From assembly GCF_008728855.1 (NCBI RefSeq), contig NZ_CP042906.1:1488001-1552000 (forward strand): DNA of 64,000 nt, in the 5' to 3' direction. A program made the translations under genes and the position numbers. The notes beneath the pieces were generated by a model that did no database searches, was not told where the DNA came from, and saw only the letters and a program-made list of their open reading frames with translations. Positions 1 to 64,000 of this stretch are shown here, piece by piece; the first letter of the stretch is position 1; each line of letters starts with the position of its first letter. The stretch comes from Hypericibacter terrae (GTDB lineage Bacteria; Pseudomonadota; Alphaproteobacteria; Dongiales; Dongiaceae).

Positions 1-165
1 GGGCAGCTTGGTCAGGCCGGAGCGCCAGAAGGCGAGCGCGACGCCGAGGCGCAGCACCAGCTCCGGCAATGCCAGAGGCACTCGTTCGAGCCATTCGATG
101 AGCGAACGCGCCGCGACGGCAACGCCGCCGGCCGGCCGGTGATCTGACACGATGGGGACTCGCAT
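1..165 (-). CDS. DoxX family membrane protein, N-terminal part (cut by window start)
   Basis: Reading the minus strand from an ATG at 165 gives about 55 residues that run off the window edge without a stop. After about 25 residues comes an amphipathic stretch, then RLGVALAFWRSGLTKL, the signature of the first membrane helix of DoxX-family proteins. A GTG at 150 is an alternative start. It lies downstream of the bufferin-like gene on the same strand. DoxX-type membrane proteins are common in bufferin (DUF2282/DUF692) operons, which supports the call. An in-frame stop just upstream (about 195) limits the start. Its exact function is unknown. Confidence 0.72.
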   Translation of the reverse strand, partial: MRVPIVSDHRPAGGVAVAARSLIEWLERVPLALPELVLRLGVALAFWRSGLTKLP

Positions 166-205
166 TCCGGAATTCGACGGAGAGGCTCTCCGTCACGCAA
201 GGGAG

Positions 206-246
206 CTGCGGTCCGAGGAAGGGCATCGCCCTTCGACGGACCGCAG
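206..246 (-). other. strong hairpin between the bufferin-like gene and the DoxX gene
   Basis: A perfect 10-bp arm pair (206-215 with 237-246) encloses a second 7-bp stem (218-224 with 228-234) and a 3-base loop, separated by a 2x2 internal loop. There is no T-run on the minus-strand side, so it is a poor intrinsic terminator. It may protect the 3' end of the upstream message or reduce readthrough into the DoxX gene. Confidence 0.6.
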
Positions 247-290
247 GAATCTTCAGGCCGTTATCGGACGCCAATGCATTGAAGGCATCG

Positions 291-557
291 TCACATCGGC
301 TGCATCATGCCGCCGACGATCTTGCTGCAGGTGCCCGCGGGCACATAGATCCAGGAGGCCGGGTCGCCGGCCTTGGTCGAGCTGCCGGCGCAGGAATGGG
401 TGGCCGTCTGGCAGTCGTTCTTGCCGGCCTGCGCGATGCCGTAGCATTTCTCGTTCTTGAAATCGGGCACAGCGGCGGGACCGGCCTTGGCGCTGCTGAG
501 GAGCGCGAGGGTGATAGCGCCGGCGATGGTGGTTGCGGTTACGATTCTTGCCTTCAT
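291..557 (-). CDS. bufferin-type (DUF2282, BufA-like) periplasmic small protein
   Basis: The product is 88 aa with a signal peptide of about 25 residues ending SSAKA|G. The mature part has four cysteines (residues 38, 49, 56, 77) in the pattern EKCYGIAQAG...DCQ...HSC...GTC, which is the DUF2282/BufA1 pattern. Bufferins are ribosomally made, modified periplasmic peptides thought to bind copper or other metals, usually matured by a DUF692 enzyme with a DUF2063 partner. The start at 557 follows an AAGGAG ribosome site; an upstream in-frame ATG at 626 would spoil the signal peptide. Neither a DUF692 nor a DUF2063 gene is seen before the DoxX gene, so either they are encoded elsewhere or they lie beyond the window. 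Confidence 0.82.
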   Translation of the reverse strand: MKARIVTATTIAGAITLALLSSAKAGPAAVPDFKNEKCYGIAQAGKNDCQTATHSCAGSSTKAGDPASWIYVPAGTCSKIVGGMMQPM

Positions 558-763
558 GTGGGCGTCTCCTTGTTGGGGTTGGCGATGGCCAGAGGATGAC
601 CATCGGATTTGATTCACACTACTCACGTTCGCTTGATTTTTCTGTCATCGGGCAGCGAATGAGGCGCCGGAAGGCAAGCTCTCGAAGAGTTGAAGCCGCG
701 TGCCGGCTGCCTCGAGCGTCTCCGGCACGATGGGCGCCGTCATGCATAAATGTTATCGCCGCA

Positions 764-1405
764 TCACGGGCTCTTCGTGCCACCGGTTCTTTCCGCTTCC
801 CGCAGGCGCGCGTTCTCCGCTTCCAGAACTTCGATGCGCTCGTCGCGTTCCTGCAGTGCCGCAGCAACATCGGTGGCCTCGAAGCGCTGCGGAATATGTT
901 GCGGGCAGTTCGAATCCCAGGCGGAAACGGTGAAGAGGATCGCCTGCTCGGGACGCGCCCTATAACCTTGCGGCATCAACTTGGCGATCAGCTCGGCATC
1001 GTCTTCGACCACGCGGGCCTCGCCCCAGATCTTGATGCGTCGCCGGTGGGCGTAGTCGATGAGGAAGAGCTGGGCCTTGGGATTCTCGGCGAGGTTGCCT
1101 TGCGTGATGTACTGCCGGTTGCCGGCGAAGTCGGCGAACCCGATGGTCCGGTCGTCCAGCACCTTCAGGAACCCGGGCGGGCCGCCGCGATGCTGGATGT
1201 AGGGCTGGCCCTGGCTGTTGGCGGTGGCGAGGAAGACGCTGGTCTGCGCGCCGATGAATTCGGCCAGGTCGGGCGTCACCCGAGTCTGCCAGGCGCCCTG
1301 CTCTTCGATGCGCGCATAGGACCGCCGGGAACCCTTGCGCGTCTGGATGTTCTTCACGGCCGGCGAGAAGGCGACATCGCTGGAATAGACCCGGTCGGTG
1401 TTCAT
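764..1405 (-). CDS. pyridoxamine 5'-phosphate oxidase-fold flavoprotein
   Basis: This 213-aa soluble protein has the PPOX split-barrel signature: FIGAQTSVFLATANSQGQPY near residues 50-70, followed by HRGGPPGFLKVLDDRTIGFA and GNRQYITQGNL, typical FMN-binding segments of general-stress and F420/FMN PPOX proteins. The C-terminus (about 180-205) is a short charged coiled coil (LQERDERIEVLEAENARL). It is the last gene of a four-gene minus-strand operon and starts 24 bases after the preceding gene. The likely role is reduction of small electrophilic or oxidised substrates; the substrate cannot be inferred. Confidence 0.8.
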   Translation of the reverse strand: MNTDRVYSSDVAFSPAVKNIQTRKGSRRSYARIEEQGAWQTRVTPDLAEFIGAQTSVFLATANSQGQPYIQHRGGPPGFLKVLDDRTIGFADFAGNRQYITQGNLAENPKAQLFLIDYAHRRRIKIWGEARVVEDDAELIAKLMPQGYRARPEQAILFTVSAWDSNCPQHIPQRFEATDVAAALQERDERIEVLEAENARLREAERTGGTKSP

Positions 1406-1429
1406 GGTTGCCTCCTTGGTATCGAGACA

Positions 1430-1978
1430 TTATTGCGCCAGACGATTCTGGATCCTGGCGAGACCGGCCTCGGCGCAGATCTCGTCGTTCTGCCCGCCCG
1501 GAGCGCCGCCGACGCCGATGGCAGCGACGATCTCGCCTTTGACTTTCACGGCGACCGCACCCGGCAGCAGAAAGATATTGGGCAGGGATGCGTAGGCCGA
1601 TGCGTAGGGATTGGTCTTGAGCTTCTCCACCCAGTCGCCCAAGCGGTCGAAACCGAAGATCGGTCCGAATGTCACCGTCGTATAGGCCTTGCGGAAGCTT
1701 GCATCCTTGGTATGGACGGTGCTGCCGTCGCCTTTCGCCTGGAGCTTCACATCGCCGGCGCTGTCGACGACGGAGACGCTCACATGCCATCCATGTTCGC
1801 CGCAAACCCGCACGGATTCCGCCGCCGCCTCCATCGCGAGGTCGAGGCTCAAGGCGTTACCGGCAATCTGGGTCTGCGCCACCGCCGCTGTGGGCGTGAA
1901 TAGAGGCGAGGCAAGGAAACCGGCGAGCGACAGGGCCGCGGCGACCCGTGTCGTGCGGCGCGCTTCACTGAGAGCCAT
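1430..1978 (-). CDS. GlcG/HbpS-family (DUF336) protein, exported
   Basis: The 182-aa product starts with a long signal peptide (hydrophobic about 12-35, ending AAVAQ). The mature region carries the GlcG/HbpS pattern: LDLAMEAAAESVRVCGEHGW, then VVDSAGDVKLQAKGDG, SFRKAYTTVTF and GGVPI-like IGVGGAPGGQNDEICAEAG. HbpS of Streptomyces binds heme and senses redox stress, while GlcG paralogues occur with glycolate and diol genes. The gene lies 15 bases after the hydrolase gene in the same operon. Heme or cofactor binding is inferred from family only. Confidence 0.82.
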   Translation of the reverse strand: MALSEARRTTRVAAALSLAGFLASPLFTPTAAVAQTQIAGNALSLDLAMEAAAESVRVCGEHGWHVSVSVVDSAGDVKLQAKGDGSTVHTKDASFRKAYTTVTFGPIFGFDRLGDWVEKLKTNPYASAYASLPNIFLLPGAVAVKVKGEIVAAIGVGGAPGGQNDEICAEAGLARIQNRLAQ

Positions 1979-1993
1979 CGGCCGCTCCTGTCT

Positions 1994-2935
1994 TCACATG
2001 GGGCTCCGGAGACGGTCGAGGAACGCCAGGATCTCGGCCGCGATCTCGGGCCCATGCGTCTCCAGCGCGAAATGCCCGGCATCGAAGCCGCGAATCTCGG
2101 CGGTTGGCACCAGGGTCTTGAAGAAGTCCCGCCCCTGGATGGTGAAGATCGGGTCGTTGTCGCCCCATGCCACGAGGATCGGCGGCTGCGCGGCCCTCAG
2201 ATATCTCTGCCAATCGGGATAGCGGGCGATGTTGTCCTTGTACTGGTAAAGCAGCTCCAGCTGGATCTTGTCGCTGCCCGGCCGGTCCAAAAGGGCCTGA
2301 TCGAAGAGCCACGCATCCGGATTGATCCGATCCACCCGCGTTGCGCCTTGCGTGTATTGGAACCTGGTGGACTGCAGGATGGCCCGGAGGGATTCTTCTG
2401 TCACTGCGGTGCGATGGGTCCAGGCGGGAGTGAAGTCCCGCACGATCTCGGGACTCCAGCCTTCGACGTTCACGACGGCATTCTGAACCACGAGGCCCCG
2501 CACTCCTTCCGGATGCTTCAGCGCGAGGTGCATGCCGACCGGCCCGCCATAGTCCTGCATATAGACGACGTAGCGCGTGAGGCCGACGGCGGCCGTGAAC
2601 TCGTCCACCACATCCGCGAGGTTGCCGAAGGTGTAGGTGAACTCATCGGGCGACGGCGCGCTCGAATGACCGAAGCCCGGATAGTCCGGTGCCACCACGT
2701 GATACGTGGTCGCCAGCAGCGGGATCAGATCGCGGAACATGTGCGACGAGGAGGGAAACCCGTGCAACAGCAGCAGGGTGGGGGCCGTCTTCGGTCCGGC
2801 CTCGCGGTAGAAGATGTCGAGCTCGCGCACCCTGGCGAACTTGTAGGCGACGGGCTCGACGGTGGCGGCCTGGTCAAGGGCGATTGAACCCGGAAGGTTG
2901 CCGACCGCGACGATCGGAGCTGTGATCTTGCTCAT
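1994..2935 (-). CDS. alpha/beta hydrolase, epoxide hydrolase / haloalkane dehalogenase type
   Basis: This 313-aa enzyme has the oxyanion motif LLLLHGFP (HGFP at 58-61), the strand DYPGFGHSS, and a nucleophile elbow QDYGGP with Asp128 in place of Ser, as in epoxide hydrolases and haloalkane dehalogenases. The catalytic His is probably H288 in DAGHFALE. The N-terminal 30 residues precede the fold and show no clear signal peptide. It is the second gene of the operon, 38 bases after the AhpD-like gene. The substrate is unknown; epoxide or ester hydrolysis is inferred from the Asp nucleophile. Confidence 0.83.
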   Translation of the reverse strand: MSKITAPIVAVGNLPGSIALDQAATVEPVAYKFARVRELDIFYREAGPKTAPTLLLLHGFPSSSHMFRDLIPLLATTYHVVAPDYPGFGHSSAPSPDEFTYTFGNLADVVDEFTAAVGLTRYVVYMQDYGGPVGMHLALKHPEGVRGLVVQNAVVNVEGWSPEIVRDFTPAWTHRTAVTEESLRAILQSTRFQYTQGATRVDRINPDAWLFDQALLDRPGSDKIQLELLYQYKDNIARYPDWQRYLRAAQPPILVAWGDNDPIFTIQGRDFFKTLVPTAEIRGFDAGHFALETHGPEIAAEILAFLDRLRSPM

Positions 2936-2973
2936 GATTGGATCCGGATATTGGTGGGAGGGAACCGCGGGCC

Positions 2974-3528
2974 TCAGGCGACGCGCTGGGATGCCTGAAC
3001 GACCGGGAAGTCGATCTCGGTCTTCGCAACCTCGTTGACATAGTTGGTCAGGATGTTGAGCGCGACATGCAGCACGATCTCGACGATCTGCGCGTCGTCA
3101 TAGCCGGCACCCTTCACCGCGGCGATGTCGGCGTCGGTCACGTGACCTCGCTCCGACACGACCTGGGCGGCGAAGCGGAGCGCGGCCGCCGCCTTGGGAT
3201 CGGCGGAAGTGGCGCGCCGGTTGGCGGCGATCTCGGCGTCGTCGAGCCTGGCCAGGTTCTTGCCGAGATAGCTGTGGGCCGACAGGCAGTAGCCGCAGCC
3301 ATTGATCTCCGCGACCGTGAGCGCGATCCGCTCGCGGGTGCGGGCGTCGAGCGTGCCTTTGGCGAGCGCACCATTGAGGCCGAGATAACCCTCCAGGGCC
3401 GCCGGGCTGTTGGCGACGACGCGGAAGAGGTTGGGGACGCTGCCGAGCTGCTTCTTCACGGCCTCGAGGGCGGGCCTTGCGGCCGCGGGGGCGGCGTCGA
3501 TCGAAGCGGGTGTCGCGATGCGGGTCAT
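2974..3528 (-). CDS. carboxymuconolactone decarboxylase family protein (AhpD-like)
   Basis: This 184-aa all-helical protein carries the AhpD-type motif EINGCGYCLSAHS with Cys78, Cys81 and His85, which gives alkylhydroperoxidase or thiol-disulfide activity in relatives. It is the first gene of a four-gene operon (AhpD-like, hydrolase, HbpS-like, PPOX) read away from a LysR gene. The intergenic region 3529-3654 should hold the promoter and operator. A peroxide- or quinone-detoxifying role is inferred from these neighbours. Confidence 0.88.
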   Translation of the reverse strand: MTRIATPASIDAAPAAARPALEAVKKQLGSVPNLFRVVANSPAALEGYLGLNGALAKGTLDARTRERIALTVAEINGCGYCLSAHSYLGKNLARLDDAEIAANRRATSADPKAAAALRFAAQVVSERGHVTDADIAAVKGAGYDDAQIVEIVLHVALNILTNYVNEVAKTEIDFPVVQASQRVA

Positions 3529-3622
3529 GGCGGATCTCCTGGTTGGGGGCCCGGGATGCTTGGTCGGGCCTTCATGACCGCTATCTGATCCTTTCCATCA
3601 GGCGTGACTATCTGGCAGTATT

Positions 3623-3638
3623 TGGAATGTATCTTCCA
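3623..3638. promoter_or_regulatory. candidate LysR operator
   Basis: The inverted repeat TGGAA-N6-TTCCA lies in the only divergent gap between the AhpD-like gene and the LysR gene, 17 bases before the LysR start. Size and position suit an autoregulatory LysR site; it is a single, short dyad. Confidence 0.4.
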
Positions 3639-3654
3639 TTTTACGGAAATGGCG

Positions 3655-4554
3655 ATGGATCGGTTTGAATCGATGTCGGTGTTCGTCGCCGTGGCCGAGG
3701 CTCATGGCTTCTCCGCCGCCGCGCGTCGTCTCCGGATCCCGCTGGCGACGGTGAGCCGGAAGGTTTCGGAGCTCGAGGAACTGCTCAAGGTCCGGCTCAT
3801 CAACCGCTCGACGCGGCAGATCACCCTCACCGAGAGCGGCCGCGTCTATTTCGAATCCGCGCGACGGATCCTGGAAACCCTCGGCGAGGCCGAGCGGGCG
3901 GCCTCGGGCGAATATCGGATTCCGCGCGGCGCGCTCACCATCACGGCGCCGATCGTCTTCGGGCGCCTCCACATCCTGCCGGTGGTGGTGGAGTTCCTGC
4001 GCGCCTATCCCGAGGTCGAGATCAAGCTGCTGCTGGTCGATCGCCTGGTCGAGCTGCTCGAGGAAGATGTCGACCTGGCGGTGCGGATCAGCGAGCTGCC
4101 CGACAGCAGCCTGATCGCCGCGCGTCTCGGCTCCATTGGCTTCGTCGTCTGCGCCAGCCCTGCCTATCTGGCCGCGCGCGGATATCCCGGCCGGCCCGAA
4201 GACCTGGCCGACCATGATTGCGTGACGGCGACGACGAGCCCCACCGCCAGGCTCTGGTCGTTCAAGATCGGCAAATCGGTCAGGGAAGTGCCGGTGCGTT
4301 CGAGATTGTCGACCACGACCGCCGAGGCCGCCATCGATGCGGCCATTGCCGGCGCGGGCCTGACGCAGGTGCGCGGCTATCAGGTCGTCGAGGCGATCAA
4401 GGCGGGGCGCCTCGAGCGCGTGTTGCGCGACTATGAGCCCGATCCCGCGCCCTTGAGCTTCGTCTATCCCAGCGGGCGCCTGATGCCGCGCAAGCTGCAG
4501 GCGTTTCTCGAATTCGCGGTGCCGCGCGTCAAGGCGCGGCTGCCGGCGATCTGA
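3655..4554 (+). CDS. LysR-family transcriptional regulator
   Basis: The 299-aa product has an N-terminal winged helix-turn-helix (FVAVAEAHGFSAAARRL, then PLATVSRKVSELEELL) followed by a LysR substrate domain (LTITAPIVFGRLHILPVVVEF). The start at 3655 (MDRFESM) matches the usual LysR beginning; longer in-frame starts at 3604 and 3649 would add an atypical extension over the operator. It is divergent from the AhpD-like operon and probably controls it, with an aromatic or electrophilic inducer as a guess. Confidence 0.88.
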   Translation: MDRFESMSVFVAVAEAHGFSAAARRLRIPLATVSRKVSELEELLKVRLINRSTRQITLTESGRVYFESARRILETLGEAERAASGEYRIPRGALTITAPIVFGRLHILPVVVEFLRAYPEVEIKLLLVDRLVELLEEDVDLAVRISELPDSSLIAARLGSIGFVVCASPAYLAARGYPGRPEDLADHDCVTATTSPTARLWSFKIGKSVREVPVRSRLSTTTAEAAIDAAIAGAGLTQVRGYQVVEAIKAGRLERVLRDYEPDPAPLSFVYPSGRLMPRKLQAFLEFAVPRVKARLPAI

Positions 4555-4563
4555 CCGACGTCC

Positions 4564-5175
4564 TTACCCCGCGCGCTCTTCCTGCCGGCGCGCGCGGTGA
4601 CGGCGCGCCTTGGCGCGATTGCCGCAATCGGTCATCGAGCACCAGTGGCGCGATTTGTTGCGGCTGGTGTCGAGGAAGAACCAGCCGCAATTGCTGCCGA
4701 TGCAGCGCTTGAGCGGCAGGGGCTCGGGCCGCGAGAACAGCTCGGCCGCCTCGGCCGCAAGCAGGTCGGTCACGGAATCGAGATCCCGGCGCGTGCGCTG
4801 CCAGGCGAGATGGCCGTCGGCGGGAGCGAGCCGGCGCGAACGGAAGGAGCGGGCGGCTTCCTCGGTCAGATGCTCGACTGCGGCCGCGGGCGTCGGCCTT
4901 CCGTCGAGCATCGCGGTCAGGATCTGAAGGATCGACTCCCGGAGCTCGCGCGCGCGTTCCAGGGCCGCTTGATCCGCGGTCTCGCTCTCGGGGGGATCGA
5001 CGGCGACGCCGGCCATGCCGGCCCAGATGCGATAGTCTGACGGGGTGAGCAGGGAGTCGCGCGGCACCGGCTCGTTGGTCGCGACCAAGCTGTTCACGAA
5101 ATCGAGGCAGCGATGACCGGCCCGATGGTCGAGCTGGGCGATGGGGGTGCCGGGTTGGCGGGCGATGAAGGTCAT
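4564..5175 (-). CDS. ABATE-domain / CGNR zinc-finger regulator
   Basis: The 203-aa protein has an N-terminal ABATE domain (LDHRAGHRCLDFVNSLVAT) and a C-terminal CGNR zinc finger with CIGSNCGWFFLD, HWCSMTDCGNRAKARRHR, giving four metal-binding cysteines and a basic tail for DNA binding. These proteins are predicted stress-linked transcription factors. It is divergent from an EamA transporter across an 88-bp gap that contains several GGTTA(C)-type boxes, so it probably regulates the transporter and itself. Confidence 0.87.
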   Translation of the reverse strand: MTFIARQPGTPIAQLDHRAGHRCLDFVNSLVATNEPVPRDSLLTPSDYRIWAGMAGVAVDPPESETADQAALERARELRESILQILTAMLDGRPTPAAAVEHLTEEAARSFRSRRLAPADGHLAWQRTRRDLDSVTDLLAAEAAELFSRPEPLPLKRCIGSNCGWFFLDTSRNKSRHWCSMTDCGNRAKARRHRARRQEERAG

Positions 5176-5252
5176 ATAACCAGTATAAGTCGATTGACAG
5201 GTTACTTCAACCCTGCTCCATTATAACCATCAAAATCAATTTAGCTGGTTAC
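5176..5252. promoter_or_regulatory. divergent promoter with four GGTTAC-type boxes
   Basis: The gap holds ATAACCAG (5176-5183), CAGGTTAC (5198-5205), TATAACCAT (5222-5230) and CTGGTTAC (5245-5252), which are two boxes in each orientation. A TTGACA at 5194-5199 could serve the plus-strand transporter, and a perfect TATAAT sits on the minus strand at 5225-5220. The AT-rich gap differs sharply from the flanking genes. The boxes are the likely binding sites of the CGNR regulator. Confidence 0.5.
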
Positions 5253-5263
5253 CGAGAACCGAC

Positions 5264-6193
5264 ATGAATCCAGCCTTCCTCGCGCTGCTTGCCGGCGCTG
5301 TCGTCTCCGGGCTCACGCCGCTGGTCGTGCGCTGGATCGAGATCGATCCTGCCGCCGCCGGATTCTGGCGCGTGGCGCTGATGCTGCCGATGCTCTGGAT
5401 CTGGGGGATGCGCGGCAGCAGGGCGGCGAAACCGACCGCCATGACCGCGCGCGACCGCTGGCTCCTCATCATCGGCGGGGCCGCCTATGGCGCCGACATA
5501 GCCGTCTGGTTCTGGTCGATCCAACTCACCAGCGCCGCCAACGCGCAGCTCTTCGCCTATTGCTACCCGCTCTGGGTGGCGCTGGCCGGCACGCTGTTCC
5601 TGAGCCAGCATCTCGCGCGCATGGGCTGGGCCGCGATCGCCCTGGGCTTGGGCGGTTCCGCGCTCGTCATCGCCGGCAGCGCCTCGGGCTTCGCGCTCGA
5701 GACCGGGCCCAAATTGCTGGGCGACGGCTTTGCGATCCTCGCGGGGCTGCTCTACAGCGTCACCATGATCGCGCAGGGTACGGTCCGCTCGCGCGCCGGC
5801 ACGCGTTCGGTCCTGCTCTGGACCACGATCGCCGCCTCGGCGGTGCTGCTGCCGGCGGGCTTCGTCAGCGGACGGGACGTGTTGCCCCACAGCCTCGAGC
5901 AGTGGGGCGTCATGGCGCTGCTGGGCCTCATGACCTTCGCGGCCCAGGGCCTCGTGGTCTATGCGCTGGGCCGCCTGCCGCTCAATCTCGCCGGCATCGC
6001 CGGCAGCCTCAGCGTCGTGGTCGCCGCGATCGGCGGCTGGCTGGTGCTGGACGAGCGGCTCGAGGGCCTGCAGATCCTCGGCGTCGCGATCGTGCTCGCG
6101 GCGGTGCCGATGGCCGAGCGCGCGGTGCGGGCGAAGAAGGAGCCGCGTGAGGTTGCTGTTACCGAGCAAGCCCACGCGGTGAAGAGCGCGTAG
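5264..6193 (+). CDS. EamA/DMT-family transporter
   Basis: The 309-aa product has ten hydrophobic helices in two EamA repeats: FLALLAGAVVSGLTPLVVRW at the start, and ALLGLMTFAAQGLVVYALGR with ERLEGLQILGVAIVLAAVPM in the second half. DMT exporters move metabolites or drugs out of the cytoplasm. It is divergent from the CGNR regulator, suggesting an inducible exporter. The substrate cannot be predicted. Confidence 0.9.
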   Translation: MNPAFLALLAGAVVSGLTPLVVRWIEIDPAAAGFWRVALMLPMLWIWGMRGSRAAKPTAMTARDRWLLIIGGAAYGADIAVWFWSIQLTSAANAQLFAYCYPLWVALAGTLFLSQHLARMGWAAIALGLGGSALVIAGSASGFALETGPKLLGDGFAILAGLLYSVTMIAQGTVRSRAGTRSVLLWTTIAASAVLLPAGFVSGRDVLPHSLEQWGVMALLGLMTFAAQGLVVYALGRLPLNLAGIAGSLSVVVAAIGGWLVLDERLEGLQILGVAIVLAAVPMAERAVRAKKEPREVAVTEQAHAVKSA

Positions 6194-6447
6194 AGAAAAT
6201 CTCTTTCCTCCCCCTCATTCGTGAGGGGGAGGGTTGCGCAGGCTTAGGCCGCGGGCGAAGGCCCGCTGTTTCGTTTGATTGCCGGCAAAGCCGGCGCGCG
6301 AAGCGGAGACTTAGCCGGAGCTGGGAGAGGGTGCTGCCGCAAGAAGAGCCCGCCTCTCCCAGCTTCGGGTAAGCGCAAGCTGCGCTTGCGCCAACCCTTC
6401 GCATCCCTCTCCCCCCGCTACGCGGGCGGAGAGGAAATAAGAAGCGC
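6194..6447. repeat. intergenic region made of GC-rich palindromes
   Basis: No gene is seen. The stretch contains a hairpin CCTCCCCCTC-N6-GAGGGGGAGG near 6208-6234, a GCTGGGAGAGG...CCTCTCCCAGC pair (about 6319-6366), a GCGCAAGCTGCGCTTGCGC palindrome (about 6374-6392) and CCGCTACGCGGGCGG at the end. It resembles the G-rich intergenic elements at 7784, 39002 and 42034 but is not an exact copy. Confidence 0.55.
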
Positions 6448-7623
6448 CTACAGCACCCCGTCGATCGAGGCGATGAACATCTGCTTCATCTCGGCCACGC
6501 CCGCCGCCACGGGATTGCCGCCGGTCGAGGGATCGTTGAAGGCCTGTTGCGACAGCGAATCGAGCTTGCTCTTGTCGACGCCCAGATCCTTCAGCGTGTG
6601 CGGGATGCCGATCTCCTTGCGCAGCGCCAGCACCCAATCGAGCACGGCGTTGTAGGACGGGTTCTTCAAGCCCAGCCACGAGGCCAGCCGCGTCATCTTC
6701 TCGTCGATGGCCTTGCGGTTGAACTGCATCACATAGGGCATCACCACGGCGTTGGTCAGGCCGTGATGGGTGTCATAGACGGCGCCCAGCGGATGGCTCA
6801 GCGAATGGATGGCACCCAGGCCCTTCTGGAAGGCGGTGGCGCCCATGGTGGCCGCCGCCATCATGTGAGCGCGGGCCTCGAGGTTCTTGCCGTTCTTCAC
6901 GGCCTCGGGCAGCCAGTCCTTGATCAGCCGCATGCCTTCGACCGCGATGCCGTCGGCCATCGGGTGATAGCTCGGGACGCAATAGGCCTCGAGGCAGTGC
7001 GCCAGCGCATCCATCCCGGTGGCGGCCGTGATCTTGGGCGGCAGCCCGACCGTGAGCGCCGGGTCCTCGATCACGATCGAGGGCTGCACCTTCGGATGGA
7101 AGATCAGCTTCTTCTCATGCGTCCGCTCGTTGGTGATGACCGAGACGCGGCCGACCTCGGAGCCGGTGCCCGATGTGGTGGGCACCGCGATGATCGGCGC
7201 GATGCCGGCCGGATCGACCAGCTTCCAATTGTCGCCCACATCCTCGAACGCCCAGATCGGATGCTTCTGGCCCGACATCAGCGCGACCGCCTTGCCGGCA
7301 TCGAGCGCGCTGCCGCCGCCGAAGGCGATCACGCCGTCATGCTTGCCGGCGCGATAGACCTTGAGCCCGTCCTCGACATTCTTGCCGTTGGGGTTGCCCT
7401 TGATGTCCGAGAACACGGCCGTGGGGAGGCCGGCCGCCTCGTTGCGCGCGACCGCTTCCTTGATCATCGGCAGGCCGGCCAGGCCCGGATCGGTGACGAT
7501 CAGCGGGCGCTTCAGGCCCAGCGCCTTGCACATGTCGGGCAGCTCGGCGATGCGGCCGACGCCGAACTTGATGGCGGTCGGGTAGTTCCAATTGCCGCGC
7601 AGCGCGGCAGCGTCGTTGGACAT
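6448..7623 (-). CDS. iron-containing alcohol dehydrogenase
   Basis: The 391-aa protein has the Fe-ADH NAD-binding segment FGGGSALDAGK (102-111), AVPTTSGTGSEVGR, and the metal ligands expected for the family: Asp205 and His209 in GMDALAHC, His273 in AIHSLSHPLG and His287 in DTHHGLTN. It oxidises a small alcohol or reduces an aldehyde. It is on the same strand as the aldehyde dehydrogenase and gamma-glutamylamide-synthetase genes, but a 347-bp repeat-bearing gap separates it from them, so it may have its own promoter. The substrate could be gamma-glutamylethanolamide or a similar alcohol (inference). Confidence 0.93.
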   Translation of the reverse strand: MSNDAAALRGNWNYPTAIKFGVGRIAELPDMCKALGLKRPLIVTDPGLAGLPMIKEAVARNEAAGLPTAVFSDIKGNPNGKNVEDGLKVYRAGKHDGVIAFGGGSALDAGKAVALMSGQKHPIWAFEDVGDNWKLVDPAGIAPIIAVPTTSGTGSEVGRVSVITNERTHEKKLIFHPKVQPSIVIEDPALTVGLPPKITAATGMDALAHCLEAYCVPSYHPMADGIAVEGMRLIKDWLPEAVKNGKNLEARAHMMAAATMGATAFQKGLGAIHSLSHPLGAVYDTHHGLTNAVVMPYVMQFNRKAIDEKMTRLASWLGLKNPSYNAVLDWVLALRKEIGIPHTLKDLGVDKSKLDSLSQQAFNDPSTGGNPVAAGVAEMKQMFIASIDGVL

Positions 7624-7970
7624 GGGATCAGGCCTCTCTCACGCGAAAAACGGTTCAGGTCAGAAGACAATTTATCCCCTCCCCCGTCTTCGGGGGAGGG
7701 CGGAGGAGGGGGCTGCTCGGTCGGTGAAACCGGCGCGAAGCGGCCTTGAGTGGTATCCTCTATCGCGTCTTCCCCCTCCCTGACCCTCCCCCGTTCCGGC
7801 AGGAGTGTCCGGGGAAAGTTTTCATGAATCGTATCAAAGTGTTGGCGCATATGGATTAGACGTGATCCGTGGGCGTGCGAGACTTAGAACAATAAAAATG
7901 AGTCGTTTGAATCCCTTGAGTCCGTTCCCCGGACAGTCCTGCCGTTCCGGGGGAGGGGACGAAGTATGGC
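7624..7970. repeat. intergenic repeat region with a 174-bp inverted-repeat element
   Basis: No gene is seen. There is a G/C-rich hairpin at about 7677-7704, then an element with 33-base inverted arms at 7784-7816 and 7925-7957 that differ only in a short inner block and one further base. The roughly 108 bases between the arms are AT-richer and non-coding. This looks like a small non-autonomous or REP-pair element between the aldehyde and alcohol dehydrogenase genes. Confidence 0.6.
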
Positions 7971-9362
7971 TCAGGTCTTGGTGCGCAGATGGAAGGATTT
8001 CGGTCGGGTCAGATACTCGTAGCCGACCTGGCTCAGGGTGCAGCCGCGGCCTGAGTCCTTCACGCCCACCCAGGCCAGCGCGGGGTCGAGATAGTCGCAG
8101 CGATTCATGAACCAGGTGCCGGTCTCGACGCGGTCGCCGATGCGGATGGCCGCGGCTTCGTCCTCGGTCCAGATCGCGGCGGTGAGGCCGAACGGATTGT
8201 CGTTCATCTTGGCAATGGCTTCGTCGTCGGAGGCGACCGGCGCGATGCCGACGGCGGGGCCGAAGCACTCCTCCTGCATGAAGGGATTTCGGCTGTCGAG
8301 CTGGGTCAGCACCTGCGGCGCCAGATAGGCGGTGCCGGGCTTGTCGGCGGCGAAATGCCTGGGATCGATCATCGCCTTGGCGCCGGCCTGCACGGCCTTC
8401 TGGATCTGGCCGCGGATCTCGTCGGCCGCCCGGCTGCGCACGACGGGCCCGAGATTGGTGCCCTTGTCGAGCGGGTTGCCCAGCTTGTAGCTGTTGGTCA
8501 GATCGACGAAGCCGTCGACGAACGTCTTGTAGACGTCCTTATGCACGAAGATGCGCTGGATGCCGCAGCAGGACTGGCCGGAATTGAAGAAGGCGCCGTC
8601 GACCAGGTTCTCGATCGCGTGCGTCATGTTGGCGTCGTGGCGCACATAGGCCGGATCGTTGCCGCCGAGCTCGAGGCCGAGCCCGATGAAGCGGTTGGCG
8701 GCCGCCTGCGTGACCGCGTGACCGCCGGCGACCGAGCCGGTGAAGGCGACATAGTCGACGGCCGGGTTGCCGATCACCTGCGCGGTGTCGTCATGCGTCA
8801 GCACCAGATGCTGGAACAGGCCGGCCGGGAGGCCGGCCGCCTTGAATGCCTCGCCGAAGCGCTCGGCGCAGAGCGGCGTCTGGGCCGAATGCTTGAGGAT
8901 CACCGCGTTGCCCGCCATCAGCGCCGGCACCACCGCATTGACCGAGGTCAGGTAGGGGAAGTTCCAGGGCGCCACCACGAACACCACGCCCAGCGGCTCG
9001 CGGCGGATGAAGCGGGTGAAGGTCGGCTTGGGGCCGACATCGATGTCGGCCAGCACGCGCGGCGCGATATCGATCATATAGCGCGCGCGTTCCTCGAAGC
9101 CCCGCACCTCGCCCGGCGACTGGCCGATCGGCCGGCCGATCTGGCGCGTGATCTCCTCGGCGATCTGGTCGCGATGCGAGACGAAGGCGTTGACCGCCGC
9201 CGTCAGCAGCTTCTGACGGTCGGCGACCGGGACATGCTTCCAGGCCCGTTGCGCCGCTTTCGCGGCCTTCAGGGCCTTCTCGATCTCGGCGGCGCTGGCA
9301 TAGGGCCGCTCGACATAGAGGCTGTCGTCGATCGGCGTGATGGTCTTCTGGATGGCGCCCAT
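7971..9362 (-). CDS. aldehyde dehydrogenase family protein
   Basis: The 463-aa enzyme shows Asn134 in APWNFP, the NAD-binding VAFTGSVAGG, the general base Glu231 in LELGGNDP, and the catalytic Cys265 in FFNSGQSCCG. The start at 9362 (MGAIQKT) gives the usual ALDH length; the reading frame runs further upstream into the neighbouring gene without family similarity. It follows the glutamine-synthetase-like gene by 29 bases, so the two are an operon. It would oxidise the aldehyde formed from a gamma-glutamylated amine or amino alcohol (inference). Confidence 0.94.
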   Translation of the reverse strand: MGAIQKTITPIDDSLYVERPYASAAEIEKALKAAKAAQRAWKHVPVADRQKLLTAAVNAFVSHRDQIAEEITRQIGRPIGQSPGEVRGFEERARYMIDIAPRVLADIDVGPKPTFTRFIRREPLGVVFVVAPWNFPYLTSVNAVVPALMAGNAVILKHSAQTPLCAERFGEAFKAAGLPAGLFQHLVLTHDDTAQVIGNPAVDYVAFTGSVAGGHAVTQAAANRFIGLGLELGGNDPAYVRHDANMTHAIENLVDGAFFNSGQSCCGIQRIFVHKDVYKTFVDGFVDLTNSYKLGNPLDKGTNLGPVVRSRAADEIRGQIQKAVQAGAKAMIDPRHFAADKPGTAYLAPQVLTQLDSRNPFMQEECFGPAVGIAPVASDDEAIAKMNDNPFGLTAAIWTEDEAAAIRIGDRVETGTWFMNRCDYLDPALAWVGVKDSGRGCTLSQVGYEYLTRPKSFHLRTKT

Positions 9363-9391
9363 GGCGTTCGGTCGGTCCTCTTGCAGAAAGG

Positions 9392-10759
9392 TCAGATGAT
9401 CTCGAAATAGCGCGCCAGTTCCCAATCGGTGATGTGCTTGCGGAACTCGCGCTCTTCCCATTCGCGGGTCGCGGCGAAATGCTCGACGAATTCCTCGCCG
9501 AACAGCTCGTTCGCCGCCTTGGATTTCTTCAGCCGTTGCGCCGCGTCCCACAGGGTATTCGGCAGAGCGAGCTTGGCCGTGGGCTTCAGCTCGTAGGCGT
9601 TGCCGACGATGGGATCGGTCGGCTCGAGCTTATGCTCGATGCCATAGAGGCCCGAGGCCAGGGCCGCGGCGAGCGCGATATAAGGGTTCGCGTCGGCCGC
9701 GGCGATACGATACTCGATGCGCTGCGACTTCGGCGAGCCGGGGATCACCCTGAGTGCACAAGTGCGGTTCTCGATGCCCCAGGTCGCGTTGGTCGGCGCC
9801 CAGAATCCCGGGATCAGCCGCGAATAGGAATTGACCGTCGAGGCCACCATGCCGAGAACCTCGGGCATCAGCTGCTGCTGGCCTGCGAGGAAATGGCGCA
9901 TGGTCTTGCTCATATTGTGCGGCTGCTTGGCGTCGTGGAACACCGTGGCGCCGTCCTTGCCCTTGAGCGACAGATGGATATGGCCGCTCTGGCCCGGCCA
10001 GTTGTTCGACCATTTCGCCATGAAGGTCGCCATCAGCCCGCGGCGCTGCGCCAGCACCTTCATGAAGGTCTTGAAGAGCGCCGCGCGGTCGGCGGATTCG
10101 AGCAGTTCGTCGAACGCGATCGCGGCCTCGAGCACGCCCGGCCCCGTCTCGGTGTGGAGGCCTTCGATCGGGAAGCGCATGGTCTCGGCGGTCGAGAGGA
10201 TCTCGTGATAGAGCTCCGACCAGACCGAGGAGCGCAGGCCCGAATAACCGAAATAGCCCGGCGTCATCGGCTGCAGGTTGCGATAGCCCTTCTCGCGCAC
10301 GCTCTCGGGCGTCTCGTCGAACAGGAAGAACTCGTACTCGCAGGAGCCGTAGGCCTTGAAGCCCATCTTCTCGGCCTTCGCCAGCACCCGGCGCAGCAGC
10401 CCGCGCGGACAGACCGTCTCGGCGCGCTCGACGAACTGGCCGAGGAAGAAGAGGGTGTTCTCCTCGAACGGAATCTCGCGGCAGCTCTCGGGGATCAGGC
10501 GCACCAGCGCATCGGGATAGGCGGTGTGCCAGCCGGTGAATTTGGTGTTGTCGTAGAGCTGGTCGTTGGAGTCCCAGCCCAGCACCACGTCGCAGAAGCC
10601 GAAGCCGCTTTCGAGCGCGGAAAGAAACTTTGCCTTCGAGATGTACTTCCCGCGCAGCACGCCGTCGATGTCGAAGACGCCGACCTTGATATGGGTGATG
10701 CCGCGTTCCTCGACGATCTTCTTGGCATCCGCGAGACTGCGGACGGATTCAGGCTTCAT
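9392..10759 (-). CDS. glutamine synthetase family protein (gamma-glutamylamide synthetase type)
   Basis: The 455-aa product has the GS beta-grasp start (HIKVGVFDIDGVLRGKYI), SCEYEFFLFDE, LHTETGPGVLEAAI and GQSGHIHLSL metal/ATP motifs, and the C-terminal SKSQRIEYR-like segment. Asp-Gly-Val-Leu-Arg-Gly-Lys at the front and the GFGFCDVVLGWD segment are typical of PuuA/GlnA4-type enzymes that join glutamate to an amine rather than ammonia. It sits with an aldehyde dehydrogenase (29 bases downstream) and two amine/amino-acid permeases, which supports an amine-glutamylating role. True glutamine synthesis is unlikely but not excluded. Confidence 0.9.
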   Translation of the reverse strand: MKPESVRSLADAKKIVEERGITHIKVGVFDIDGVLRGKYISKAKFLSALESGFGFCDVVLGWDSNDQLYDNTKFTGWHTAYPDALVRLIPESCREIPFEENTLFFLGQFVERAETVCPRGLLRRVLAKAEKMGFKAYGSCEYEFFLFDETPESVREKGYRNLQPMTPGYFGYSGLRSSVWSELYHEILSTAETMRFPIEGLHTETGPGVLEAAIAFDELLESADRAALFKTFMKVLAQRRGLMATFMAKWSNNWPGQSGHIHLSLKGKDGATVFHDAKQPHNMSKTMRHFLAGQQQLMPEVLGMVASTVNSYSRLIPGFWAPTNATWGIENRTCALRVIPGSPKSQRIEYRIAAADANPYIALAAALASGLYGIEHKLEPTDPIVGNAYELKPTAKLALPNTLWDAAQRLKKSKAANELFGEEFVEHFAATREWEEREFRKHITDWELARYFEII

Positions 10760-10809
10760 GACGTGCTTCCCCCCGGGGTTTCTTGGCCTTGAGGCATTTG
10801 GCCGGCGCC

Positions 10810-10839
10810 TATTTGCACCCCTCGCGGGGGGCTTGTCAA
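10810..10839 (-). promoter_or_regulatory. candidate promoter of the gamma-glutamylamide synthetase gene
   Basis: On the minus strand a perfect TTGACA (10839-10834) is followed after 18 bases by CAAATA (10815-10810), about 50 bases before the start codon. The -10 box is weak. Confidence 0.42.
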
Positions 10840-10844
10840 AATGA

Positions 10845-10872
10845 GAAAGGGCGCCCCGGAGGGCGCCCTTTC
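10845..10872 (-). terminator. terminator after the APC permease
   Basis: An 11-bp perfect stem (10845-10855 with 10862-10872) with a 6-base loop lies 42 bases downstream of the permease stop. On the minus strand it is followed by TCATTTTG, a weak T-tract, so termination may be partial. Confidence 0.62.
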
Positions 10873-10913
10873 GTAGCCATCAACCCGTTGAATTGTGCGG
10901 GTTCGCGCGAGGC

Positions 10914-12491
10914 CTATTCGGCCGCGCCCAAAGCCTTTTCGCGGGCCGCGATCTCGGCCTGCTTCTTGGCGATCGCATCACCGATTGGTGGACCCTGGAA
11001 ACGCCGTTTCTCGATCAGGTACCACAAGATCACGCCAACCACGATCATGCCTAGAATCAGATAGCCGACCTTTTCGTTGGGGGGCTGGACGCCAACCGCG
11101 ATCAGGATCAAGCAGCCGATGACCGCGAAGAGGGCGATCGGCTTGGAGAGGCCGCCGAGGTCAAACGGCCCCTTCTTCGTCCAGGTCTTGCCCTCGACCC
11201 TCAACCCGGCGGCGATGGCCATGACGTAAGAGATGTAGAGGAACACGGCGCACCCTGTAGCCAGCACGAAGAACGCATCTGCATAGAGTGTTGCGACAAT
11301 CGACAGACCCGCCGCCCACCAGATTGCGTTGACAGGCGTCCGGTGGACAGGGCTTACCTTGCGCAAACTAGCGGAGAAGAACGGAACGCCGCCGTCACGA
11401 GAGAAGGCATAGAGCATGCGCGAGCAGGAAGTGAGACCCGAGAGCGCGCAGAGGAAGTTCGACACGACGATGACGATGTAGAGGATCTTGCGCAGGATGT
11501 CCGGCATCGGCGAAGACGCCATCACATAGTTGAAGGAGCCCCAGCCCGTCTTGGCAGCCTCTTCCGTAGAGGGCATTGCGAGTACGAAGGCGCAGACCAT
11601 GACGTAGCCGAAGAGGAACGACCACCAGACCGATCGGTACATGCCCTTCGGCACCTCGACAGCGGCATTCCGGGTTTCTTCCGAGGTGTGGCCAGAGGCG
11701 TCGAAGCCGGTGATCGTGTAGACGCCCTGCAGAAGCCCGAGTGTAAATGCGATGAAGATCGAGCTCTGCACCGTCGGCCAGACGCCGCCGCCGGCATCGC
11801 CGGTGTAGTTGGTGAAGGTGAAAAGCCGCGAGAAGTCGATACTCGGCGCATAGACCAGCAGCGCGATCGTCAGGACTACCGAGCCGACGAAGATCAGATA
11901 GCCCGAGAAATCGGTGAGGATCGTCGTCAGGCGGATGCCACGATGATTGATGATCGCCTGGAGGGCGGTGATGATCGTGATGAAGATGGTCTGGATCCAC
12001 CAGCCGGTATCCAGCATGCCGGCCGAGGTCCAACTGGTCACGTCCATGCCGAGCACGCCCGCGAGGAAGAGGTCGCGGAACAGCAGGAACACGCCGAAAT
12101 TGACCGAGGATACGACGAAGAGCAGGCCCGCCAAGTTGAACCAGGCGGCGGCCCAGCCCCAGCCCTTGCCGCCCAGCATCGACGCCCAGTGATAGATGCC
12201 GCCCGCGGTCGGGTAGGCCGAGGCGATCTGGCCTAGCGAGATCGACACGACGAGCGCGAAGAGACAGGCGAGCGGCCAGCCATAACCGATCGAGGCGCCG
12301 CCGGCCGCGCTGAACGCAGCCGGGAAGGCGGTGATGCCGCCGGCCAGGATGCAGATGATGGAGAAGGAAATCGCGAAATTCTGGAATCCGCCCATGCGGC
12401 GCGACAGCTCCTGGGCGTAGCCCATACTGTGCAGCTGCTTAACGTCGTCCTCGCCCCCATGGTAGCCGGGGTCGTTATGGCTCTGTGACAT
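10914..12491 (-). CDS. APC-superfamily amino acid/amine permease
   Basis: The 525-aa protein has about 12 membrane helices, beginning with the APC signature MGGFQNFAISFSIICILAGG and AYPTAGGIYHWASMLGG. The segment GFDASGHTSEETRNAAVEVP is the conserved helix 6-7 loop of the amino-acid/GABA/choline transporter branch. The start at 12491 (MSQSHND) is chosen as the simplest start; ATGs at 12503 and 12536 would add residues. It lies upstream of the gamma-glutamylamide-synthetase gene but has its own terminator. Likely substrates are amines or amino acids such as GABA or putrescine. Confidence 0.9.
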   Translation of the reverse strand: MSQSHNDPGYHGGEDDVKQLHSMGYAQELSRRMGGFQNFAISFSIICILAGGITAFPAAFSAAGGASIGYGWPLACLFALVVSISLGQIASAYPTAGGIYHWASMLGGKGWGWAAAWFNLAGLLFVVSSVNFGVFLLFRDLFLAGVLGMDVTSWTSAGMLDTGWWIQTIFITIITALQAIINHRGIRLTTILTDFSGYLIFVGSVVLTIALLVYAPSIDFSRLFTFTNYTGDAGGGVWPTVQSSIFIAFTLGLLQGVYTITGFDASGHTSEETRNAAVEVPKGMYRSVWWSFLFGYVMVCAFVLAMPSTEEAAKTGWGSFNYVMASSPMPDILRKILYIVIVVSNFLCALSGLTSCSRMLYAFSRDGGVPFFSASLRKVSPVHRTPVNAIWWAAGLSIVATLYADAFFVLATGCAVFLYISYVMAIAAGLRVEGKTWTKKGPFDLGGLSKPIALFAVIGCLILIAVGVQPPNEKVGYLILGMIVVGVILWYLIEKRRFQGPPIGDAIAKKQAEIAAREKALGAAE

Positions 12492-12849
12492 GATCGAATG
12501 CATCCCCTGAATGTGAGCTATGAGCGCGCAGCTCATGACGCGCCGGGCGACTGCCGACTGCCGGTTGCGCCCGGCGGTCTTTCACTGTGAGAACGTCGCC
12601 CCGATTCTCGGCTCGTTGAAAGCCTAGCGGATGGGCTTGGCCCCTCCAATGGCGTCGCGGCTCCCCAGAAGGGGGATGTGATTAACTTCCTGTAATGATT
12701 CGCCGGAAGCTGTCCGAAAGGTCAATCAATCGGCATAGTTAATGGGTCAAGGGCCCTGCTGGGCTTTGGCCGCTTCGACCCCGAAAACGGACAAAAAGAG
12801 AGGGGATGGTCGCCCATCCCCTCCCGCAATGCGGTTGTTAAACCGACGA
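12492..12849. other. intergenic region between the two permease genes
   Basis: No gene is seen. It contains the terminator of the distal permease (12792-12823) and must contain the promoter of the proximal one; I see no clear sigma70 or sigma54 match. Confidence 0.5.
12792..12823 (-). terminator. rho-independent terminator of the EAT-like permease
   Basis: A perfect 10-bp stem (12800-12809 with 12814-12823), TCGC loop, followed on the minus strand by CTCTTTTTGT, sits 27 bases after the permease stop codon. Confidence 0.88.
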
Positions 12850-14391
12850 TCAGTGACCCATCGCCTTGGCCTTCGCCCGCTCGGTATTGGCGAAATCCTC
12901 TTCCGGCGATTTCACCAGATGATGGCGGCCATAGACCGCGAAATAGACCAGGCCCACGGCATACCAGGCGGCGGCGCAATAGACGCCGTCCCGATAGATC
13001 GGGTCCTGCAACTGCATATAGAGCGTGACGATCGCGATCGCCAACGTCACCAACGCTCCCGGCACGCCGACCGGGCTGCGATAGGGGCGGTCGATATGCG
13101 GCAGGTTCTTGCGCAGCAGGATGAAGGAGATCGCCTGGAAGCCGTAGGAGATCGTCGCCCCGAACACCGCCATGTTGAGCAAGGTGCCGCCGATGATGGC
13201 GCCGGCATCCGCACCGCGGACCCAGAACACGATCAGCATCAGCAGGAACCCGACCAGCGAGCCCACGATCAGCGCCACATGCGGCACCTTATGGGTGCCG
13301 TGGGTGAGCGACAACATGCGGGGCAGGTAGCCGGCGCGCGAGAGCGAATAGATCTGGCGTCCTTGCGCATAGATGATCGTATGCAGGCTGGCGACCAGTC
13401 CCACCACCGCCAGCAGCGCCAGCACATTGGCCAGTTGCGGCAGCGTCACGCGGAAGCCGTCGAGGATCGGCTCGGCCGACGCCTTCAGATAGAAGGCGCC
13501 CACATTGGTGCCGTCGCCGACCGGGATGCCGGGATTGAGGAAGGTGATCAGGGTGGCGGAGACACAGAGCGTGAGGATGCCCAGCATCAGGCCCTTGGGC
13601 ATGTCGCGCTTGGGGTCGTGGCTTTCCTCGGCCGCGAGCGGCAACTGCTCGATCGCGAGGAAGAGCCAGACGGCGAAGGGCAGGGCCGCCAGCACGCCAT
13701 GCCAGCCCAGCGGCAAGAGCGGTCCGCCACCGTCCGGCAACTGCACCATCGCGCCGGTCTCGTCGGTGCCGATGTTCAGCGCATAGCGCGAGAAATCGAA
13801 ATGCGGGATCGCGCTGATCCAGAACACCACCAGCACGGCGAGCGCCAGCAGGGTGACGATGACGGACACCCGGAAGGAGAGCTCCACGCCCAGCAGATTG
13901 AGGAGAAGGAACGCGGCGTAGAAGACGATCCACCAGACGGGTTGCGCCGAGTTTGCGGCGAGCCAGCTGTCGGCGCCGAATATTCCGCCCCAGATGCCGC
14001 CCATATAGGAGCCGATGAAGAAGGTGATGACGGCCGGCGTCACGACATATTCGATGTTCTCGGCCAGGCCCGTCACATAGCCGCCCCAGGGCCCCATCGC
14101 CGACCGGGCGAAGGAATAGGCGGCGCCGGTATGCGGCAAGGCCGGCGACATCTCGGCCAGGCAGAAGCAGAGGCCGACATACATGATGCCGATGATGATG
14201 CCGGCGAACAGCAGGCCGCCCCAGCCGCCGACGCCGATGCCGAAATTCCAGCCCGAGAAATGTCCCGAAATGACGGCGCCCACGCCGAGCGCCCAGAGCG
14301 AGCCGACACGCGCATAGCGCCGCATGCCGCGCTTCTCGAAATATTCCGCGCCGACAGTCTCATATCGGACGCCGCCTGCTTCTTCAGCCAT
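12850..14391 (-). CDS. APC permease of the ethanolamine-transporter (EAT) type
   Basis: The 513-aa protein has about 12 helices. Its first helix LGVGAVISGHFSGWNFGIG and the next LAEMSPALPHTGAAYSFARSA closely follow the pattern of ethanolamine permeases (EAT family), as does LPFAVWLFLAIEQLPLAAEE in helix 6. It is terminated by its own hairpin. With the glutamylating enzyme, alcohol and aldehyde dehydrogenases nearby, uptake of ethanolamine or a similar amine is likely, though other amino acids cannot be excluded. Confidence 0.88.
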   Translation of the reverse strand: MAEEAGGVRYETVGAEYFEKRGMRRYARVGSLWALGVGAVISGHFSGWNFGIGVGGWGGLLFAGIIIGIMYVGLCFCLAEMSPALPHTGAAYSFARSAMGPWGGYVTGLAENIEYVVTPAVITFFIGSYMGGIWGGIFGADSWLAANSAQPVWWIVFYAAFLLLNLLGVELSFRVSVIVTLLALAVLVVFWISAIPHFDFSRYALNIGTDETGAMVQLPDGGGPLLPLGWHGVLAALPFAVWLFLAIEQLPLAAEESHDPKRDMPKGLMLGILTLCVSATLITFLNPGIPVGDGTNVGAFYLKASAEPILDGFRVTLPQLANVLALLAVVGLVASLHTIIYAQGRQIYSLSRAGYLPRMLSLTHGTHKVPHVALIVGSLVGFLLMLIVFWVRGADAGAIIGGTLLNMAVFGATISYGFQAISFILLRKNLPHIDRPYRSPVGVPGALVTLAIAIVTLYMQLQDPIYRDGVYCAAAWYAVGLVYFAVYGRHHLVKSPEEDFANTERAKAKAMGH

Positions 14392-14736
14392 GTCGAATAT
14401 CCCCCTTTGCTACGGTGATGACACTGCCGGTCATGACCCGGGGGTTTTTGATGCGATGACCCGCGTTTGGATTGGCGGGGCAGACTCCCATCCCGTCCCG
14501 CGCCCGCTGGTCGTCGCTTGCGGTTTCCGGTCCCTTGCTGTGACCGAAAGCCTGCGTTCCCCCTTGGTCAGCCGCGAGAAAGATGAAGGAATTTTAATGC
14601 GGTTGCCAAGACAAACAGCTTGCCGCTGGAGGTTGTCTCGCAATCCATTGATTAAGAATGATTTTGTAGGTCTTCGCCGGTCGCGGCGCGGCGGAGCGGA
14701 GTCCCCCGAGTCTGGCTGGAATCCGGCCTGACGATC
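14392..14736. other. intergenic region without a recognised gene
   Basis: The gap separates the EAT-like permease from a LysR gene on the same strand. The part around 14580-14680 is AT-richer and could hold the permease promoter. No coding, repeat or RNA signal was convincing. Confidence 0.4.
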
Positions 14737-15639
14737 TCAGGGGCTGCCGGCAAAATGCTCGCGGCAGAACTCGGCGAAACGCTGGGCGGCGCGGGTGGGC
14801 CGCGCCCCGGCCAGGCTGGCCAGCCCGAGCCGCTGGGCCGGCACCGGCTCCTTGACCGGCCGATAGGCCAGCCGCTGGCCGTCGAGGGCCCGGTCGTTTT
14901 CCGGCCGCGAATGCATCAGCGCATAGCCGAAGCCGTTGGCGACCAGGCCGCGCACCATCTCGAGCGAGGTCGTCTCATGCGCGATCCGGGGCTCGAGCCC
15001 CCGGGCGCGCAGAATGGAAAGGAAGTGGTCGCGGCTCTGCGGCAGGTCCAGCAGGACCAGCGGTTCCTCGACCAAGTCGGCCAGCGCCACCAGCTTTCTC
15101 GTCGCGAAACGATGGCGAACGGGCAGCATCACATAGAGCGGGACTTCGGCCAGGGTCTCGAAGGAGAATTCCGGCCCGAGCCCGAGATCGTAGGTCAGGC
15201 CGAGGTCGAAGCGGCCGCGGCGCAGGCCTTCGAGCAGCCCCGCCAGATGCTCCTCGCGCACCCGCACCGTCATATCGGGGAAGCGCCCCTTGAGGGCGCG
15301 CAGCATGCCGGGGATGCGCATCGGCGCGAAAGTCTGGAAGCAGCCCAGCTCGATCTCGCCGCCCGGCCGCTGGCTCAGATCGAGCGCGCCCTGGCGGAGC
15401 TCCTCCGCGTGGGCCAGGAGATCCGTGGCCTCGGTCTGCAGACGGCGTCCCGCCGGCGTCAGCGACAGGCCTTGCGCGTGATGGCGCAGGAAGAGGTCGA
15501 GCCCCAGGCTCTCCTCGAGCTCGGCAACGGCGGCCGACACCGAGGGCTGCGAGATGTTGAGCCGGCGTGCGGCGGCCGTGATCGTGCCGGTCTCGGCGGC
15601 CGCCACGAAATAGCGCAGCTGCTTGAGCGTGAAGGACAT
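14737..15639 (-). CDS. LysR-family transcriptional regulator
   Basis: The 300-aa protein begins MSFTLKQLRYFVAAAETGTI with helix-turn-helix ARRLNISQPSVSAAVAELEE, then a LysR effector domain (PGGEIELGCFQTFAPMRIPG). It is divergent from the HpaB-like monooxygenase gene across 131 bp and probably activates it. A CATAG-type repeat overlaps its own start codon, suggesting autoregulation. Confidence 0.9.
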   Translation of the reverse strand: MSFTLKQLRYFVAAAETGTITAAARRLNISQPSVSAAVAELEESLGLDLFLRHHAQGLSLTPAGRRLQTEATDLLAHAEELRQGALDLSQRPGGEIELGCFQTFAPMRIPGMLRALKGRFPDMTVRVREEHLAGLLEGLRRGRFDLGLTYDLGLGPEFSFETLAEVPLYVMLPVRHRFATRKLVALADLVEEPLVLLDLPQSRDHFLSILRARGLEPRIAHETTSLEMVRGLVANGFGYALMHSRPENDRALDGQRLAYRPVKEPVPAQRLGLASLAGARPTRAAQRFAEFCREHFAGSP

Positions 15640-15663
15640 AGGCGAATCCTATGCAACTCGTAG
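15637..15663. promoter_or_regulatory. LysR operator candidate between LysR and monooxygenase genes
   Basis: Perfect inverted repeat CATAG-N7-CTATG (15637-15653), with a third near-match CGTAG (15659-15663) spaced 5 bases further, overlaps the LysR start codon. An AT-rich stretch TAGAAAAATAATATTT follows, suitable for the divergent promoter. Confidence 0.5.
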
Positions 15664-15770
15664 AAAAATAATATTTCCCCTTTTATGGACCCGAGGTCAA
15701 GAATGCCTCCGATCCGCAGGGCCATGGCGTTGCGGGCCTCTCGGGCCATCGGCAAAACGACGGGGACGAC

Positions 15771-17240
15771 ATGATCAGAACGGGCGAGCAATACCGTGAA
15801 TCGCTGCGCGACGACCGCGCGGTCTGGATCAATGGCGAACGCGTGAAGGATGTGACGCGCCATCCCTCCTTCAAGCCGATCGTCGATGCCCGCGCCCGCA
15901 TCTACGACATGGCGCACGACCGCAACGCTCCCGTCATGACCTACACCGACGAGGAGACGCGCGAGACCAACTGCATCGGCTACAAGCTGCCCCACAGCCA
16001 GGACGACTGGCAGGCCAAGCGGCGCGCCGTCGATACGGTGATGAAGGATCTGGGCGGCGTCGTCATCCGCGTCGGCGACGAGACCATCGGCGAGATGTGG
16101 TCGCTCTATGACGGCCAGGACGTGCTGCGCGAGGTCGATCCGCGCTTCGCCGACAACATCAAGAATCACATCTGGAAGGCGCTGCGCTCCGACACCTTCC
16201 ATGTCTCGGCCAACACCGACCCCAAGGGGGACCGGTCCAAGCGTCCGCAGGACCAGGATCCCGACATGCTGCTGCATGTGGTCAAGGAGACCGATGCCGG
16301 CATCGTCGTGCGCGGCGCCAAATACGAGACCGCGGCCGCCTATTCGAACCAGGCCTTCGTCAAGCCGACCATCGCCAACTGGGGCGACGACAAGCTCTCG
16401 GACTATGCCGTGGGCTTCATCTGCGAGATGAACCGGCCCGGCATCAAGCATATCTGCCGCACCGGCTTCGCCGGCCGCGCGCCGGCGCGCGACTATCCGC
16501 TCTCGAACAAGTTCGACGAGGTCGACACGCTGCTGATCTTCGACAATGTGCTGGTGCCCTGGGAGAACGTTCTGTTCTACCGCCACACGCGCGCGGCTTC
16601 CTTCATTCGCGGCACGCTCCACCGCTACAGCGCCTTCCCCTTCGTGCTGCGGCTCCTCTATGTCGCCGACATGATGATCGGCGCCGCGCTCTTCAATGTG
16701 CGCCAGACCGGCCTCGACCAGCAGCAGGCGGTGCGCGAGAAGCTGGCGCTCCTGGCCTGCTATCGCGAGACAATCAATGCCCATATGACGGCGGCGATCG
16801 CGCTCGCCGAGAAGAGCCCGGCGGGTCTGCTGATGCCCAACCAATCGCTGCTCTATACCGGCCGCGTCCATGCCTGCTCGAAGCTGCCGGAGATGATGCA
16901 TCTCGCCCGCGAGCTCTGCGGCGGCCAGATCTGCGTGACGCCGGACTCCGCGACCTTCGACCATCCGGAGACCAAGCCCTGGATGGACAAGTTCTATAGC
17001 GTCAACGAGTACTGGGTGGCCGAGGACCGGCGCAAGCTTTTGGCCTTCGCCCGCGATCTGCTCAATTCCGACTATGCCGGCCATCGCGTGACCTTCGAAT
17101 TGTTCGCGCAGTCGCCGCCCTTCGCCCATCTCAACGCCGTCTACATGAATTTCGGCTGGAACGGTCCGCTCGATTTCGTGCGCAAGGCGGCGGACCTCTC
17201 CGAGAAGGTCATGGAGCAGGGCAAGAAGAAGCCGGCCTGA
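15771..17240 (+). CDS. 4-hydroxyphenylacetate 3-monooxygenase (HpaB/PvcC) family oxygenase
   Basis: The 489-aa protein carries HpaB-family features: MIRTGEQYRESLRDDRAVWI at the start, the HVSANTDPKGDRSKRPQDQD segment, and YPLSNKFDEVDTLLIFDNVL-type central region and the C-terminal acyl-CoA-dehydrogenase-like helical domain. Such enzymes use FADH2 from a separate reductase to ortho-hydroxylate phenols. No HpaC-type flavin reductase lies next to it. It is followed by a Rid protein and a DUF1028 protein on the same strand, 130 bases downstream. The phenolic substrate is unknown. Confidence 0.92.
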   Translation: MIRTGEQYRESLRDDRAVWINGERVKDVTRHPSFKPIVDARARIYDMAHDRNAPVMTYTDEETRETNCIGYKLPHSQDDWQAKRRAVDTVMKDLGGVVIRVGDETIGEMWSLYDGQDVLREVDPRFADNIKNHIWKALRSDTFHVSANTDPKGDRSKRPQDQDPDMLLHVVKETDAGIVVRGAKYETAAAYSNQAFVKPTIANWGDDKLSDYAVGFICEMNRPGIKHICRTGFAGRAPARDYPLSNKFDEVDTLLIFDNVLVPWENVLFYRHTRAASFIRGTLHRYSAFPFVLRLLYVADMMIGAALFNVRQTGLDQQQAVREKLALLACYRETINAHMTAAIALAEKSPAGLLMPNQSLLYTGRVHACSKLPEMMHLARELCGGQICVTPDSATFDHPETKPWMDKFYSVNEYWVAEDRRKLLAFARDLLNSDYAGHRVTFELFAQSPPFAHLNAVYMNFGWNGPLDFVRKAADLSEKVMEQGKKKPA

Positions 17241-17370
17241 CACCCGCCAGCCGTTGGAATGGCGCCCACTACGGCCAGAAATTTAACGGCAGAGGCAGCG
17301 ATCGGCTTGCAGCGGCGAGCCGCTGCGGCGACGATGTCGCCTGCGCATCCGACCCCAACAGAGGACGACC

Positions 17371-17844
17371 ATGAGCCATATCCGCAAGCGTAAGTTCAAC
17401 ACCCGCGACACCTATCCGGAGCAGAAGCTCGACAACGATCTCTGCATGTCGGTGCGCGCCGGCAATCACGTCTTCCTGCGGGGCCAGGTCGGCCAGGACC
17501 TCAAGGGCCGTATCGTCGGGGTGGGCGACCCGGCGGCGCAGGCCGAGCAGGCCATGAAGAACGTGAAGGTGCTGCTGGAAGAGCAGGGCGCGCGGATGGA
17601 GGATATCTGCAAGATCACGGTCTATATCACCGACCGCGCCTATCGCGAGCCCGTCTACAGGACCGTGGGCAAGTGGCTCAAGGGCGTCTATCCTTGCTCG
17701 ACCGGTCTCATCGTCCAGGGTCTGGCCCGTCCGGAATGGGTGATGGAGATCGACGTCGAGGCGGTCATCCCGGAAGACCGCACCGCAAAGGAAACCCGGG
17801 CCGCCAAAGGGGGGCGGGCAAAGAAGAAAGCGAAGGGGAAATGA
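17371..17844 (+). CDS. Rid (YjgF/YER057c/UK114) family protein lacking the catalytic arginine
   Basis: The 157-aa protein has the Rid fold: FLRGQVGQDLKGRIVGVGDP, EQAMKNVKVLLEEQGA, ITVYITDRAYREPVY and WVMEIDVEAVI. Where RidA enzymes have ARSxVxV with the arginine that binds the substrate carboxylate, this one reads CSTGLIVQG, so enamine/imine deamination as in RidA is doubtful. A basic tail (KGGRAKKKAKGK) extends the C-terminus. Its stop overlaps the start of the DUF1028 gene (ATGA), so the two are translationally coupled. Confidence 0.88.
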   Translation: MSHIRKRKFNTRDTYPEQKLDNDLCMSVRAGNHVFLRGQVGQDLKGRIVGVGDPAAQAEQAMKNVKVLLEEQGARMEDICKITVYITDRAYREPVYRTVGKWLKGVYPCSTGLIVQGLARPEWVMEIDVEAVIPEDRTAKETRAAKGGRAKKKAKGK

Positions 17845-18536
17845 CGTTCTCGATCATCGGCCGTTGCGAGCGGACAGGCATGTTCGGGGTGGCGATCACC
17901 ACCTCGAGCATCGCGGTCGCCAGCCGCTGTCCCTGGGCGCGTGCCGGTGTTGGCGCGGTCTCGACCCAGAATGTTACCGATCCCGCGATCGGCCCGCGCA
18001 CCCTCGACGCGATGGAGAAGGGCGCGGGCGCCACCGATGCTCTCCACGGCGTCATGAGCCAATCGGCGCATGCGGAGTACCGGCAGGTGATCGCCATCGA
18101 CCGTCATGGCGCGACGGCGTTCCATGGCGGCGTCAAGACGCTGGGCACGCATGCGATCAATCCAGGGCGCGACTGCATCGCCGCCGGCAATCTTCTGCGC
18201 AACACGAACGTGCCGAAGGCGATGATCAAGAGCTTCGAGTCCAACGTCGGCGTTCACCTGGCCGAGCGGCTGCTGCGCGCTCTTGAAGAGGGCGTGGTCG
18301 CGGGCGGCGAGCTGGGCCCGGTCCATTCCTGCGGGCTGATCGTGGTGCGCGACCGGCCCTGGCCGCTGGTCGATCTCCGGGTCGACTGGGACGACGCGGC
18401 GCCGATCGCCCATCTGCGCCAGCTCTGGAACGCCTATGAGCCGCAGATGGAGGCCTATCAGACGCGCGCGGTCGATCCGGCCTCGGCACCCGCCTACGGG
18501 GTGCCGGGCGATCCGGGTGCCAATCCCCTGCGTTGA
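17841..18536 (+). CDS. DUF1028 family protein (Ntn-hydrolase-like)
   Basis: The 231-aa product starts MTFSIIGRCERTGMFGVAIT, then SSIAVASRCPWARAGVGAV and STQNVTDPAIGPRTL, the DUF1028 signature. DUF1028 proteins resemble Ntn hydrolases and are often beside Rid proteins and amide-degrading genes; the biochemical role is not established. The start at 17841 is fixed by the ATGA overlap with the upstream Rid gene and by family length; an earlier in-frame ATG at 17673 would lie deep in the Rid gene. Confidence 0.88.
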   Translation: MTFSIIGRCERTGMFGVAITTSSIAVASRCPWARAGVGAVSTQNVTDPAIGPRTLDAMEKGAGATDALHGVMSQSAHAEYRQVIAIDRHGATAFHGGVKTLGTHAINPGRDCIAAGNLLRNTNVPKAMIKSFESNVGVHLAERLLRALEEGVVAGGELGPVHSCGLIVVRDRPWPLVDLRVDWDDAAPIAHLRQLWNAYEPQMEAYQTRAVDPASAPAYGVPGDPGANPLR

Positions 18537-18553
18537 GCAGGTCGGGACACGCG

Positions 18554-19027
18554 TCAGGTTTGGCGACGTTCCGTCAGCGGGATTGCCGTCTCCGATTTGA
18601 CCCGATCGAGCACGACCAGGCTTTCGAACCGGCGAATATGCCGCTCGAAAAGATGCCGCCGGGTGAAGGCTTCGTAGTCGGCCACGTCAGCAGCGGTGAC
18701 GATCAGCACGAAATCGGCCGGCCCGGTGACGTAAAGGCACTGCTGTACCTCCGGCGCCCGGCGCATCGCCTGCTTGAACTCGTCCACAAGATCGGGCCGT
18801 TCGCGTTCCAACGTCACCATCAACACGACGGTGACCCGCATGCCGACCGCGGCTGGTGCCAGCAGCGACACGTCCCGCTCGATCACCCCTTCGTCGCGCA
18901 GCCGCTGGACGCGTCGTAAGCAGGCCGCCGCCGACAGGCCGGCGATCGTCGCCAGCTCTTCTCCGGTCAGACGGTTGTTTTTCTGAAGGGCGTCGAGCAG
19001 ACGCCGATCGAAGTCGTCGAGCTCCAC
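18554..19027 (-). CDS. Lrp/AsnC-family transcriptional regulator
   Basis: The 157-aa product has the Lrp helix-turn-helix (LDDFDRRLLDALQKNNRLTG, then IAGLSAAACLRRVQRLRDEG) and a C-terminal RAM domain (TVVLMVTLERERPDLVDEF, CLYVTGPADFVLIVTAAD). The start is GTG at 19027. It is divergent from a RidA gene, and Lrp-Rid pairs commonly respond to amino-acid degradation intermediates. Its effector is unknown. Confidence 0.9.
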   Translation of the reverse strand: MELDDFDRRLLDALQKNNRLTGEELATIAGLSAAACLRRVQRLRDEGVIERDVSLLAPAAVGMRVTVVLMVTLERERPDLVDEFKQAMRRAPEVQQCLYVTGPADFVLIVTAADVADYEAFTRRHLFERHIRRFESLVVLDRVKSETAIPLTERRQT

Positions 19028-19200
19028 CTCGGGCCCCGTCGGTTCGTTCCTCGCATGGCGAGCCCATCATAGCGAGATTGCCGCGTCGGACGGACGTTTT
19101 TGCGGTAAATCCGCAGGCACTGGGCACTAGTTTGAGGGCAACCGGCCCGGAGCTTGAGTTGCTGTCGGTAACCGGTCGTCGTTCGATGGTGGAGCGAGCC

Positions 19201-19665
19201 ATGGGCCTTGTCGACCGCCGCCTTCGCGAGCTGCAGATGGAGCTGCCGGAGCCGAGCCGGCCTGGCGCCAATTATGTGCCTTTCATACGCAGCGGCGGCC
19301 TGCTGTTTCTGACCGGGCAGTTGTCGCAGTGGAACGGCGAGCGCCGCTTCGTCGGCAAGCTCGGCGGAGAGTTCGGCCTCGAAGAAGGCCGGCAGGCCGC
19401 GCGCCTCTGCGCACTCAACCTGATTGCGCATTTGCGTGATGCGCTGGAGGGCAATCTCGACCGCGTGCGACGCTGCGTTCGCGTGGCCGGATTCGTCAAC
19501 TCGATGCCCGAATTCACCGGCCAATCGCAGGTCGTCGACGGCGCCTCCGATCTCTTCGTCCTGTTGTTCGGAGAAGCCGGACGCCATACGCGCCTGGCGA
19601 TCGGTGTCGCTGCACTACCCTATGGCGTCGCGGTCGAGGTCGAAGCGGTCATGGAGGTCGAGTGA
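19201..19665 (+). CDS. RidA-family enamine/imine deaminase-like protein
   Basis: The 154-aa protein has YVPFIRSGGLLFLTGQLSQW, GGEFGLEEGRQAARLCALN and ends HTRLAIGVAALPYGVAVEVE. It retains the key arginine (HTRLAIGV), so deamination of reactive enamines is possible. The start at 19201 has a GGAG site 9 bases upstream. It is divergent from the Lrp gene. It resembles the second RidA at 43,058-43,525 more closely than the one at 17,371. Confidence 0.88.
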   Translation: MGLVDRRLRELQMELPEPSRPGANYVPFIRSGGLLFLTGQLSQWNGERRFVGKLGGEFGLEEGRQAARLCALNLIAHLRDALEGNLDRVRRCVRVAGFVNSMPEFTGQSQVVDGASDLFVLLFGEAGRHTRLAIGVAALPYGVAVEVEAVMEVE

Positions 19666-19687
19666 CTCCTCGTGAAACCAGGGGCTG

Positions 19688-20128
19688 TCAATCGAGCGGC
19701 GCCAGATCGGGATCGACCCAGCTCCGGCGCGCGGCGACCGACAACAGGCGGTCGCGGCTGTAATACCCGAAGGGAAAGGAACCGGCTGCGTATCGGCTGA
19801 CCAGGAGGTTGTTCGTCAGATCGAGCAACGACAATCCCGGCGCCGCTTCTCTCACGAACTTCCGGATGGCCCACAGATAGAACGCCGTGATGGTCTCGTG
19901 ATAGCCGTCGCTATCGGTGTTGGCGGTGCCGACGGCCTCGTTGTAGCGGGAGATCGCCTCGCGCAGTTCGTCGAGCACTTGTCGAGCGGGCCGGTTGATG
20001 ACGAACCAGAGCCCGACCGTGAGGTGGGCCCGATGCGTCCAGCGCGGCTTGGCCAAGGTCCGGACCCGAAACTGCTCGACCACGTCGAGCACCTCCCGTT
20101 CGTTCTGATAACTCCCTTGTCCGCTCAC
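19688..20128 (-). CDS. conserved protein of unknown function
   Basis: The 146-aa product starts at a GTG and has a soluble, mostly helical sequence with RWTHRAHLTVGLWFVI and DGYHETITAFYLWAIRKFV; these His-containing motifs look conserved, and I recall similar proteins of unknown function, but I cannot name a family. It is convergent with the RidA gene (22-base gap). The composition is like the neighbours. Confidence 0.7.
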   Translation of the reverse strand: MSGQGSYQNEREVLDVVEQFRVRTLAKPRWTHRAHLTVGLWFVINRPARQVLDELREAISRYNEAVGTANTDSDGYHETITAFYLWAIRKFVREAAPGLSLLDLTNNLLVSRYAAGSFPFGYYSRDRLLSVAARRSWVDPDLAPLD

Positions 20129-20337
20129 GCTGTGCCGCTTTCCGTCGTCACCGCCCTATCGCGATTGTGCCGGTTTCCGCCGCGGCCGCAAGCGAAGCGG
20201 CGCAGGCGCCAATGGCACAGAACTGGTCCGGAGCCATTGGCCCGCTGCGCGCCAGCTATGAAGCCGTCGCGGCTACTTCCTCGGTCCCGAGCGGGTTAGA
20301 AGAGACGCGATCCATTCCTGACAGGAGAGAACGGCGA

Positions 20338-20685
20338 ATGGCTACCAGCGGCTCACGCTTCGCATCCTGCCCGCCACCGCCCTATTACGCGGTGATCTTC
20401 GCTTCGCAACGCAATCCCGGCGACAATGGCTATGGCGCTGCGGCCCAGCGCATGATCGAGATCGCGCCCGGCATGCCGGGCTATCTCGGCGTCGAGACGG
20501 CGCGCGGGGCCGACGGCTTCGGGATCACGGTCTGCTACTGGCAGGACGAGGCCTCGATCCGCGGCTGGAAGGCGCAGGCAGAGCATCACGCGGCCCAGGA
20601 ACGGGGCAAGGACGAATGGTATGAGCGCTATGAGCTCAAGGTGGCGAAGGTCGAGCGCGCCTATGGCGGGCCGGCAGGACGCTAG
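20338..20685 (+). CDS. antibiotic biosynthesis monooxygenase (ABM) domain protein
   Basis: The 115-aa product fits the dimeric alpha-beta ABM fold: YYAVIFASQRNPGDNGYGAA, APGMPGYLGVETARGADGFG, and YWQDEASIRGWKAQAEHHAA. The start at 20338 follows AGGAGA by 10 bases. Members range from heme-degrading and quinol monooxygenases to stress proteins, so function is unknown. It is convergent with the LhgO-like gene with only 3 bases between them. Confidence 0.82.
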   Translation: MATSGSRFASCPPPPYYAVIFASQRNPGDNGYGAAAQRMIEIAPGMPGYLGVETARGADGFGITVCYWQDEASIRGWKAQAEHHAAQERGKDEWYERYELKVAKVERAYGGPAGR

Positions 20686-20688
20686 GGC

Positions 20689-21792
20689 TCAGCCCAGCAG
20701 GCGGATCACTTCGTTGGCGATGGAGAGGGACGAGGTCAGGCCCGGCGATTCGATGCCGAAGAGATTGACCAGCCCCGGAACGCCATGGGCCGCCGGTCCC
20801 TGGATCATCCAATCGAGCCCGGTCACGCCGGCGGGTGTGAGCTTCGGCCTGATTCCGCTATAGGCAGGCTGCAGCGCACCGTCGGGAAGGCCGGGCCAGT
20901 AGCGGCGGACCGCCTCGTAGAAGCTGTCGGCGCGAGCCGGATCGACCGAATAGTCGAGGCGGTCGAGCCATTCGACATCGGGCCCGAAGCGGGCCCGCCC
21001 GCCGAGGTCGAGCGTCAGATGCACCCCGAGCCAGGTGTCGTCCGGCGCCGGATAGACCAGATGCGTGAACGGCGTCTTGCCGGTCAGGCTGAAATAATTG
21101 CCCTTGCTGTAGTGAAGCGGGGGCACGGCCTTGGGATCCAAGCCGCGCAAGGCCCGCGCCAGGGGCTGGGCGCCCAGTCCCGCCGCGTTGATCAGCCGCC
21201 GGCAACGCAATTCCATCGGCTGCTCGCCGCCGACATGGAGGAGAAAGCCGTTGTCCTCGACGACGCCCCCCTGGACCGGCGCGCGGAAGGCGATGCTGGC
21301 GCCGGCCTCCTCGGCCTCGCCCTGCAAGGCCAGCATCAGCCCATGGGCGTCGACGATGCCGGTCGAGGGCGACAGCAGGGCTGCGACGCAGACGATCTCA
21401 GGCTCCAGCTTGCGCACGGCAGCCGGATCGAGCCATTCCAGATCCATGACGCCATTGGCTTCGGATTTGCTCTTGATGGCCTCGAGCGCCGCGATCTCCG
21501 CTTCGCGGCTGGCGACGACGAGCTTGCCGAGGCGGCGATGAGCCACGCCATGCGAGCGGCAGAACTCGTAAAGCCGCGCCTTGCCGTCGACGCAGAGCCG
21601 GGCCTTCAGGCTGCCCGGCTTGTAATAGAGGCCGGCATGGATGACCTCGCTGTTGCGCGAGCTGATCCCGGTGCCGAAGGTTTCCGCCGCTTCCAGCAGG
21701 ATCACCTCGCGGCCCTCGCGGGCGAGCTGGCATGCGGTCGCCAGTCCGATGACGCCGGCCCCCACCACCACGCATTCGATCGTTTCGCTCAT
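20689..21792 (-). CDS. FAD-dependent oxidoreductase, L-2-hydroxyglutarate oxidase-like
   Basis: The 367-aa enzyme begins CVVVGAGVIGLATACQLARE, a Rossmann FAD-binding motif, then GISSRNSEVIHAGLYYKPGS and LHYSKGNYFSLTGK, characteristic of LhgO/YgaF-like DAO-family flavoproteins, and ends GLVNLFGIESPGLTSSLSIA. It would oxidise a 2-hydroxy acid such as L-2-hydroxyglutarate to the 2-oxo acid. The start at 21792 places the Rossmann fold at the N-terminus. It is downstream of two EamA genes on the same strand (19-base gap). Confidence 0.87.
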   Translation of the reverse strand: MSETIECVVVGAGVIGLATACQLAREGREVILLEAAETFGTGISSRNSEVIHAGLYYKPGSLKARLCVDGKARLYEFCRSHGVAHRRLGKLVVASREAEIAALEAIKSKSEANGVMDLEWLDPAAVRKLEPEIVCVAALLSPSTGIVDAHGLMLALQGEAEEAGASIAFRAPVQGGVVEDNGFLLHVGGEQPMELRCRRLINAAGLGAQPLARALRGLDPKAVPPLHYSKGNYFSLTGKTPFTHLVYPAPDDTWLGVHLTLDLGGRARFGPDVEWLDRLDYSVDPARADSFYEAVRRYWPGLPDGALQPAYSGIRPKLTPAGVTGLDWMIQGPAAHGVPGLVNLFGIESPGLTSSLSIANEVIRLLG

Positions 21793-21811
21793 CCGTTGTC
21801 CGGCCACCGGT

Positions 21812-22759
21812 TCAGGTGTCGATCGGGCCCGCGCCGGCAACCGGCAGGGAAGGCACGGCCTTCACTTTCTTCACGCGCGTTTCACGATGCAGGATGTAGG
21901 CGCTGCTCGCAATGATGATGGCGGCGCCGGCGACGACGGTGAAGGAGGGCAGCTCGTTCCAGAGCAGCCAGCCGAACAGTGTCGCCCAGATCAGCGCGCT
22001 GTATTCGATCGGCGCCAGCAGCGAGACCTCGCCATAGCGGAAGGCCTCGGTCATCAGCAGCTGGCCCAGCGCGCCGAACACGGCGGTGGCGACGAAGACC
22101 CAGATATCGATGCCCTGCGGGATGCGGAAATCCCACATCATGCCGATGCCGGCGCAGACCAGCATGGCGAAGGAATTCCAGAAGATCAGGCAGGGCCCGC
22201 TTTCGGTCGCGGTCAGCTTGCGCGACGCGATGAAGAGCAGGGCATAGGTCAGGGCGGAGCTCAATGCCGACAGCGCGGCCCAGCCGAAGCCCGCCCCCGA
22301 GGGCTGGAGGATCACCGTGACCCCGCCGAAGCCGATGAGCACGGCAGCCCAGCGCCGGGGGCCGACCTTCTCCTTCAGGAAGAAGACCGAGAGCGTGGTC
22401 ATGAAGAGCGGCGCTGCGAAACCGATGGCGATCGTATCGGCGATCGGCAGATGCTTCAGCGCATAGACGAAGCACAGCATGGTCACGATCATCAGCGTCG
22501 CGCGCAAGGCGTGGGCCCAGGGGCGGCGGGTCTTGATCTGGCGCAGGCCGCCGCTGCGTGAGGCGAGCGCCAGGGCCAGCGGGACCGCCAGGCTGCGGCC
22601 AAAGAACATGATCTGCCAGAAGCCGAAGCCGGCGCTGAGCCATTTGAGCGAGGCGTCCTGCGCCGAGAAGGCGGCGACCGTCGCCACCATCAGCAGCACG
22701 CCGCGCAAGGGCGCGTTGGCGAGGCCGTCATGGCCGATGGTCTTGCCGGGCGCGCTCAT
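21812..22759 (-). CDS. EamA/DMT-family transporter (first of tandem pair)
   Basis: The 315-aa membrane protein has ten helices with EamA repeats: VATVAAFSAQDASLKWLSAG, LKHLPIADTIAIGFAAPLFM and EVSLLAPIEYSALIWATLFG. The start at 22759 overlaps the stop of the upstream EamA gene (ATGA), so translation is coupled. The two proteins are clear paralogues (both have ADTxAIxxAxPLFMTxLSVxxLKEKVGPRRW). Substrate unknown. Confidence 0.9.
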   Translation of the reverse strand: MSAPGKTIGHDGLANAPLRGVLLMVATVAAFSAQDASLKWLSAGFGFWQIMFFGRSLAVPLALALASRSGGLRQIKTRRPWAHALRATLMIVTMLCFVYALKHLPIADTIAIGFAAPLFMTTLSVFFLKEKVGPRRWAAVLIGFGGVTVILQPSGAGFGWAALSALSSALTYALLFIASRKLTATESGPCLIFWNSFAMLVCAGIGMMWDFRIPQGIDIWVFVATAVFGALGQLLMTEAFRYGEVSLLAPIEYSALIWATLFGWLLWNELPSFTVVAGAAIIIASSAYILHRETRVKKVKAVPSLPVAGAGPIDT

Positions 22760-23667
22760 GCCGCGTGCTTCCCTGCCGCGTTCTTCTGGCGTTCGCGATT
22801 GACGATATAAAGCGTGCTGCCGACGACGATGAGCGAGCCGGCGATGACGGTGAGGCTCGGCAATTGGCTCCACAGCGCCCAACCGAACAAGGTCGCCCAG
22901 ACCAGGCCGGTATAATCGATCGGCGCCAGCAGCGAGACCTCGCTGTAGCGGAAGGCCTGGTTGAGGCAGAACTGGCCGATGCTGCCGGAAACGCCGACCA
23001 GCAGGAAGACCCATAGGTCGTTCCAGCTCGGCGTGATCCAGAGCCACGGCATGGTGGCGCCGGTGACGATCAGCACGCCGACGGAGTAGTAGAAGAGGAT
23101 CGTGTGGCTGCTCTCGGTGCCGCTGAGCTGGCGCGAGGTGATGAGGGTCAGCGCATAGAGGAAGGCCGACGACAGCGCCAGCACAGCGGCCCAGTTGAAG
23201 CCGGTGCCCGAGGGCTGCAGGATGACCAGCACGCCGACGAAGCCGATCAGCACCGCGCCCCAGCGCCGCGGCCCGACCTTTTCCTTCAGCAGCAGCACCG
23301 AGAGGATGGTCATGAACAGGGGGCCGGCATAGGTGATCGCCATGGTATCGGCGAGCGGCAGCATGGCCAGCGCATAATAGAAGGTCAGCATCGTGCCGAT
23401 ATTGAAGAGGGAGCGCAGCGCATGGCCGCCGGGGCGCATCGTCTTCAGCGTGCGTATCCCGCCGGCCTGGGTCGCGATCCCGATCGCGAACAGCAGGCCG
23501 ATCACGTAGCGCAGGAAGGCGATCTGGAAGGGGCTGTAATCGTCGGTCAGCCACTTCACGCCGGCATCGAGCACGGTCAGGCAGAAGACCGCGCTCGCCA
23601 TATAGAGCAGGCCGCGGCCCGGCTGATGGCGCAGCCCGACCAGTCCCGCCGTTGCGCCGCTGCCCAT
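22756..23667 (-). CDS. EamA/DMT-family transporter (second of tandem pair)
   Basis: The 303-aa protein has ten predicted helices, with YMASAVFCLTVLDAGVKWLT, MLPLADTMAITYAGPLFMTI and EVSLLAPIDYTGLVWATLFG, closely matching the adjacent paralogue. It is the first gene of the three-gene minus-strand unit EamA-EamA-LhgO-like and is divergent from the molybdopterin oxidoreductase across 249 bp. A duplicated pair may form a heterodimer or handle two related metabolites. Confidence 0.9.
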   Translation of the reverse strand: MGSGATAGLVGLRHQPGRGLLYMASAVFCLTVLDAGVKWLTDDYSPFQIAFLRYVIGLLFAIGIATQAGGIRTLKTMRPGGHALRSLFNIGTMLTFYYALAMLPLADTMAITYAGPLFMTILSVLLLKEKVGPRRWGAVLIGFVGVLVILQPSGTGFNWAAVLALSSAFLYALTLITSRQLSGTESSHTILFYYSVGVLIVTGATMPWLWITPSWNDLWVFLLVGVSGSIGQFCLNQAFRYSEVSLLAPIDYTGLVWATLFGWALWSQLPSLTVIAGSLIVVGSTLYIVNRERQKNAAGKHAA

Positions 23668-23916
23668 GGTGACTCCGCCCCCGAACTATCGCCGCCAACC
23701 ATGCCCCCAAGCATGTTGGCCGGGCGGTCAAGCTTGATTGCGCAGAATGCCCGAAGGGACCTGCCAAAGCGAGGGGGTCGCGGTGGCTCGGAAGGTGGAG
23801 AACTGGCGACTCCGAGAGCCCTTTCGACCCCGGTAAGAGGATTGAATTCGTTGAATATCTCCTGTGCCTGCACCGCTCATGACAAATTGCCTGCCGCAGC
23901 CTAGATTGGCCCAACC

Positions 23917-25977
23917 ATGCCCCTCGACATCCTCCCTTCCGTTTGCCCCCACGACTGTCCGTCGACCTGCTCGCTCGAGGTCGAACGGCTCGACACGCAC
24001 AGGATCGGCCGGGTTCGCGGCGCCGCCGACCAGGACTACACGGCCGGCGTCGTCTGCGCGAAGGTCGCGCGCTATGCCGAGCGCCATAATCATCCCGACC
24101 GGCTGACCGTGCCGTTGCTGCGCGTCGGTCCGAAGGGGCAGGGGATGGCGGCCTATAAGCCGATCTCCTGGAACGAGGCGCTCGACCGCGTGGCGGAGAA
24201 ATTTATCGAGGCCGAGCGCCGCCTGGGGGCCGAGACGGTGTGGCCCTATTTCTATGCCGGCACGATGGGGCTGGTGCAGCGCGACGGGATCAATCGACTG
24301 CGCCATGCGAAGCGCTATTCCGGCCAGCTCTCGACCATCTGCGTGATGCTGTCGGATACGGGCTGGGTCGCCGGCGTCGGCGAGAAGCGCGGCGTCGATG
24401 CGCGCGAGATCGCGCAGTCGGACCTGGTCGTGGTCTGGGGCGGCAATCCGGTCTCGACCCAGGTCAATGTGATGACCCACATCACCCGCGCCCGCAAGGA
24501 ACGCGGGGCGCCCCTGGTCGTCGTCGATCCCTACCGCACGCCCACCGCGCTCGTCGCCGACATCCATCTGATGCCGCGGCCCGGCACCGACGGCGCGCTT
24601 GCCTGTGCTGTCATGCATGAGCTGTTCCGCCAGGGCTTCGCCGACCGCGACTATCTCGCGCGCTACACCGATTGCCCCCAGGAGCTCGAAGCGCATCTGC
24701 AATCGCGCCCGCCGGAATGGGCCGCCGCCATCACCGGCGTGCCGGCCGACCGGATCCGCAGCTTCGCCGAACTCTATGGCCGCACCAAGCGCAGCTATAT
24801 CCGCGTCGGCTATGGCTTCTCGCGCTCGCGCAACGGGTCGGCCAATCTTCATGCCGTGAGCTGCCTGCCCGCCATCACCGGCGCCTGGCAATATCCGGGG
24901 GGCGGCGCACTCTATTCGAACGCCGGCTTCTACGGTCTCGACAAGACCATGATCGAGGGCCTCGACGTCCGCGATCCCAAGGTGCGCATTCTCGACATGT
25001 CGCGCATCGGGCCCGTCCTGACCGGCGACAGGCAGGATCTGGGCGAGGGCCCGCCGGTCACGGCCCTGCTGATCCAGAACACCAATCCGATGGTCGTCTG
25101 CCCCGAGGGCCTCAAGGTCCGCGAGGGCTTCATGCGCGACGACCTCTTTACGTGCGTCCATGAGCAGTTCATGACCGAAACCGCGGCCATGGCCGATGTG
25201 GTGCTGCCGGCCACGACCTTCCTCGAGCATGACGATATCTATCTGGCGGGCGGCCACACCTATCTGCAGGTGGCACGCAAGGTCGTCGAGCCCCTGGCGG
25301 AAGCCAAGACCAACCATTTCGTGATCTGCGAACTGGCCAAGCGGCTGGGCGCCGAGCATCCGGGTTTCCACATGACCGAGTGGGAGCTGATCGACCAGAT
25401 GCTCAAGGCGTCGAACAAGCCCTCCGCCGACGCGCTGGCGGCCGAGCGCTGGCATGATTGCGCGCGATCCTTCGAGGAAGGGCATTTCCTCAATGGTTTT
25501 CCCCAGCCCGGCGGGCGCTTCCGCTTCAAGCCCGACTGGAAGGGCATGGGCCCCTGGCACAAGGGCATGCCGGCGCTGCCCGATCATCCGCATCTGATCG
25601 AAGAGGCGACGGCCGAGCACCCCTTCCGGCTCGTGGCGGCACCGGCGCGAACCTTCCTCAACTCGACCTTCACCGAGACGCCCGGCTCCCGGCAGCGCGA
25701 GGTTCGCCCGACGGCGCTGCTCCACCCGACCGATTGCGAACGGCTGGGGCTGGCCGAGGGCGACCGTGTGCGGCTCGGCAATCGCCGCGGCTCGGTCGTC
25801 ATCCATGCCAAGCCCTTCGACGGGCTTCAGCCCGGCGTCGTCATCGTCGAGGGCATCTGGCCCAACGGCGCCTTCGAGGAGGGGCAGGGCATCAACGCCC
25901 TCATCGGCGCCGATCCCGGTCCCCCGAAGGGCGGCGCCTGTTTCCACGACAGCGCCGTCTGGGTGCGGCCGGCATGA
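23917..25977 (+). CDS. molybdopterin (bis-MGD) oxidoreductase with an N-terminal 4Fe-4S cluster
   Basis: The 686-aa enzyme starts with SVCPHDCPSTCSLEVERLD...GVVCAK, the cysteine set of a [4Fe-4S] cluster, followed by the molybdopterin domain (WNEALDRVAEKF, WGGNPVSTQVN, VVDPYRTPTALVAD) and a C-terminal molydopterin-binding barrel (PTALLHPTDCERLGLAEGDR). It lacks a Tat signal, so it is cytoplasmic. It belongs to the DMSO-reductase superfamily without an obvious partner subunit. The stop overlaps the mipZ start (ATGA). Substrate unknown. Confidence 0.9.
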   Translation: MPLDILPSVCPHDCPSTCSLEVERLDTHRIGRVRGAADQDYTAGVVCAKVARYAERHNHPDRLTVPLLRVGPKGQGMAAYKPISWNEALDRVAEKFIEAERRLGAETVWPYFYAGTMGLVQRDGINRLRHAKRYSGQLSTICVMLSDTGWVAGVGEKRGVDAREIAQSDLVVVWGGNPVSTQVNVMTHITRARKERGAPLVVVDPYRTPTALVADIHLMPRPGTDGALACAVMHELFRQGFADRDYLARYTDCPQELEAHLQSRPPEWAAAITGVPADRIRSFAELYGRTKRSYIRVGYGFSRSRNGSANLHAVSCLPAITGAWQYPGGGALYSNAGFYGLDKTMIEGLDVRDPKVRILDMSRIGPVLTGDRQDLGEGPPVTALLIQNTNPMVVCPEGLKVREGFMRDDLFTCVHEQFMTETAAMADVVLPATTFLEHDDIYLAGGHTYLQVARKVVEPLAEAKTNHFVICELAKRLGAEHPGFHMTEWELIDQMLKASNKPSADALAAERWHDCARSFEEGHFLNGFPQPGGRFRFKPDWKGMGPWHKGMPALPDHPHLIEEATAEHPFRLVAAPARTFLNSTFTETPGSRQREVRPTALLHPTDCERLGLAEGDRVRLGNRRGSVVIHAKPFDGLQPGVVIVEGIWPNGAFEEGQGINALIGADPGPPKGGACFHDSAVWVRPA

Positions 25978-26855
25978 TCATCACGGGTCCCAAGGGTGCC
26001 GCCGGCCGGCGTTTCCGGCGGCCGCATGTGGTGGTGCTGGGCAACGAGAAGGGCGGCTCGGGCAAATCGACCACGGCGATGCATCTGATCGTGGCCCTGC
26101 TGCGCGAAGGCTACAAGGTCGGCAGCCTCGATCTCGATGCGCGCCAGGGCAGCCTCAGCCGCTTCATCGCCAACCGCGCCGAGAACGGCCTCGAACTGCC
26201 GATGTCGCGCCATGTGCGCCTCGAGCAATCGGCACTCGATTCCGTCGCCGCGGCGCGCGAGGAGGAGAAGCAGCGCTTCGACGCGACCCTGGCCCAGATG
26301 GCCGACTGCGATTTCGTCGTGATCGACACGCCCGGCAGCGACAGCAATCTCTCCCGCCTCGGCCATGCGCGCGCCGACACGCTGGTGACGCCGCTCAATG
26401 ACAGCTTTCTCGATCTCGATCTGCTGGCGCGCGTCGACAGCGAAGGCCTGAAGATCCGCGGGCCCAGCACCTATGCCGAGATGGTCTGGGAGCAGAAGAA
26501 GCGCCGGGCGCTGACCGACGGCGGCTCGATCGACTGGATCGTGATGCGCAACCGCCTGGCCAGCCTGGATGCCCGCAACAAGCGGCGGATCGGCAAGCTG
26601 GTCGAGGATCTGGCGCGGCGCATCGGCTTCCGCCTCGCGCCGGGGTTCAGCGAGCGCGTGGTGTTCCGCGAACTCTTCCCGCGCGGGCTGACGCTGCTCG
26701 ACCTCGCCGATGCCGGCACCGCCCTGACCTTGTCCCATGTGGCGGCGCGCCAGGAGCTGCGCGGGCTGCTCGATGTGATCGGCCTGCCCAAGCCCGAGGA
26801 GGGCGATGGGCTGGAGAAGCGCTGGACAGAACCAGCGGCCCTCCCCAATTCTTGA
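25974..26855 (+). CDS. mipZ: MipZ-like division-plane positioning ATPase
   Basis: The 293-aa ParA-superfamily ATPase has the deviant Walker A NEKGGSGKSTT (K26 and K31), the SLDLDARQGSLSRFIANR segment and Walker B DFVVIDTPG. DLDARQ and SDSNLSRLGHARAD match MipZ rather than ParA proper. In Caulobacter MipZ binds DNA near ParB and inhibits FtsZ, so division occurs at midcell. Here it is preceded by an overlapping oxidoreductase gene and followed by VWA and J-protein genes, not by parAB, so the call rests on sequence. Confidence 0.86.
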   Translation: MIITGPKGAAGRRFRRPHVVVLGNEKGGSGKSTTAMHLIVALLREGYKVGSLDLDARQGSLSRFIANRAENGLELPMSRHVRLEQSALDSVAAAREEEKQRFDATLAQMADCDFVVIDTPGSDSNLSRLGHARADTLVTPLNDSFLDLDLLARVDSEGLKIRGPSTYAEMVWEQKKRRALTDGGSIDWIVMRNRLASLDARNKRRIGKLVEDLARRIGFRLAPGFSERVVFRELFPRGLTLLDLADAGTALTLSHVAARQELRGLLDVIGLPKPEEGDGLEKRWTEPAALPNS

Positions 26856-26884
26856 GGGGAGTTCCCAGATGAGGCGGTACCGCC

Positions 26885-27607
26885 ATGGCGTCGTCTCGAG
26901 ACAAGCTGCCGACCGGTAAACCGGCCAACGCGCCGGCGCAGGACGTTGCCCAGTTCCTGGCCAAGCTGGCCGCGGTCCCCACACCGCGCAAGGGCGGCGA
27001 GCGCGGCCGGCTGCTGTTCGGCCTCGACGCCACCGCCAGCCGCCAGGCGACCTGGGATCGCGCCTGCCAGATCCAGGCCGAAATGTTCACGGCGGCGGCC
27101 CAGCTGGGCGGCCTCGACATCCAATTGGCCTATTATCGCGGCTTCGGCGAGTTCAAGGCGGCGCCCTGGCTTTCGGACAGCGCGACCCTGCAGCGCCTGA
27201 TGGGCAGTGTCTCCTGTCTCGGCGGCAAGACCCAGATCGGCAAGCTGCTGCGCCACGCGCTGATCGAGACCAAGGCGAAGCGCATCAACGCCGTGGTCTT
27301 CATCGGCGACGCCATGGAGGAGGACGGCGATACGCTCTGCCACCAGGCGGGCGAGCTCGGCGTCCTGGGCGTGCCGCTGTTCATGTTCCATGAGCGCGGC
27401 GAGGCGCTGGCCGCCGAGACCTTCAAGCAGATGGCGACCCTGTCGGGCGGCGCCTATTGCCGCTTCGATTCGAGCAGCGCCGATGCCTTGCGCGACCTGC
27501 TGCGGGCGGTCGCGGTCTTCGCGACCGGCGGGCGCGCCGCGCTCGAGGATCACTCGCGCCGCCAGGGCGGCGGCGCGCTGCTGCTGACGCGCCAACTGAA
27601 ACGCTGA
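26885..27607 (+). CDS. VWA-domain-like conserved protein
   Basis: The 240-aa soluble protein has a von Willebrand A-like core: GRLLFGLDATASRQATWDRA with a DxTxS metal site (Asp48-Ser52), then GLDIQLAYYRGFGEFKAAPW and INAVVFIGDAMEEDGDTLCH. It lies 29 bases after mipZ and 15 before the J protein, suggesting one unit. The metal-ion adhesion site suggests a protein-protein scaffold; partners are unknown. Confidence 0.78.
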   Translation: MASSRDKLPTGKPANAPAQDVAQFLAKLAAVPTPRKGGERGRLLFGLDATASRQATWDRACQIQAEMFTAAAQLGGLDIQLAYYRGFGEFKAAPWLSDSATLQRLMGSVSCLGGKTQIGKLLRHALIETKAKRINAVVFIGDAMEEDGDTLCHQAGELGVLGVPLFMFHERGEALAAETFKQMATLSGGAYCRFDSSSADALRDLLRAVAVFATGGRAALEDHSRRQGGGALLLTRQLKR

Positions 27608-27622
27608 GCTCCGGGAGCGGCG

Positions 27623-28363
27623 ATGGTCGCCTATTTCTTCCTCGGGATCGTCGTGCTGGCGGTGCTGCTGCTGCTGATCAGGTCGGTGGCGACCGTCGAT
27701 GCGGCCATGCTGGCGCGCCTGGTGAAGGGCTTCGCGATCGCCATCGTCTTCATCGGCGTTGCTTATCTGATCGTCGCCGGCCGCGCCGGGCTCATCGCGG
27801 CGGCGCTGCCGATCGGCGTGCCGATCCTGCTGCTCTGGCTGCGCCACCGCCGTTCGCTCGCGGGCGCCGGGGGGACCTGGGACGCGGGCACCCGGCCCAG
27901 CGGCGGCGGGCGCTCCGATGTCGAGACCGCCTTCTTCGCCATGACGCTCGATCACGCCTCGGGCCGGCTCGATGGCTGGATCAAGAAATCGAAGTTCGCC
28001 GGGCGGCGCCTGAGCGAGCTCGCCCGCGACGAATTGCTCGAGCTGCGCCGTGAGGTGGCGGGCGATCCCGATTCCGTCTCGGTGCTCGAGGCCTTTCTCG
28101 ATCGTGCCCACGGGCCTGACTGGCGCGGCGCCGGTGGCGGTGCTGGCGATCAGGCCGGTTCAAGCGCGGGTGCCGCCAGCAGCAGCGGCGCCATGACGCG
28201 CGACGAGGCCTATGAGGTGCTGGGCCTCAAGCCCGGCGCGAAAGAGTCCGAGATTCGCGACGCGCACCACCGCTTGATGAAGAAGCTCCATCCCGACCAG
28301 GGCGGCTCCGATTACCTCGCCGCCCGCGTCAACCGGGCCCGCGACATCTTGCTCGGGACCTGA
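27623..28363 (+). CDS. membrane-anchored J-domain protein (Tim14/Pam18-like)
   Basis: The 246-aa protein has N-terminal membrane helices (VAYFFLGIVVLAVLLLLI, then about 45-72), a helical middle region (about 100-150), a Gly/Ser linker and a C-terminal J domain from about residue 191. The HPD motif is at 223-225 (LMKKLHPDQGG) with AYEVLGLKPGAKESEIRDAH before it. N-terminal anchor plus C-terminal J domain is the arrangement of mitochondrial Tim14/Pam18 and its alphaproteobacterial relatives. It likely recruits DnaK to the inner membrane. Confidence 0.85.
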   Translation: MVAYFFLGIVVLAVLLLLIRSVATVDAAMLARLVKGFAIAIVFIGVAYLIVAGRAGLIAAALPIGVPILLLWLRHRRSLAGAGGTWDAGTRPSGGGRSDVETAFFAMTLDHASGRLDGWIKKSKFAGRRLSELARDELLELRREVAGDPDSVSVLEAFLDRAHGPDWRGAGGGAGDQAGSSAGAASSSGAMTRDEAYEVLGLKPGAKESEIRDAHHRLMKKLHPDQGGSDYLAARVNRARDILLGT

Positions 28364-28513
28364 TCGGGCGTTCATACCGTTTTCATTTGATGGCCCGCTA
28401 AATCTCACGATCTGTGTGAAATAGAGGCCGCGAGACCCCTCCCGTTGCATCCCCGGAGGGCCCATGGCACAAAGGCCAGCGCTGCCGGGGACCCGGCAAT
28501 TGGGGAAATTAAT

Positions 28514-29398
28514 ATGTCAAAACAAAGAGTTCGTAAGGCCATCTTCCCCGTTGGGGGGCTCGGAGTCCGGTTCCTGCCGGCGACCAAGGCGATGCCCAAG
28601 GAAATGCTGCCGGTGGTCGACAAGCCGCTGATTCAATATGCGGTGGAAGAGGCCAAGGCGGCCGGGATCGAGCAGTTCATCTTCGTCACCGGCCGCGGCA
28701 AGACCGCGATCGAGGATCACTTCGACCAGTCCTTCGAGCTGCAGGCGACCCTGACCGAGCGCGGCAAGAAGCGCGAGCTCGCTCTCCTCGAGGAGATGCG
28801 GCTGCAGCCGGGCCAGGTTCTCTATGTGCGCCAGCAGGAGCCGCTGGGTCTGGGCCATGCCGTCTGGTGCGCGCGCCACATGATCCAGGACGAGCCGGTG
28901 GCGGTGCTGCTGGCCGACGATCTGGTCAAGGCGGCGACACCCTGCCTCAAGCAGATGGTCGATGCCCAGGCCGAGGTTGGCGGCAACGTCATCGCCGTCA
29001 TGGATGTGGCGCCGTCCCAGACCGACAAATATGGAATCGTGAAGCCGGGCGCCACCAAGGGGCGCATGGTCGAGGTGCAGGGGCTGGTCGAGAAGCCGGC
29101 GCCGGCTTCGGCACCTTCGACGCTGGCCGTCATCGGCCGCTATATCCTGCAGCCTTCGCTGTTCGAGCTGCTGGCGCGCCATGAGCGCGGCGCCGGAAAC
29201 GAGATCCAGCTCACCGACGCGATGGCCAAGATGATCGGCACCATGCCGTTCCACGGTTATCGCTTCGAAGGCACGCGGTACGATTGCGGCGACAAGGCCG
29301 GCTTCGTCGAGGCGACCGTGGCCTATGCGCTGGAGCACGACACGATCGGCAAGCCGGCGCGCGAGATGCTGCGCCGCCTGGCCAGGAATTTGGACTGA
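28514..29398 (+). CDS. galU: UTP-glucose-1-phosphate uridylyltransferase
   Basis: The 294-aa enzyme has AIFPVGGLGVRFLPATKAMP, KEMLPVVDKPLIQYAVEEA, the EITDQ-like loop and LADDLVKAATPCLKQM, plus DKYGIVKPG, all GalU hallmarks. It makes UDP-glucose from UTP and glucose-1-phosphate. The start at 28514 gives MSKQRVRKAIFP; a further upstream ATG lacks similarity. It is followed by ugd (58 bases) and pgm/pmm (61 bases), a UDP-sugar supply operon for exopolysaccharide or LPS. Confidence 0.95.
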   Translation: MSKQRVRKAIFPVGGLGVRFLPATKAMPKEMLPVVDKPLIQYAVEEAKAAGIEQFIFVTGRGKTAIEDHFDQSFELQATLTERGKKRELALLEEMRLQPGQVLYVRQQEPLGLGHAVWCARHMIQDEPVAVLLADDLVKAATPCLKQMVDAQAEVGGNVIAVMDVAPSQTDKYGIVKPGATKGRMVEVQGLVEKPAPASAPSTLAVIGRYILQPSLFELLARHERGAGNEIQLTDAMAKMIGTMPFHGYRFEGTRYDCGDKAGFVEATVAYALEHDTIGKPAREMLRRLARNLD

Positions 29399-29456
29399 TC
29401 GCTCTCATTGATTTGAGTCATCTGCGCTTGCGCGCCACCGAAGGGAAACATCTCGC

Positions 29457-30791
29457 ATGAAGGTCGTCATGATCGGCGCCGGCTATGTCGGCTTGGTGTC
29501 CGGTGCCTGCTTCTCGGAATTCGGCGTCGAGGTCGCTTGCGTCGACAAGGACGCGAACCGGATCCGCGATCTGATCGAGGGCCGCATCCCGATCTACGAG
29601 CCGGGGCTCGAGGATCTAGTGCGCGACAACAGCAAAGCCGGCAGGCTCTCCTTCTCGACCGACCTGAATGCCGCCATGGCGGGGGCCGAGGCCGTCTTCA
29701 TCGCGGTCGGCACGCCCTCGCGGCGCGGCGACGGCCATGCCGATCTCAGCTACGTCTATCAGGCGGCGCGCGAGATCGCGGCGACCCTGACGGGTTACAC
29801 CGTGATCGTGACCAAATCGACGGTGCCGGTCGGCACCGGGCGGCGCGTGGCGGAGATCATCCGCGAGGTCCGGCCCGACGCGCAGTTCGACGTGGTGTCG
29901 AATCCGGAGTTCCTGCGCGAAGGCTCGGCCATCAACGATTTCATGCGGCCCGACCGCATCGTGATCGGGACCGAGACCGAGCGCGCGCGCGACGTGATGC
30001 GCCGGCTCTACCGGCCGCTCTATCTGATCGAGACCCCGATCGTCTTCACCGGGCTCGAGACCTCGGAGCTGATCAAATACGCCGCCAACAGCTTCCTCGC
30101 GACCAAGATCACCTTCATCAACGAGATCGCCGATCTCTGCGAGAAGGTCGGCGCCGACGTGCATGACGTGGCGCGCGGCATCGGCCTCGATGGCCGCATC
30201 GGCCGCAAGTTCCTCCATCCGGGCCCGGGCTTCGGCGGCTCCTGCTTTCCCAAGGACACGCTGGCCCTGGTGCGCACGGCGCAAGAGGCCGATGCGCCGT
30301 TGCGGATCATCGAGCAGGTGGTCGCGTCCAACGACGCGCGGAAGGTCTCGATGGTGAGCCGGGTGACCAATGCCGTCGGCGGCAATGTCCGCGGCAAGAC
30401 CATCGCGGTGCTGGGCCTCACCTTCAAGCCCAACACCGACGACATGCGCGACAGCCCGAGCCTCGTGATCCTGCCCCGCCTGCTGGAGCAGGGCGCCAAG
30501 GTCAGGGCCTTCGACCCGGAAGGCATGGGCGAAGCGCGCAAGCAGATGCCCGACGTCGATTATTGCGGCTCGGCGGAGGACGCCATGTCGGGCGCCGACT
30601 GCCTGCTGCTGCTGACCGAATGGAACGAGTTCCGCGCGCTCGACCCGCGCCGCATCAAGGCCCTGCTGGGAAAGCCCGTCGTGGTCGATCTGCGCAATGT
30701 CTATAATCCGGCCGAGATGCGCGCCGCCGGCCTGACCTATACCAGTGTCGGCCGCCCCGCCGGCTCCAGTTCCAGCTCGGAACCGGCCTGA
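29457..30791 (+). CDS. ugd: UDP-glucose 6-dehydrogenase
   Basis: The 444-aa enzyme begins [20 protein letters not shown] (NAD-binding Rossmann fold), with [10 protein letters not shown] and [14 protein letters not shown] and the catalytic Cys263 in [11 protein letters not shown]. It ends with a C-terminal NAD/UDP domain ([20 protein letters not shown]). It converts UDP-glucose to UDP-glucuronate in two NAD-linked steps. It follows galU and precedes the phosphohexomutase, so the operon provides UDP-glucuronate for extracellular polysaccharide. Confidence 0.96.
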
Positions 30792-30852
30792 GACCGGCGC
30801 GTTACTTCAGGTCCCTGGCACCCCGCCGCTCATCGTCACCGCAGAGAATCCC

Positions 30853-32265
30853 ATGAACGACGCCCATCGCTTCGATCCGACTGTGTTGCGCGAATATGAC
30901 ATCCGCGGTCTCGTCGGCAAGACGCTTTCGGCCGCCGATGCCCTGGCGGTCGGCCGTGCCTTCGGCACGGTGCTGGTCGAGGCCGGCGCCTTGAATGTCT
31001 GTCTCGGACAGGATGGCCGCCTGAGCTCGCCCGAGCTCGCGGACGCCGTGGCCGAGGGTCTGTCGGGCTGCGGGCTCGAGGTCTGGCGGGTCGGCATCGG
31101 CCCGACGCCCATGCTCTATTTCGCGACCACCGTGCTCCAGGCTGGCGGCGGCATCATGGTGACGGGCTCGCACAATCCCGCCGCCTATAACGGCTTCAAG
31201 ATGATGAAGGGCCGCGAGGCCTTTCATGGCGACCAGATCCGGGATCTCGGCCGGATCGCGGGCGCGGGCGCCTACAAGTCGCAGGGGGCCAAGGGCCAGA
31301 TCCTCGAGCGGCCGCTGCTCGACCGCTATGTCGAGCGCCTGACCAAGGACTATCGCGGCGACCGCGAGCTCACGGTCTGCTGGGATGCGGGCAACGGCTC
31401 GGCGGGGGAGGCCATGCGCCGCCTGACGGCGGCCCTGCCGGGGCGCCATATCCTGCTGAACGAGACCATCGACGGCACCTTCCCGGCGCATCACCCCGAT
31501 CCCACGGTCCCCGACAATCTGAAGCAGCTCCAGGCCAAGGTGACCGAGACCAAGGCCGATCTCGGCATCGCCTTCGACGGCGATGGCGACCGGATCGGCG
31601 TGGTGGACGAGAAGACCCGCATCCTCTGGGGCGATCAGCTGATGGTGCTGCTGGCGCAGGACGTGCTGGCCGATCGGCCGGGCTCGACCATCATCGCCGA
31701 CGTCAAGGCGAGCCAGGTTTTGTTCGACGAGATCGCCAAGGCCGGCGGCCAGCCGCTGATGTGGCGCACCGGCCATTCGCTCATCAAGGCGAAGATGGCG
31801 GAGACGGGCGCGCCGCTGGCCGGCGAAATGAGCGGCCATATCTTCTTCGCCGACCGCTATTACGGCTATGACGACGCGCTCTATGCGGCGGTGCGGTTGC
31901 TCTCGATCATGGCGCGGCGCACCGAAACGCTGGGTGCGCTCCGCGACCGGATGCCGGCGGTCGTGAACACGCCCGAGCTGCGCTTTCCCTCGACCGAGGA
32001 GCGCAAGTTCAAGGTCGTGGAGGAGGTCAAGGCGCGCCTCAAGCAGAAGGGCGCCACGGTCTCCGACATCGACGGCGTGCGCGTGAGCACGCCCGACGGC
32101 TGGTGGCTGCTGCGCGCCTCCAACACCCAGGACGTGCTGGTCGTGCGCTGCGAGGCGCGCGACGAGAAGGGCCTCGACCGGCTCAAGGCCCAGGTGGTCG
32201 AGGCGCTGGGGCAGAGCGGCGTCGCCGCCCCGGATTTCAGCGGCAAGGCCAACGCCGGCCACTGA
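30853..32265 (+). CDS. phosphomannomutase/phosphoglucomutase
   Basis: The 470-aa enzyme has [20 protein letters not shown], the active-site phosphoserine Ser106 in [13 protein letters not shown], metal-binding [11 protein letters not shown] and sugar-binding [19 protein letters not shown], as in bacterial PMM/PGM (AlgC type). It interconverts 6- and 1-phosphates of glucose or mannose, feeding galU. The start at 30853 is chosen for family fit; the earlier ATG at 30745 overlaps ugd out of frame. It is the third gene of the UDP-sugar unit. Confidence 0.93.
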
Positions 32266-32476
32266 ACAGCGGTTTCCGCCGCTCATGCCGTGATTCCCGG
32301 CCGCCGAGGCTGTTGGAATCGCGGCGGGCGTCACGCCAATTTATGCCGATTTGGCCCCTCGCTTTTGTTAGCGAGCCGGTAACTCCTGGCGCGTCCAATG
32401 AATACTCGGCTATGAGCGTCGGCGCCGGTGGCGGCGCCCTAGCGACTTATGCGCTCAAGCCGCAGGGAGATCCGCC

Positions 32477-32902
32477 ATGTCACGGACTCGCTCGGTCATT
32501 GTCGGCCTGCTCGGCTTCGCGCTCTATCTGGTGCTGAATTTCGACACGATCCAGCGCCAGCTGGTCGATTTCGACAATGCGTGGCTGTGCGGCCTCGGGC
32601 TCACGCTGACCTTGTCGGCCTGGGCGCTGGAAGGCCGGGGTCCGGTCATCAGGCTGATCTGGGTTCTGGCGGCGCCCGTCTTCGGTTCGATGGTCGGCTA
32701 TGGCCTGCCGATCCTGAGCGATTACCTGTTGAGCGGCTATCTTCGGAACCTGTCGCTCGCGCAATGGACCCGGCTCGCGGTCATTCAGCCCTACCTGCCG
32801 GCACGCCTCTGGATGCTTTCCGCCCTGCTGCTGGTCCTCTCGCTGATCAATCACCAGCTCCTCAGCCTGCGCCACCAGACGACCGCCAAGGGGCAGTCGT
32901 GA
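32477..32902 (+). CDS. four-helix membrane protein of unknown function (copy 1 of a tandem pair)
   Basis: The 141-aa protein has about four hydrophobic segments: RSVIVGLLGFALYLVLNF, AWLCGLGLTLTLSAWALEG, VLAAPVFGSMVGYGLPILSD and LWMLSALLLVLSLINHQLLS. It is clearly paralogous to the next gene, with shared patterns R-RSxIVxxxGFxLYLxLNFDxIxR and GSxVGY, and the same ending LLxLSxxNHxL. I cannot name a family. Confidence 0.72.
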   Translation: MSRTRSVIVGLLGFALYLVLNFDTIQRQLVDFDNAWLCGLGLTLTLSAWALEGRGPVIRLIWVLAAPVFGSMVGYGLPILSDYLLSGYLRNLSLAQWTRLAVIQPYLPARLWMLSALLLVLSLINHQLLSLRHQTTAKGQS

Positions 32903-32975
32903 GCCTGCCCTAGGCGTGCCAAATTTCCGCATCACGTTGAGCCACAAAGTGGACCGAGGTTGAAGCATTGGGGCG

Positions 32976-33431
32976 ATGGGTATGATGAAGCAACCTTATG
33001 GGCTAAGGGTTCGTTCGATCATCGTTGCGTGGGCCGGGTTCGGGCTTTACCTCGCTTTGAATTTCGACCTCATTGAGCGGCACCTGGCGGCCCATGGCTT
33101 CATGGCTCCCTATCTGATCGGCTTAGGACTGGTTGTTACTGCTTCCGCATGGCGGTTCGAGAATCGCGACTTCAGGTCGAGAATGACTTGGGCGCTTCTG
33201 TCGCCAATCGTCGGGTCGGTCGTTGGCTACACGGCCGCCACCATCATCCACCTGACAACGGAACGTCTCTATATCGGGACGTCAATCGAATGGGTCGTGA
33301 TTGCGACTGTGGCGCCGTACATGATGCTTTGTCTGTGGGTGCTTTCGATGTTGCTTCTGGCCCTATCGATCGCCAATCATCGGCTGTCGAGGTTGTGGTC
33401 TCAGGCGGCGATTGAAGGGCAGCAACCATGA
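32976..33431 (+). CDS. four-helix membrane protein of unknown function (copy 2 of a tandem pair)
   Basis: The 151-aa protein mirrors its upstream paralogue helix for helix (IIVAWAGFGLYLALNFD, APYLIGLGLVVTASAWRFE, LLSPIVGSVVGYTAATIIH, LWVLSMLLLALSIANHRLS). An ATG at 32982 is an alternative start. Its base composition looks less GC-rich than copy 1, hinting at a more recent acquisition or relaxed codon use. Its stop overlaps the start of the broken small gene (ATGA). Confidence 0.72.
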   Translation: MGMMKQPYGLRVRSIIVAWAGFGLYLALNFDLIERHLAAHGFMAPYLIGLGLVVTASAWRFENRDFRSRMTWALLSPIVGSVVGYTAATIIHLTTERLYIGTSIEWVVIATVAPYMMLCLWVLSMLLLALSIANHRLSRLWSQAAIEGQQP

Positions 33432-33655
33432 ATTATGCTGATGGCCAGCAAGTCCGGTTGAACGACAGGGTCGAGATTTGGGACGGCAACCAGGGCACGG
33501 TCGTTTGCTCGATCGATAGCAGGGAATTCTCGGCAGCGTAGCCGGAATCCGAATGGGCCTATTTGACTGCCGGTATTCTCATCGACTCGGAACGAGCAGG
33601 GTTGCTGCACTTCACCGAGCCGGAGAAATCATTGAGGCTCGTCAGTCGCGGCTGA
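33428..33655 (+). pseudogene. small conserved protein interrupted by an in-frame TAG
   Basis: From the ATG at 33428 the frame reads MNYADGQQVRLNDRVEIWDG..., meets TAG at 33539-33541, and then continues in frame PESEWAYLTAGILIDSERAG to a TGA at 33653. The whole 75-codon frame resembles small proteins I recall beginning DGQxVRLGDRV and continuing YPxxxWxYLxxGVMIxF, where a tyrosine stands at the stop position. The gene is therefore probably a nonsense-mutated pseudogene. The start overlaps the previous gene's stop and a strong terminator follows, as in an intact operon end. Confidence 0.68.
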
Positions 33656-33662
33656 CGCAACG

Positions 33663-33697
33663 AAAAACGCCGCCGGATGGTTCCCGGCGGCGCTTTT
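33663..33697. terminator. bidirectional terminator
   Basis: A perfect 9-bp stem (33668-33676 with 33684-33692) with a 7-base loop has AAAAA on its left and CTTTTG on its right. It can end transcription of the membrane-protein unit on the plus strand and of the carboxypeptidase gene on the minus strand. Confidence 0.85.
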
Positions 33698-33740
33698 GAA
33701 TTCGAAGACTGTGGAAGAGGGGAGGGATACCGCCCGGCGC

Positions 33741-35078
33741 TTACTGGGCGTTGTCGGCGACCGTCGCGGTCGTGGTCTTGATCACCAGGCAGGCGGTGCC
33801 GAGCTTGCGCAGGCCCTTGCAGGCGGTCTCCGCATCGGCCTGCGTCAGGCCAATGAGGCGCGAGCGGTACATGGTCGCCCCGGTATGGGTCTTGGATTCG
33901 TCGACCAGGATGTGCGCGTCCACCAGTCCGCGATATTCGCGCTGGGCGTTGGTCGCGGCGAGCTTGGCCGGGGCATATTTCAGGAAGGCGCCGACCTGGA
34001 CGCCCCAGCCGCCATCGGGCGGGACCGCGGCATTCGAGCCTTCGCCATTGTCGCCCGTATCGACATCGCCCTCGCCCGTCGTGCTCGCCGCATCGGCAAG
34101 CGTCAGGGCGTTCTCGGGCATGTTCGCGGCTTCGACCATGGCGTTGGTGTCGGTCTGATCGTTGAGCGAGGCGATCGCGACGCCCAGATCGGCCGGCTTC
34201 ACGCCCGGCACGACGGTGTTGCGGTCGCGGCCATTGTCGGCCATCGCCATCTCGGCAAAGCCGCCATCGAGGAGCTTGGCCATCTGCTGGTCGCGGGCGG
34301 AGGGCGACTTGCCGCCCAGCACCACGCCGATCACGCGCTGATTGTTACGGATGGCGGAGGTCACGAGATTGAAACCCGAGGCGCGGATATAGCCGGTCTT
34401 GAGACCGTCGGCGCCGTCATAGGCCACCATCAGGCGGTTATGCGTCTTGATCGTGCGGCCGCCCCAGACGAACTTCGTCACGCCGAAGTAATGGTAATAC
34501 TGCGGGAAGTCGGTCATCAGCGCGCGGGCCAGCACGGCCAGGTCGCGGGCCGTGGTGTGCTGCCGGGTGTCGGGCAGGCCCGAGGCGTTCTCGAAATTCG
34601 TGCTCGCCATGCCGAGCGCGCGGGCCTTCTTGGTCATCAGGTCGGCGAAATTGTCTTCCGTGCCGCCGATGGCTTCCCCGACCACGACCGCGGCGTCGTT
34701 CGCGGACTGGATGATGATGGCGAGGATGGCCTTTTCCACCTTGATGGTGTCGCCGGCATTCAGGCCGAGCTTCGTCGCCGGCTGCGCCTCGGCGTGGGAG
34801 GACACATAAAGGCCGTCATCCAGCTTTAGCTTGCCCTTCTCGAGCGAGTCGAAAAGGAGATAGAGCGTCATCATCTTGGTGAGAGACGCAGGGTAGTTCT
34901 GGACGTCGGCATTGCGGGCGTGGAGGACCTCCCCGCTGGAGGCGTCGATCACGATATCGGCGTACCCGGCCCAGGCCCGGTTTTCGCCGATGCCCGACGA
35001 GACCAGGACAGCGACCAGGGCGGCCGCACCCACGAGGGCGGCCCGGAAGGCTTTGCGAACGGTCGAATCGAGCTTCAT
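33741..35078 (-). CDS. D-alanyl-D-alanine carboxypeptidase with C-terminal SPOR domain
   Basis: The 445-aa protein has a signal sequence (about 8-37, FRAALVGAAALVAVLVSSGI), then the S11 peptidase motifs: SLTK (Ser65, Lys68), SAND in QSANDAAVV, and KTG in DGLKTGYIRASG. A linker rich in Asp/Gly leads to a SPOR domain (WGVQVGAFLKYAPAKLAAT...) that binds denuded peptidoglycan at the division site. It trims the terminal D-Ala of peptide stems in the periplasm. The start at 35078 is chosen because the upstream extension is not signal-like. Confidence 0.92.
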   Translation of the reverse strand: MKLDSTVRKAFRAALVGAAALVAVLVSSGIGENRAWAGYADIVIDASSGEVLHARNADVQNYPASLTKMMTLYLLFDSLEKGKLKLDDGLYVSSHAEAQPATKLGLNAGDTIKVEKAILAIIIQSANDAAVVVGEAIGGTEDNFADLMTKKARALGMASTNFENASGLPDTRQHTTARDLAVLARALMTDFPQYYHYFGVTKFVWGGRTIKTHNRLMVAYDGADGLKTGYIRASGFNLVTSAIRNNQRVIGVVLGGKSPSARDQQMAKLLDGGFAEMAMADNGRDRNTVVPGVKPADLGVAIASLNDQTDTNAMVEAANMPENALTLADAASTTGEGDVDTGDNGEGSNAAVPPDGGWGVQVGAFLKYAPAKLAATNAQREYRGLVDAHILVDESKTHTGATMYRSRLIGLTQADAETACKGLRKLGTACLVIKTTTATVADNAQ

Positions 35079-35230
35079 CCCCTCAGTATCCCATCCCGGG
35101 GTTAACGCCCCCTGAGTCGAAGGCGTAAACCTAAAAAGAATCAAGAATCTTGTCTAGCTAAACACTGGGTCTTTAAGATTGCTTTAACGTCACCCTCTAG
35201 AGACCGGGCCATTTGCCCCGCAAGGCATTG

Positions 35231-36007
35231 ATGCGACTCAGAGATTGCTCGACTCGGCCGTCCTGCCCGAGTCGGCGCCGACCCAAGGATACCACACCGG
35301 ACCGGCCGCCCGGCCGGATTTGGGGACGGGGCTTGGCTTTGGCGCTCGGAGTCGCGCTCGGCGCCTGCGCCTATCATGGCAATTTCGACGATCCGATCCA
35401 GCGCCGGTTCCAGTGGTTCAGCTTCATCGGCGGGGAGGATATCCAGGACGCCTGCCACCCCGGCAGCGTTGACCGCTACCGCTTCGTCTATAATGGCCGC
35501 TACTCGGAACAGCTCCGGGATTATGAGCTGGTGGGCGACGGCGCCGGTGGCGCCTATCTGACGTCCCGGGCGACCGGTGGCTATGCCAACCTGGCGACAG
35601 TCTCCCTGAACGATCCGCTCGGACCCTGGCGCTGGCAGGAATCGAGGACGCAGCTGAATTCCGCCCAGTTCAAGCTCTTCATCCAGGCGCTGGCGGCGGA
35701 CGGATTCCTGCAGCCGCCCAAAACGGCCGGTCGGCGCTTTTCCTCCAACAATTTTTATTGGCTTGTGAGTGGTTGTCACGACGGCCAGTTCCATTTCGGC
35801 GCCTGGATCTGGCCTTCCGACGATTTCGCCGCGTTGAAGTTTCCGGCGCTGCTGCTGGCCCGCGACCAGACCGGCATGGCCTTCAATCAGCCTTACGATG
35901 CGCCGGGCGGCGAAACCATGGGCCAGCCTGGCGTCTCACTAGGCGCCAACGCGCCCTTCAATATCACGATCCATGACGACGGCCTCGGCCGGGGATCGCT
36001 GTTTTGA
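35231..36007 (+). CDS. predicted lipoprotein of unknown function
   Basis: The 258-aa protein has a basic N-terminus, a hydrophobic stretch [19 protein letters not shown] with lipobox LGAC (Cys at about residue 46), so an outer-membrane or periplasmic lipoprotein is likely. The rest is soluble with [20 protein letters not shown] and [20 protein letters not shown]. An unusually long basic region precedes the hydrophobic segment; a TTG at 35213 is another possible start. I recognise no named family. Confidence 0.7.
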
Positions 36008-36171
36008 ACCGCCCTGCCCGGGCCCGGACGAAAGCGCCGAGACGGCGCCCGGATCTCGGGAACCCGGCGCGACCAAGAGTCGCTAACAGTTGTTTGACGG
36101 AAAAGGGTGCAGACTGGGCGGGTCCGGACCATGAAGCCCCTACCGATCCAAGTGGCTCTGTGGACGGGGCT

Positions 36172-36200
36172 TTTAACCAAGGCCGCGAATTCCATATTAT
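36172..36200 (+). promoter_or_regulatory. candidate clpS-clpA promoter
   Basis: TATTAT (36195-36200) lies 17 bases after TTTAAC (36172-36177), 49 bases before the clpS start. The -35 match is weak. The 242-bp gap before clpS contains no other gene. Confidence 0.4.
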
Positions 36201-36249
36201 AGGCACAGGCCCCCGCAAGAAACCGAACCCGGGGGTCGGTTGCGAGGAG

Positions 36250-36576
36250 ATGAGCGACAACGACAAGACGACCAAGGACGACCGCGAGACCGGGGTTGTC
36301 GTCAAGAGCAAGCCGAAGACCAAGAAGCCCTCGATGTACAAGGTGCTTCTGCTCAATGACGATTACACGCCGATGGAGTTCGTCGTCCATGTGTTGGAGC
36401 GGTTCTTCAGCAAGAGCCGCGAGGATGCAACGCGCATCATGCTCCATGTGCATCGCCGCGGTGTCGGCGTGTGCGGTGTCTATACATACGAAGTGGCGGA
36501 AACCAAGGTGAACCAGGTGATCGATTTCGCTCGCCGGCATGAACATCCGCTTCAATGCACTTTGGAGAAGGAGTAG
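36250..36576 (+). CDS. clpS: ATP-dependent Clp protease adaptor ClpS
   Basis: The 108-aa protein has the ClpS core [20 protein letters not shown], with the Asn-Asp-Asp-Tyr/Thr-Pro-Met pocket that binds N-terminal hydrophobic residues, then [21 protein letters not shown] flexible, charged N-terminus (1-30) is typical. It delivers N-end-rule substrates to ClpA. It is 7 bases before clpA, one operon. Confidence 0.95.
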
Positions 36577-36583
36577 GGCGCCC

Positions 36584-38923
36584 ATGTTGTCGCCAAATCT
36601 TGAACAGACGCTGCATCGGGCACTCGCCTATGCCAACGAACGCCGGCATGATTTCGCCACGCTCGAGCATCTGCTGCTGGCCCTGACCGAAGACCAGGAC
36701 GCCATCGCCGTGATGCGCGCCTGCAATGTCGATGTCGAGCGGCTGCGCCGCGACCTGATCGACTATATCGACAACCAGCTTTCGAACCTGGTCGGCCCGG
36801 CGCCGCGCGAAGCCAAGCCCACGGCGGGCTTCCAGCGCGTGCTGCAGCGCGCGGCCATCCATGTCCAGTCCTCGGGCCGCGAGGAGGTCACGGGCGCCAA
36901 CATCCTGGTCGCGCTCTTCTCCGAGCGCGAGAGCCACGCCGTATATTTCCTGCAGGAGCAGGAGATGTCGCGCCTGGACGCCGTCAACTACATCAGCCAT
37001 GGCATCGCCAAGTCGCGCGGCAAGCAGGAGCAGCGCCGGGTCTCGGGCGCCGATGGCGACGCCCAGGCCGAGAAGGTCGCCAAGACCGGCAGCGAGGCGC
37101 TTGACGCCTATTGCGTCGATCTCAACAAGAAGGCGCGCGCGGGCAAGATCGATCCGCTGATCGGACGCGATGCCGAGATCGACCGGACCATCCAGATCCT
37201 GTGCCGGCGCACCAAGAACAACCCGCTCTATGTGGGCGATCCCGGCGTCGGCAAGACCGCCATCGCCGAGGGCTTGGCGCGGCGCATCATCCGCGGCGAA
37301 GTGCCGGATGTGCTGAAGAACGCCACCATCTTCGCGCTCGACATGGGCTCGCTGCTGGCCGGAACCCGCTATCGCGGCGACTTCGAGGAGCGGCTCAAGG
37401 CCGTCATCTCCGAGCTCGAGGCGACCGAGGGCTCGATCCTCTTCATCGACGAGATCCACACCGTGATCGGCGCCGGCGCGACCTCGGGCGGCGCCATGGA
37501 CGCGTCGAACCTGCTGAAGCCGGCGCTCCAGAGCGGTTCGCTGCGCTGCATGGGCTCGACCACCTACAAGGAATACCGGAACTACTTCGAGAAGGACCGG
37601 GCGCTGGTCCGCCGTTTCCAGAAGATCGACGTCAACGAGCCGACGGTCGACGACACGGTGAAGATCCTCATGGGCCTCAAGCCCTATTACGAGAAGCATC
37701 ACCGCGTGCGTTACACCGGCGAGGCCATCCGCACCGCCGTCGAACTGGCGTCGCGCTATATCAACGACCGCAAGCTGCCCGACAAGGCGATCGACGTGAT
37801 CGACGAGGTGGGTGCGGCGCAGATGCTGCTGGCGGAGAACAAGCGCAAGAAGACCATCACGGTGAAGGATGTCGAGGCCGTGATCGCCACCATGGCGCGG
37901 ATCCCGCCAAAGAGCGTCTCGCGCGACGACAAGAGCGTGCTGCAGAACCTGGAGCGCGATCTGAAGACGATGGTGTTCGGGCAGGATGCCGCGATCGGCG
38001 CCCTTTCGGCCGCGATCAAGCTCGCGCGCGCAGGCCTGCGCGAGCCGGAGAAGCCGATCGGCTCCTATCTGTTCTCGGGTCCGACCGGCGTCGGCAAGAC
38101 CGAGGTGGCGCGCCAGCTTTCGCGCACGCTGGGGATCGAGCTCATCCGCTTCGACATGTCGGAATATATGGAGCGGCATACCGTGTCGCGCCTGATCGGC
38201 GCGCCCCCGGGCTATGTCGGCTTCGACCAGGGCGGACTCCTGACCGATGCCATCGACCAGCATCCGCACGCCGTGCTGCTGCTGGACGAGATCGAGAAGG
38301 CGCATCCGGATCTCTTCAACCTGCTGCTGCAGGTGATGGACCATGGCAAGCTCACCGACCATAACGGCAAGTCGGTCGATTTCCGCAACGTGATCCTGAT
38401 CATGACCACCAATGCCGGCGCGGCGGAGATGGCCAAGACGGCGATCGGCTTCGGCCGCGAGGTGCGGGTGGGCGAGGACACCGAGGCGATCAACCGGATG
38501 TTCACGCCGGAGTTCCGCAACCGTCTCGACGCGGTCATCACCTTCCAGAACCTCTCGCCGGAGATCGTGGCGCGGGTGGTGGACAAGTTCGTGATGCAGC
38601 TCGAGGCGCAACTCGCCGACCGCAACGTCACGATCGAGCTCAGCGACGGCGCGCGCGACTGGCTCGCCAAGAAGGGCTTCGATCCGATGTATGGCGCGCG
38701 GCCGCTCTCGCGCGTCATCCAGGAGCACATCAAGAAGCCGCTGGCCGAGGAATTGCTGTTCGGCAAGCTCGAGAAGGGCGGCACCGTGCGGGTCGACGTG
38801 GCCGACGGCAAGCTGGTCTTCACCCATACCGAAGCCACCAAGCCCAACAAGGGCGAAGGCGGCGACGGCGATGGCGGCGCCTCGCGTCCCGCCAAGCCGA
38901 AGGAACCTGAACTGGCGCGCTGA
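36584..38923 (+). CDS. clpA: ATP-dependent Clp protease ATP-binding subunit ClpA
   Basis: The 779-aa AAA+ unfoldase has an N-domain ([20 protein letters not shown]), a first Walker [16 protein letters not shown] with Walker B ILFIDEIH, and a second module [14 protein letters not shown] with [14 protein letters not shown] ClpP-binding loop is expected in the second half. It unfolds substrates delivered by ClpS for ClpP. The start at 36584 ([10 protein letters not shown]) is typical. clpP itself is not in the window apart from the unrelated ClpP-class cargo gene. Confidence 0.97.
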
Positions 38924-38950
38924 CGCCGGAGCGGAGTTCGTCTCAACAAG

Positions 38951-38988
38951 AAAGGCCTCGTCCTTCAGGGACGAGGCCTTTTTCTTTT
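38951..38988 (+). terminator. rho-independent terminator of clpS-clpA
   Basis: Perfect 13-bp stem (38951-38963 with 38969-38981), TTCAG loop, followed by TTCTTTT. It lies 27 bases after the clpA stop. Confidence 0.93.
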
Positions 38989-39001
38989 GGGGCCGGAGAG
39001 T

Positions 39002-39164
39002 CCCCTCCCCCTACCCCCTCCCGCAAGGGGAGGGGGCGTAATTTATTTTTTTGTCTCGCTGTTTGCGTGCGCTCTGCGCGTTAGTTGCGAATGCTGCAGA
39101 TAATGGGCGGTGAGAATCAAGAAACCGCGCCCCCTCCCCTTGCGGGAGGGGGTAGGGGGAGGGG
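39002..39164. repeat. G-rich intergenic inverted-repeat element (exact 37-bp arms)
   Basis: The segment 39002-39038 is the exact reverse complement of 39128-39164, flanking about 89 non-coding, AT-richer bases. On the plus strand the right arm reads GGGAGGGGGTAGGGGGAG(GGG), four G-runs with 1-2-base loops, a textbook G-quadruplex motif. Related arms occur at 42034-42172 and around the IS insertion at 45,309-48,645. It follows the clpA terminator, in an otherwise empty gap. Confidence 0.82.
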
Positions 39165-39189
39165 TTGCTTCAGGATAGAGCGGCGACGC

Positions 39190-40359
39190 CTACTCGCCGC
39201 ACCCTTCCTGCTTGAACGGGCTGTCCGCCGCGAGCATGCCGATCTCGGCGCGCACAGCGGCCGTTTCGCGCTTCAGGAAATTCGCAACGGCGGCGCGCAA
39301 ACCCCGGTCGGCGATCCAGTGGGCGCTCACGGTCTCGACCGGGAGATAGCCGCGCTGCACCTTGTGCTCACCTTGCGCGCCCGCCTCGACCACCTGGAGC
39401 CCGCGCGCGATGGCGAACTCGATCGCCTGGTAATAGCAGGCCTCGAAATGGAGGAAGGGGATCTCCTGCGTGGCGCCCCAATTTCGGCCATAGAGCCGCT
39501 CGCGGCCGATGAGATTGAGCGCGCCCGCGACAAAGCGTCCGCCGGCTTCCGCCAGCACCAGCAGCACCTGGTCCGCCATGCGCTCGCCGAGCAGGCTGAA
39601 GAAGGAACGCGTCAGATAGGGCGTGCCCCATTTGCGGTCGCTGATCGCCTGATAATGGCGGAAGAAAGCGTCCCAGTGCTTCTCCTGGATGTCGCGGCCG
39701 GTGAGGGCTCGGAGCGTCACGCCGGCCTCGGCAACCTCGCGGCGCTCGCGCCGGATCGCCTTGCGCTTGCGCGAGGAGAGATCGCCCAGGAATTCCTCGA
39801 AGCTGCGATAGCCGCGGTTCTGCCAGTGGAACTGGTAGCCGTGCCGCAGCAGGCATCCGACCTCGGCGAGCGCCGCCGCATCCTCCGCCGGCAGGAAGGT
39901 GGCATGCAGGGACGAGACCTTGAGCTGCTCGGCCGCGGCCACCAGCGTGGCGGCGAGGACGTCGCGATAGCGGGGCGCGTCCTCGGCGGGGCGCAGCAGC
40001 AGGCGGGGCCCCGGGACCGGCGTGAAGGGCACCGAGAGCTGCAGCTTGGGATAATACTGGCCGCCGGCGCGCTCATAGGCTTCGGCCCAGCCATGGTCGA
40101 AGACATATTCGCCATAGGAGTGGGCTTTCAGATAGAGCGGCGCGGCCGCCCGCACCTTGCCGGCGGCGTCCTCGATCAGCAGATGTCGCGGAATCCAGCC
40201 GCTGTCGCCGCCGACCGAGCCGCTCTCTTCGAGGGCGTTCAGGAACCGGTGCGAGACGAAGGGATTGTCGGCGCCGGCGCAGGCATCCCACTCGGGCGCA
40301 GGGACGTCCGCGATCCGCCCGAGCAGCCGCGCCTCGATCCGTTCGCCGTCATCTGCCAT
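39190..40359 (-). CDS. FemAB-like GNAT acyltransferase (DUF482 family)
   Basis: The 389-aa soluble protein begins IADVPAPEWDACAGADNPFV and NPFVSHRFLNALEESGSVG, the standard start of the DUF482/FemAB-like proteins, then LSSRKRKAIRRERREVAEAG and YLTRSFFSLLGERMADQVLL, and ends GLQVVEAGAQGEHKVQRGYL. The family is a double GNAT-fold acyltransferase; some members are linked to aminoacylation of peptidoglycan or lipids, but the substrate here is unknown. It is alone on its strand between repeats and a TPR gene. Confidence 0.9.
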   Translation of the reverse strand: MADDGERIEARLLGRIADVPAPEWDACAGADNPFVSHRFLNALEESGSVGGDSGWIPRHLLIEDAAGKVRAAAPLYLKAHSYGEYVFDHGWAEAYERAGGQYYPKLQLSVPFTPVPGPRLLLRPAEDAPRYRDVLAATLVAAAEQLKVSSLHATFLPAEDAAALAEVGCLLRHGYQFHWQNRGYRSFEEFLGDLSSRKRKAIRRERREVAEAGVTLRALTGRDIQEKHWDAFFRHYQAISDRKWGTPYLTRSFFSLLGERMADQVLLVLAEAGGRFVAGALNLIGRERLYGRNWGATQEIPFLHFEACYYQAIEFAIARGLQVVEAGAQGEHKVQRGYLPVETVSAHWIADRGLRAAVANFLKRETAAVRAEIGMLAADSPFKQEGCGE

Positions 40360-40507
40360 GAGAGGATGGGCCGCCAGGGGAATTGGACATCTGCTTCAAA
40401 GGATGGGGCGCCGCGGCGCTTCCGACAACCCCGATCTGGCGCCCGTTTGCCCCGAAAATCCTGCCGCATTTCCGCCCCAGCGGCCGTGATATGATTTCCC
40501 CCGTCCC

Positions 40508-41383
40508 ATGAGCCCTGTCCGATGGCGCATACCGGTCGGTCTGATGGCGGCCTTGCTGCTGGCTTGTACGCTCGCGGCCGGGCCGGCGGTCGCGCAGTCG
40601 CGCGAGGATCAGCTGGGCGATGCCTGGGCCGCCTACAGCGCCGGCGACGACGCGAAGGCGCGGGCTCTGTTCGAATCGCTGGCGGGCGAAGGCGATCCCG
40701 AAGCGAATTTCGGCCTGGGGCTGATGGATGCCGACGGCCGGGGCGCGCCGCGCGATCAGGCGGCCGCCGCCCGGCATTTCTCGACCGCGGCCCAAGCGGG
40801 TTTCGCCGAGGCGCAGGATGCGCTCGGCTATGCCTATGATTTCGGCCTCGGGCTGCCGCAGAACCACGATCTTGCCGAATATTGGTATCAACGCGCGACC
40901 GATGCCGGCGTCGTCAATGCCAAGAACAATCTCGCTTATAGCTGGATCGATTCCGGCCGGAACATCGATCAGGCCCTGGCGATGCTCCAGGATGTCCTGA
41001 GCGCGGTGCCCAACGAGCCGGCTTATCTGGACTCCTATGGATGGGCGCTCTATCGGCTCGGGCGCTATCCCGAGGCGTTGCATTATCTCTGCGATGCGGC
41101 GATGCATGACCCCGGCCATCCCGAGGTGCAGGCGCATCTCGGCGATGCGTTCTGGCAGATGGGGCAGACCAACCAGGCAGTGCAGCAATGGCAACGGGCG
41201 CTGGATCTGGCAGACCGGCCGGACGAACTCAGCGACAGCGGCGCCGACTTCCTCAACGGCTTCGGCCTGAAGGCGTGGAAAAACGACCTGATCGGCCGAT
41301 TGATGCGGGCGGGCAATCGCGCCGGGTCGGCGGAGGGCGCGGTTCCGCTCCCCACGGCCTGCAACGAGCCACCGATCTCCTAG
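40508..41383 (+). CDS. exported Sel1/TPR-repeat protein
   Basis: The 291-aa protein has a signal peptide (LMAALLLACTLAAGPAVAQS), then two Sel1-like repeats (EANFGLGLMDADGRGAPRDQ, EAQDALGYAYDFGLGLPQNH) and later TPR units (AYLDSYGWALYRLGRYPEAL, VQAHLGDAFWQMGQTNQAVQ). Repeat proteins of this kind act as scaffolds in periplasmic or envelope complexes. It is divergent from the FemAB-like gene and convergent with sodC. Partner unknown. Confidence 0.85.
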   Translation: MSPVRWRIPVGLMAALLLACTLAAGPAVAQSREDQLGDAWAAYSAGDDAKARALFESLAGEGDPEANFGLGLMDADGRGAPRDQAAAARHFSTAAQAGFAEAQDALGYAYDFGLGLPQNHDLAEYWYQRATDAGVVNAKNNLAYSWIDSGRNIDQALAMLQDVLSAVPNEPAYLDSYGWALYRLGRYPEALHYLCDAAMHDPGHPEVQAHLGDAFWQMGQTNQAVQQWQRALDLADRPDELSDSGADFLNGFGLKAWKNDLIGRLMRAGNRAGSAEGAVPLPTACNEPPIS

Positions 41384-41406
41384 ATCGCAGCCTCAGCCCA
41401 TCCCGC

Positions 41407-41937
41407 TCATTTGATCGGCGCGCAGGCCACGCGGTCGCCGGCGCCGCCGATCGGCTGGGTCATATAGTCGTCGGGATTGGCATGGATCACGACCGACGAG
41501 CCGTCGGCGTCGAGCAGTGCCGGGCGCTCGCCCGCACCCTTCAGCGAGACCAGGGTCGAATAGAGCTCGACCGTCACGCTGCCGTCGGCCGCGACATAGA
41601 GGTTCGGCAGGTCGCCATCGTCATTGGCCTGCGGATTGAGCAGCCCATGCGTCACCGGCGTCATGCTGTGGACATGGGCGCCCGCGCTCTTGAAGGTCGG
41701 GGCCGAGCAATCGGCCTTCTCGTGGAAATGCACCCCATGCCAGCCGGGCGTCAGGCCCTTGGCGGTGATGCGCAGCAGCACGCCGTGGGGCGCATCGGTC
41801 ACGGTGATCTTGCCGATGGTGCCGCCATCGGCGCCCACCAGGTCGCTGGACTGGCTCGTGGCGGCCTGGGCCGTGCCGATGGCGAGGCCGAGGGCGAGCA
41901 ATGTCATTATCACGTGGGAAGAACGGGAGCGGATCAT
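41407..41937 (-). CDS. sodC: periplasmic Cu/Zn superoxide dismutase
   Basis: The 176-aa protein has a signal peptide (about 1-25, LALGLAIGTAQA), then the copper ligands in GVHFHEKADCS and the disulfide Cys, ANDDGDLPNLYVAADG, and the C-terminal DDYMTQPIGGAGDRVACAPI. SodC converts periplasmic superoxide to hydrogen peroxide and oxygen. It lies alone, with G-rich repeat elements upstream (42,034-42,172). Confidence 0.94.
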   Translation of the reverse strand: MIRSRSSHVIMTLLALGLAIGTAQAATSQSSDLVGADGGTIGKITVTDAPHGVLLRITAKGLTPGWHGVHFHEKADCSAPTFKSAGAHVHSMTPVTHGLLNPQANDDGDLPNLYVAADGSVTVELYSTLVSLKGAGERPALLDADGSSVVIHANPDDYMTQPIGGAGDRVACAPIK

Positions 41938-42033
41938 GGGGAGACCTCGAGGGAAGGAGGGTTGGGCAAGTGGATAAGCGGTGCAGGCAAGAGCGGCGTT
42001 CCCTTTGGCGATGAAGATATATGTTGTCGCTGA

Positions 42034-42172
42034 CCCCTCCCCCTATCCCCTCCCGCAAGGGGAGGGGGCTCGAAAAATTCTCTTGAGCGGTGCGGCGGCG
42101 CGAAAGAGAGCAACTCAAAACCGTGAGGTCTAAGACAGTTCACGCGCCCTCCGGAGGGGGTAGGGGGAGGGG
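42034..42172. repeat. G-rich intergenic inverted-repeat element, damaged copy
   Basis: The left arm (42034-42069) matches the 39,002 arm with one change (TATCCCC for TACCCCC). The right arm (42144-42172) has lost its middle (CCGG in place of the CTTGCGGG block) but keeps GGAGGGGGTAGGGGGAGGGG, again a G-quadruplex motif. No gene lies between the arms. Confidence 0.72.
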
Positions 42173-42254
42173 TTGCTCCAAGCATCAAGCGAAGCGATTA
42201 CTCCAACTCAGGGACCGCCCGTGGGATAGAACGATCCCACCCATTACCGCCTTG

Positions 42255-43022
42255 TCAGCGATAGCCGAACCGGGCGAGGGCGGGCGCTGCGGCCTCGGCG
42301 ATGGCACGCGCCTTCGCGGGGTCGATCTGGCGCCAGCGTCCGATGCCGGCCGACGGCTTGATCGCGCCGGCCATTCGCCCCAGCAGATCGGGCGGCAGGC
42401 GCGCGCCCAGGAACTCGAACAGCGCCCCGAGCGTCCTCCGGGGATCTCCGCAGAGGTCCTCGTAGCGCAACAGGAAATGGCGCCCGGGAATATGACGCCG
42501 GCACCAATCCTCCGCTTCGAGATTGGCCTTGGCCCAGAGCCGTGCCGCCGGCACGGCCAGATCCTGCGGCAGGGTCTCGCCATGGAGCGGCTGATGATAT
42601 CGGCGCAACTGGCCCTGATTGCCGGAGAGCGCCATGTCGCGGCCGTCGCGGATCATCTGCACGAAGACGAGCTCGGGCAGCTGCTCATGGAAGAAGGGCA
42701 ACATGAAGAGCGTGCGCGGCCCCTTCAACCCCCAGGCGCCGCCGATGCCGGAATGGTGCTGGAGATAGCTCGCGAGCGTGGCTTCGAGATCGTGCCGCAC
42801 GCGGTCTCGCAGCGCCGCGGGGACTTGATCGAGCTCGTAATCCAGCCGGCGCGTCGCCGCGAGAACCGGCGCGACCTGGCGATCGAAGAAATCGGCCAGC
42901 TCGACCGAATCCCCGGTCCCCAGGGTGTCATAGCCCATATAGAAGCCGGCAGCGGCCAGCACATCGCGCATGACGCGCGTGCCGGAACCGCCGCTGGCGC
43001 CGATCAGGACCGGACTGTGCAA
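42255..43022 (-). CDS. sulfotransferase family protein (TTG start)
   Basis: The 255-aa protein starts with the phosphosulfate-binding loop VLIGASGGSGTRVMRDVLAA, then LVFVQMIRDGRDMALSGNQG, FLLRYEDLCGDPRRTLGALF. The 5'-PSB loop is needed, so the first ATG (RVMRD) is too late; a TTG at 43022 with GGAAGG 6 bases upstream gives the complete fold. It would transfer sulfate from PAPS to an unknown acceptor, perhaps a glycan. It follows the RidA gene by 35 bases on the same strand. Confidence 0.8.
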   Translation of the reverse strand: MHSPVLIGASGGSGTRVMRDVLAAAGFYMGYDTLGTGDSVELADFFDRQVAPVLAATRRLDYELDQVPAALRDRVRHDLEATLASYLQHHSGIGGAWGLKGPRTLFMLPFFHEQLPELVFVQMIRDGRDMALSGNQGQLRRYHQPLHGETLPQDLAVPAARLWAKANLEAEDWCRRHIPGRHFLLRYEDLCGDPRRTLGALFEFLGARLPPDLLGRMAGAIKPSAGIGRWRQIDPAKARAIAEAAAPALARFGYR

Positions 43023-43057
43023 GGCCAGCCTTCCGCGAGCCGCGTCGGGCCTGGCGG

Positions 43058-43525
43058 TCAGGCGATCTCGAAGATCGCGTCGACCTCGACCGCCACATTG
43101 AGCGGCAGCGTGTTCACGCCGACGGCCGAGCGGGCATGCTTGCCGGCATCGCCGAACACCTCGACCATCAGGTCCGAGACGCCGTTGGCGACCTTCGGCT
43201 GGTCGTAGAAATCGTCGGTCGAATTCACGAACACGCCGAGACGCACCACGCGCTTCACCCGGTCGAGATCGCCGCCGAGCGCCGCCTTGAGCTGGGCGAT
43301 GACATTGAGGCCGCAGATCCGCGCCGCCTGCTGGCCCTGCTCGACCGCGAAATCCTTGCCGAGCTTGCCGATGAACTTGAAGTCCCCGTTCCACACCGTG
43401 ACCTGGCCGGCGAGATAGGCGAAGCCGTTGGCGATTACGACCGGGACATAGTTGGCCACGGGTGCCGCCGCCTTGGGCAGCTCGATCTTCTTGTCGGCGA
43501 GAATCTTGTCGATGCGTCCGGTCAT
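43058..43525 (-). CDS. RidA-family protein
   Basis: The 155-aa protein has YVPVVIANGFAYLAGQVTVW, KDFAVEQGQQAARICGLNVI and HARSAVGVNTLPLNVAVEVD, keeping the catalytic arginine (HARSAVGV). It resembles the RidA at 19,201-19,665 and is likely an enamine/imine deaminase. The start at 43525 (MTGRIDKI) is used; the frame extends upstream without similarity. It is divergent from the hydratase gene. Confidence 0.88.
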   Translation of the reverse strand: MTGRIDKILADKKIELPKAAAPVANYVPVVIANGFAYLAGQVTVWNGDFKFIGKLGKDFAVEQGQQAARICGLNVIAQLKAALGGDLDRVKRVVRLGVFVNSTDDFYDQPKVANGVSDLMVEVFGDAGKHARSAVGVNTLPLNVAVEVDAIFEIA

Positions 43526-43734
43526 GGCCAGGGTCTCCCTAGGGGTCGAGTGAGGCGCGAAACAGGGGGCGGAGCATAGCGGCTTGACCGCCGGGCTTCC
43601 AGACCGTCCGCCGGCGCTCTTTCGCGCCTTGTCGGCCCGGCCGGGAAGGGGTTTAGTCTGCCCCGGAACGGCGTCCGGGGCCTCGGGGGCGAGGGGACGG
43701 GGCCGATCGATCAAAACTGGAGAACGAGGGCGGC

Positions 43735-44520
43735 ATGCCGAAGGATCTGGACCGGATCGCGCGGGAATTGATGCGCCAGCACCGGCAGCGCGAGAAATTC
43801 GGGACTCTGTCGCCGGCCTGGCCGGTCGACGATCTCGAAGCCGCTTACGAGGTGCAGGGTCGTTTCGTCGATCTGATGCGGGCCGAGAGCGGCGCCGCGA
43901 TCGCCGGCTACAAGATCGGCCTCACCACCAAGCGCATGCAGCATATGTGCGGGATCGATCATCCGATCGCCGGCGCGGTGCTGGCCGACCGGATCCATCG
44001 CAGCGGCACCACGCTGGCGCTGGCCGAGCATGTTCATCTCGGGCTCGAGTTCGAGATCTGCGCGCGGTTCGGGCGCGACCTGCCGCCCGGTGACGCACCC
44101 TATGACCGCGAGCGGATCGCCGATGCGGTCGATGCCGTCTGTCCCGCCTTCGAGGTGGTGGACGACCGCAGCGCCGATTATGCCGGGCTCGATGTCCGCT
44201 CGCTCGTCGCCGACAACAGCTGGAACGCCGGCGTGGTCTTCGGCGAATTCAAGACGAGCTGGCCGGAGCTGGCGCCGGTCGAAGGCGTCGTGCGTCGCGA
44301 TGGCGCCGAGATCGGCCGGGGCACGGGCGCCGACGTGCTGGGCCATCCCTTCGAGCCGCTGACCTGGCTCGCCAATCACCTGGCGGAATTGGATATCGGT
44401 CTCAAGGCCGGTCAATTCGTGATGACCGGCAGCCTCGTGACCACGCGCTTTCCCGCCGGGCCTGAGCGCTATGATTTCGACGTGTCGGGCCTCGGCCATG
44501 TCGACGTGACGGTGCGCTGA
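43735..44520 (+). CDS. 2-keto-4-pentenoate hydratase family protein
   Basis: The 261-aa protein has the MhpD/FAH-fold signature GAAIAGYKIGLTTKRMQHMC, LGLEFEICARFGRDLPPGD, AFEVVDDRSADYAGLDVRSL and DVLGHPFEPLTWLANHLAEL with acidic metal ligands (ExE). It hydrates 2-hydroxypenta-2,4-dienoate in meta-cleavage pathways or acts as a related decarboxylase. It is 16 bases upstream of an SDR. Aromatic-acid catabolism is inferred. Confidence 0.88.
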   Translation: MPKDLDRIARELMRQHRQREKFGTLSPAWPVDDLEAAYEVQGRFVDLMRAESGAAIAGYKIGLTTKRMQHMCGIDHPIAGAVLADRIHRSGTTLALAEHVHLGLEFEICARFGRDLPPGDAPYDRERIADAVDAVCPAFEVVDDRSADYAGLDVRSLVADNSWNAGVVFGEFKTSWPELAPVEGVVRRDGAEIGRGTGADVLGHPFEPLTWLANHLAELDIGLKAGQFVMTGSLVTTRFPAGPERYDFDVSGLGHVDVTVR

Positions 44521-44536
44521 GAAAGGGAACGAAATC

Positions 44537-45274
44537 GTGGATTATCGGATCAAAGGGCGTCGCGCCCTGGTGATGGGCGCCTCGCGCGGGCTGGGCCGTG
44601 CGGTGGCGGAAGCGCTGCTGGCCGAGGGAGTCGCGACGGCGATCTGTGCGCGCGACCCGGTGCGGCTCGAACGGACCGCGCGGGAGATCGGCGCCGTCGG
44701 CATTCCTTGCGATCTCTCCCAGGCCGGTGCCGGGGCCAAGCTGGTCGAGGAGGCAGCCCGGCGCCTGGGTGGGACCATCGACATCCTGCTGGTCAACACC
44801 GGCGGGCCGTCGCCCGCGACCTTCGACAAGATCGACGATGCGCAATGGCGCGCCGGTTTCGAGCAGCTTTGGCTCAGCGCGGTGTCGCCGATCCGGGCGG
44901 CCCTGCCGGGCATGCGGGCGCAGGGCTGGGGCCGGATCCTGCTCGTCACCTCGATCGCGGCGCGCGAGCCCCTCCCGAACCTGATGATGTCGAACGCGTT
45001 GCGCGCGGGCCTGCATGGGATGGCCAATGCGCTGAGCCGCGAGATCGGCCCCGACGGCATCACCGTCAACGCGCTGATGCCGGGCTATACGCTGACGGAG
45101 CGGTTGAAGGAGGCGGGTTTCAAGGCGGAGGAGGTGGCGAAGACCGTACCGCTCGGCCGCATCGGCAAGCCCGAGGAGTTCGCGGCACTCGCCTGCTTCC
45201 TTGCCTCCGAGCCCGCCGGCTACATCACCGGCCAGGCCATCGCCTGCGACGGCGGGATGCTGCGGTCGATCTGA
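44537..45274 (+). CDS. short-chain dehydrogenase/reductase
   Basis: The 245-aa enzyme starts at a GTG (MDYRIKGRRALVMGASRG) with the nucleotide motif GASRGLGRAVAEAL, NTGGPS in place of the usual NNAG, and the end GRIGKPEEFAALACFLASEP typical of FabG-like SDRs. The canonical YxxxK is not seen: the catalytic Ser is in TSIAAREPLPN and the Tyr position reads NLMMSNALRAG. This substitution is known in a subset of SDRs and suggests altered catalysis. It is the last gene before the IS element. Confidence 0.86.
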   Translation: MDYRIKGRRALVMGASRGLGRAVAEALLAEGVATAICARDPVRLERTAREIGAVGIPCDLSQAGAGAKLVEEAARRLGGTIDILLVNTGGPSPATFDKIDDAQWRAGFEQLWLSAVSPIRAALPGMRAQGWGRILLVTSIAAREPLPNLMMSNALRAGLHGMANALSREIGPDGITVNALMPGYTLTERLKEAGFKAEEVAKTVPLGRIGKPEEFAALACFLASEPAGYITGQAIACDGGMLRSI

Positions 45275-45308
45275 CGGGCGCGATAAGCGCGAACAGCGAG
45301 CGCAATGC

Positions 45309-45423
45309 GCCCCTCCCGCTACCCCCTAAGTTCATATGATCGCTTCGCTCTACTTTTGAGCTGCGACCGAGTTCAAACGTCAGGTCGAGTCCGAAATAAT
45401 CCACGCCCCCTCCCCCTTGCGGG
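45309..45423. repeat. G-rich intergenic element, left portion, interrupted by the IS
   Basis: The segment has GCCCCTCCCGCTACCCCCT (45309-45327) as a left arm, about 75 bases of spacer, and the start of the right arm up to CTTGCGGG (45416-45423), where the IS begins. The right arm resumes after the IS at 48620 (CTTGCGGGAGGGGGCAGGGG). The uninterrupted element would match those at 39,002 and 42,034. Confidence 0.75.
45416..45423. repeat. target-site duplication, left copy
   Basis: CTTGCGGG directly precedes the left inverted repeat and is repeated exactly at 48620-48627. Eight-base duplications are the norm for the IS1595 family. Confidence 0.9.
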
Positions 45424-45446
45424 GGCAATTATATACTTGACAAAGG
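45424..45446 (+). repeat. left terminal inverted repeat of the IS1595 element
   Basis: GGCAATTATATACTTGACAA followed by AGG; 22 of 23 bases match the right end (the one difference is A/G at position 17). Confidence 0.92.
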
Positions 45447-45485
45447 AAGCCCTCGGGCCCAGATTGTTGGTCATAGGAGCTTCCC

Positions 45486-46433
45486 ATGACCGCCGATCTT
45501 CAGAACCCGATCTTCCAAGACGCCGACAAAGCCCGCGAATTCCTTGAAGCCACCCGCTGGCCGGATGGTCCCATTTGCCCGCATTGCGGCGCGCTTGAGA
45601 ATATCCGCAAGCTTGAGGGTAAGGCGCATCGTCCGGGGCTCTTTCAGTGCAATAGCTGTGAGGGGCAGTTCTCGGTAACGGTCGGGACCGTTTTTGAGCG
45701 TTCCCACATTCCCCTGCATAAGTGGTTGCTGGCGACCCATCTGCTTTGCGCTTCCAAGAAGGGCATGAGCGCCCATCAGCTGCATCGCATGCTCGGCATT
45801 ACCTACAAAACCGCTTGGTTCATGGCTCATCGTATCCGCGAGGCAATGCGCGAGGGCCATTTCTCCGGACCGCTGGGCGGCACTGGCAAAACCGTGGAAG
45901 CCGACGAAACCTACGTTGGGGGCAAAGAAAAGAACAAGCACCGCAACAAGCGGACCAAGGGCAACATCGGCGGCAAGGGCAAAGAGGTCGTGTTCTCGCT
46001 GGTCGAGCGCGGCGGATCTGTCCGCTCGCACCACGTTCCCGAGGTCAATGCCAAGACCCTGCGCCCGATCCTTGTGGCTCAGATCGACCGCAAATCGTTC
46101 CTGATGACTGACGAAGCCGGTCAGTACTACCATCCGGGCAAAGAGTTCGCGAAGCACGAGACGGTCAATCACGGTGCTGGCGAATATGTCCGCGGTGAGG
46201 CGCACTCCAACACGGTCGAGAACTATTTCTCGATCCTCAAGCGCGGGATCACTGGAACCTATCACCATGTCAGCCAGCAGCACTTGAAGCGCTATCTGGC
46301 GGAATTCGATTTCCGCTACAACGAACGCTCAGGCCTCGGTGTCAGCGATGATGAGCGCGCTGTGAAAGCCCTTAAGGGCATCGAGGGGAAGCGCCTGACT
46401 TATCGTCGACCTGACAAAACCGACAACGCTTAA
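45486..46433 (+). CDS. IS1595-family transposase
   Basis: The 315-aa protein has an N-terminal zinc-binding domain (CPHC at 32-35, CNSC at 55-58), a helical region (HKWLLATHLLCASKKGMSAH), and a DDE/DDN catalytic domain: EADETYVGGK, FLMTDEAGQYYH and GEAHSNTVENYFSILKRGIT with the H-x-x-N/E pattern of the IS1595 family. It is full length with no frameshift, so the element may still be active. It starts 40 bases inside the left terminal repeat. Confidence 0.95.
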   Translation: MTADLQNPIFQDADKAREFLEATRWPDGPICPHCGALENIRKLEGKAHRPGLFQCNSCEGQFSVTVGTVFERSHIPLHKWLLATHLLCASKKGMSAHQLHRMLGITYKTAWFMAHRIREAMREGHFSGPLGGTGKTVEADETYVGGKEKNKHRNKRTKGNIGGKGKEVVFSLVERGGSVRSHHVPEVNAKTLRPILVAQIDRKSFLMTDEAGQYYHPGKEFAKHETVNHGAGEYVRGEAHSNTVENYFSILKRGITGTYHHVSQQHLKRYLAEFDFRYNERSGLGVSDDERAVKALKGIEGKRLTYRRPDKTDNA

Positions 46434-46551
46434 GCAAAGAGTGCGGCGCTTTCTGCGCTGGCGCAAAGCCTTAGGTGGGCGGCTTTAGCGATGATTCGAC
46501 CCCAACGCTGGGTTGCGGTAGCCTGCATCCCTCACAACCAAGGAGGGGGAT

Positions 46552-47124
46552 ATGGCTGCTGTCGCCGTCATTTTTCATGGTCCGATTTCTCACCCGGCCA
46601 CCATTCGTTTCAGAAACGCACTCTGCCAAATGGTGAATGAGGCGAAACCCGATGGGGCAAGAAAGTATGACAAACTTTATCTGCTGATGAACAGCGCGGG
46701 AGGTTCCCTCGACGACGGGATTTCTCTCTATAGCCTGATACGAATGCTGCCGATGGCAGTCACCACGGTGAATATGGGATTCATCGCCTCTATCGCCGTA
46801 ATCCCATTCTTGGCCGGGTCTAATCGCATTAGCACCCCCAACGGGTGTTTTCACTTTCACCAATTTGACTGGACATTTGATACTTCGCGCGCAACGCGGT
46901 CGCAGCTATCAGACTACACGCAAATACTAGACTCCGCCCGAGGGCAGGCCTTTGAAATTCTGAAGAGCCAAACGCTTCTTACGGAGACGGACTTCGAGCA
47001 ACTCAAGCTCATGAATGAGCCCGTCGTTAAGGGCGCAGCTTTTGCCAAAGAGAAAGGGATCATCCAAGAAATCGAGTTCCCCGCACTTCCCGCCAACACT
47101 CCCATTTTCAACGTGGACTACTAA
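46552..47124 (+). CDS. ClpP/SppA-class serine protease, IS cargo
   Basis: The 190-aa protein has the crotonase-like ClpP fold: YDKLYLLMNSAGGSLDDGIS forms the oxyanion-hole Gly-Gly loop, NMGFIASIAVIPFLAGSNR holds the probable nucleophile Ser80, and PNGCFHFHQFDW the catalytic His103. The start has a strong AAGGAGG site 6 bases away. It lacks a signal peptide and membrane segments, so it is cytoplasmic. ClpP subunits need a ring of seven and an ATPase; no AAA+ partner lies in the element. Its role in the mobile element is unknown. Confidence 0.86.
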   Translation: MAAVAVIFHGPISHPATIRFRNALCQMVNEAKPDGARKYDKLYLLMNSAGGSLDDGISLYSLIRMLPMAVTTVNMGFIASIAVIPFLAGSNRISTPNGCFHFHQFDWTFDTSRATRSQLSDYTQILDSARGQAFEILKSQTLLTETDFEQLKLMNEPVVKGAAFAKEKGIIQEIEFPALPANTPIFNVDY

Positions 47125-47157
47125 TCTCATCCGTTGGCTCAGGCTGGGAATTGGGAA

Positions 47158-47298
47158 TCACTTTGGTTTCTCTTTCTTGCCTTTGTTTGCGCGTACCTTT
47201 GATGCGGGCACATGCGGCTTGGGCGGAGACGCCAGCATATTGCGGACCGTCTCCATAAAGCGTTCGTCCTTCTCGGGCGGACGCTTTTTCTCTTGCAT
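47158..47298 (-). CDS. 46-aa basic protein, IS cargo (third gene of coupled operon)
   Basis: The short frame MQEKKRPPEKDERFMETVRN...SKVRANKGKKEKPK has a Lys/Arg/Pro-rich sequence ending in a strongly basic tail. Its ATG shares one base with the stop of the DUF1828 gene (TGATG on the minus strand), the standard arrangement for translational coupling. That and the similar spacing of the other two genes argue that it is real. Basic character suggests nucleic-acid binding or partner binding; I recognise no domain. Confidence 0.72.
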   Translation of the reverse strand: MQEKKRPPEKDERFMETVRNMLASPPKPHVPASKVRANKGKKEKPK

Positions 47299-48050
47299 CA
47301 ATGAATGCTCGACATTCTGGACATCTCGCTGCGCAAGCCAGAAAGCGGCACAGTGACCGCCGCCATTTGTAATAGCGCCAGATCCGATGAATCCCAAGCA
47401 TCTTCATCGTCATAAACGAGACGATGCTGGATCGAGTCACCCATCGCCCTAGCGACGTCAATGTGGGAAACCACCTTGGCGTTCATTGAATTGGCTTCCG
47501 GCGACACCGCGTCCACCACCAGCTGTTTGTCGTCTCCGATCGGAGCGACAAAATCGAACGTGTAGGGGCGATTGCTGGCGCCAACGAGCCTCTTCTCGCG
47601 CAGAATTCTGTCTCTGCCAATGAAGATGCTCAGGGTATTGAAAATCTCTTGCTCCAGGTCGCGCCGTCGCTTCGGTCGGAACACCTTCAAGCCATGTTCC
47701 GCGATAGATACTGAGGCGCGACTGAGCAACGGAATGGCGGACGGCAACGCGGCCACCGGGATCGGTTGAGTCAGCAGAATGCCATTCGTCATCTTGAGGC
47801 CGCGAGTCACAAGAGAGGGAGGAAACGCGCGTTTCAGATTTTCGATAACTAGGCCGTGTGATGACAGGCAATCCACCGCGCCACCGCCATCCGTGACAAT
47901 AACCGACTCACTCATCGCCGACTGAATGTACGCGGTAACGAAGCTGCCAGACGGATAGACATGCTGAGTCGCAACAGCATAACCGTCCTCTGTCTTCGCA
48001 AAGTCTCCGAAGACTGACAATGCAGATCGAATCTCTGTCAGCGCGCTCAT
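47298..48050 (-). CDS. DUF1828-domain protein, IS cargo
   Basis: The 250-aa protein has an N-terminal DUF1828-like region (residues about 10-100, including ESVIVTDGGGAVDCLSSHGL, IENLKRAFPP) and a C-terminal half with YTFDFVAPIGDDKQLVVDAV and KVVSHIDVARAMGDSIQHRL, reminiscent of DUF1829. These domains have no established biochemical activity. Its start overlaps the stop of the upstream gene (ATGA), and its own stop overlaps the next start. It is the middle gene of the coupled operon. Confidence 0.82.
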   Translation of the reverse strand: MSALTEIRSALSVFGDFAKTEDGYAVATQHVYPSGSFVTAYIQSAMSESVIVTDGGGAVDCLSSHGLVIENLKRAFPPSLVTRGLKMTNGILLTQPIPVAALPSAIPLLSRASVSIAEHGLKVFRPKRRRDLEQEIFNTLSIFIGRDRILREKRLVGASNRPYTFDFVAPIGDDKQLVVDAVSPEANSMNAKVVSHIDVARAMGDSIQHRLVYDDEDAWDSSDLALLQMAAVTVPLSGLRSEMSRMSSIH

Positions 48051-48571
48051 ATCAGGCCTTCCCTTGGCGGATATTCGATCATTTGTGTTTTCGCCAACTC
48101 GATTCTGGTCTCAGCGCAGAACCAACGCAATGCCTGCTTCCATGTCTTAACGGTGGCCGGCAGGGCCCGAGCGCATAGCAATTCGGGAACCTGGGTCAGG
48201 GAAGCCATGCTGCTATTGTCCGCCCAAGCATGAAAATGCGGCCCATTTACTACGAAATCGCCAAGGGCCGGCGCCGCCCACATGGGGTTAGCGTGGCGCT
48301 TCCAAGAAGGCTCAAAATCGAGCCGCCATACGCAGTCTGGGATGTTGAGAGTTATTGTGAACTGGGGCTCGGGCGAATTCGGAATGGCCGTCGCCTGCAT
48401 AGAGGCGCCGACGAGGCTATCCTCGACCAAAATGGGCCAAAGCGCCCGGAACTCGGCGGGACGGTTACCCTGCTGCCACGCGGCTTCCGCCGCGACTCGC
48501 TTGGGCGCGGCAAGGAAAGCGTCGACCAGGTCGGCAACAAGGCCGGTCTTCGGGCCACCAGACCAATCCAT
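48047..48571 (-). CDS. unknown 174-aa protein, first gene of the IS cargo operon
   Basis: The product (MDWSGGPKTGLVADLVDAFL...) is soluble, with EPQFTITLNIPDCVWRLDFE and GDFVVNGPHFHAWADNSSMA in the middle and a helical C-terminus (VKTWKQALRWFCAETRIELA). I recognise no family. It starts 26 bases inside the right inverted repeat, so its promoter must overlap the IS end or lie outside it. Its stop overlaps the DUF1828 start (ATGA). Confidence 0.78.
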   Translation of the reverse strand: MDWSGGPKTGLVADLVDAFLAAPKRVAAEAAWQQGNRPAEFRALWPILVEDSLVGASMQATAIPNSPEPQFTITLNIPDCVWRLDFEPSWKRHANPMWAAPALGDFVVNGPHFHAWADNSSMASLTQVPELLCARALPATVKTWKQALRWFCAETRIELAKTQMIEYPPREGLI

Positions 48572-48596
48572 GCCTCAATTGTGGACCGATTCGTTG

Positions 48597-48619
48597 CCTT
48601 TGCCAAGTATATAATTGCC
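48597..48619 (-). repeat. right terminal inverted repeat of the IS1595 element
   Basis: Read on the minus strand it is GGCAATTATATACTTGGCAA followed by AGG, matching the left end at 22 of 23 positions. Confidence 0.92.
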
Positions 48620-48627
48620 CTTGCGGG
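48620..48627. repeat. target-site duplication, right copy
   Basis: CTTGCGGG, identical to 45416-45423; it continues as GGGAGGGGGC..., the rest of the interrupted G-rich arm. Confidence 0.9.
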
Positions 48628-48670
48628 AGGGGGCAGGGGGAGGGGCTTCCGATGACGCGCGAGTTGCGTC

Positions 48671-49144
48671 CTAACTCCCCTGCGACGGCCCCGTCGCGCC
48701 CAAGGGCTCGACCGGCACGTCGATGGTGATGCTGCCGGCTTTCTCGAAGGTGAGCGTCACGGGGAAGGTCTGGGCCGCCTCGAGCGGCTTCTTGAGGCCG
48801 AGCAGCATGATATGGAGGCCGTTGGGCGCCAACGTCACGGTGCGGCCCGGCGGAAGCTCGACGCTGCCGACCAGCCACATCTGCGAGACGTCGCCCTCCA
48901 CCTTCATGTCATGGACCTGAGCCTGGTCCGAGACGGGTGAAGCGACGTCGATCAACTTGTCCGGTGCGGTGCTGGTGTTCTTGATGGTGAGATAGACGAC
49001 ACCATTGGGTGCCGCGCTCACCGTGGCGCGCGACCAGGGGTCGTCGATCTGCAGCGGCCCCAGCTTGTAGTGATGGGTCTGGCCGGCGCTCGCGACGGCA
49101 ATGAAGAGGGCGAGAAACCCGCCGAGCATGTCTCTGAGAATCAT
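48671..49144 (-). CDS. copper chaperone PCu(A)C family protein
   Basis: The 157-aa protein has a signal peptide (LGGFLALFIAVASAGQ) and the PCuAC copper site: VHDMKVEGDVSQMWLVG and PNGLHIMLLGL with His/Met ligands spaced as in the family. It binds Cu(I) in the periplasm and helps assemble the CuA/CuB centres of cytochrome oxidase. It is downstream of the Sco gene on the same strand (54 bases). Confidence 0.9.
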   Translation of the reverse strand: MILRDMLGGFLALFIAVASAGQTHHYKLGPLQIDDPWSRATVSAAPNGVVYLTIKNTSTAPDKLIDVASPVSDQAQVHDMKVEGDVSQMWLVGSVELPPGRTVTLAPNGLHIMLLGLKKPLEAAQTFPVTLTFEKAGSITIDVPVEPLGATGPSQGS

Positions 49145-49198
49145 GGGTTCGATCCCGTTCCTGAAGGGTCGAGGCGCCAGCGGCGGTCGCGCCTGGGG

Positions 49199-49795
49199 TC
49201 AGCCCTGCTGCAGCAGCGGCTTCAATTTTTCGGCCATCTCGGCCGGGCTGTCGTCGTAACGCAGCAGCGTTTCGTAGCGTCCGTCGGGCCGCATCACATA
49301 GATCAGCGTGCTGTGGTCCATCGTGTAGTCGTTGCCTTGCGGCACCTTCTGATAGAAGGCGTGATAGGCTTTGGCGACGGCGTCGATCTCGGCAGGCGTG
49401 CCGGTGAGGCCGGTGATCCGCTTGTCGAAGGCGCTCACGTAGCTCTTCATCACGTCGGGCGTATCGCGCTCGGGGTCGACCGTGATGAAGAGCGGATGCA
49501 GCTTGTCGGCGAGAGGGCCCAACGCCTTCAGCGTCAGCGAGATGCGGTTCAAGGTCGTCGGGCAGACCTCGGGGCAATAAGTGAATCCGAAAAACACCAG
49601 TTTCCACTGGCCGGCATAGTCGGCATCCGTGACCTTCTTCCCATCCTGATCGGTCAGGCTGAAGGGGCCACCGATATCGGCCGCCGTCGTCTGGCCGGTC
49701 TCGTGGGCCCGCCATTCGAGCAGCAGCACGGCAACGCTCGTCACGAAGACCGCGGCGGCGATCACCAGTCCGGCAAGGAGGAGGCCACGCTTCAA
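49199..49795 (-). CDS. SCO1/SenC family copper protein
   Basis: The 198-aa protein has an N-terminal anchor (LLLAGLVIAAAVFVTSVAVL) and a thioredoxin-like domain with CPEVCP (FFGFTYCPEVCPTTL) and VDPERDTPDVMKSY and the His ligand in TMDHSTLIYVM. It delivers copper to cytochrome oxidase. The start is a TTG at 49795 with AAGGGGAA upstream. With PCuAC it forms a copper-insertion pair. Confidence 0.91.
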   Translation of the reverse strand: MKRGLLLAGLVIAAAVFVTSVAVLLLEWRAHETGQTTAADIGGPFSLTDQDGKKVTDADYAGQWKLVFFGFTYCPEVCPTTLNRISLTLKALGPLADKLHPLFITVDPERDTPDVMKSYVSAFDKRITGLTGTPAEIDAVAKAYHAFYQKVPQGNDYTMDHSTLIYVMRPDGRYETLLRYDDSPAEMAEKLKPLLQQG

Positions 49796-49986
49796 GGCGA
49801 CAGATTCCCCTTCAAGGACGGCGCCGTAAAGCCCGGCGGCACGGATACGCGGAGCATATATCGGGCCGCGCGCTGGGGAAGGCGAGGGGGCTGCGGCAAG
49901 ATCGCGCGGGAATCCAAGGGGATGAGCCTGTTTCCTGCATGAAAACCTGCGGTTTCCCGGCCGCGGGCCCTAGCGCCGCCGTCAGC

Positions 49987-50014
49987 TTGACAGATAGGTT
50001 GATATCAACATAAT
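49987..50014 (+). promoter_or_regulatory. MarR promoter with perfect palindromic operator
   Basis: TTGACA (49987-49992), 16-base spacer, CATAAT (50009-50014). Between the boxes lies GTTGATATCAAC (49998-50009), a perfect 12-base palindrome, ideal for autorepression by the MarR protein. The predicted transcription start is at or next to the ATG at 50021. Confidence 0.75.
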
Positions 50015-50020
50015 GGGGTC

Positions 50021-50467
50021 ATGTCGAAACGCGACGATGTCCCTTACGAAATCACGCATCTCGTCCGCGATACCTGCCTCTGCCTGCATGTACAGCGGGC
50101 GGCGCGGGCGGTGGCGCGGCGGTTCGACGAAGCCTTGCGGCCGCTGGCCCTGACCAACGGCCAGTTCTCGCTGCTGATGTCGCTCAATCGCCCCGAGCCG
50201 CCCAGCATCGGCAGCGTGGCGCATCTGCTGGCGATGGACCGCACCACGCTGACGGCCAATCTCAAGCCGCTGGAGCGGCGGGGGCTGGTGACGGTCACCG
50301 TCGACGAGGCCGACAGGCGCAGCCGTCGCATGGCCCTGACCTCGGCCGGCCGATCGCTCCTGGCCGCGGCCGTTCCGATCTGGAAGCGGACCCACGCCGC
50401 GATCGACCGCCTGCTCGGCGCTTCGAGCCCCGATCGGCTGCGCAGCGATCTGATGGCGCTTTCCTGA
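50021..50467 (+). CDS. MarR-family transcriptional regulator
   Basis: The 148-aa winged-helix protein has TNGQFSLLMSLNRPEPPSIG, AHLLAMDRTTLTANLKPLER and RGLVTVTVDEADRRSRRMAL, the MarR DNA-binding domain with its wing. It should repress itself and the DUF1428 gene 27 bases downstream. There is no Shine-Dalgarno at a normal distance, so the message may be leaderless. Confidence 0.9.
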   Translation: MSKRDDVPYEITHLVRDTCLCLHVQRAARAVARRFDEALRPLALTNGQFSLLMSLNRPEPPSIGSVAHLLAMDRTTLTANLKPLERRGLVTVTVDEADRRSRRMALTSAGRSLLAAAVPIWKRTHAAIDRLLGASSPDRLRSDLMALS

Positions 50468-50494
50468 TTCCAATCAAATTTTCTGGGGACCCCG

Positions 50495-50848
50495 ATGGCC
50501 TATGTCGATGGATTTCTGCTGCCGATCCCGAAGAAGAACCTGGCGGTCTATCGCCGCATGGCGAAGCGGGCCGGCAAGGTCTGGCGCGAGCATGGCGCGC
50601 TCGAATATCGGGAATGCGTGGGCGACGATCTCCCGGTGAAGATGGCGTTGCCGTTCACGCGCGTGACCAAGGCCAGGCGCGGCGAGACCGTCGTCTTCTC
50701 CTGGGTCGTCTATAAATCGCGCGCCCATCGCGATCGCGTGGTGGCGAAGGTGATGAAGGATCCGCGGCTTATGGCGATGCCGGAGGGCATGCCGTTCGAC
50801 CCGAAGCGGATGTCGTATGGCGGATTCAGGGTGATCGTCGAGGCCTAG
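50495..50848 (+). CDS. DUF1428 family protein
   Basis: The 117-aa product MAYVDGFLLPIPKKNLAVYR... with WREHGALEYRECVGDD and MSYGGFRVIVEA is a clear DUF1428 (YbaA-like) protein with a ferredoxin-like alpha/beta dimeric fold. Function is unknown. It is in the MarR unit. Confidence 0.9.
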   Translation: MAYVDGFLLPIPKKNLAVYRRMAKRAGKVWREHGALEYRECVGDDLPVKMALPFTRVTKARRGETVVFSWVVYKSRAHRDRVVAKVMKDPRLMAMPEGMPFDPKRMSYGGFRVIVEA

Positions 50849-50924
50849 GCTTCCATACCTGTGTGATTTCGGTGATGACCCGCGCCTTCGGCCGGCCTGT
50901 CGCCTATTTCTCAACAGCGACGTC

Positions 50925-50972
50925 TTGACGGCTGGCGGCAAACAGTATTTAACAATTAGGTTAATTAACAAT
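50925..50972 (+). promoter_or_regulatory. ArsR promoter/operator region
   Basis: TTGACG (50925-50930) with a 17-base spacer to TTTAAC. The AT-rich tract holds the palindrome GTTAATTAAC (50960-50969) and two direct copies of TTAACAAT (50949-50956 and 50965-50972), spaced 16 bases. It is a plausible ArsR binding site upstream of the ArsR start at 50987. Confidence 0.5.
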
Positions 50973-50986
50973 GTGGTGTAATAACG

Positions 50987-51364
50987 ATGACCGCCGACCC
51001 GCTGAGCGCCACCTTTGCGGCCCTGGCCGATCCGACGCGCCGCGCGATCCTGGCGCGGCTGGCGTTGGGCGAGAGCTCGGTGTCCGAGCTGGCCGAGCCC
51101 TTCGAGATCAGCCTTCCCGCGGTTTCCAGGCATCTCAAGGTGTTGGAGCGCGCCGGTCTGATCGCGCGCAGCCGCGAGGCGCAATGGCGGCCCTGCCGGA
51201 TCGAAGCCGCCCCACTGCGGGAGGTGGCCGACTGGGTCGATCGCTACCGGCGCTTCTGGGAAGCGCGTCTCGACCGGCTCGATGCCTACTTGCGCGAACT
51301 CGACAGCAAAGAGAAGAAACATGCCCGTAAAGGCAGGAAACGCCGCCGCCGCGAAGCCCACTGA
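50987..51364 (+). CDS. ArsR-family winged-helix regulator
   Basis: The 125-aa protein has DPLSATFAALADPTRRAILA, LAEPFEISLPAVSRHLKVLE and the basic tail KEKKHARKGRKRRRREAH. It lacks the Cys metal-binding motif of metal sensors, fitting the SRPBCC-linked ArsR type. It overlaps the SRPBCC gene by 44 bases, indicating coupling. Confidence 0.9.
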   Translation: MTADPLSATFAALADPTRRAILARLALGESSVSELAEPFEISLPAVSRHLKVLERAGLIARSREAQWRPCRIEAAPLREVADWVDRYRRFWEARLDRLDAYLRELDSKEKKHARKGRKRRRREAH

Positions 51365-51812
51365 GCGGACGATCACGCTCACCAGGGTATTCGCGGCCCC
51401 GCGCGAGCAGGTCTTCGCGGCCTGGACCGATGCCCGGCGCATCGCGCAATGGTGGGCGCCCGACGGATTTACGATCCCCGCCTGCGACGCCGATCCGCGG
51501 CCCGATGGCGCGTTCAATCTCTGCATGCGCTGGGCGGATAAGGGCGACTACTGGATGCGCGGCCGCTATCGCGAAGTCGTCATGCCGGAACGGCTGGTCA
51601 TCGTCGCGACCGCCTATGACGCGCAGCAGATGCCGCGGCTGGAAGCTGTCATCGACGTCACCTTGTCGGAGGCGGCGGGCGAAACGGCGTTCGTCTTGAG
51701 GACGACGGCACGAGGGGCGGGCGATGTCGCCGGCGCGATGCTCAACGGCATGAAAGAGGGCTGGAATCAGAGCATCGACCATCTCGAACGTCATCTGGCC
51801 GACCGGCCTTGA
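51321..51812 (+). CDS. SRPBCC/AHSA1 domain protein
   Basis: The 163-aa protein has the START-like pattern ITLTRVFAAPREQVFAAWTD, ARRIAQWWAPDGFTIPACDA and GMKEGWNQSIDHLERHLAD. These small hydrophobic-pocket proteins bind lipids or aromatic molecules. The start at 51321 (MPVKAG) lies inside the ArsR gene, an arrangement seen in many ArsR-SRPBCC pairs. Confidence 0.9.
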   Translation: MPVKAGNAAAAKPTERTITLTRVFAAPREQVFAAWTDARRIAQWWAPDGFTIPACDADPRPDGAFNLCMRWADKGDYWMRGRYREVVMPERLVIVATAYDAQQMPRLEAVIDVTLSEAAGETAFVLRTTARGAGDVAGAMLNGMKEGWNQSIDHLERHLADRP

Positions 51813-51831
51813 CCCACCAGGGAGATTCGAC

Positions 51832-52620
51832 ATGCAACCGCACAAGATCGTCTCGGAGCAGGAATGGCTGATCGCGCGCAAGGCGCATCTGGCGAAGGAG
51901 AAAGAGCTGACCCGGCGGCAGGACGAGCTCGCCGCCGAGCGCCGGCAGCTTCCCTGGGTCAAGGTCGAGAAGGGCTATGTCTTCGAAGGCTCCCGCGGAA
52001 AGCAGACGCTGTCCGATCTCTTCGCCGGCCGCAGCCAGCTCATCGTCTATCATTTCATGTTCGGTCCGGACTGGCCGCAGGGCTGTCCCTCCTGCTCCTT
52101 CATGGCCGATCACATGGACGGTCCCAATCTGCATCTCAAGCATCACGACGTGACGCTGATGGCGGTCTCGCGGGCACCCTGGCCCAAGATCGAGGCCTTC
52201 AAGAAGCGCATGGGCTGGCGCTTCAAATGGGTCTCGTCGGAAGGAAGCGATTTCAATTTCGATTATCACGTTTCCTTCACCGACGCCGAGAGGGCCAAGG
52301 GCAAGGTCGTCTATAACTTCGAGACCATAGACTACATGTTCGACGAGCTGCCCGGCCTCAGCGTCTTCTACAAGGATCCGTCGGGTACGATCTTCCATAC
52401 CTATTCGGCCTATGCGCGCGGCGGCGACATCCTGCTGGGCGCGCATCATTTTCTCGATATGACGCCGAAGGGCCGCAACGAGAAGGAAGGCATGGACTGG
52501 GTGCGCCATCACGACCGCTATGACGCCCCGCCCCATGCCGCTGCCAACAGCGACTCCTGCTGCGACGCGCAGACCGACCCGGTGTCGGAAATGCGCGCGC
52601 GTCTCGACAAGGCGGGATGA
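51832..52620 (+). CDS. DUF899 family (thioredoxin-like) protein
   Basis: The 262-aa protein has QEWLIARKAHLAKEKELTRR, LPWVKVEKGYVFEGSRGKQT, LIVYHFMFGPDWPQGCPSCS (CPSC, redox-like) and KGRNEKEGMDWVRHHDRY, defining DUF899, a thioredoxin-fold family. It is the third gene of the ArsR cluster. Function is unknown. Confidence 0.93.
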   Translation: MQPHKIVSEQEWLIARKAHLAKEKELTRRQDELAAERRQLPWVKVEKGYVFEGSRGKQTLSDLFAGRSQLIVYHFMFGPDWPQGCPSCSFMADHMDGPNLHLKHHDVTLMAVSRAPWPKIEAFKKRMGWRFKWVSSEGSDFNFDYHVSFTDAERAKGKVVYNFETIDYMFDELPGLSVFYKDPSGTIFHTYSAYARGGDILLGAHHFLDMTPKGRNEKEGMDWVRHHDRYDAPPHAAANSDSCCDAQTDPVSEMRARLDKAG

Positions 52621-52784
52621 CCGGACGTCGTCTCGCGCCCGTGAATGCCCGATCTCGGACACGGCATGGATTGGGGCCGTCATCACGCAAGTATGACGAC
52701 CGGCAATCGCCTTCCTGCTGCCATTCCTGACGAGCTTGTTCGCCATTGCCCGTTGTTCTCTCTCTTCCCCGGAGTTGTTTTTCC

Positions 52785-53324
52785 ATGTTCATAAAGATCC
52801 TGATCGGCCTCGCCGTCGTCCTGGCCATTTTCGTCGTGGTTGTCGCCCTGCAACCCTCGGATTTCCGTATCGCGCGAACGACCACGATCGCGGCACCTGC
52901 CAGCGCCGTGTTCGCCCAGGTGAACGATTTCCACAAATGGGAGGCCTGGTCGCCCTACGACAAGATCGACCCGGCGCTGAAACGGACCTATAGCGGCGCT
53001 CCCACCGGCGTCGGCGCCATCTATGAGTGGGCCGGCAACAAGCATGTCGGCGAGGGCAAGGCCACGATCACCGAGAGCCGGCCCAACGAGTGGGTCCAGA
53101 TCCGGCTCGATTTCCTGAAGCCTTTCGCCGCGACCAACATGGCCGAATTCAGCCTCGCGCCCCAGGGCGGGCAGACCGCCATCACCTGGAGCATGACCGG
53201 CCACAACAATTTCATGTTCAAGGCCGTGGGGCTGTTCATGAACATGGACAAGATGGTGGGCGGCCAGTTCGAGCAGGGGCTGGCGCAGCTCAAGACCCTG
53301 GTGGAAACGGCGCCCGCGTCATAG
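52785..53324 (+). CDS. SRPBCC family protein with an N-terminal membrane anchor
   Basis: The 179-aa protein has an N-terminal hydrophobic helix (FIKILIGLAVVLAIFVVVVA) and a START-like domain (TIAAPASAVFAQVNDFHKWE, WSPYDKIDPALKRTYSGAPT, NNFMFKAVGLFMNMDKMVG). It belongs to the polyketide-cyclase/dehydrase family with no known substrate. It is the fourth gene of the cluster, after a 164-bp gap. Confidence 0.88.
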   Translation: MFIKILIGLAVVLAIFVVVVALQPSDFRIARTTTIAAPASAVFAQVNDFHKWEAWSPYDKIDPALKRTYSGAPTGVGAIYEWAGNKHVGEGKATITESRPNEWVQIRLDFLKPFAATNMAEFSLAPQGGQTAITWSMTGHNNFMFKAVGLFMNMDKMVGGQFEQGLAQLKTLVETAPAS

Positions 53325-53465
53325 GCCCGGGCGCCACCGCCTTCGCTTCGTCCTTCCGGACGCAACAATAACAACAGGGATGGGCGGCAGCCGACCTTGC
53401 CGCACCGACAACGCCTTCCAGACATCGACGACGTCAACCACTTCCAACCCAGACAAGGAGACACC

Positions 53466-53879
53466 ATGCTCGTTCAACCCTATCTGATGTTCGATGGCCG
53501 CTGCGAAGAGGCGATCGAGTTCTATCGCCGCGCCGTCGGCGCCGAGACCACGATGCTGATGCGCTTCAAGGATAACCCGGAGCCCACGCCGCCGGGCATG
53601 GTCCCGCCCGGCTCGGAGAACAAGGTGATGCATGCCGCGATGAAAATCGGCGACTCGGTCGTGATGGCCACGGACGGCGGCTGCCAGCAGAAGGCGGCCT
53701 TTGAGGGCTTCTCCCTGACGCTCACGGTGCCGACCGAGGCCGAGGCCGACAAGCGGTTCAATGCCCTGGCCGAAGGCGGCCAGGTGCGTATGCCGCTGAC
53801 CAAGACCTTCTTCTCGCCGCGCTTCGGCATGCTGCAGGACAAGTTCGGCGTGGGCTGGATGGTGATCGTGGCGCATTAG
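53466..53879 (+). CDS. VOC/PhnB-like glyoxalase-fold protein
   Basis: The 137-aa protein has LMFDGRCEEAIEFYRRAVGA and MHAAMKIGDSVVMATDGGCQ, ending FGMLQDKFGVGWMVIVAH, the PhnB/3-demethylubiquinone-like VOC pattern. Metal-binding residues are partly missing. It ends the ArsR cluster. Function is unknown. Confidence 0.9.
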   Translation: MLVQPYLMFDGRCEEAIEFYRRAVGAETTMLMRFKDNPEPTPPGMVPPGSENKVMHAAMKIGDSVVMATDGGCQQKAAFEGFSLTLTVPTEAEADKRFNALAEGGQVRMPLTKTFFSPRFGMLQDKFGVGWMVIVAH

Positions 53880-54449
53880 GCTGCGGCGTCGCCACCCTAC
53901 GCTCTAAGGAGAGAGAGCCGGTGGGATGGGGCAGGGGCAAAGGCCGCCGGCCCCTTCTTGCCGGCTCTCCTTCCAATTCGGGGGATTGGCCCGGAACTCC
54001 GAGAAGTTCGGGTTCGCCGGAAATCTTCAGCAGCGATGTCAATCTGAGCCGGGTCCGTGCGGCACTCCCATAGAGCCCGAGTCAAGACCCGGCCATCCGG
54101 CCGCATGAACCAGATCCGCGCCTGTGACCACGCCTTCCTTGCTGCTTGTTATGTGCCTTATTAAAGCAAGGATTTCAGAACAATGGCGGCATACCGTATC
54201 TGGTATGTCCCTGGGACGACGGGATGAGCGTTGTTGCTTTTGACGGTCTCATGCGCCGCCATTCTGAACGCATCGAGATAATGGCCCGTGCGCTCTTGTG
54301 CTCGGTATTGGTTGCAAGCCGTCTGCATCGCGCATTGGTGCGGTGCCGCCGCGGCGAATGAGACACAGACAGCCCCTCCTACTCCCCGCTGCAGGGAAAG
54401 CCTGCAATCGTCCTGATCCGCTCCCGCCCATAAGTACGGCCTTCCTGAT
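53880..54449. other. 570-bp intergenic region
   Basis: No gene is seen. A long imperfect hairpin (53913-53921 GAGAGCCGG with 53961-53969 CCGGCTCTC, and an inner GGGGC/GCCCC stem) follows the VOC stop and could act as a terminator or structured RNA. The rest has short frames without recognisable products. Confidence 0.45.
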
Positions 54450-55697
54450 TCATACACTAGGCGGCTTAGGATCGACGCGCCGGAGCTCGCCCGTGCCGTC
54501 TCCAGCCGCCCATCGTCTGACGACCCGCAGCAACGCCTCGCCGTCCCAGATGCGCCACCGCTGGGCCAGTCGGGCCGCCTGTGAATGCAGATCGGGCAGC
54601 CTGTCGGCAGCAACGGTGAGCGCGTCGATCACCGCTGCGTCCCGTTTATAGGCGATGCCTGCTGCCTGCTTGCGGGCGATCCTCTCGGCCATCCAGGTGC
54701 CGGATGGCACGATTGCAGGACGCCCGTACGCGGCGGCGAAGGAGAAGGGGCCCGACGTGCGTTCGGCGTAGCGGTCCCGCCGGTAGGGCAGCAGCAGCAT
54801 GTCGGCGGCCTGGATCAGCGCAACGAAGGCGCCGTCATCGAGCCAGCCTTTGACAAGCTGGACCTGCGGCATCCTTTCGAGTGCCATGAGGGCAGCGTTT
54901 GTTTTGGCCCCGTTCACTTGAATGACGAAACGCAGATCCGCGCGTTGGCGCAATGCCTCGTGGACGATGTCGGGTAGCGGCAAGCCGCTCTTCTCCGGTC
55001 GCGGCACGCCCAGGCAGGCGACTAGCGGTCCATTGCCGGCGGGAAGGGTCGGTGGTACGGCGGCCGGAGCGGACGGATCGTAAAAGAGGGTTTGCGGGAC
55101 CAGATGAATGCCGAAGTTCATTGCCGCCGCCAGACGTTGGGCGAGCCGGTGGTTAGTCGCATGGGCGAAGACTTGCTCTTGGCCGACAGCTTGAACGACG
55201 CGGCGCGCGGCAAGACGGTGGATCAGGCCCTGGACGCTGCCGGGCTCCACCGGATGATAGAGATCCTGAAACCCGATTGCGACACGGGGACGAACGCCAA
55301 GCTTGAGCAGCCAGTCGGCAACACCCGCGACCTCACGGGCGCGCGTCACCGGCATCCAGAACAGATCCGACGGCCGCGGCTCGAACCCAGACCGATCAAG
55401 GTCTGCAGCACAAAGGCGCTGGCCCGCGCGGTAATCGTTCCAAGTCCGATCGAAAAGATCACCTTCGGCCGCGGGCTCGTACAGACCGCGAGTAAACACT
55501 CCTCTGTGATCGGCGAGTTCGGCAGCCAGCGCTCGGTCGACGCTCTTCGTCGTCAGGGTGGCGAGAGAAAACCCGTTCTTGACACACAGCCGCGCCAGAC
55601 CGCAGGCGAAATGCGCGTGATGACCCGTACGTTGTCTGAGCCCGCTATCGAGCAGGACGATCCGCGATTGAGAATTGGTACCAGCGGCGGATGGCAA
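54450..55697 (-). CDS. GT-B glycosyltransferase-like protein (TTG start)
   Basis: The roughly 415-aa protein begins RIVLLDSGLRQRTGHHAHFA, typical of GT4-type proteins, and ends with a donor-domain-like stretch: MLLLPYRRDRYAERTSGPFS, FAAAYGRPAIVPSGTWMAER. No ATG is available near the N-terminus. A TTG at 55697 has GAGGA eight bases upstream, and another TTG at 55712 is possible. The sugar and acceptor are unknown. It stands alone between two long gaps. Confidence 0.78.
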   Translation of the reverse strand: MPSAAGTNSQSRIVLLDSGLRQRTGHHAHFACGLARLCVKNGFSLATLTTKSVDRALAAELADHRGVFTRGLYEPAAEGDLFDRTWNDYRAGQRLCAADLDRSGFEPRPSDLFWMPVTRAREVAGVADWLLKLGVRPRVAIGFQDLYHPVEPGSVQGLIHRLAARRVVQAVGQEQVFAHATNHRLAQRLAAAMNFGIHLVPQTLFYDPSAPAAVPPTLPAGNGPLVACLGVPRPEKSGLPLPDIVHEALRQRADLRFVIQVNGAKTNAALMALERMPQVQLVKGWLDDGAFVALIQAADMLLLPYRRDRYAERTSGPFSFAAAYGRPAIVPSGTWMAERIARKQAAGIAYKRDAAVIDALTVAADRLPDLHSQAARLAQRWRIWDGEALLRVVRRWAAGDGTGELRRVDPKPPSV

Positions 55698-55712
55698 TCG
55701 GCGAGTCCTCAA

Positions 55713-56489
55713 TGCTCAATATGCATCATCATACTGTAGGCTGGGTGACGCCATATCCTCCCGATCCATAGCGACGTGAGCGCTGCCACGGCTGTGCAGG
55801 GAACTGATCGGCGGTCGGGCGACCGGATCGCGTCTCGGGTGCTCGAGGCTGCGGTTGACGGACGATGTGAAGCGAAGGCGAGCAGCACCGGGCCCATTCA
55901 CGGCGTCCGACATGACGGGCATCGGGTTAGGGCTGCCGACCGTATGAGGCCTCAAGTCACGTGCCGATTTCACCCTGGTCCTCGCTAGCCACGCTTTGGG
56001 GCTTCCCGTGTTGCCTACGCTTCCCTTGTGAACATGCTGCCGCCACGACCCCGGTACAGCGGCCGGGCGGACTCTTCGCTCAGTCTCCTAGCCGTATCAG
56101 CCTCCCCCGAAAGGGTCGTCGGGTCGGCCTGCACACTCGGGCGGTCACCAATTCGTGACCCGCTATCCGAAGGCTTCAGCCATTTCGTTACCCCCATGAC
56201 TGCTCCGGTTGCTTCCGGCTGGAGCGGTTGCCGGGTGGGGCTCGCAACCACTGGAGAGCGCCACTTTATCACGGCGCTATGAGGAGACGCACTAGTGGCT
56301 ACGGGAAACCCGCCGAATGAGGCGGCGGGCGCCACCTTCGGGTCCTTAAGGGAGTGTCAACAACACCAGGCGCAGGCTCGGGAAACGCAGATATTTGCCG
56401 CCGCCAGAGCTCTTTTGGCGTGGGCAGGGTCGCCCCCGTATTTGACGCTCTTGGCAAGGAACAGCGGCAATGTTCCGGGAGCACAGGCG
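55713..56489. other. 777-bp region without a supported gene
   Basis: The stretch 55980-56280 is GC-rich, with many short palindromes (TCACCAATTCGTGACC, TTGCTTCCGGCTGGAGCGG) and no good frame. It could be a decayed mobile element or structured RNA; no identification was possible. The start of the thermonuclease lies at its right end. Confidence 0.4.
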
Positions 56490-57152
56490 ATGCCCGTGAG
56501 TACCGCTCGCATTGCAACCTTGGCGATGATCGCCGCGCTCTTTGTTCTGCGCGCGATGCGTATGTTCTGGCCACAGCATGGCGGCGCTGGTGTCCCGAGG
56601 GAATCCCAAGACGCCTCGCTCCGACTGTCGTGGTTGACGTTGGCTGTGGCCGTCTTGGCAAGCGCTGCGGTAAGCCACAGTGCACCGGACCGGAACAGCC
56701 CGGCTTCTTCCCCAGAACTGCCCAGCGACGCTTCGCTGGACTTAGTCACTTCCGGCTATCCTCGCGTCATCAACGGCGACACGATCAATATTCAAGGCTC
56801 GAGAATCCGGCTCTTCGGGATCGATGCACCGGAGAGCCAGCAGACTTGCAAGAACGCCTCCGGCCGGGTCTTCGACTGCGGCTGGAAAGCGACCGTCGCC
56901 CTGGTGGATCACATCGCCGGCGGCACGGTGTCTTGCCGCTCGCGCGGCGTCGACCGCTTCGGCCGCACGGTTGCGGTTTGTCATCTGGGGTCGGAGGATT
57001 TGAACGCCTGGATGGTCGCCAATGGCTGGGCGGTGGCGTACCGGCATTACAGCCTCGACTATGTGCCGCAGGAGAATGCCGCGCAGGCGGGGAAGCGCGG
57101 GATCTGGGCCGGCTCGTTCATGGCCCCATCGGAATGGCGCAGGGCCCACTAG
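56490..57152 (+). CDS. thermonuclease (SNase) family protein
   Basis: The 220-aa protein has two hydrophobic segments (IATLAMIAALFVLRAMRMFW and LSWLTLAVAVLASAAVSHSA) and then an SNase domain: RVINGDTINIQGSRIRLFGI, DAPESQQTCKN, DRFGRTVAVCHLGSEDLNAW. The catalytic Arg/Glu pattern is retained, so it is likely an active membrane-tethered or secreted nuclease. The start at 56490 (MPVSTAR) is tentative; upstream in-frame starts extend into the non-coding region. Confidence 0.83.
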   Translation: MPVSTARIATLAMIAALFVLRAMRMFWPQHGGAGVPRESQDASLRLSWLTLAVAVLASAAVSHSAPDRNSPASSPELPSDASLDLVTSGYPRVINGDTINIQGSRIRLFGIDAPESQQTCKNASGRVFDCGWKATVALVDHIAGGTVSCRSRGVDRFGRTVAVCHLGSEDLNAWMVANGWAVAYRHYSLDYVPQENAAQAGKRGIWAGSFMAPSEWRRAH

Positions 57153-57322
57153 CTCGCGTTCACCTCTTGTTGTGCGCTTGTAGCTCCGCACGAGGGTCCC
57201 TTGCCATCGCCTTGGCAGGGGGCGTATCAAACCGCAAGGCTCTAACCCCGAAGGGCTCACCGTTCGGTGGAACGTCGAGCTGGTCAGGTTCCTTGGCGCT
57301 CGCAACCTGGAGGACAACGACG

Positions 57323-57511
57323 ATGATCAATACCCGGTACAAGAAACTCTCAGGCGTTCATGCTGGCCAACTCTATGTCGTTGTTGGTCCAAGCAGCGAA
57401 ATCGAGAGCCCGGTCCGCTGGGTGCTGCACAACGAGGTCGATAAGAAAGACAGGCCGATTGTCGCGGAAGATGAGCTCAATGATCCCAGGAAATGGCTAC
57501 CCCTGTCCTAG
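57323..57511 (+). CDS. small protein of unknown function (62 aa)
   Basis: MINTRYKKLSGVHAGQLYVV... has no recognised domain. It is preceded by GGAGG at 57309-57313. The sequence pattern (VVVGPSSEIESPVRWVLHNE, DELNDPRKWLPLS) looks like a compact beta fold. Its GC is lower than the neighbours. Confidence 0.6.
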   Translation: MINTRYKKLSGVHAGQLYVVVGPSSEIESPVRWVLHNEVDKKDRPIVAEDELNDPRKWLPLS

Positions 57512-57604
57512 CCCGGATGCCCAAAGGACTCACCAGGACGACGCTGCACGGCAAGTTGCGAGGGCAGGGTGGGGTATGTTCGGGGCGACAGCCGGTTCGG
57601 CGCG

Positions 57605-58267
57605 CTACCAGATCATGGGTATCAGGCGATAGCGCAATCTTCTTTGGTACTCCGCATAGCCCGGAAGATTTCTCGCCAGGAATCTCTCCTCGTCGATCAG
57701 CCGCCAGATCAGCGCCGGGATCATCGCGACGATGACGAGCAGGCCCCACCAGGAACCCAGCGCGATCGGTATGCCGAGCAGCATGACGAGACCGCCGGCA
57801 TACATGGGGTGCCGTACGAGCGCATAGGGACCGGTCGAGATGACCCTTTGATCCGGCGCCAGCTCGACCGTGGCCGAAGCGAAGCTGTTTTCTCTGAAGA
57901 CGAAGAAGATCGCGGCCCAGCCGAGCAGGAAAATCACGTGCCCGGCCAGCGCCATGGGGGACGGCATCTGCGACCAGGCAAAGCGACGGTCGAGGGCGGG
58001 GACGATCAGCAGGCCGATGAAGGCCAGCGACGCGATGGACATGATGATCTTCTGGGTCGCTTCCTTCTCGGCGGTCGGGCCGCCCCGCTTCCGTCGCTCC
58101 AGGAGCGCGGGGTCCTTTCTCATGAGATAGAAAGTGATCGCGAGGGAGGATGCGGCATAGGCGGCGAGGAACAGCCAGGCTTGCCAGTAGTCGAAGGTTC
58201 CCGCGGCGGCGAAAAGCATGGCCGCCATGACAAGAAGGACGACCAGCAGCCTGCCGAGAATTCTCAT
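57605..58267 (-). CDS. isoprenylcysteine carboxyl methyltransferase-like membrane protein
   Basis: The 220-aa protein has about five helices and the ICMT/PEMT C-terminal motif ISTGPYALVRHPMYAGGLVM, with IWRLIDEERFLARNLPGY and RRLRYRLIPMIW. The RHPxY and EE elements form the S-adenosylmethionine site of the ICMT family. Bacterial members methylate unknown small substrates. It is 52 bases from the Rieske gene on the same strand. Confidence 0.9.
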   Translation of the reverse strand: MRILGRLLVVLLVMAAMLFAAAGTFDYWQAWLFLAAYAASSLAITFYLMRKDPALLERRKRGGPTAEKEATQKIIMSIASLAFIGLLIVPALDRRFAWSQMPSPMALAGHVIFLLGWAAIFFVFRENSFASATVELAPDQRVISTGPYALVRHPMYAGGLVMLLGIPIALGSWWGLLVIVAMIPALIWRLIDEERFLARNLPGYAEYQRRLRYRLIPMIW

Positions 58268-58319
58268 GTTCCGCTGTTCATCTCGTGAAATGACAGCCGC
58301 CGATCGCCGCGAATCTTCT

Positions 58320-59348
58320 TTAGGCGCAGTTGATCGCTTCGGCGATCAGCGTCTGCAGCCGCGCGAGATGACCTTCCTGCAGCGGCGACAACACTCCCGA
58401 CTGATAGACCCCGGCCTCGAAGTTCCGCTGTACGCTCTCGCAGACACCCATATCCTCGCGCGTGATCTGCTTGTTCCATTCGGTGGAATCGGCGCGCTCC
58501 TCGGCGGAAAGATCGGCGAACCAGGACCAGTTGGTGAGTTTCATGCGGGTGGGGGAGAGCGGTTCGATGCGCTCGGCCTTGAAGCTGCGGGCACCGGCCA
58601 CGCCCTGAAAACCCGGAAAGCGGTAGAACCAGATGCCCTGGTTGCCGCGCAGCGCGCTGTCCTCGCCCGCATAGGTGACATGGAACACGACCAGCCGGCC
58701 CTCGTCATAGGCCTTGATCTGCGTATGGCTGCGATCGACCGCGGCGGTCAGCCGCTTATGCACCAGCGGCAGGTGATAGCCCTCGACGGTGTTCTCGCAA
58801 TAGGCCTTCCAGTTGCAGTCGCCCTCGGCCGAGAAGCTGCCGTTCAAGGCGAGGTCGGCCGGCCTGGGAAACTCGTGGCACAAGGCCGGCAGGCTGCCGA
58901 GCCAGTTGCTGAGATCCGGCGCGCTCTCGTCGAAGCAGACGAAGACCAGTTCGTTCCAGCATTCGACCCGGACCGGGAACAGGCCGCGCCCGGCGAGATC
59001 GAGCTCGCCCTCGGCGCCGAAATTCGGCGCCTTGCGCAAGGCGCCGGTCAGGTCGTAGGTCCAGGCGTGATAAGGGCAGACGATGCGGGCGCAGGAGCCC
59101 GTCTCGCCCGTCAGCAGCCGCGCCGCGCGATGGCGGCAGACATTGTGGAAGCCGCGCAGGACGCCGTCATCGCCGCGAACGACGAAGACCGGCCAGCCAT
59201 TGACCGTATCGGCGTGCCAGCAGCGCGCCTCGCGCAGACCCGCTTCGGGCCCGAACAGCGACCAGTTGCGCGCAAAGATGTGCGTGCGGTCGCGCTGATA
59301 GGCCTCCGCATCGATATACCAGGAGACCGGCAGCAGGGTTTTGGTCAT
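58320..59348 (-). CDS. Rieske aromatic-ring-hydroxylating oxygenase, alpha subunit
   Basis: The 342-aa enzyme has a Rieske centre CRHRAARLLTGETGSCARIV and CPYHAW (C-x-H and C-x2-H), and the mononuclear iron region ENTVEGYHLPLVH with its two His ligands. There is no adjacent ferredoxin or reductase gene. Substrates range from aromatics to quaternary amines. The start overlaps the stop of the upstream TIM-barrel gene (ATGA), so they are coupled. Confidence 0.93.
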   Translation of the reverse strand: MTKTLLPVSWYIDAEAYQRDRTHIFARNWSLFGPEAGLREARCWHADTVNGWPVFVVRGDDGVLRGFHNVCRHRAARLLTGETGSCARIVCPYHAWTYDLTGALRKAPNFGAEGELDLAGRGLFPVRVECWNELVFVCFDESAPDLSNWLGSLPALCHEFPRPADLALNGSFSAEGDCNWKAYCENTVEGYHLPLVHKRLTAAVDRSHTQIKAYDEGRLVVFHVTYAGEDSALRGNQGIWFYRFPGFQGVAGARSFKAERIEPLSPTRMKLTNWSWFADLSAEERADSTEWNKQITREDMGVCESVQRNFEAGVYQSGVLSPLQEGHLARLQTLIAEAINCA

Positions 59349-60217
59349 CGCGTCCTTTCCCGATCGCCGGGCCCGCCGGCCTCTTCGGCCTCGATGCGCG
59401 CCCAGAGATCGCGCACCATGGACTTCAATTTTTGCGCCTCGAGCCAGCGGTCGGAAAGCTCGTAACCGTCCGCCCCCGTGATCGCGTATTCCTTGGGCCC
59501 AAGCTCGCACAGGAAGGTGAGGCTGTCATCCGGTCCCGCCCGGCGCCGCCAGCTCCGCATGCCATAGTCCCACCAGGTCAGGAACAGCTCGACCCAATGG
59601 CGGTGCTGCGGGAAGTCGATCTGGATCTGAATCTGCTCGCGGCTGCCGACGCGTCCCTGCAGACCCCAGGCATGGTCGAGGATGCGATGGATGAGCGCGT
59701 GGTTCTCTTCCGAGATCGGATACCAGAACTCGCGCCCCACCAGGAAATGGGAGAGGTCGGCCTCGAGGCGCAGGTTGGGAAAGCGATCGAGCAGATGCAG
59801 CGTGAAGATGAGGTCGGTCGTCATCTCGTTGCGATGCGTCTCGATGTTGAGCTTGACGCCAGCCTCGGCGGCCAGCGCCCGCCAGCCCTCGATATAGGGT
59901 ACGCATTCCTCGAGCGTGTAGGGGCGTACCACCGGCAAGAGGTTGATATGGGTTCCGCCCAGCTCGCGGGCGCCCTCGAGGATCGGCTTCAGCGCCTCGA
60001 CCGTGGAGATGAAGGCCTCGATTTGCCAGGTGAGGCCATGCTCGCGCAGCAGGCTCGTGGCTTGGCGCGCGAAGGCGAGATCGCCGAAATCGATGCTGGC
60101 GCCGTCGAAGCCGGCCTCGGCGATCATGCGGATCTTTTCCTCGAGCGGCCATTCCAGCCCGTCGGGCCGGCGGCGCTCCATCGCCCAGAGCGATTGGAAG
60201 ACGAGGAGTTTCTGCAT
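59345..60217 (-). CDS. sugar phosphate isomerase/epimerase-like (AP endonuclease 2 fold) protein
   Basis: The 290-aa TIM-barrel protein has FQSLWAMERRRPDGLEWPLE, IRMIAEAGFDGASIDFGDLA, LNIETHRNEMTTDLIFTLHL and LRLEADLSHFLVGREFWYPI, with the metal-binding His/Glu/Asp pattern. The start at 60217 has a GGAAAGG site upstream; an ATG at 60247 that overlaps the LysR stop is equally possible. It is between LysR and Rieske genes. Confidence 0.87.
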   Translation of the reverse strand: MQKLLVFQSLWAMERRRPDGLEWPLEEKIRMIAEAGFDGASIDFGDLAFARQATSLLREHGLTWQIEAFISTVEALKPILEGARELGGTHINLLPVVRPYTLEECVPYIEGWRALAAEAGVKLNIETHRNEMTTDLIFTLHLLDRFPNLRLEADLSHFLVGREFWYPISEENHALIHRILDHAWGLQGRVGSREQIQIQIDFPQHRHWVELFLTWWDYGMRSWRRRAGPDDSLTFLCELGPKEYAITGADGYELSDRWLEAQKLKSMVRDLWARIEAEEAGGPGDRERTR

Positions 60218-60243
60218 CGGGGGGGACGCCTTTCCGACCGGGG

Positions 60244-61200
60244 TCATTCCGCCGAGGACGCGGCAGCTTGCTGGGCGGCCAGCCGTCGCGCCGCCATCTG
60301 GCAGGGATCCCATTCTGTCTCGCCGCCGAAGCGTTCGACCAGCGCATCGATCAGGACGCGGAGCTTGCCGGAGACCTGCGCGCCGGGCGGCCGCACCAGG
60401 AACAGGCCGGCCTCGGGCATCGGGAACTCGGTGAGCAGGGGTTCGAGGCGTCCGCTCTGGATCGCCTCCGAGATGATGAAGGTCGGCAGCACGCCGATGC
60501 CGAGCCCCGCGGTCGCCCATTGCAGGAGGGCCTCGCCGCTGTCCGAGCGAAGGCGCCCGGCGGGGCGGACCGCCACCCATCGCTTCCCGACCCGAAAGGA
60601 CCATTCGGCCACGGTCCTGCCCGTATAGATCAGGCATTCGTGAGCGGCGAGATCCTGAGGCGTCTGCGGGCGTCCCTTCTCGGCGAGATAGGCGGGGCTC
60701 GCCACCACGGCGCCATAGATGGGCGCGACCCGCCGGGCCACCAGGGTGGAATCCTTCAGTTGGCCCAGCCGGATCGCGGCATCGAAGCGCTCGCCGATCA
60801 GATCGACAAAACGGTCGCTATATTCGGCGAGGATCTCGAGCCGCGGATGGCGCTTGGCGAGTTCGCCCAGGATTGGCGTCACATGGCGGGTCCCGAAGGA
60901 GACGGGGACCGACAGCCGAAGCTGGCCGATGACCCCGCTGCCCCGGCTGGCGACGGCATCCTGGGCCTCCTCGAGGTCCGCCAGGATCCGCTGGCTCCGG
61001 GTCTTGAACTCCAGCCCCGCCTCGGTCGGGCTGACGCCGCGCGTGGTCCGGCTGAGGAGGCGGGTCCCCAGCTCGGCCTCCAGCCGGGCGATGCGCCGGC
61101 TGATGATCGATTTCGAGACCCCCAACCGCTTGGCCGCCCGGCCGAATCCGCCGGTTTCGACCACCTCGACGAAGCCCTTGAGATCGTCCAGCTCGGCCAT
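60244..61200 (-). CDS. LysR-family transcriptional regulator
   Basis: The 318-aa protein has MAELDDLKGFVEVVETGGFG, helix-turn-helix RLGVSKSIISRRIARLEAEL and effector domain LRLSVPVSFGTRHVTPILGE. It is the first gene of the LysR-TIM-Rieske unit (the next gene starts at or just after its stop) and is divergent from azoR. It may control both. Confidence 0.92.
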   Translation of the reverse strand: MAELDDLKGFVEVVETGGFGRAAKRLGVSKSIISRRIARLEAELGTRLLSRTTRGVSPTEAGLEFKTRSQRILADLEEAQDAVASRGSGVIGQLRLSVPVSFGTRHVTPILGELAKRHPRLEILAEYSDRFVDLIGERFDAAIRLGQLKDSTLVARRVAPIYGAVVASPAYLAEKGRPQTPQDLAAHECLIYTGRTVAEWSFRVGKRWVAVRPAGRLRSDSGEALLQWATAGLGIGVLPTFIISEAIQSGRLEPLLTEFPMPEAGLFLVRPPGAQVSGKLRVLIDALVERFGGETEWDPCQMAARRLAAQQAAASSAE

Positions 61201-61259
61201 GAAAACGTTCCTGATTGAGCAACAGTAAGATGCGGATTATGGGGATACTGATGCGAAAT

Positions 61260-61314
61260 GTGAACCACTACCTTCAGCTCATCGCCAACAAGCTTCCTGC
61301 CTGAAGGGGTTCAC
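61260..61314 (+). promoter_or_regulatory. azoR: hairpin masking the azoR ribosome binding site
   Basis: GTGAACC (61260-61266) plus CCTTCAG (61271-61277) pairs exactly with CTGAAGG (61301-61307) plus GGTTCAC (61308-61314), with a 4-base bulge and 23-base loop. The only Shine-Dalgarno (GAAGGGG, 61303-61309) is inside the 3' arm, 8 bases from the ATG. Confidence 0.68.
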
Positions 61315-61317
61315 TCC

Positions 61318-61947
61318 ATGTCCACCGTTCTCGTCGTCAACAGCAGCGCCTTGGGCGGCGCGTCGGTTTCCCGGCAACTGGCGGAAAAGGCCGTTGCCCA
61401 TCTGCGCGCCCAGGATCCGGGCCTGCGCGTCGTCACCCGCGATCTGGGCGAGACGCCGGTCCCGCATCTGACCACCGACGCCGCAACAGCCATTCGCGGC
61501 GGCGAGCCCGCCAATGCGGCCCAGGCCGCGACGCAGGCGCTCTCCAACACGCTCATCGACGAGCTGAAGGCGGCCGACACCGTCATCATCGGCGCGCCGA
61601 TGTACAACTTCGGCATCGCCTCGACACTGAAGGCCTGGTTCGACCACGTGCTGCGCGCCGGCGTCACCTTCCGCTATACGGAGAAGGGCCCCGAGGGCCT
61701 GGTGACCGGCAAGCGCGCGATCGTGATCGAGAGCCGCGGCGGTCTCTACAGCGAAGGCCCGGCGCAGTCCTACGATTCCCAGGAGCCGCACTTGCGGACC
61801 CTGTTGGGCTTCATCGGCATCACGGACGTCACCTTCATCCGCGCCGAGAAGCTGGCCTTCGGTCCCGAGGCACGCGAGCAGGCGATCGGGGCGGCCCATG
61901 CCGAGCTCGGCCGCCATATCGAGGAACGGCAGCGGCAAGCGGCCTGA
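61318..61947 (+). CDS. azoR: FMN-dependent NADH-azoreductase
   Basis: The 209-aa flavodoxin-fold enzyme has VLVVNSSALGGASVSRQLAE, VIIGAPMYNFGIASTLKAWF and SRGGLYSEGPAQSYDSQEPH, all typical of AzoR. It reduces quinones and azo compounds with NADH. It is divergent from LysR, the commonest neighbour of azoR genes. Confidence 0.95.
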   Translation: MSTVLVVNSSALGGASVSRQLAEKAVAHLRAQDPGLRVVTRDLGETPVPHLTTDAATAIRGGEPANAAQAATQALSNTLIDELKAADTVIIGAPMYNFGIASTLKAWFDHVLRAGVTFRYTEKGPEGLVTGKRAIVIESRGGLYSEGPAQSYDSQEPHLRTLLGFIGITDVTFIRAEKLAFGPEAREQAIGAAHAELGRHIEERQRQAA

Positions 61948-62204
61948 TCAGCTGACAGGCTCGTCCCTCGCGAGTCTGTCGCTTTCTCTTTGTCGAACTC
62001 TCCAAACGGGAACAGCTCGCCGAGTTAGGGCGGGCCGTTTCTGTATTTGGCGTTTAGCCGAGGTCTGGCGCTTCTGTGTGAGACAGTGGCTCAGCGGCGA
62101 AGTCGGAGTCCGGTTGAAGGGGCACGACGGGGCAGAAATCCACAGTCCTGCCGAACGAGGCCGAGGGGCTGGCTGTGGCCATCAGCATCGTCCTGTGTGA
62201 TCGC
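61948..62204. other. intergenic region, start of a lower-GC section
   Basis: No gene is seen. It marks the change from typical chromosome to the less GC-rich right end of the window. Confidence 0.4.
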
Positions 62205-62876
62205 TTAGTAGACGTCCCTCAATTGGACGTCTGCGCGAGTAGCAAGGTCAAACATCATGCCGAGCCGCGCGCCGGCGAAGTACATGTTTCTGAAGAAGCT
62301 TTTTGCCTTTGCTGTTCGCCAGAATCCAAAACCAAACACTCCCCGAACAACAAGTTTGGTATCCCGCTCAAAATGCCACTCGAAAATACGCAGTGGTAGG
62401 TCGTTAGCGTCTTTCGAATACTGCCTCATCAATTCGTTGGCGACGAGAGAAGAAGGGAACCACTCCGCTAGCAATGCCGCTACGTCTACCCTTCCAGTTT
62501 CGGAACGAGTTGGAAATGTTCGAAGCAAGAAATGGCTGATGAGGCCAAGATAGAAGTGCTGTCGGATGAGTTTGTTTGACGCCGTCTGAGTGGCTCCTGG
62601 AAGCATCTTCAAGGATGATGCACGCAGAAACCGACGAGGAAACGACAAAGCGGCGCCAAGGCCCGGGTGGCCCAAACGACCGCCATCCGCAGAGCCTGTG
62701 ACTATGTCAAAAAAGCCCTCTAGCGGCGTATCTAGGCCTGTTAAAGCCTCCGCCGCTTGGCGTTTCAAAGTTTCATACTCATCCGAACTAAAGTAGACGC
62801 CCGGGCTACTCAAAGCTGAAATCGCCTCACGAAAGAGGGTTTCTGCCTGAAGATAACTGATAGACATGTCGCCCAT
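62205..62876 (-). CDS. protein of unknown function
   Basis: The 223-aa helical protein begins MGDMSISYLQAETLFREAIS and has LRIFEWHFERDTKLVVRGVF near the end. I recognise no family. The start at 62876 is just after the preceding gene stop (62881); an ATG at 62867 or 62915 is also possible. Codon use differs from the chromosome, suggesting acquisition. Confidence 0.6.
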   Translation of the reverse strand: MGDMSISYLQAETLFREAISALSSPGVYFSSDEYETLKRQAAEALTGLDTPLEGFFDIVTGSADGGRLGHPGLGAALSFPRRFLRASSLKMLPGATQTASNKLIRQHFYLGLISHFLLRTFPTRSETGRVDVAALLAEWFPSSLVANELMRQYSKDANDLPLRIFEWHFERDTKLVVRGVFGFGFWRTAKAKSFFRNMYFAGARLGMMFDLATRADVQLRDVY

Positions 62877-62880
62877 GTCG

Positions 62881-63288
62881 TCACCTAATGACACCCTTGG
62901 AAAAAGAACGCACACCAGCTAGGACTCTCCTCAACCACAGTTTGCATCCGCCTTTGGTAACCTCCCACTCCCGCTTCAATAGCTTTCGGCCTCTGGTCAC
63001 TGCGTCTTGTTCAAGCGTACGCCAATGCCGTGTAAAATCCCCCGACGAGGATCTTCCACTTTCAATGGAAACGGACTCTCTCGTATCGGCGGTGCTTTGA
63101 TTTACTAATTCGGAGAGTGCAGAAAGAAATTCGTCATCTTCTTTCTTGTTTTCATTATCGAGTGGGTTAAGGCGCAGTTGAATACGGCACAAGAGCTTGC
63201 GTGCTCTATTCGATAACTCTTTTGCTTCGGAATTTAACTTAACGACCTTATCAGAGTCATCTTGCTCCGAACTATAGTTCGCGGTCAT
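62881..63288 (-). CDS. helical protein, probable C-terminal part of a gene split by TGA
   Basis: The 135-aa frame contains EAKELSNRARKLLCRIQLRL and RGRKLLKREWEVTKGG. It is in the same frame as the upstream membrane-protein fragment, separated only by a TGA at 63300-63298. The pair resembles single proteins I recall having an anchor, SEFRQAWIN, IRLRLNP and KREWExxK segments in one chain. Translation from the ATG at 63288 is possible but has no good ribosome site. Confidence 0.6.
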   Translation of the reverse strand: MTANYSSEQDDSDKVVKLNSEAKELSNRARKLLCRIQLRLNPLDNENKKEDDEFLSALSELVNQSTADTRESVSIESGRSSSGDFTRHWRTLEQDAVTRGRKLLKREWEVTKGGCKLWLRRVLAGVRSFSKGVIR

Positions 63289-63297
63289 GATCTGGAC

Positions 63298-63489
63298 TCA
63301 TTTATTCATCCACAAGTCCGCGGCAGCGACGTAATCAGCAATGTCATCTCGGAGCGAGTTTATCCAAGCCTGTCGAAACTCAGATATCTTGGTGCGGCGC
63401 GTCATGTAGACAGTAAAAAATGTGCCGAATAGCACGATTAGCGCTGCGATGACGTACGGACTAATTGGTGTTTCCGAGCAAGGTTGCAT
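63298..63489 (-). CDS. membrane-anchored N-terminal part of a probably split gene
   Basis: The 63-aa frame has one membrane helix (YVIAALIVLFGTFFTVYM) followed by TRRTKISEFRQAWINSLRDD, then ends in TGA; the same frame continues for 140 codons. It has a GGGGGAGG site, rather close to the ATG. It is either a separate small protein or the start of a nonsense-interrupted gene. Confidence 0.6.
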   Translation of the reverse strand: MQPCSETPISPYVIAALIVLFGTFFTVYMTRRTKISEFRQAWINSLRDDIADYVAAADLWMNK

Positions 63490-63669
63490 ATCCTCCCCCG
63501 AGTTCCATCACAAGATGCACAACTAGAGAAGGCACCCCTTTTTCTTCTAAGAAGGCATAAGCAGGGCTCAGATCAAGTGCGATTCTTGATGGTTATCGCG
63601 ACGGGGTTTTTTACTGGCCGAATGAGTGGGCCTGGTTTTGTCGAGGAGCTTTATCTTCAAATGGATACG

Positions 63670-63701
63670 AAAAAGGCGGGACCCTTGAGCGGGCCCCGCC
63701 T
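63670..63701 (-). terminator. rho-independent terminator of the 49-aa gene
   Basis: On the minus strand an 11-bp stem with one G-U pair (63691-63701 with 63674-63684), 6-base loop, then TTTT. It follows the stop of the small gene by about 30 bases. Confidence 0.85.
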
Positions 63702-63729
63702 AAGTTCTGGAGGCTCTTCATTTCGCCTC

Positions 63730-63879
63730 CTACTTTTTCTTGGTGCCGCGATCTGGCGCTTGAGTGAGCACCGATCCGGCCAACGTCTTAATCTGCTTAT
63801 TGGTCACTGAACTCGGACTCTTAAGCGCCTGAGAGGCCAGCGAAGCGACCGATTTTGACGTTTTCTCGTTTTTTGCCAT
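63730..63879 (-). CDS. 49-aa basic protein
   Basis: MAKNEKTSKSVASLASQALK... ends PDRGTKKK. It has a perfect AAAGGAGGTGG ribosome site and its own terminator. It resembles small Lys-rich proteins that begin MAKNEKTGxxVA and end ALTQxxxKKK, which I recall as widespread but uncharacterised. It is too short for most gene finders. Confidence 0.78.
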   Translation of the reverse strand: MAKNEKTSKSVASLASQALKSPSSVTNKQIKTLAGSVLTQAPDRGTKKK

Positions 63880-64000
63880 CCTTACCACCTCCTTTCCGAT
63901 CGTCGATTAGCTAGAAAGCCACGATCTGGTCCTTTTACCCATGATCATTCTCCCCTGTTGTCGCCTACCTGGCGCGTTCATATTCCCGGATTGATACAGC

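What the first reader, a model, noticed from the sequence alone, without database searches (positions are those of the whole stretch)
45416..48627. Complete IS1595-family element carrying four non-transposition genes
Seen: 23-bp terminal inverted repeats, perfect 8-bp target duplication (CTTGCGGG), one full transposase, one ClpP-class protease gene and three minus-strand genes, 3196 bp in all. Known: IS1595-superfamily elements make 8-bp duplications and some carry passenger genes. Inferred: the cargo moves as a defined unit, so it may give an advantage such as defence, stress resistance or element maintenance.
Basis: partly seen in the sequence, partly recalled or inferred. Interest (0 to 1): 0.78.

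Follow-up and report, generated by a model that had tools for sequence, protein, structure and literature searches.

The report
Transposon with swappable cargo and microprotein
A small jumping DNA element carries four extra genes, and its relatives in many bacteria swap their main cargo (often toxin- or defence-like genes) while many keep one tiny gene that seems not to have been described before.

Summary
In detail: a complete 3196-bp IS1595-family element (45424-48619), TIRs matching 22 of 23, perfect 8-bp TSD CTTGCGGG. All four passenger ORFs are credible: a ClpP-like gene and a coupled three-gene minus-strand operon (174 aa; 250 aa, DUF1828/1829-like; 46-aa microprotein). Passenger-carrying IS1595 elements ('transporter IS') are known. 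New here: (1) all 77 relatives that could be delimited without selecting on length (53 of 80 named loci, 24 of 40 sampled loci) carry at least 0.8 kb of cargo; one undelimited locus may be cargo-less. (2) Cargo is exchanged: the window's nearest transposases carry HEPN-motif cargo, and DUF1828/1829 cargo needs five changes on the tree. (3) The smallest gene belongs to a microprotein family (DxVLxRMLxTPPKPH) without Pfam match, in 52 of 85 elements; codon-position bias shows coding; of 16 strong genomic hits (7 are rows of the model) 15 lie in IS1595 elements or relics; in 24 of 52 its start codon overlaps head-to-head with that of a long ORF. About 23 of 85 elements have cargo matching toxin, restriction or defence families. 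That this cargo gives defence or self-maintenance is inference. Both AlphaFold models failed; nothing was tested at the bench.

The parts
45416..45423 (.). left target-site duplication CTTGCGGG
   Evidence: identical to 48620-48627
45424..45446 (+). left terminal inverted repeat, 23 bp, 22 matching
45437..45465 (+). putative transposase promoter: -35 TTGACA inside the TIR, 17-bp spacer, -10 CAGATT
   Evidence: consensus match only; TTGAC in the left end of 68 and the right end of 34 of 85 elements, promoter score >=9/12 in 71% of left ends, 21% of right ends, 0.5% of interior positions; window score 9 at both ends
45486..46433 (+). IS1595-family transposase, 315 aa
   Evidence: NF033547 1.3e-63, PF12762 5.3e-43, PF12760 1.3e-11
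46552..47124 (+). ClpP-like protease gene, 190 aa; Ser80/His103/Pro157 read by me off the alignment with PDB 9uxt (P. plecoglossicida ClpP1)
   Evidence: PF00574 1.5e-12; 9uxt_A 1e-12
47298..48050 (-). 250-aa DUF1828/DUF1829-like protein (PADLOC candidate PDC-M24B)
   Evidence: PDLC04540 3.6e-8; distant homologs L096/L146 match DUF1828 6.7e-12/4.1e-11
48047..48571 (-). 174-aa protein of unknown fold, first gene of the operon
   Evidence: 27-42% identical upstream partner of the 250-aa family in L012, L040-L043; by size and place only in L045, L096, L146 (17-22%); no Pfam or PADLOC match
48578..48606 (-). putative cargo promoter: TTGGCA in the right TIR, 17-bp spacer, CACAAT, 6 nt before the ATG
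   Evidence: consensus match only, score 9/12
48597..48619 (-). right terminal inverted repeat
48620..48627 (.). right target-site duplication CTTGCGGG

Best explanation
It is a transporter IS of the IS1595 family: a chassis (TIR, transposase, usually a ~45-aa microprotein) with an interchangeable cargo slot. SHOWN: complete element; same-genome and same-genus relatives keep the chassis (Tpase DNA 83-86% identical) but hold unrelated cargo; the homology to them ends within about 30 bp of the transposase stop. SHOWN: the microprotein is under protein-level selection, lies almost only in IS1595 elements in the genomes searched, and occurs beside many cargo types. INFERRED: here the slot holds a coupled operon (174 aa, DUF1828/1829-like 250 aa, microprotein), possibly read from a promoter in the right TIR, that acts like a toxin-antitoxin or abortive-infection module, so that loss of the element is punished or phage-infected cells are stopped. 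INFERRED: the ClpP-like gene, whose nearest solved relative (a Ser-His-Pro ClpP) joins a second ClpP in mixed rings, is a later addition that may redirect host proteolysis, for example towards one partner of the pair.
For: Element and TSD; element-free orthologous locus in G001. L042, another family of the class: 2483-bp IS1595 element, TSD CCCCCGGG, same layout Tpase / 250 aa / 174 aa without ClpP. Cargo exchange: tree, 99% SH-aLRT clade of window with L128, L005, L008 (all labelled HEPN-motif); DUF1828/29 in 5 rows needs 5 changes; homology break. Defence context: DUF1829 in the phage-defence system DS-6/HipAD (PMC13092281); PDC-M24B; relatives' cargo. Coupled ORFs. Microprotein. ClpP relative.
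Against: The window 250-aa protein itself is below Pfam's cut-offs (DUF1829 13.5, DUF1828 12.1 bits vs about 22); PDC-M24B is only a candidate and no A partner was detected. In DS-6 the DUF1829 protein partners a HipA kinase, which is absent here. HEPN-like calls rest mostly on one motif. Right-end promoters do not track cargo strand significantly (10 of 35 minus vs 7 of 47 plus, p=0.17). Microprotein-transposase co-divergence is weak (rho 0.155, p 0.023; pairs with different cargo 0.117, p 0.084), and 19 of 71 elements of the main clade lack a detectable microprotein. 34 of 86 tree rows fall in none of my cargo groups. One microprotein hit (G155:C2, E 1.8e-7) has no IS1595 transposase in the 9 kb around it. 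AlphaFold models of the 174- and 250-aa proteins are useless (pLDDT 34, 38).
Confidence: 0.6

Rival explanations
1. Selfish maintenance only: the cargo are addiction modules that keep the small element (or the replicon it sits in) from being lost; phage defence is a by-product.
For: PIN, Panacea and DUF433/PIN-like cargo are toxin-antitoxin type; coupled operons; related transposases occur on 254 plasmid records at E<=1e-20.
Against: R-M, GmrSD, AbiD and RelA/SpoT (PDC-S33) cargo are defence type; a chromosomal transposon at one site gains less from addiction than a plasmid (general knowledge).
Confidence: 0.3
2. The microprotein is a partner of the cargo (antitoxin or expression regulator), not of the transposase.
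For: In 24 of 52 elements it starts head-to-head on the same CATG as a long ORF, against 1.3% of random windows of the same length (136 of 10400); in the window it is translationally coupled behind the 250-aa gene.
Against: It occurs with HEPN-motif, PIN, MTase/GmrSD, Panacea and DUF1828 cargo alike, and sharing a cargo label does not raise microprotein similarity among distant transposases (0.302 vs 0.300, with one mis-anchored row).
Confidence: 0.35
3. The cargo are unrelated genes trapped by chance between ends (hitchhikers or decaying relics) without selected function.
For: 34 of 86 tree rows fall in none of my cargo groups; one own-genome relative has a frameshifted transposase; one genome holds an IS1595 relic.
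Against: Fixed layout, intact ORFs, repeated occurrence of the same rare families on different transposases (DUF1828 5, Panacea 4, PIN/NYN 10 rows; labels partly by eye), third-position bias of the microprotein.
Confidence: 0.1

Closest known systems
IS1595 family, transporter IS (tIS) such as ISNha5 (Siguier, Gagnevin and Chandler 2009; paper not held, known here from passages in PMC11891212, PMC3129680 and PMC8101967)
   Same: IS1595 transposase with zinc ribbon, 8-bp TSD, TIR, passenger genes unrelated to transposition
   Different: The passages I saw name transcription regulators as the IS1595 passengers; they do not mention cargo as the rule, cassette exchange or the microprotein; ISfinder was not available
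DS-6 / HipAD phage-defence system (PMC13092281; one section and passages read)
   Same: second protein contains DUF1829; two-gene system that its authors take for toxin-antitoxin-like
   Different: DS-6B is DUF3037+DUF1829 and partners a HipA kinase; here a DUF1828/1829-like protein partners a 174-aa unknown protein
PADLOC candidate PDC-M24
   Same: window protein and relatives match PDC-M24B
   Different: no PDC-M24A match for the 174-aa partner; no held paper names PDC-M24
P. plecoglossicida ClpP1, PDB 9uxt (PMC12900304; abstract and passages read)
   Same: best solved-structure match; Ser and His aligned, third residue Pro in both by my reading of the alignment
   Different: one of two ClpP paralogues of that fish pathogen, not transposon cargo
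Tn3-family transposons with toxin-antitoxin pairs (Lima-Mendez 2020, seen only as a reference-list entry in PMC10214660)
   Same: TA genes as part of a transposon
   Different: unrelated transposase; larger elements (recalled)

Membership tests
IS1595 insertion-sequence family | IS1595 transposase domain above curated cut-off | tested here: met
   NF033547 214.7 bits vs 75; PF12762 147.1 vs 27
IS1595 insertion-sequence family | 8-bp target duplication and terminal inverted repeats | tested here: met
IS1595 insertion-sequence family | named ISfinder subgroup (ISNwi1, ISNha5 etc.) | not testable with these tools
   ISfinder not held
transporter IS (tIS) | passenger genes unrelated to transposition between the ends | tested here: met
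   definition from PMC3129680
transporter IS (tIS) | demonstrated transposition with cargo | not testable with these tools
   only an element-free orthologous locus
DUF1828/DUF1829 proteins | Pfam match above gathering score | tested here: not met
   window 13.5 (DUF1829, cut-off 22.2) and 12.1 bits (DUF1828, cut-off 22); met by distant homologs L096, L146
PDC-M24 candidate defence system | B component | tested here: met
   E 3.6e-8; this library lists no curated cut-off
PDC-M24 candidate defence system | A component | tested here: inconclusive
   no PADLOC match at E<=1e-3 for the 174-aa protein and the relatives scanned; best was Csx19 E 0.031 for L045
ClpP peptidase fold | Ser-His catalytic pair | tested here: met
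   aligned; third residue is Pro by alignment, as in 9uxt; activity not testable
HEPN ribonucleases (cargo of relatives) | domain match above cut-off | tested here: inconclusive
   met for L160 (PF05168); L117 is AbiD; of ten others scanned none passed a HEPN cut-off (best HEPN_Cthe2314 E 0.013); profile vs PDB not significant

The most novel reading that the evidence does not exclude
One large clade of IS1595 transposons is a dedicated vehicle for small toxin and defence cassettes: it rarely or never exists without cargo, exchanges cargo readily, and uses an undescribed ~45-aa microprotein, often sharing its start codon head-to-head with a main cargo gene, as the common switch that couples cargo expression to transposition.
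Probability: 0.35. Interest if true: 0.82.

Novelty: new variant of a known kind. Interest (0 to 1): 0.64.

Why it matters
If cargo is the rule rather than the exception in this IS1595 clade, these 2-5 kb elements are very small vehicles for defence and toxin genes, and their ends (TIR plus TSD) mark the limits of each module. That turns a sequence search into a way of finding new compact immune modules, also outside defence islands, and gives a microprotein family whose role (transposition control or cargo control) can be tested directly.

Tried and rejected
ClpP relatives by pattern scan of genome contigs: none; on plasmids 14 records, all under 60% identity. 250-aa and 174-aa relatives in viral contigs: none. 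AlphaFold models with two-sequence alignments: pLDDT 34 and 38, not used for fold search. PDB profile searches: none for the 250-aa family; 3vv1 (LEC-6) E 0.009 for the 174-aa family, not trusted. HEPN-like profile vs PDB: best hit myosin E 0.04, Csm6' E 0.2, not significant.

I first took the small minus-strand ORF for spurious and reversed that. I expected right-TIR promoters to go with minus-strand cargo; not significant. Target preference for short palindromes is modest (first three flank pairs complementary in 51/58/46% vs 27-29% of controls).

Rows dropped: L118 left out, restored; L095, L098, L111 and L118 have exact TSDs but weaker TIRs (5-7 mismatches in 24); L129 dropped (weak TIR); L049 (TSD 7 of 8) not counted; L045 (TIR 24 of 26, no TSD) not among the 85 but used in the tree; L097 mis-anchored in A13 and in the Mantel run, left out of A14; Mantel redone. 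Some TSDs are homopolymers (TTTTTTTT), where exact borders are uncertain. L109 (IR 17 of 18, 989-bp span, no TSD) may be a cargo-less member and counts against universality. Of the 80 named loci 27 stayed undelimited; of the 62 places I fetched 40, of which 16 were not delimited (2 without a transposase match, L129 weak, 13 without TIR plus TSD); several run into contig ends. Cargo labels on the tree were given by eye plus Pfam/PADLOC; the family tally covered 142 ORFs: 139 of the 155 listed plus three with re-chosen frames or starts.
Full report
Observation. TIRs start at 45424 and end at 48619 (3196 bp; 22 of 23 outer bases match) and the 8-bp TSD CTTGCGGG is perfect. The 16-base end (up to 2 mismatches) occurs four times in the genome: this element and a second one of 2352 bp with its own TSD CCCTCAAG; a third element with more divergent ends (L128, 2513 bp) came from a transposase search. 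In the one other genome of the genus searched, the two flanking genes are 11 bp apart and the element is absent.

Genes. The transposase is a clear IS1595 member. Behind it in the same direction, with a purine-rich stretch before its ATG, lies a ClpP-like gene; its best solved relative is P. plecoglossicida ClpP1, a Ser-His-Pro ClpP that lacks the N-terminal loop and is more active in mixed rings with the second ClpP. On the other strand lies a coupled operon: 174 aa, then 250 aa (ATGA overlap), then a 46-aa ORF (TGATG overlap). The 250-aa protein is DUF1828/1829-like: below Pfam's cut-off itself, but its relatives match PADLOC candidate PDC-M24B and two distant homologs match DUF1828 at 7e-12 and 4e-11. 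DUF1829 was recently found in a validated phage-defence system.

The pair elsewhere. Relatives of the 250-aa protein were found in 6 further genomes of 385 searched and on one plasmid. L044 was cut short by its contig. In L012, L040, L041, L042 and L043 a 27-42% identical relative of the 174-aa protein lies directly upstream. L042 is a complete 2483-bp IS1595 element with TSD CCCCCGGG and the same layout without ClpP. L045 has TIRs of 24 of 26 but no TSD and a transposase only 33% identical; its upstream gene resembles the 174-aa protein in size and place only (18% identity). In L012, L040, L041 and L043 no IS1595 transposase was found, though the contig of L043 ends about 0.3 kb past the pair. 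L096 and L146 are further IS1595 elements with a DUF1828 protein behind a ~165-aa gene.

Cargo appears to be the rule. By TIR plus exact TSD 53 could be delimited; sizes run from 1.9 to 4.8 kb. In a family-based sample, 31 of 144 genomes had matches at 62 places; of 40 loci fetched 24 were delimited, 1.7 to 3.4 kb (L129 dropped as weak). All 77 carry at least 0.8 kb beyond the matched part of the transposase. The search range would have included 1-kb elements; one undelimited candidate (L109, 989 bp, no TSD) may be cargo-less. With the window and seven elements found by paired TIRs or by cargo, the set is 85.

What the cargo is. Scanning 142 cargo ORFs against Pfam at E<=0.001 gave PIN 6, Panacea 4, N6/N4 methyltransferase 2, GmrSD_N 2, PIN_10 2, DUF1828 2, DUF3800 2, DUF433 2, and single Abi_2, C5 and D12 methyltransferase, RelA_SpoT, HNH, GIY-YIG, ClpP and others (25 of 39 families are listed). 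Single-protein scans named AbiD (7e-60), PDC-S33 (4e-100), NsnA/PD-T4-2_A, one HEPN above cut-off and one proteasome-like protein. Adding these up (the tally does not name its members, so this sum is approximate, and it counts the two DUF1828 elements), about 23 of 85 elements have database-supported toxin, restriction or defence cargo. Separately, 36 of 155 ORFs hold R[NDH]xxxH against 6.6 expected by shuffling; I labelled 27 elements HEPN-like, L144 by kinship rather than motif; only L160 and the AbiD protein of L117 have family-level support. 34 of 86 tree rows fall in none of my groups, although some of them have other Pfam matches.

Cargo exchange. On a transposase tree of 86 rows the window sits in a 99%-supported clade with L128 and L005 (same genome) and L008 (same genus), all with HEPN-motif cargo; DUF1828/29 cargo (5 rows, L045 included) needs 5 changes and Panacea (4 rows) 4; all labels together need 34 changes, fewer than the shuffled mean of 44.3, so cargo is partly clustered. 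DNA identity between window and these relatives is 83-86% over most of the transposase and ends between 28 bp before and 31 bp past its stop codon.

The microprotein. The window's small ORF led to a family DxVLxRMLxTPPKPH with a K/R-rich tail: 52 of 85 elements at E<=0.01, against 3 hits in 3.6 times as much flanking sequence; one of the three (L132L) lies in an IS1595 relic, one (L144L) beside another IS1595 transposase, one (L142L) was not followed up. By my division of the tree it occurs in 52 of 71 elements of the main transposase clade and 0 of 14 of the rest. Substitutions over 51 pairs, which are not independent, fall 464:360:906 on codon positions 1:2:3. Six examples and the window's copy match no Pfam family; the only listed match is YebO, E 0.34. 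In 144 genomes there were 20 hits at E<=0.01; of the 16 at E<=1.4e-4, 14 lie within 1.6 kb of an IS1595 transposase listed and one in a relic; one (G155:C2) has no such transposase in 9 kb. Seven of the 16 are rows of the model itself; of the other nine, eight lie in IS1595 elements or the relic. Of the four weaker hits one lies beside a transposase (G110). In 24 of 52 elements its start is the same CATG, read on the other strand, as that of an ORF of at least 120 codons (random windows of the same length 136 of 10400); a few of these ORFs, such as that of L077, are probably not the true cargo gene. On the Mesorhizobium plasmid NZ_CP080533 the microprotein lies in an element with perfect TIRs and TSD and is not in the PLSDB gene table, which is incomplete; in two other annotated plasmid elements with PIN cargo (L193, L194) no microprotein hit was found.

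Mechanism. Shown: element, cargo exchange, coding microprotein. Inferred: transposition by the IS1595 mechanism; toxin-antitoxin-like or abortive-infection action of the operon; mixing of the ClpP-like subunit with host ClpP. The left TIR carries a -35 box in most elements (TTGAC in 68 of 85) and the window's right TIR carries a similar one before the operon, but right-end promoters are not significantly tied to cargo strand.

Known or new. Passenger genes in IS1595 elements are known since 2009 (passages; original paper not held). Ten library searches listed no paper whose title or opening abstract describes this cargo, cargo as a clade-wide rule, or the microprotein; three of the lists were capped below the number found, most listed papers were not opened, and ISfinder was not available, so novelty is provisional.

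Noticed in passing
window 48619-48633, 39014-39028, 39138-39152, 42046-42060: The element sits in a GC-rich palindromic intergenic repeat (CCCTTGCGGGAGGGGG) with 236 matches at up to 2 mismatches in the genome vs 24 for the reversed control, often in facing pairs some 50-190 bp apart (REPIN-like); a second IS1595 element of the genome (L128) has the same TSD CTTGCGGG.
   Followed up: partly
L142:3723-4160, L193:5786-5971, L194:3122-3310, L041 near 6747-7409: A second small protein type (ARxLGCDExxxxF...IAxxKPK, seen by eye) lies beside PIN cargo or near the 174/250 pair in loci where the TPPKPH microprotein was not found inside the element.
   Followed up: no
L070, L072, L074, L075, L080, L081, L135, L150: These elements sit in AGG-N8-CCT; several have ends that themselves begin CCT, so the ends repeat the target motif on both sides of the TSD.
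   Followed up: partly
L050:6153-7049: Proteasome-like (PF00227 E 2.5e-6) cargo in a related IS1595 element: a second self-compartmentalising-protease type beside the window's ClpP-like gene.
   Followed up: no
L005 2287-2484, L008 2349-2555, L015 92-313: A further small ORF (65-73 aa, EITPEMI-like motif) lies directly inside the end far from the transposase in three HEPN-type elements.
   Followed up: no
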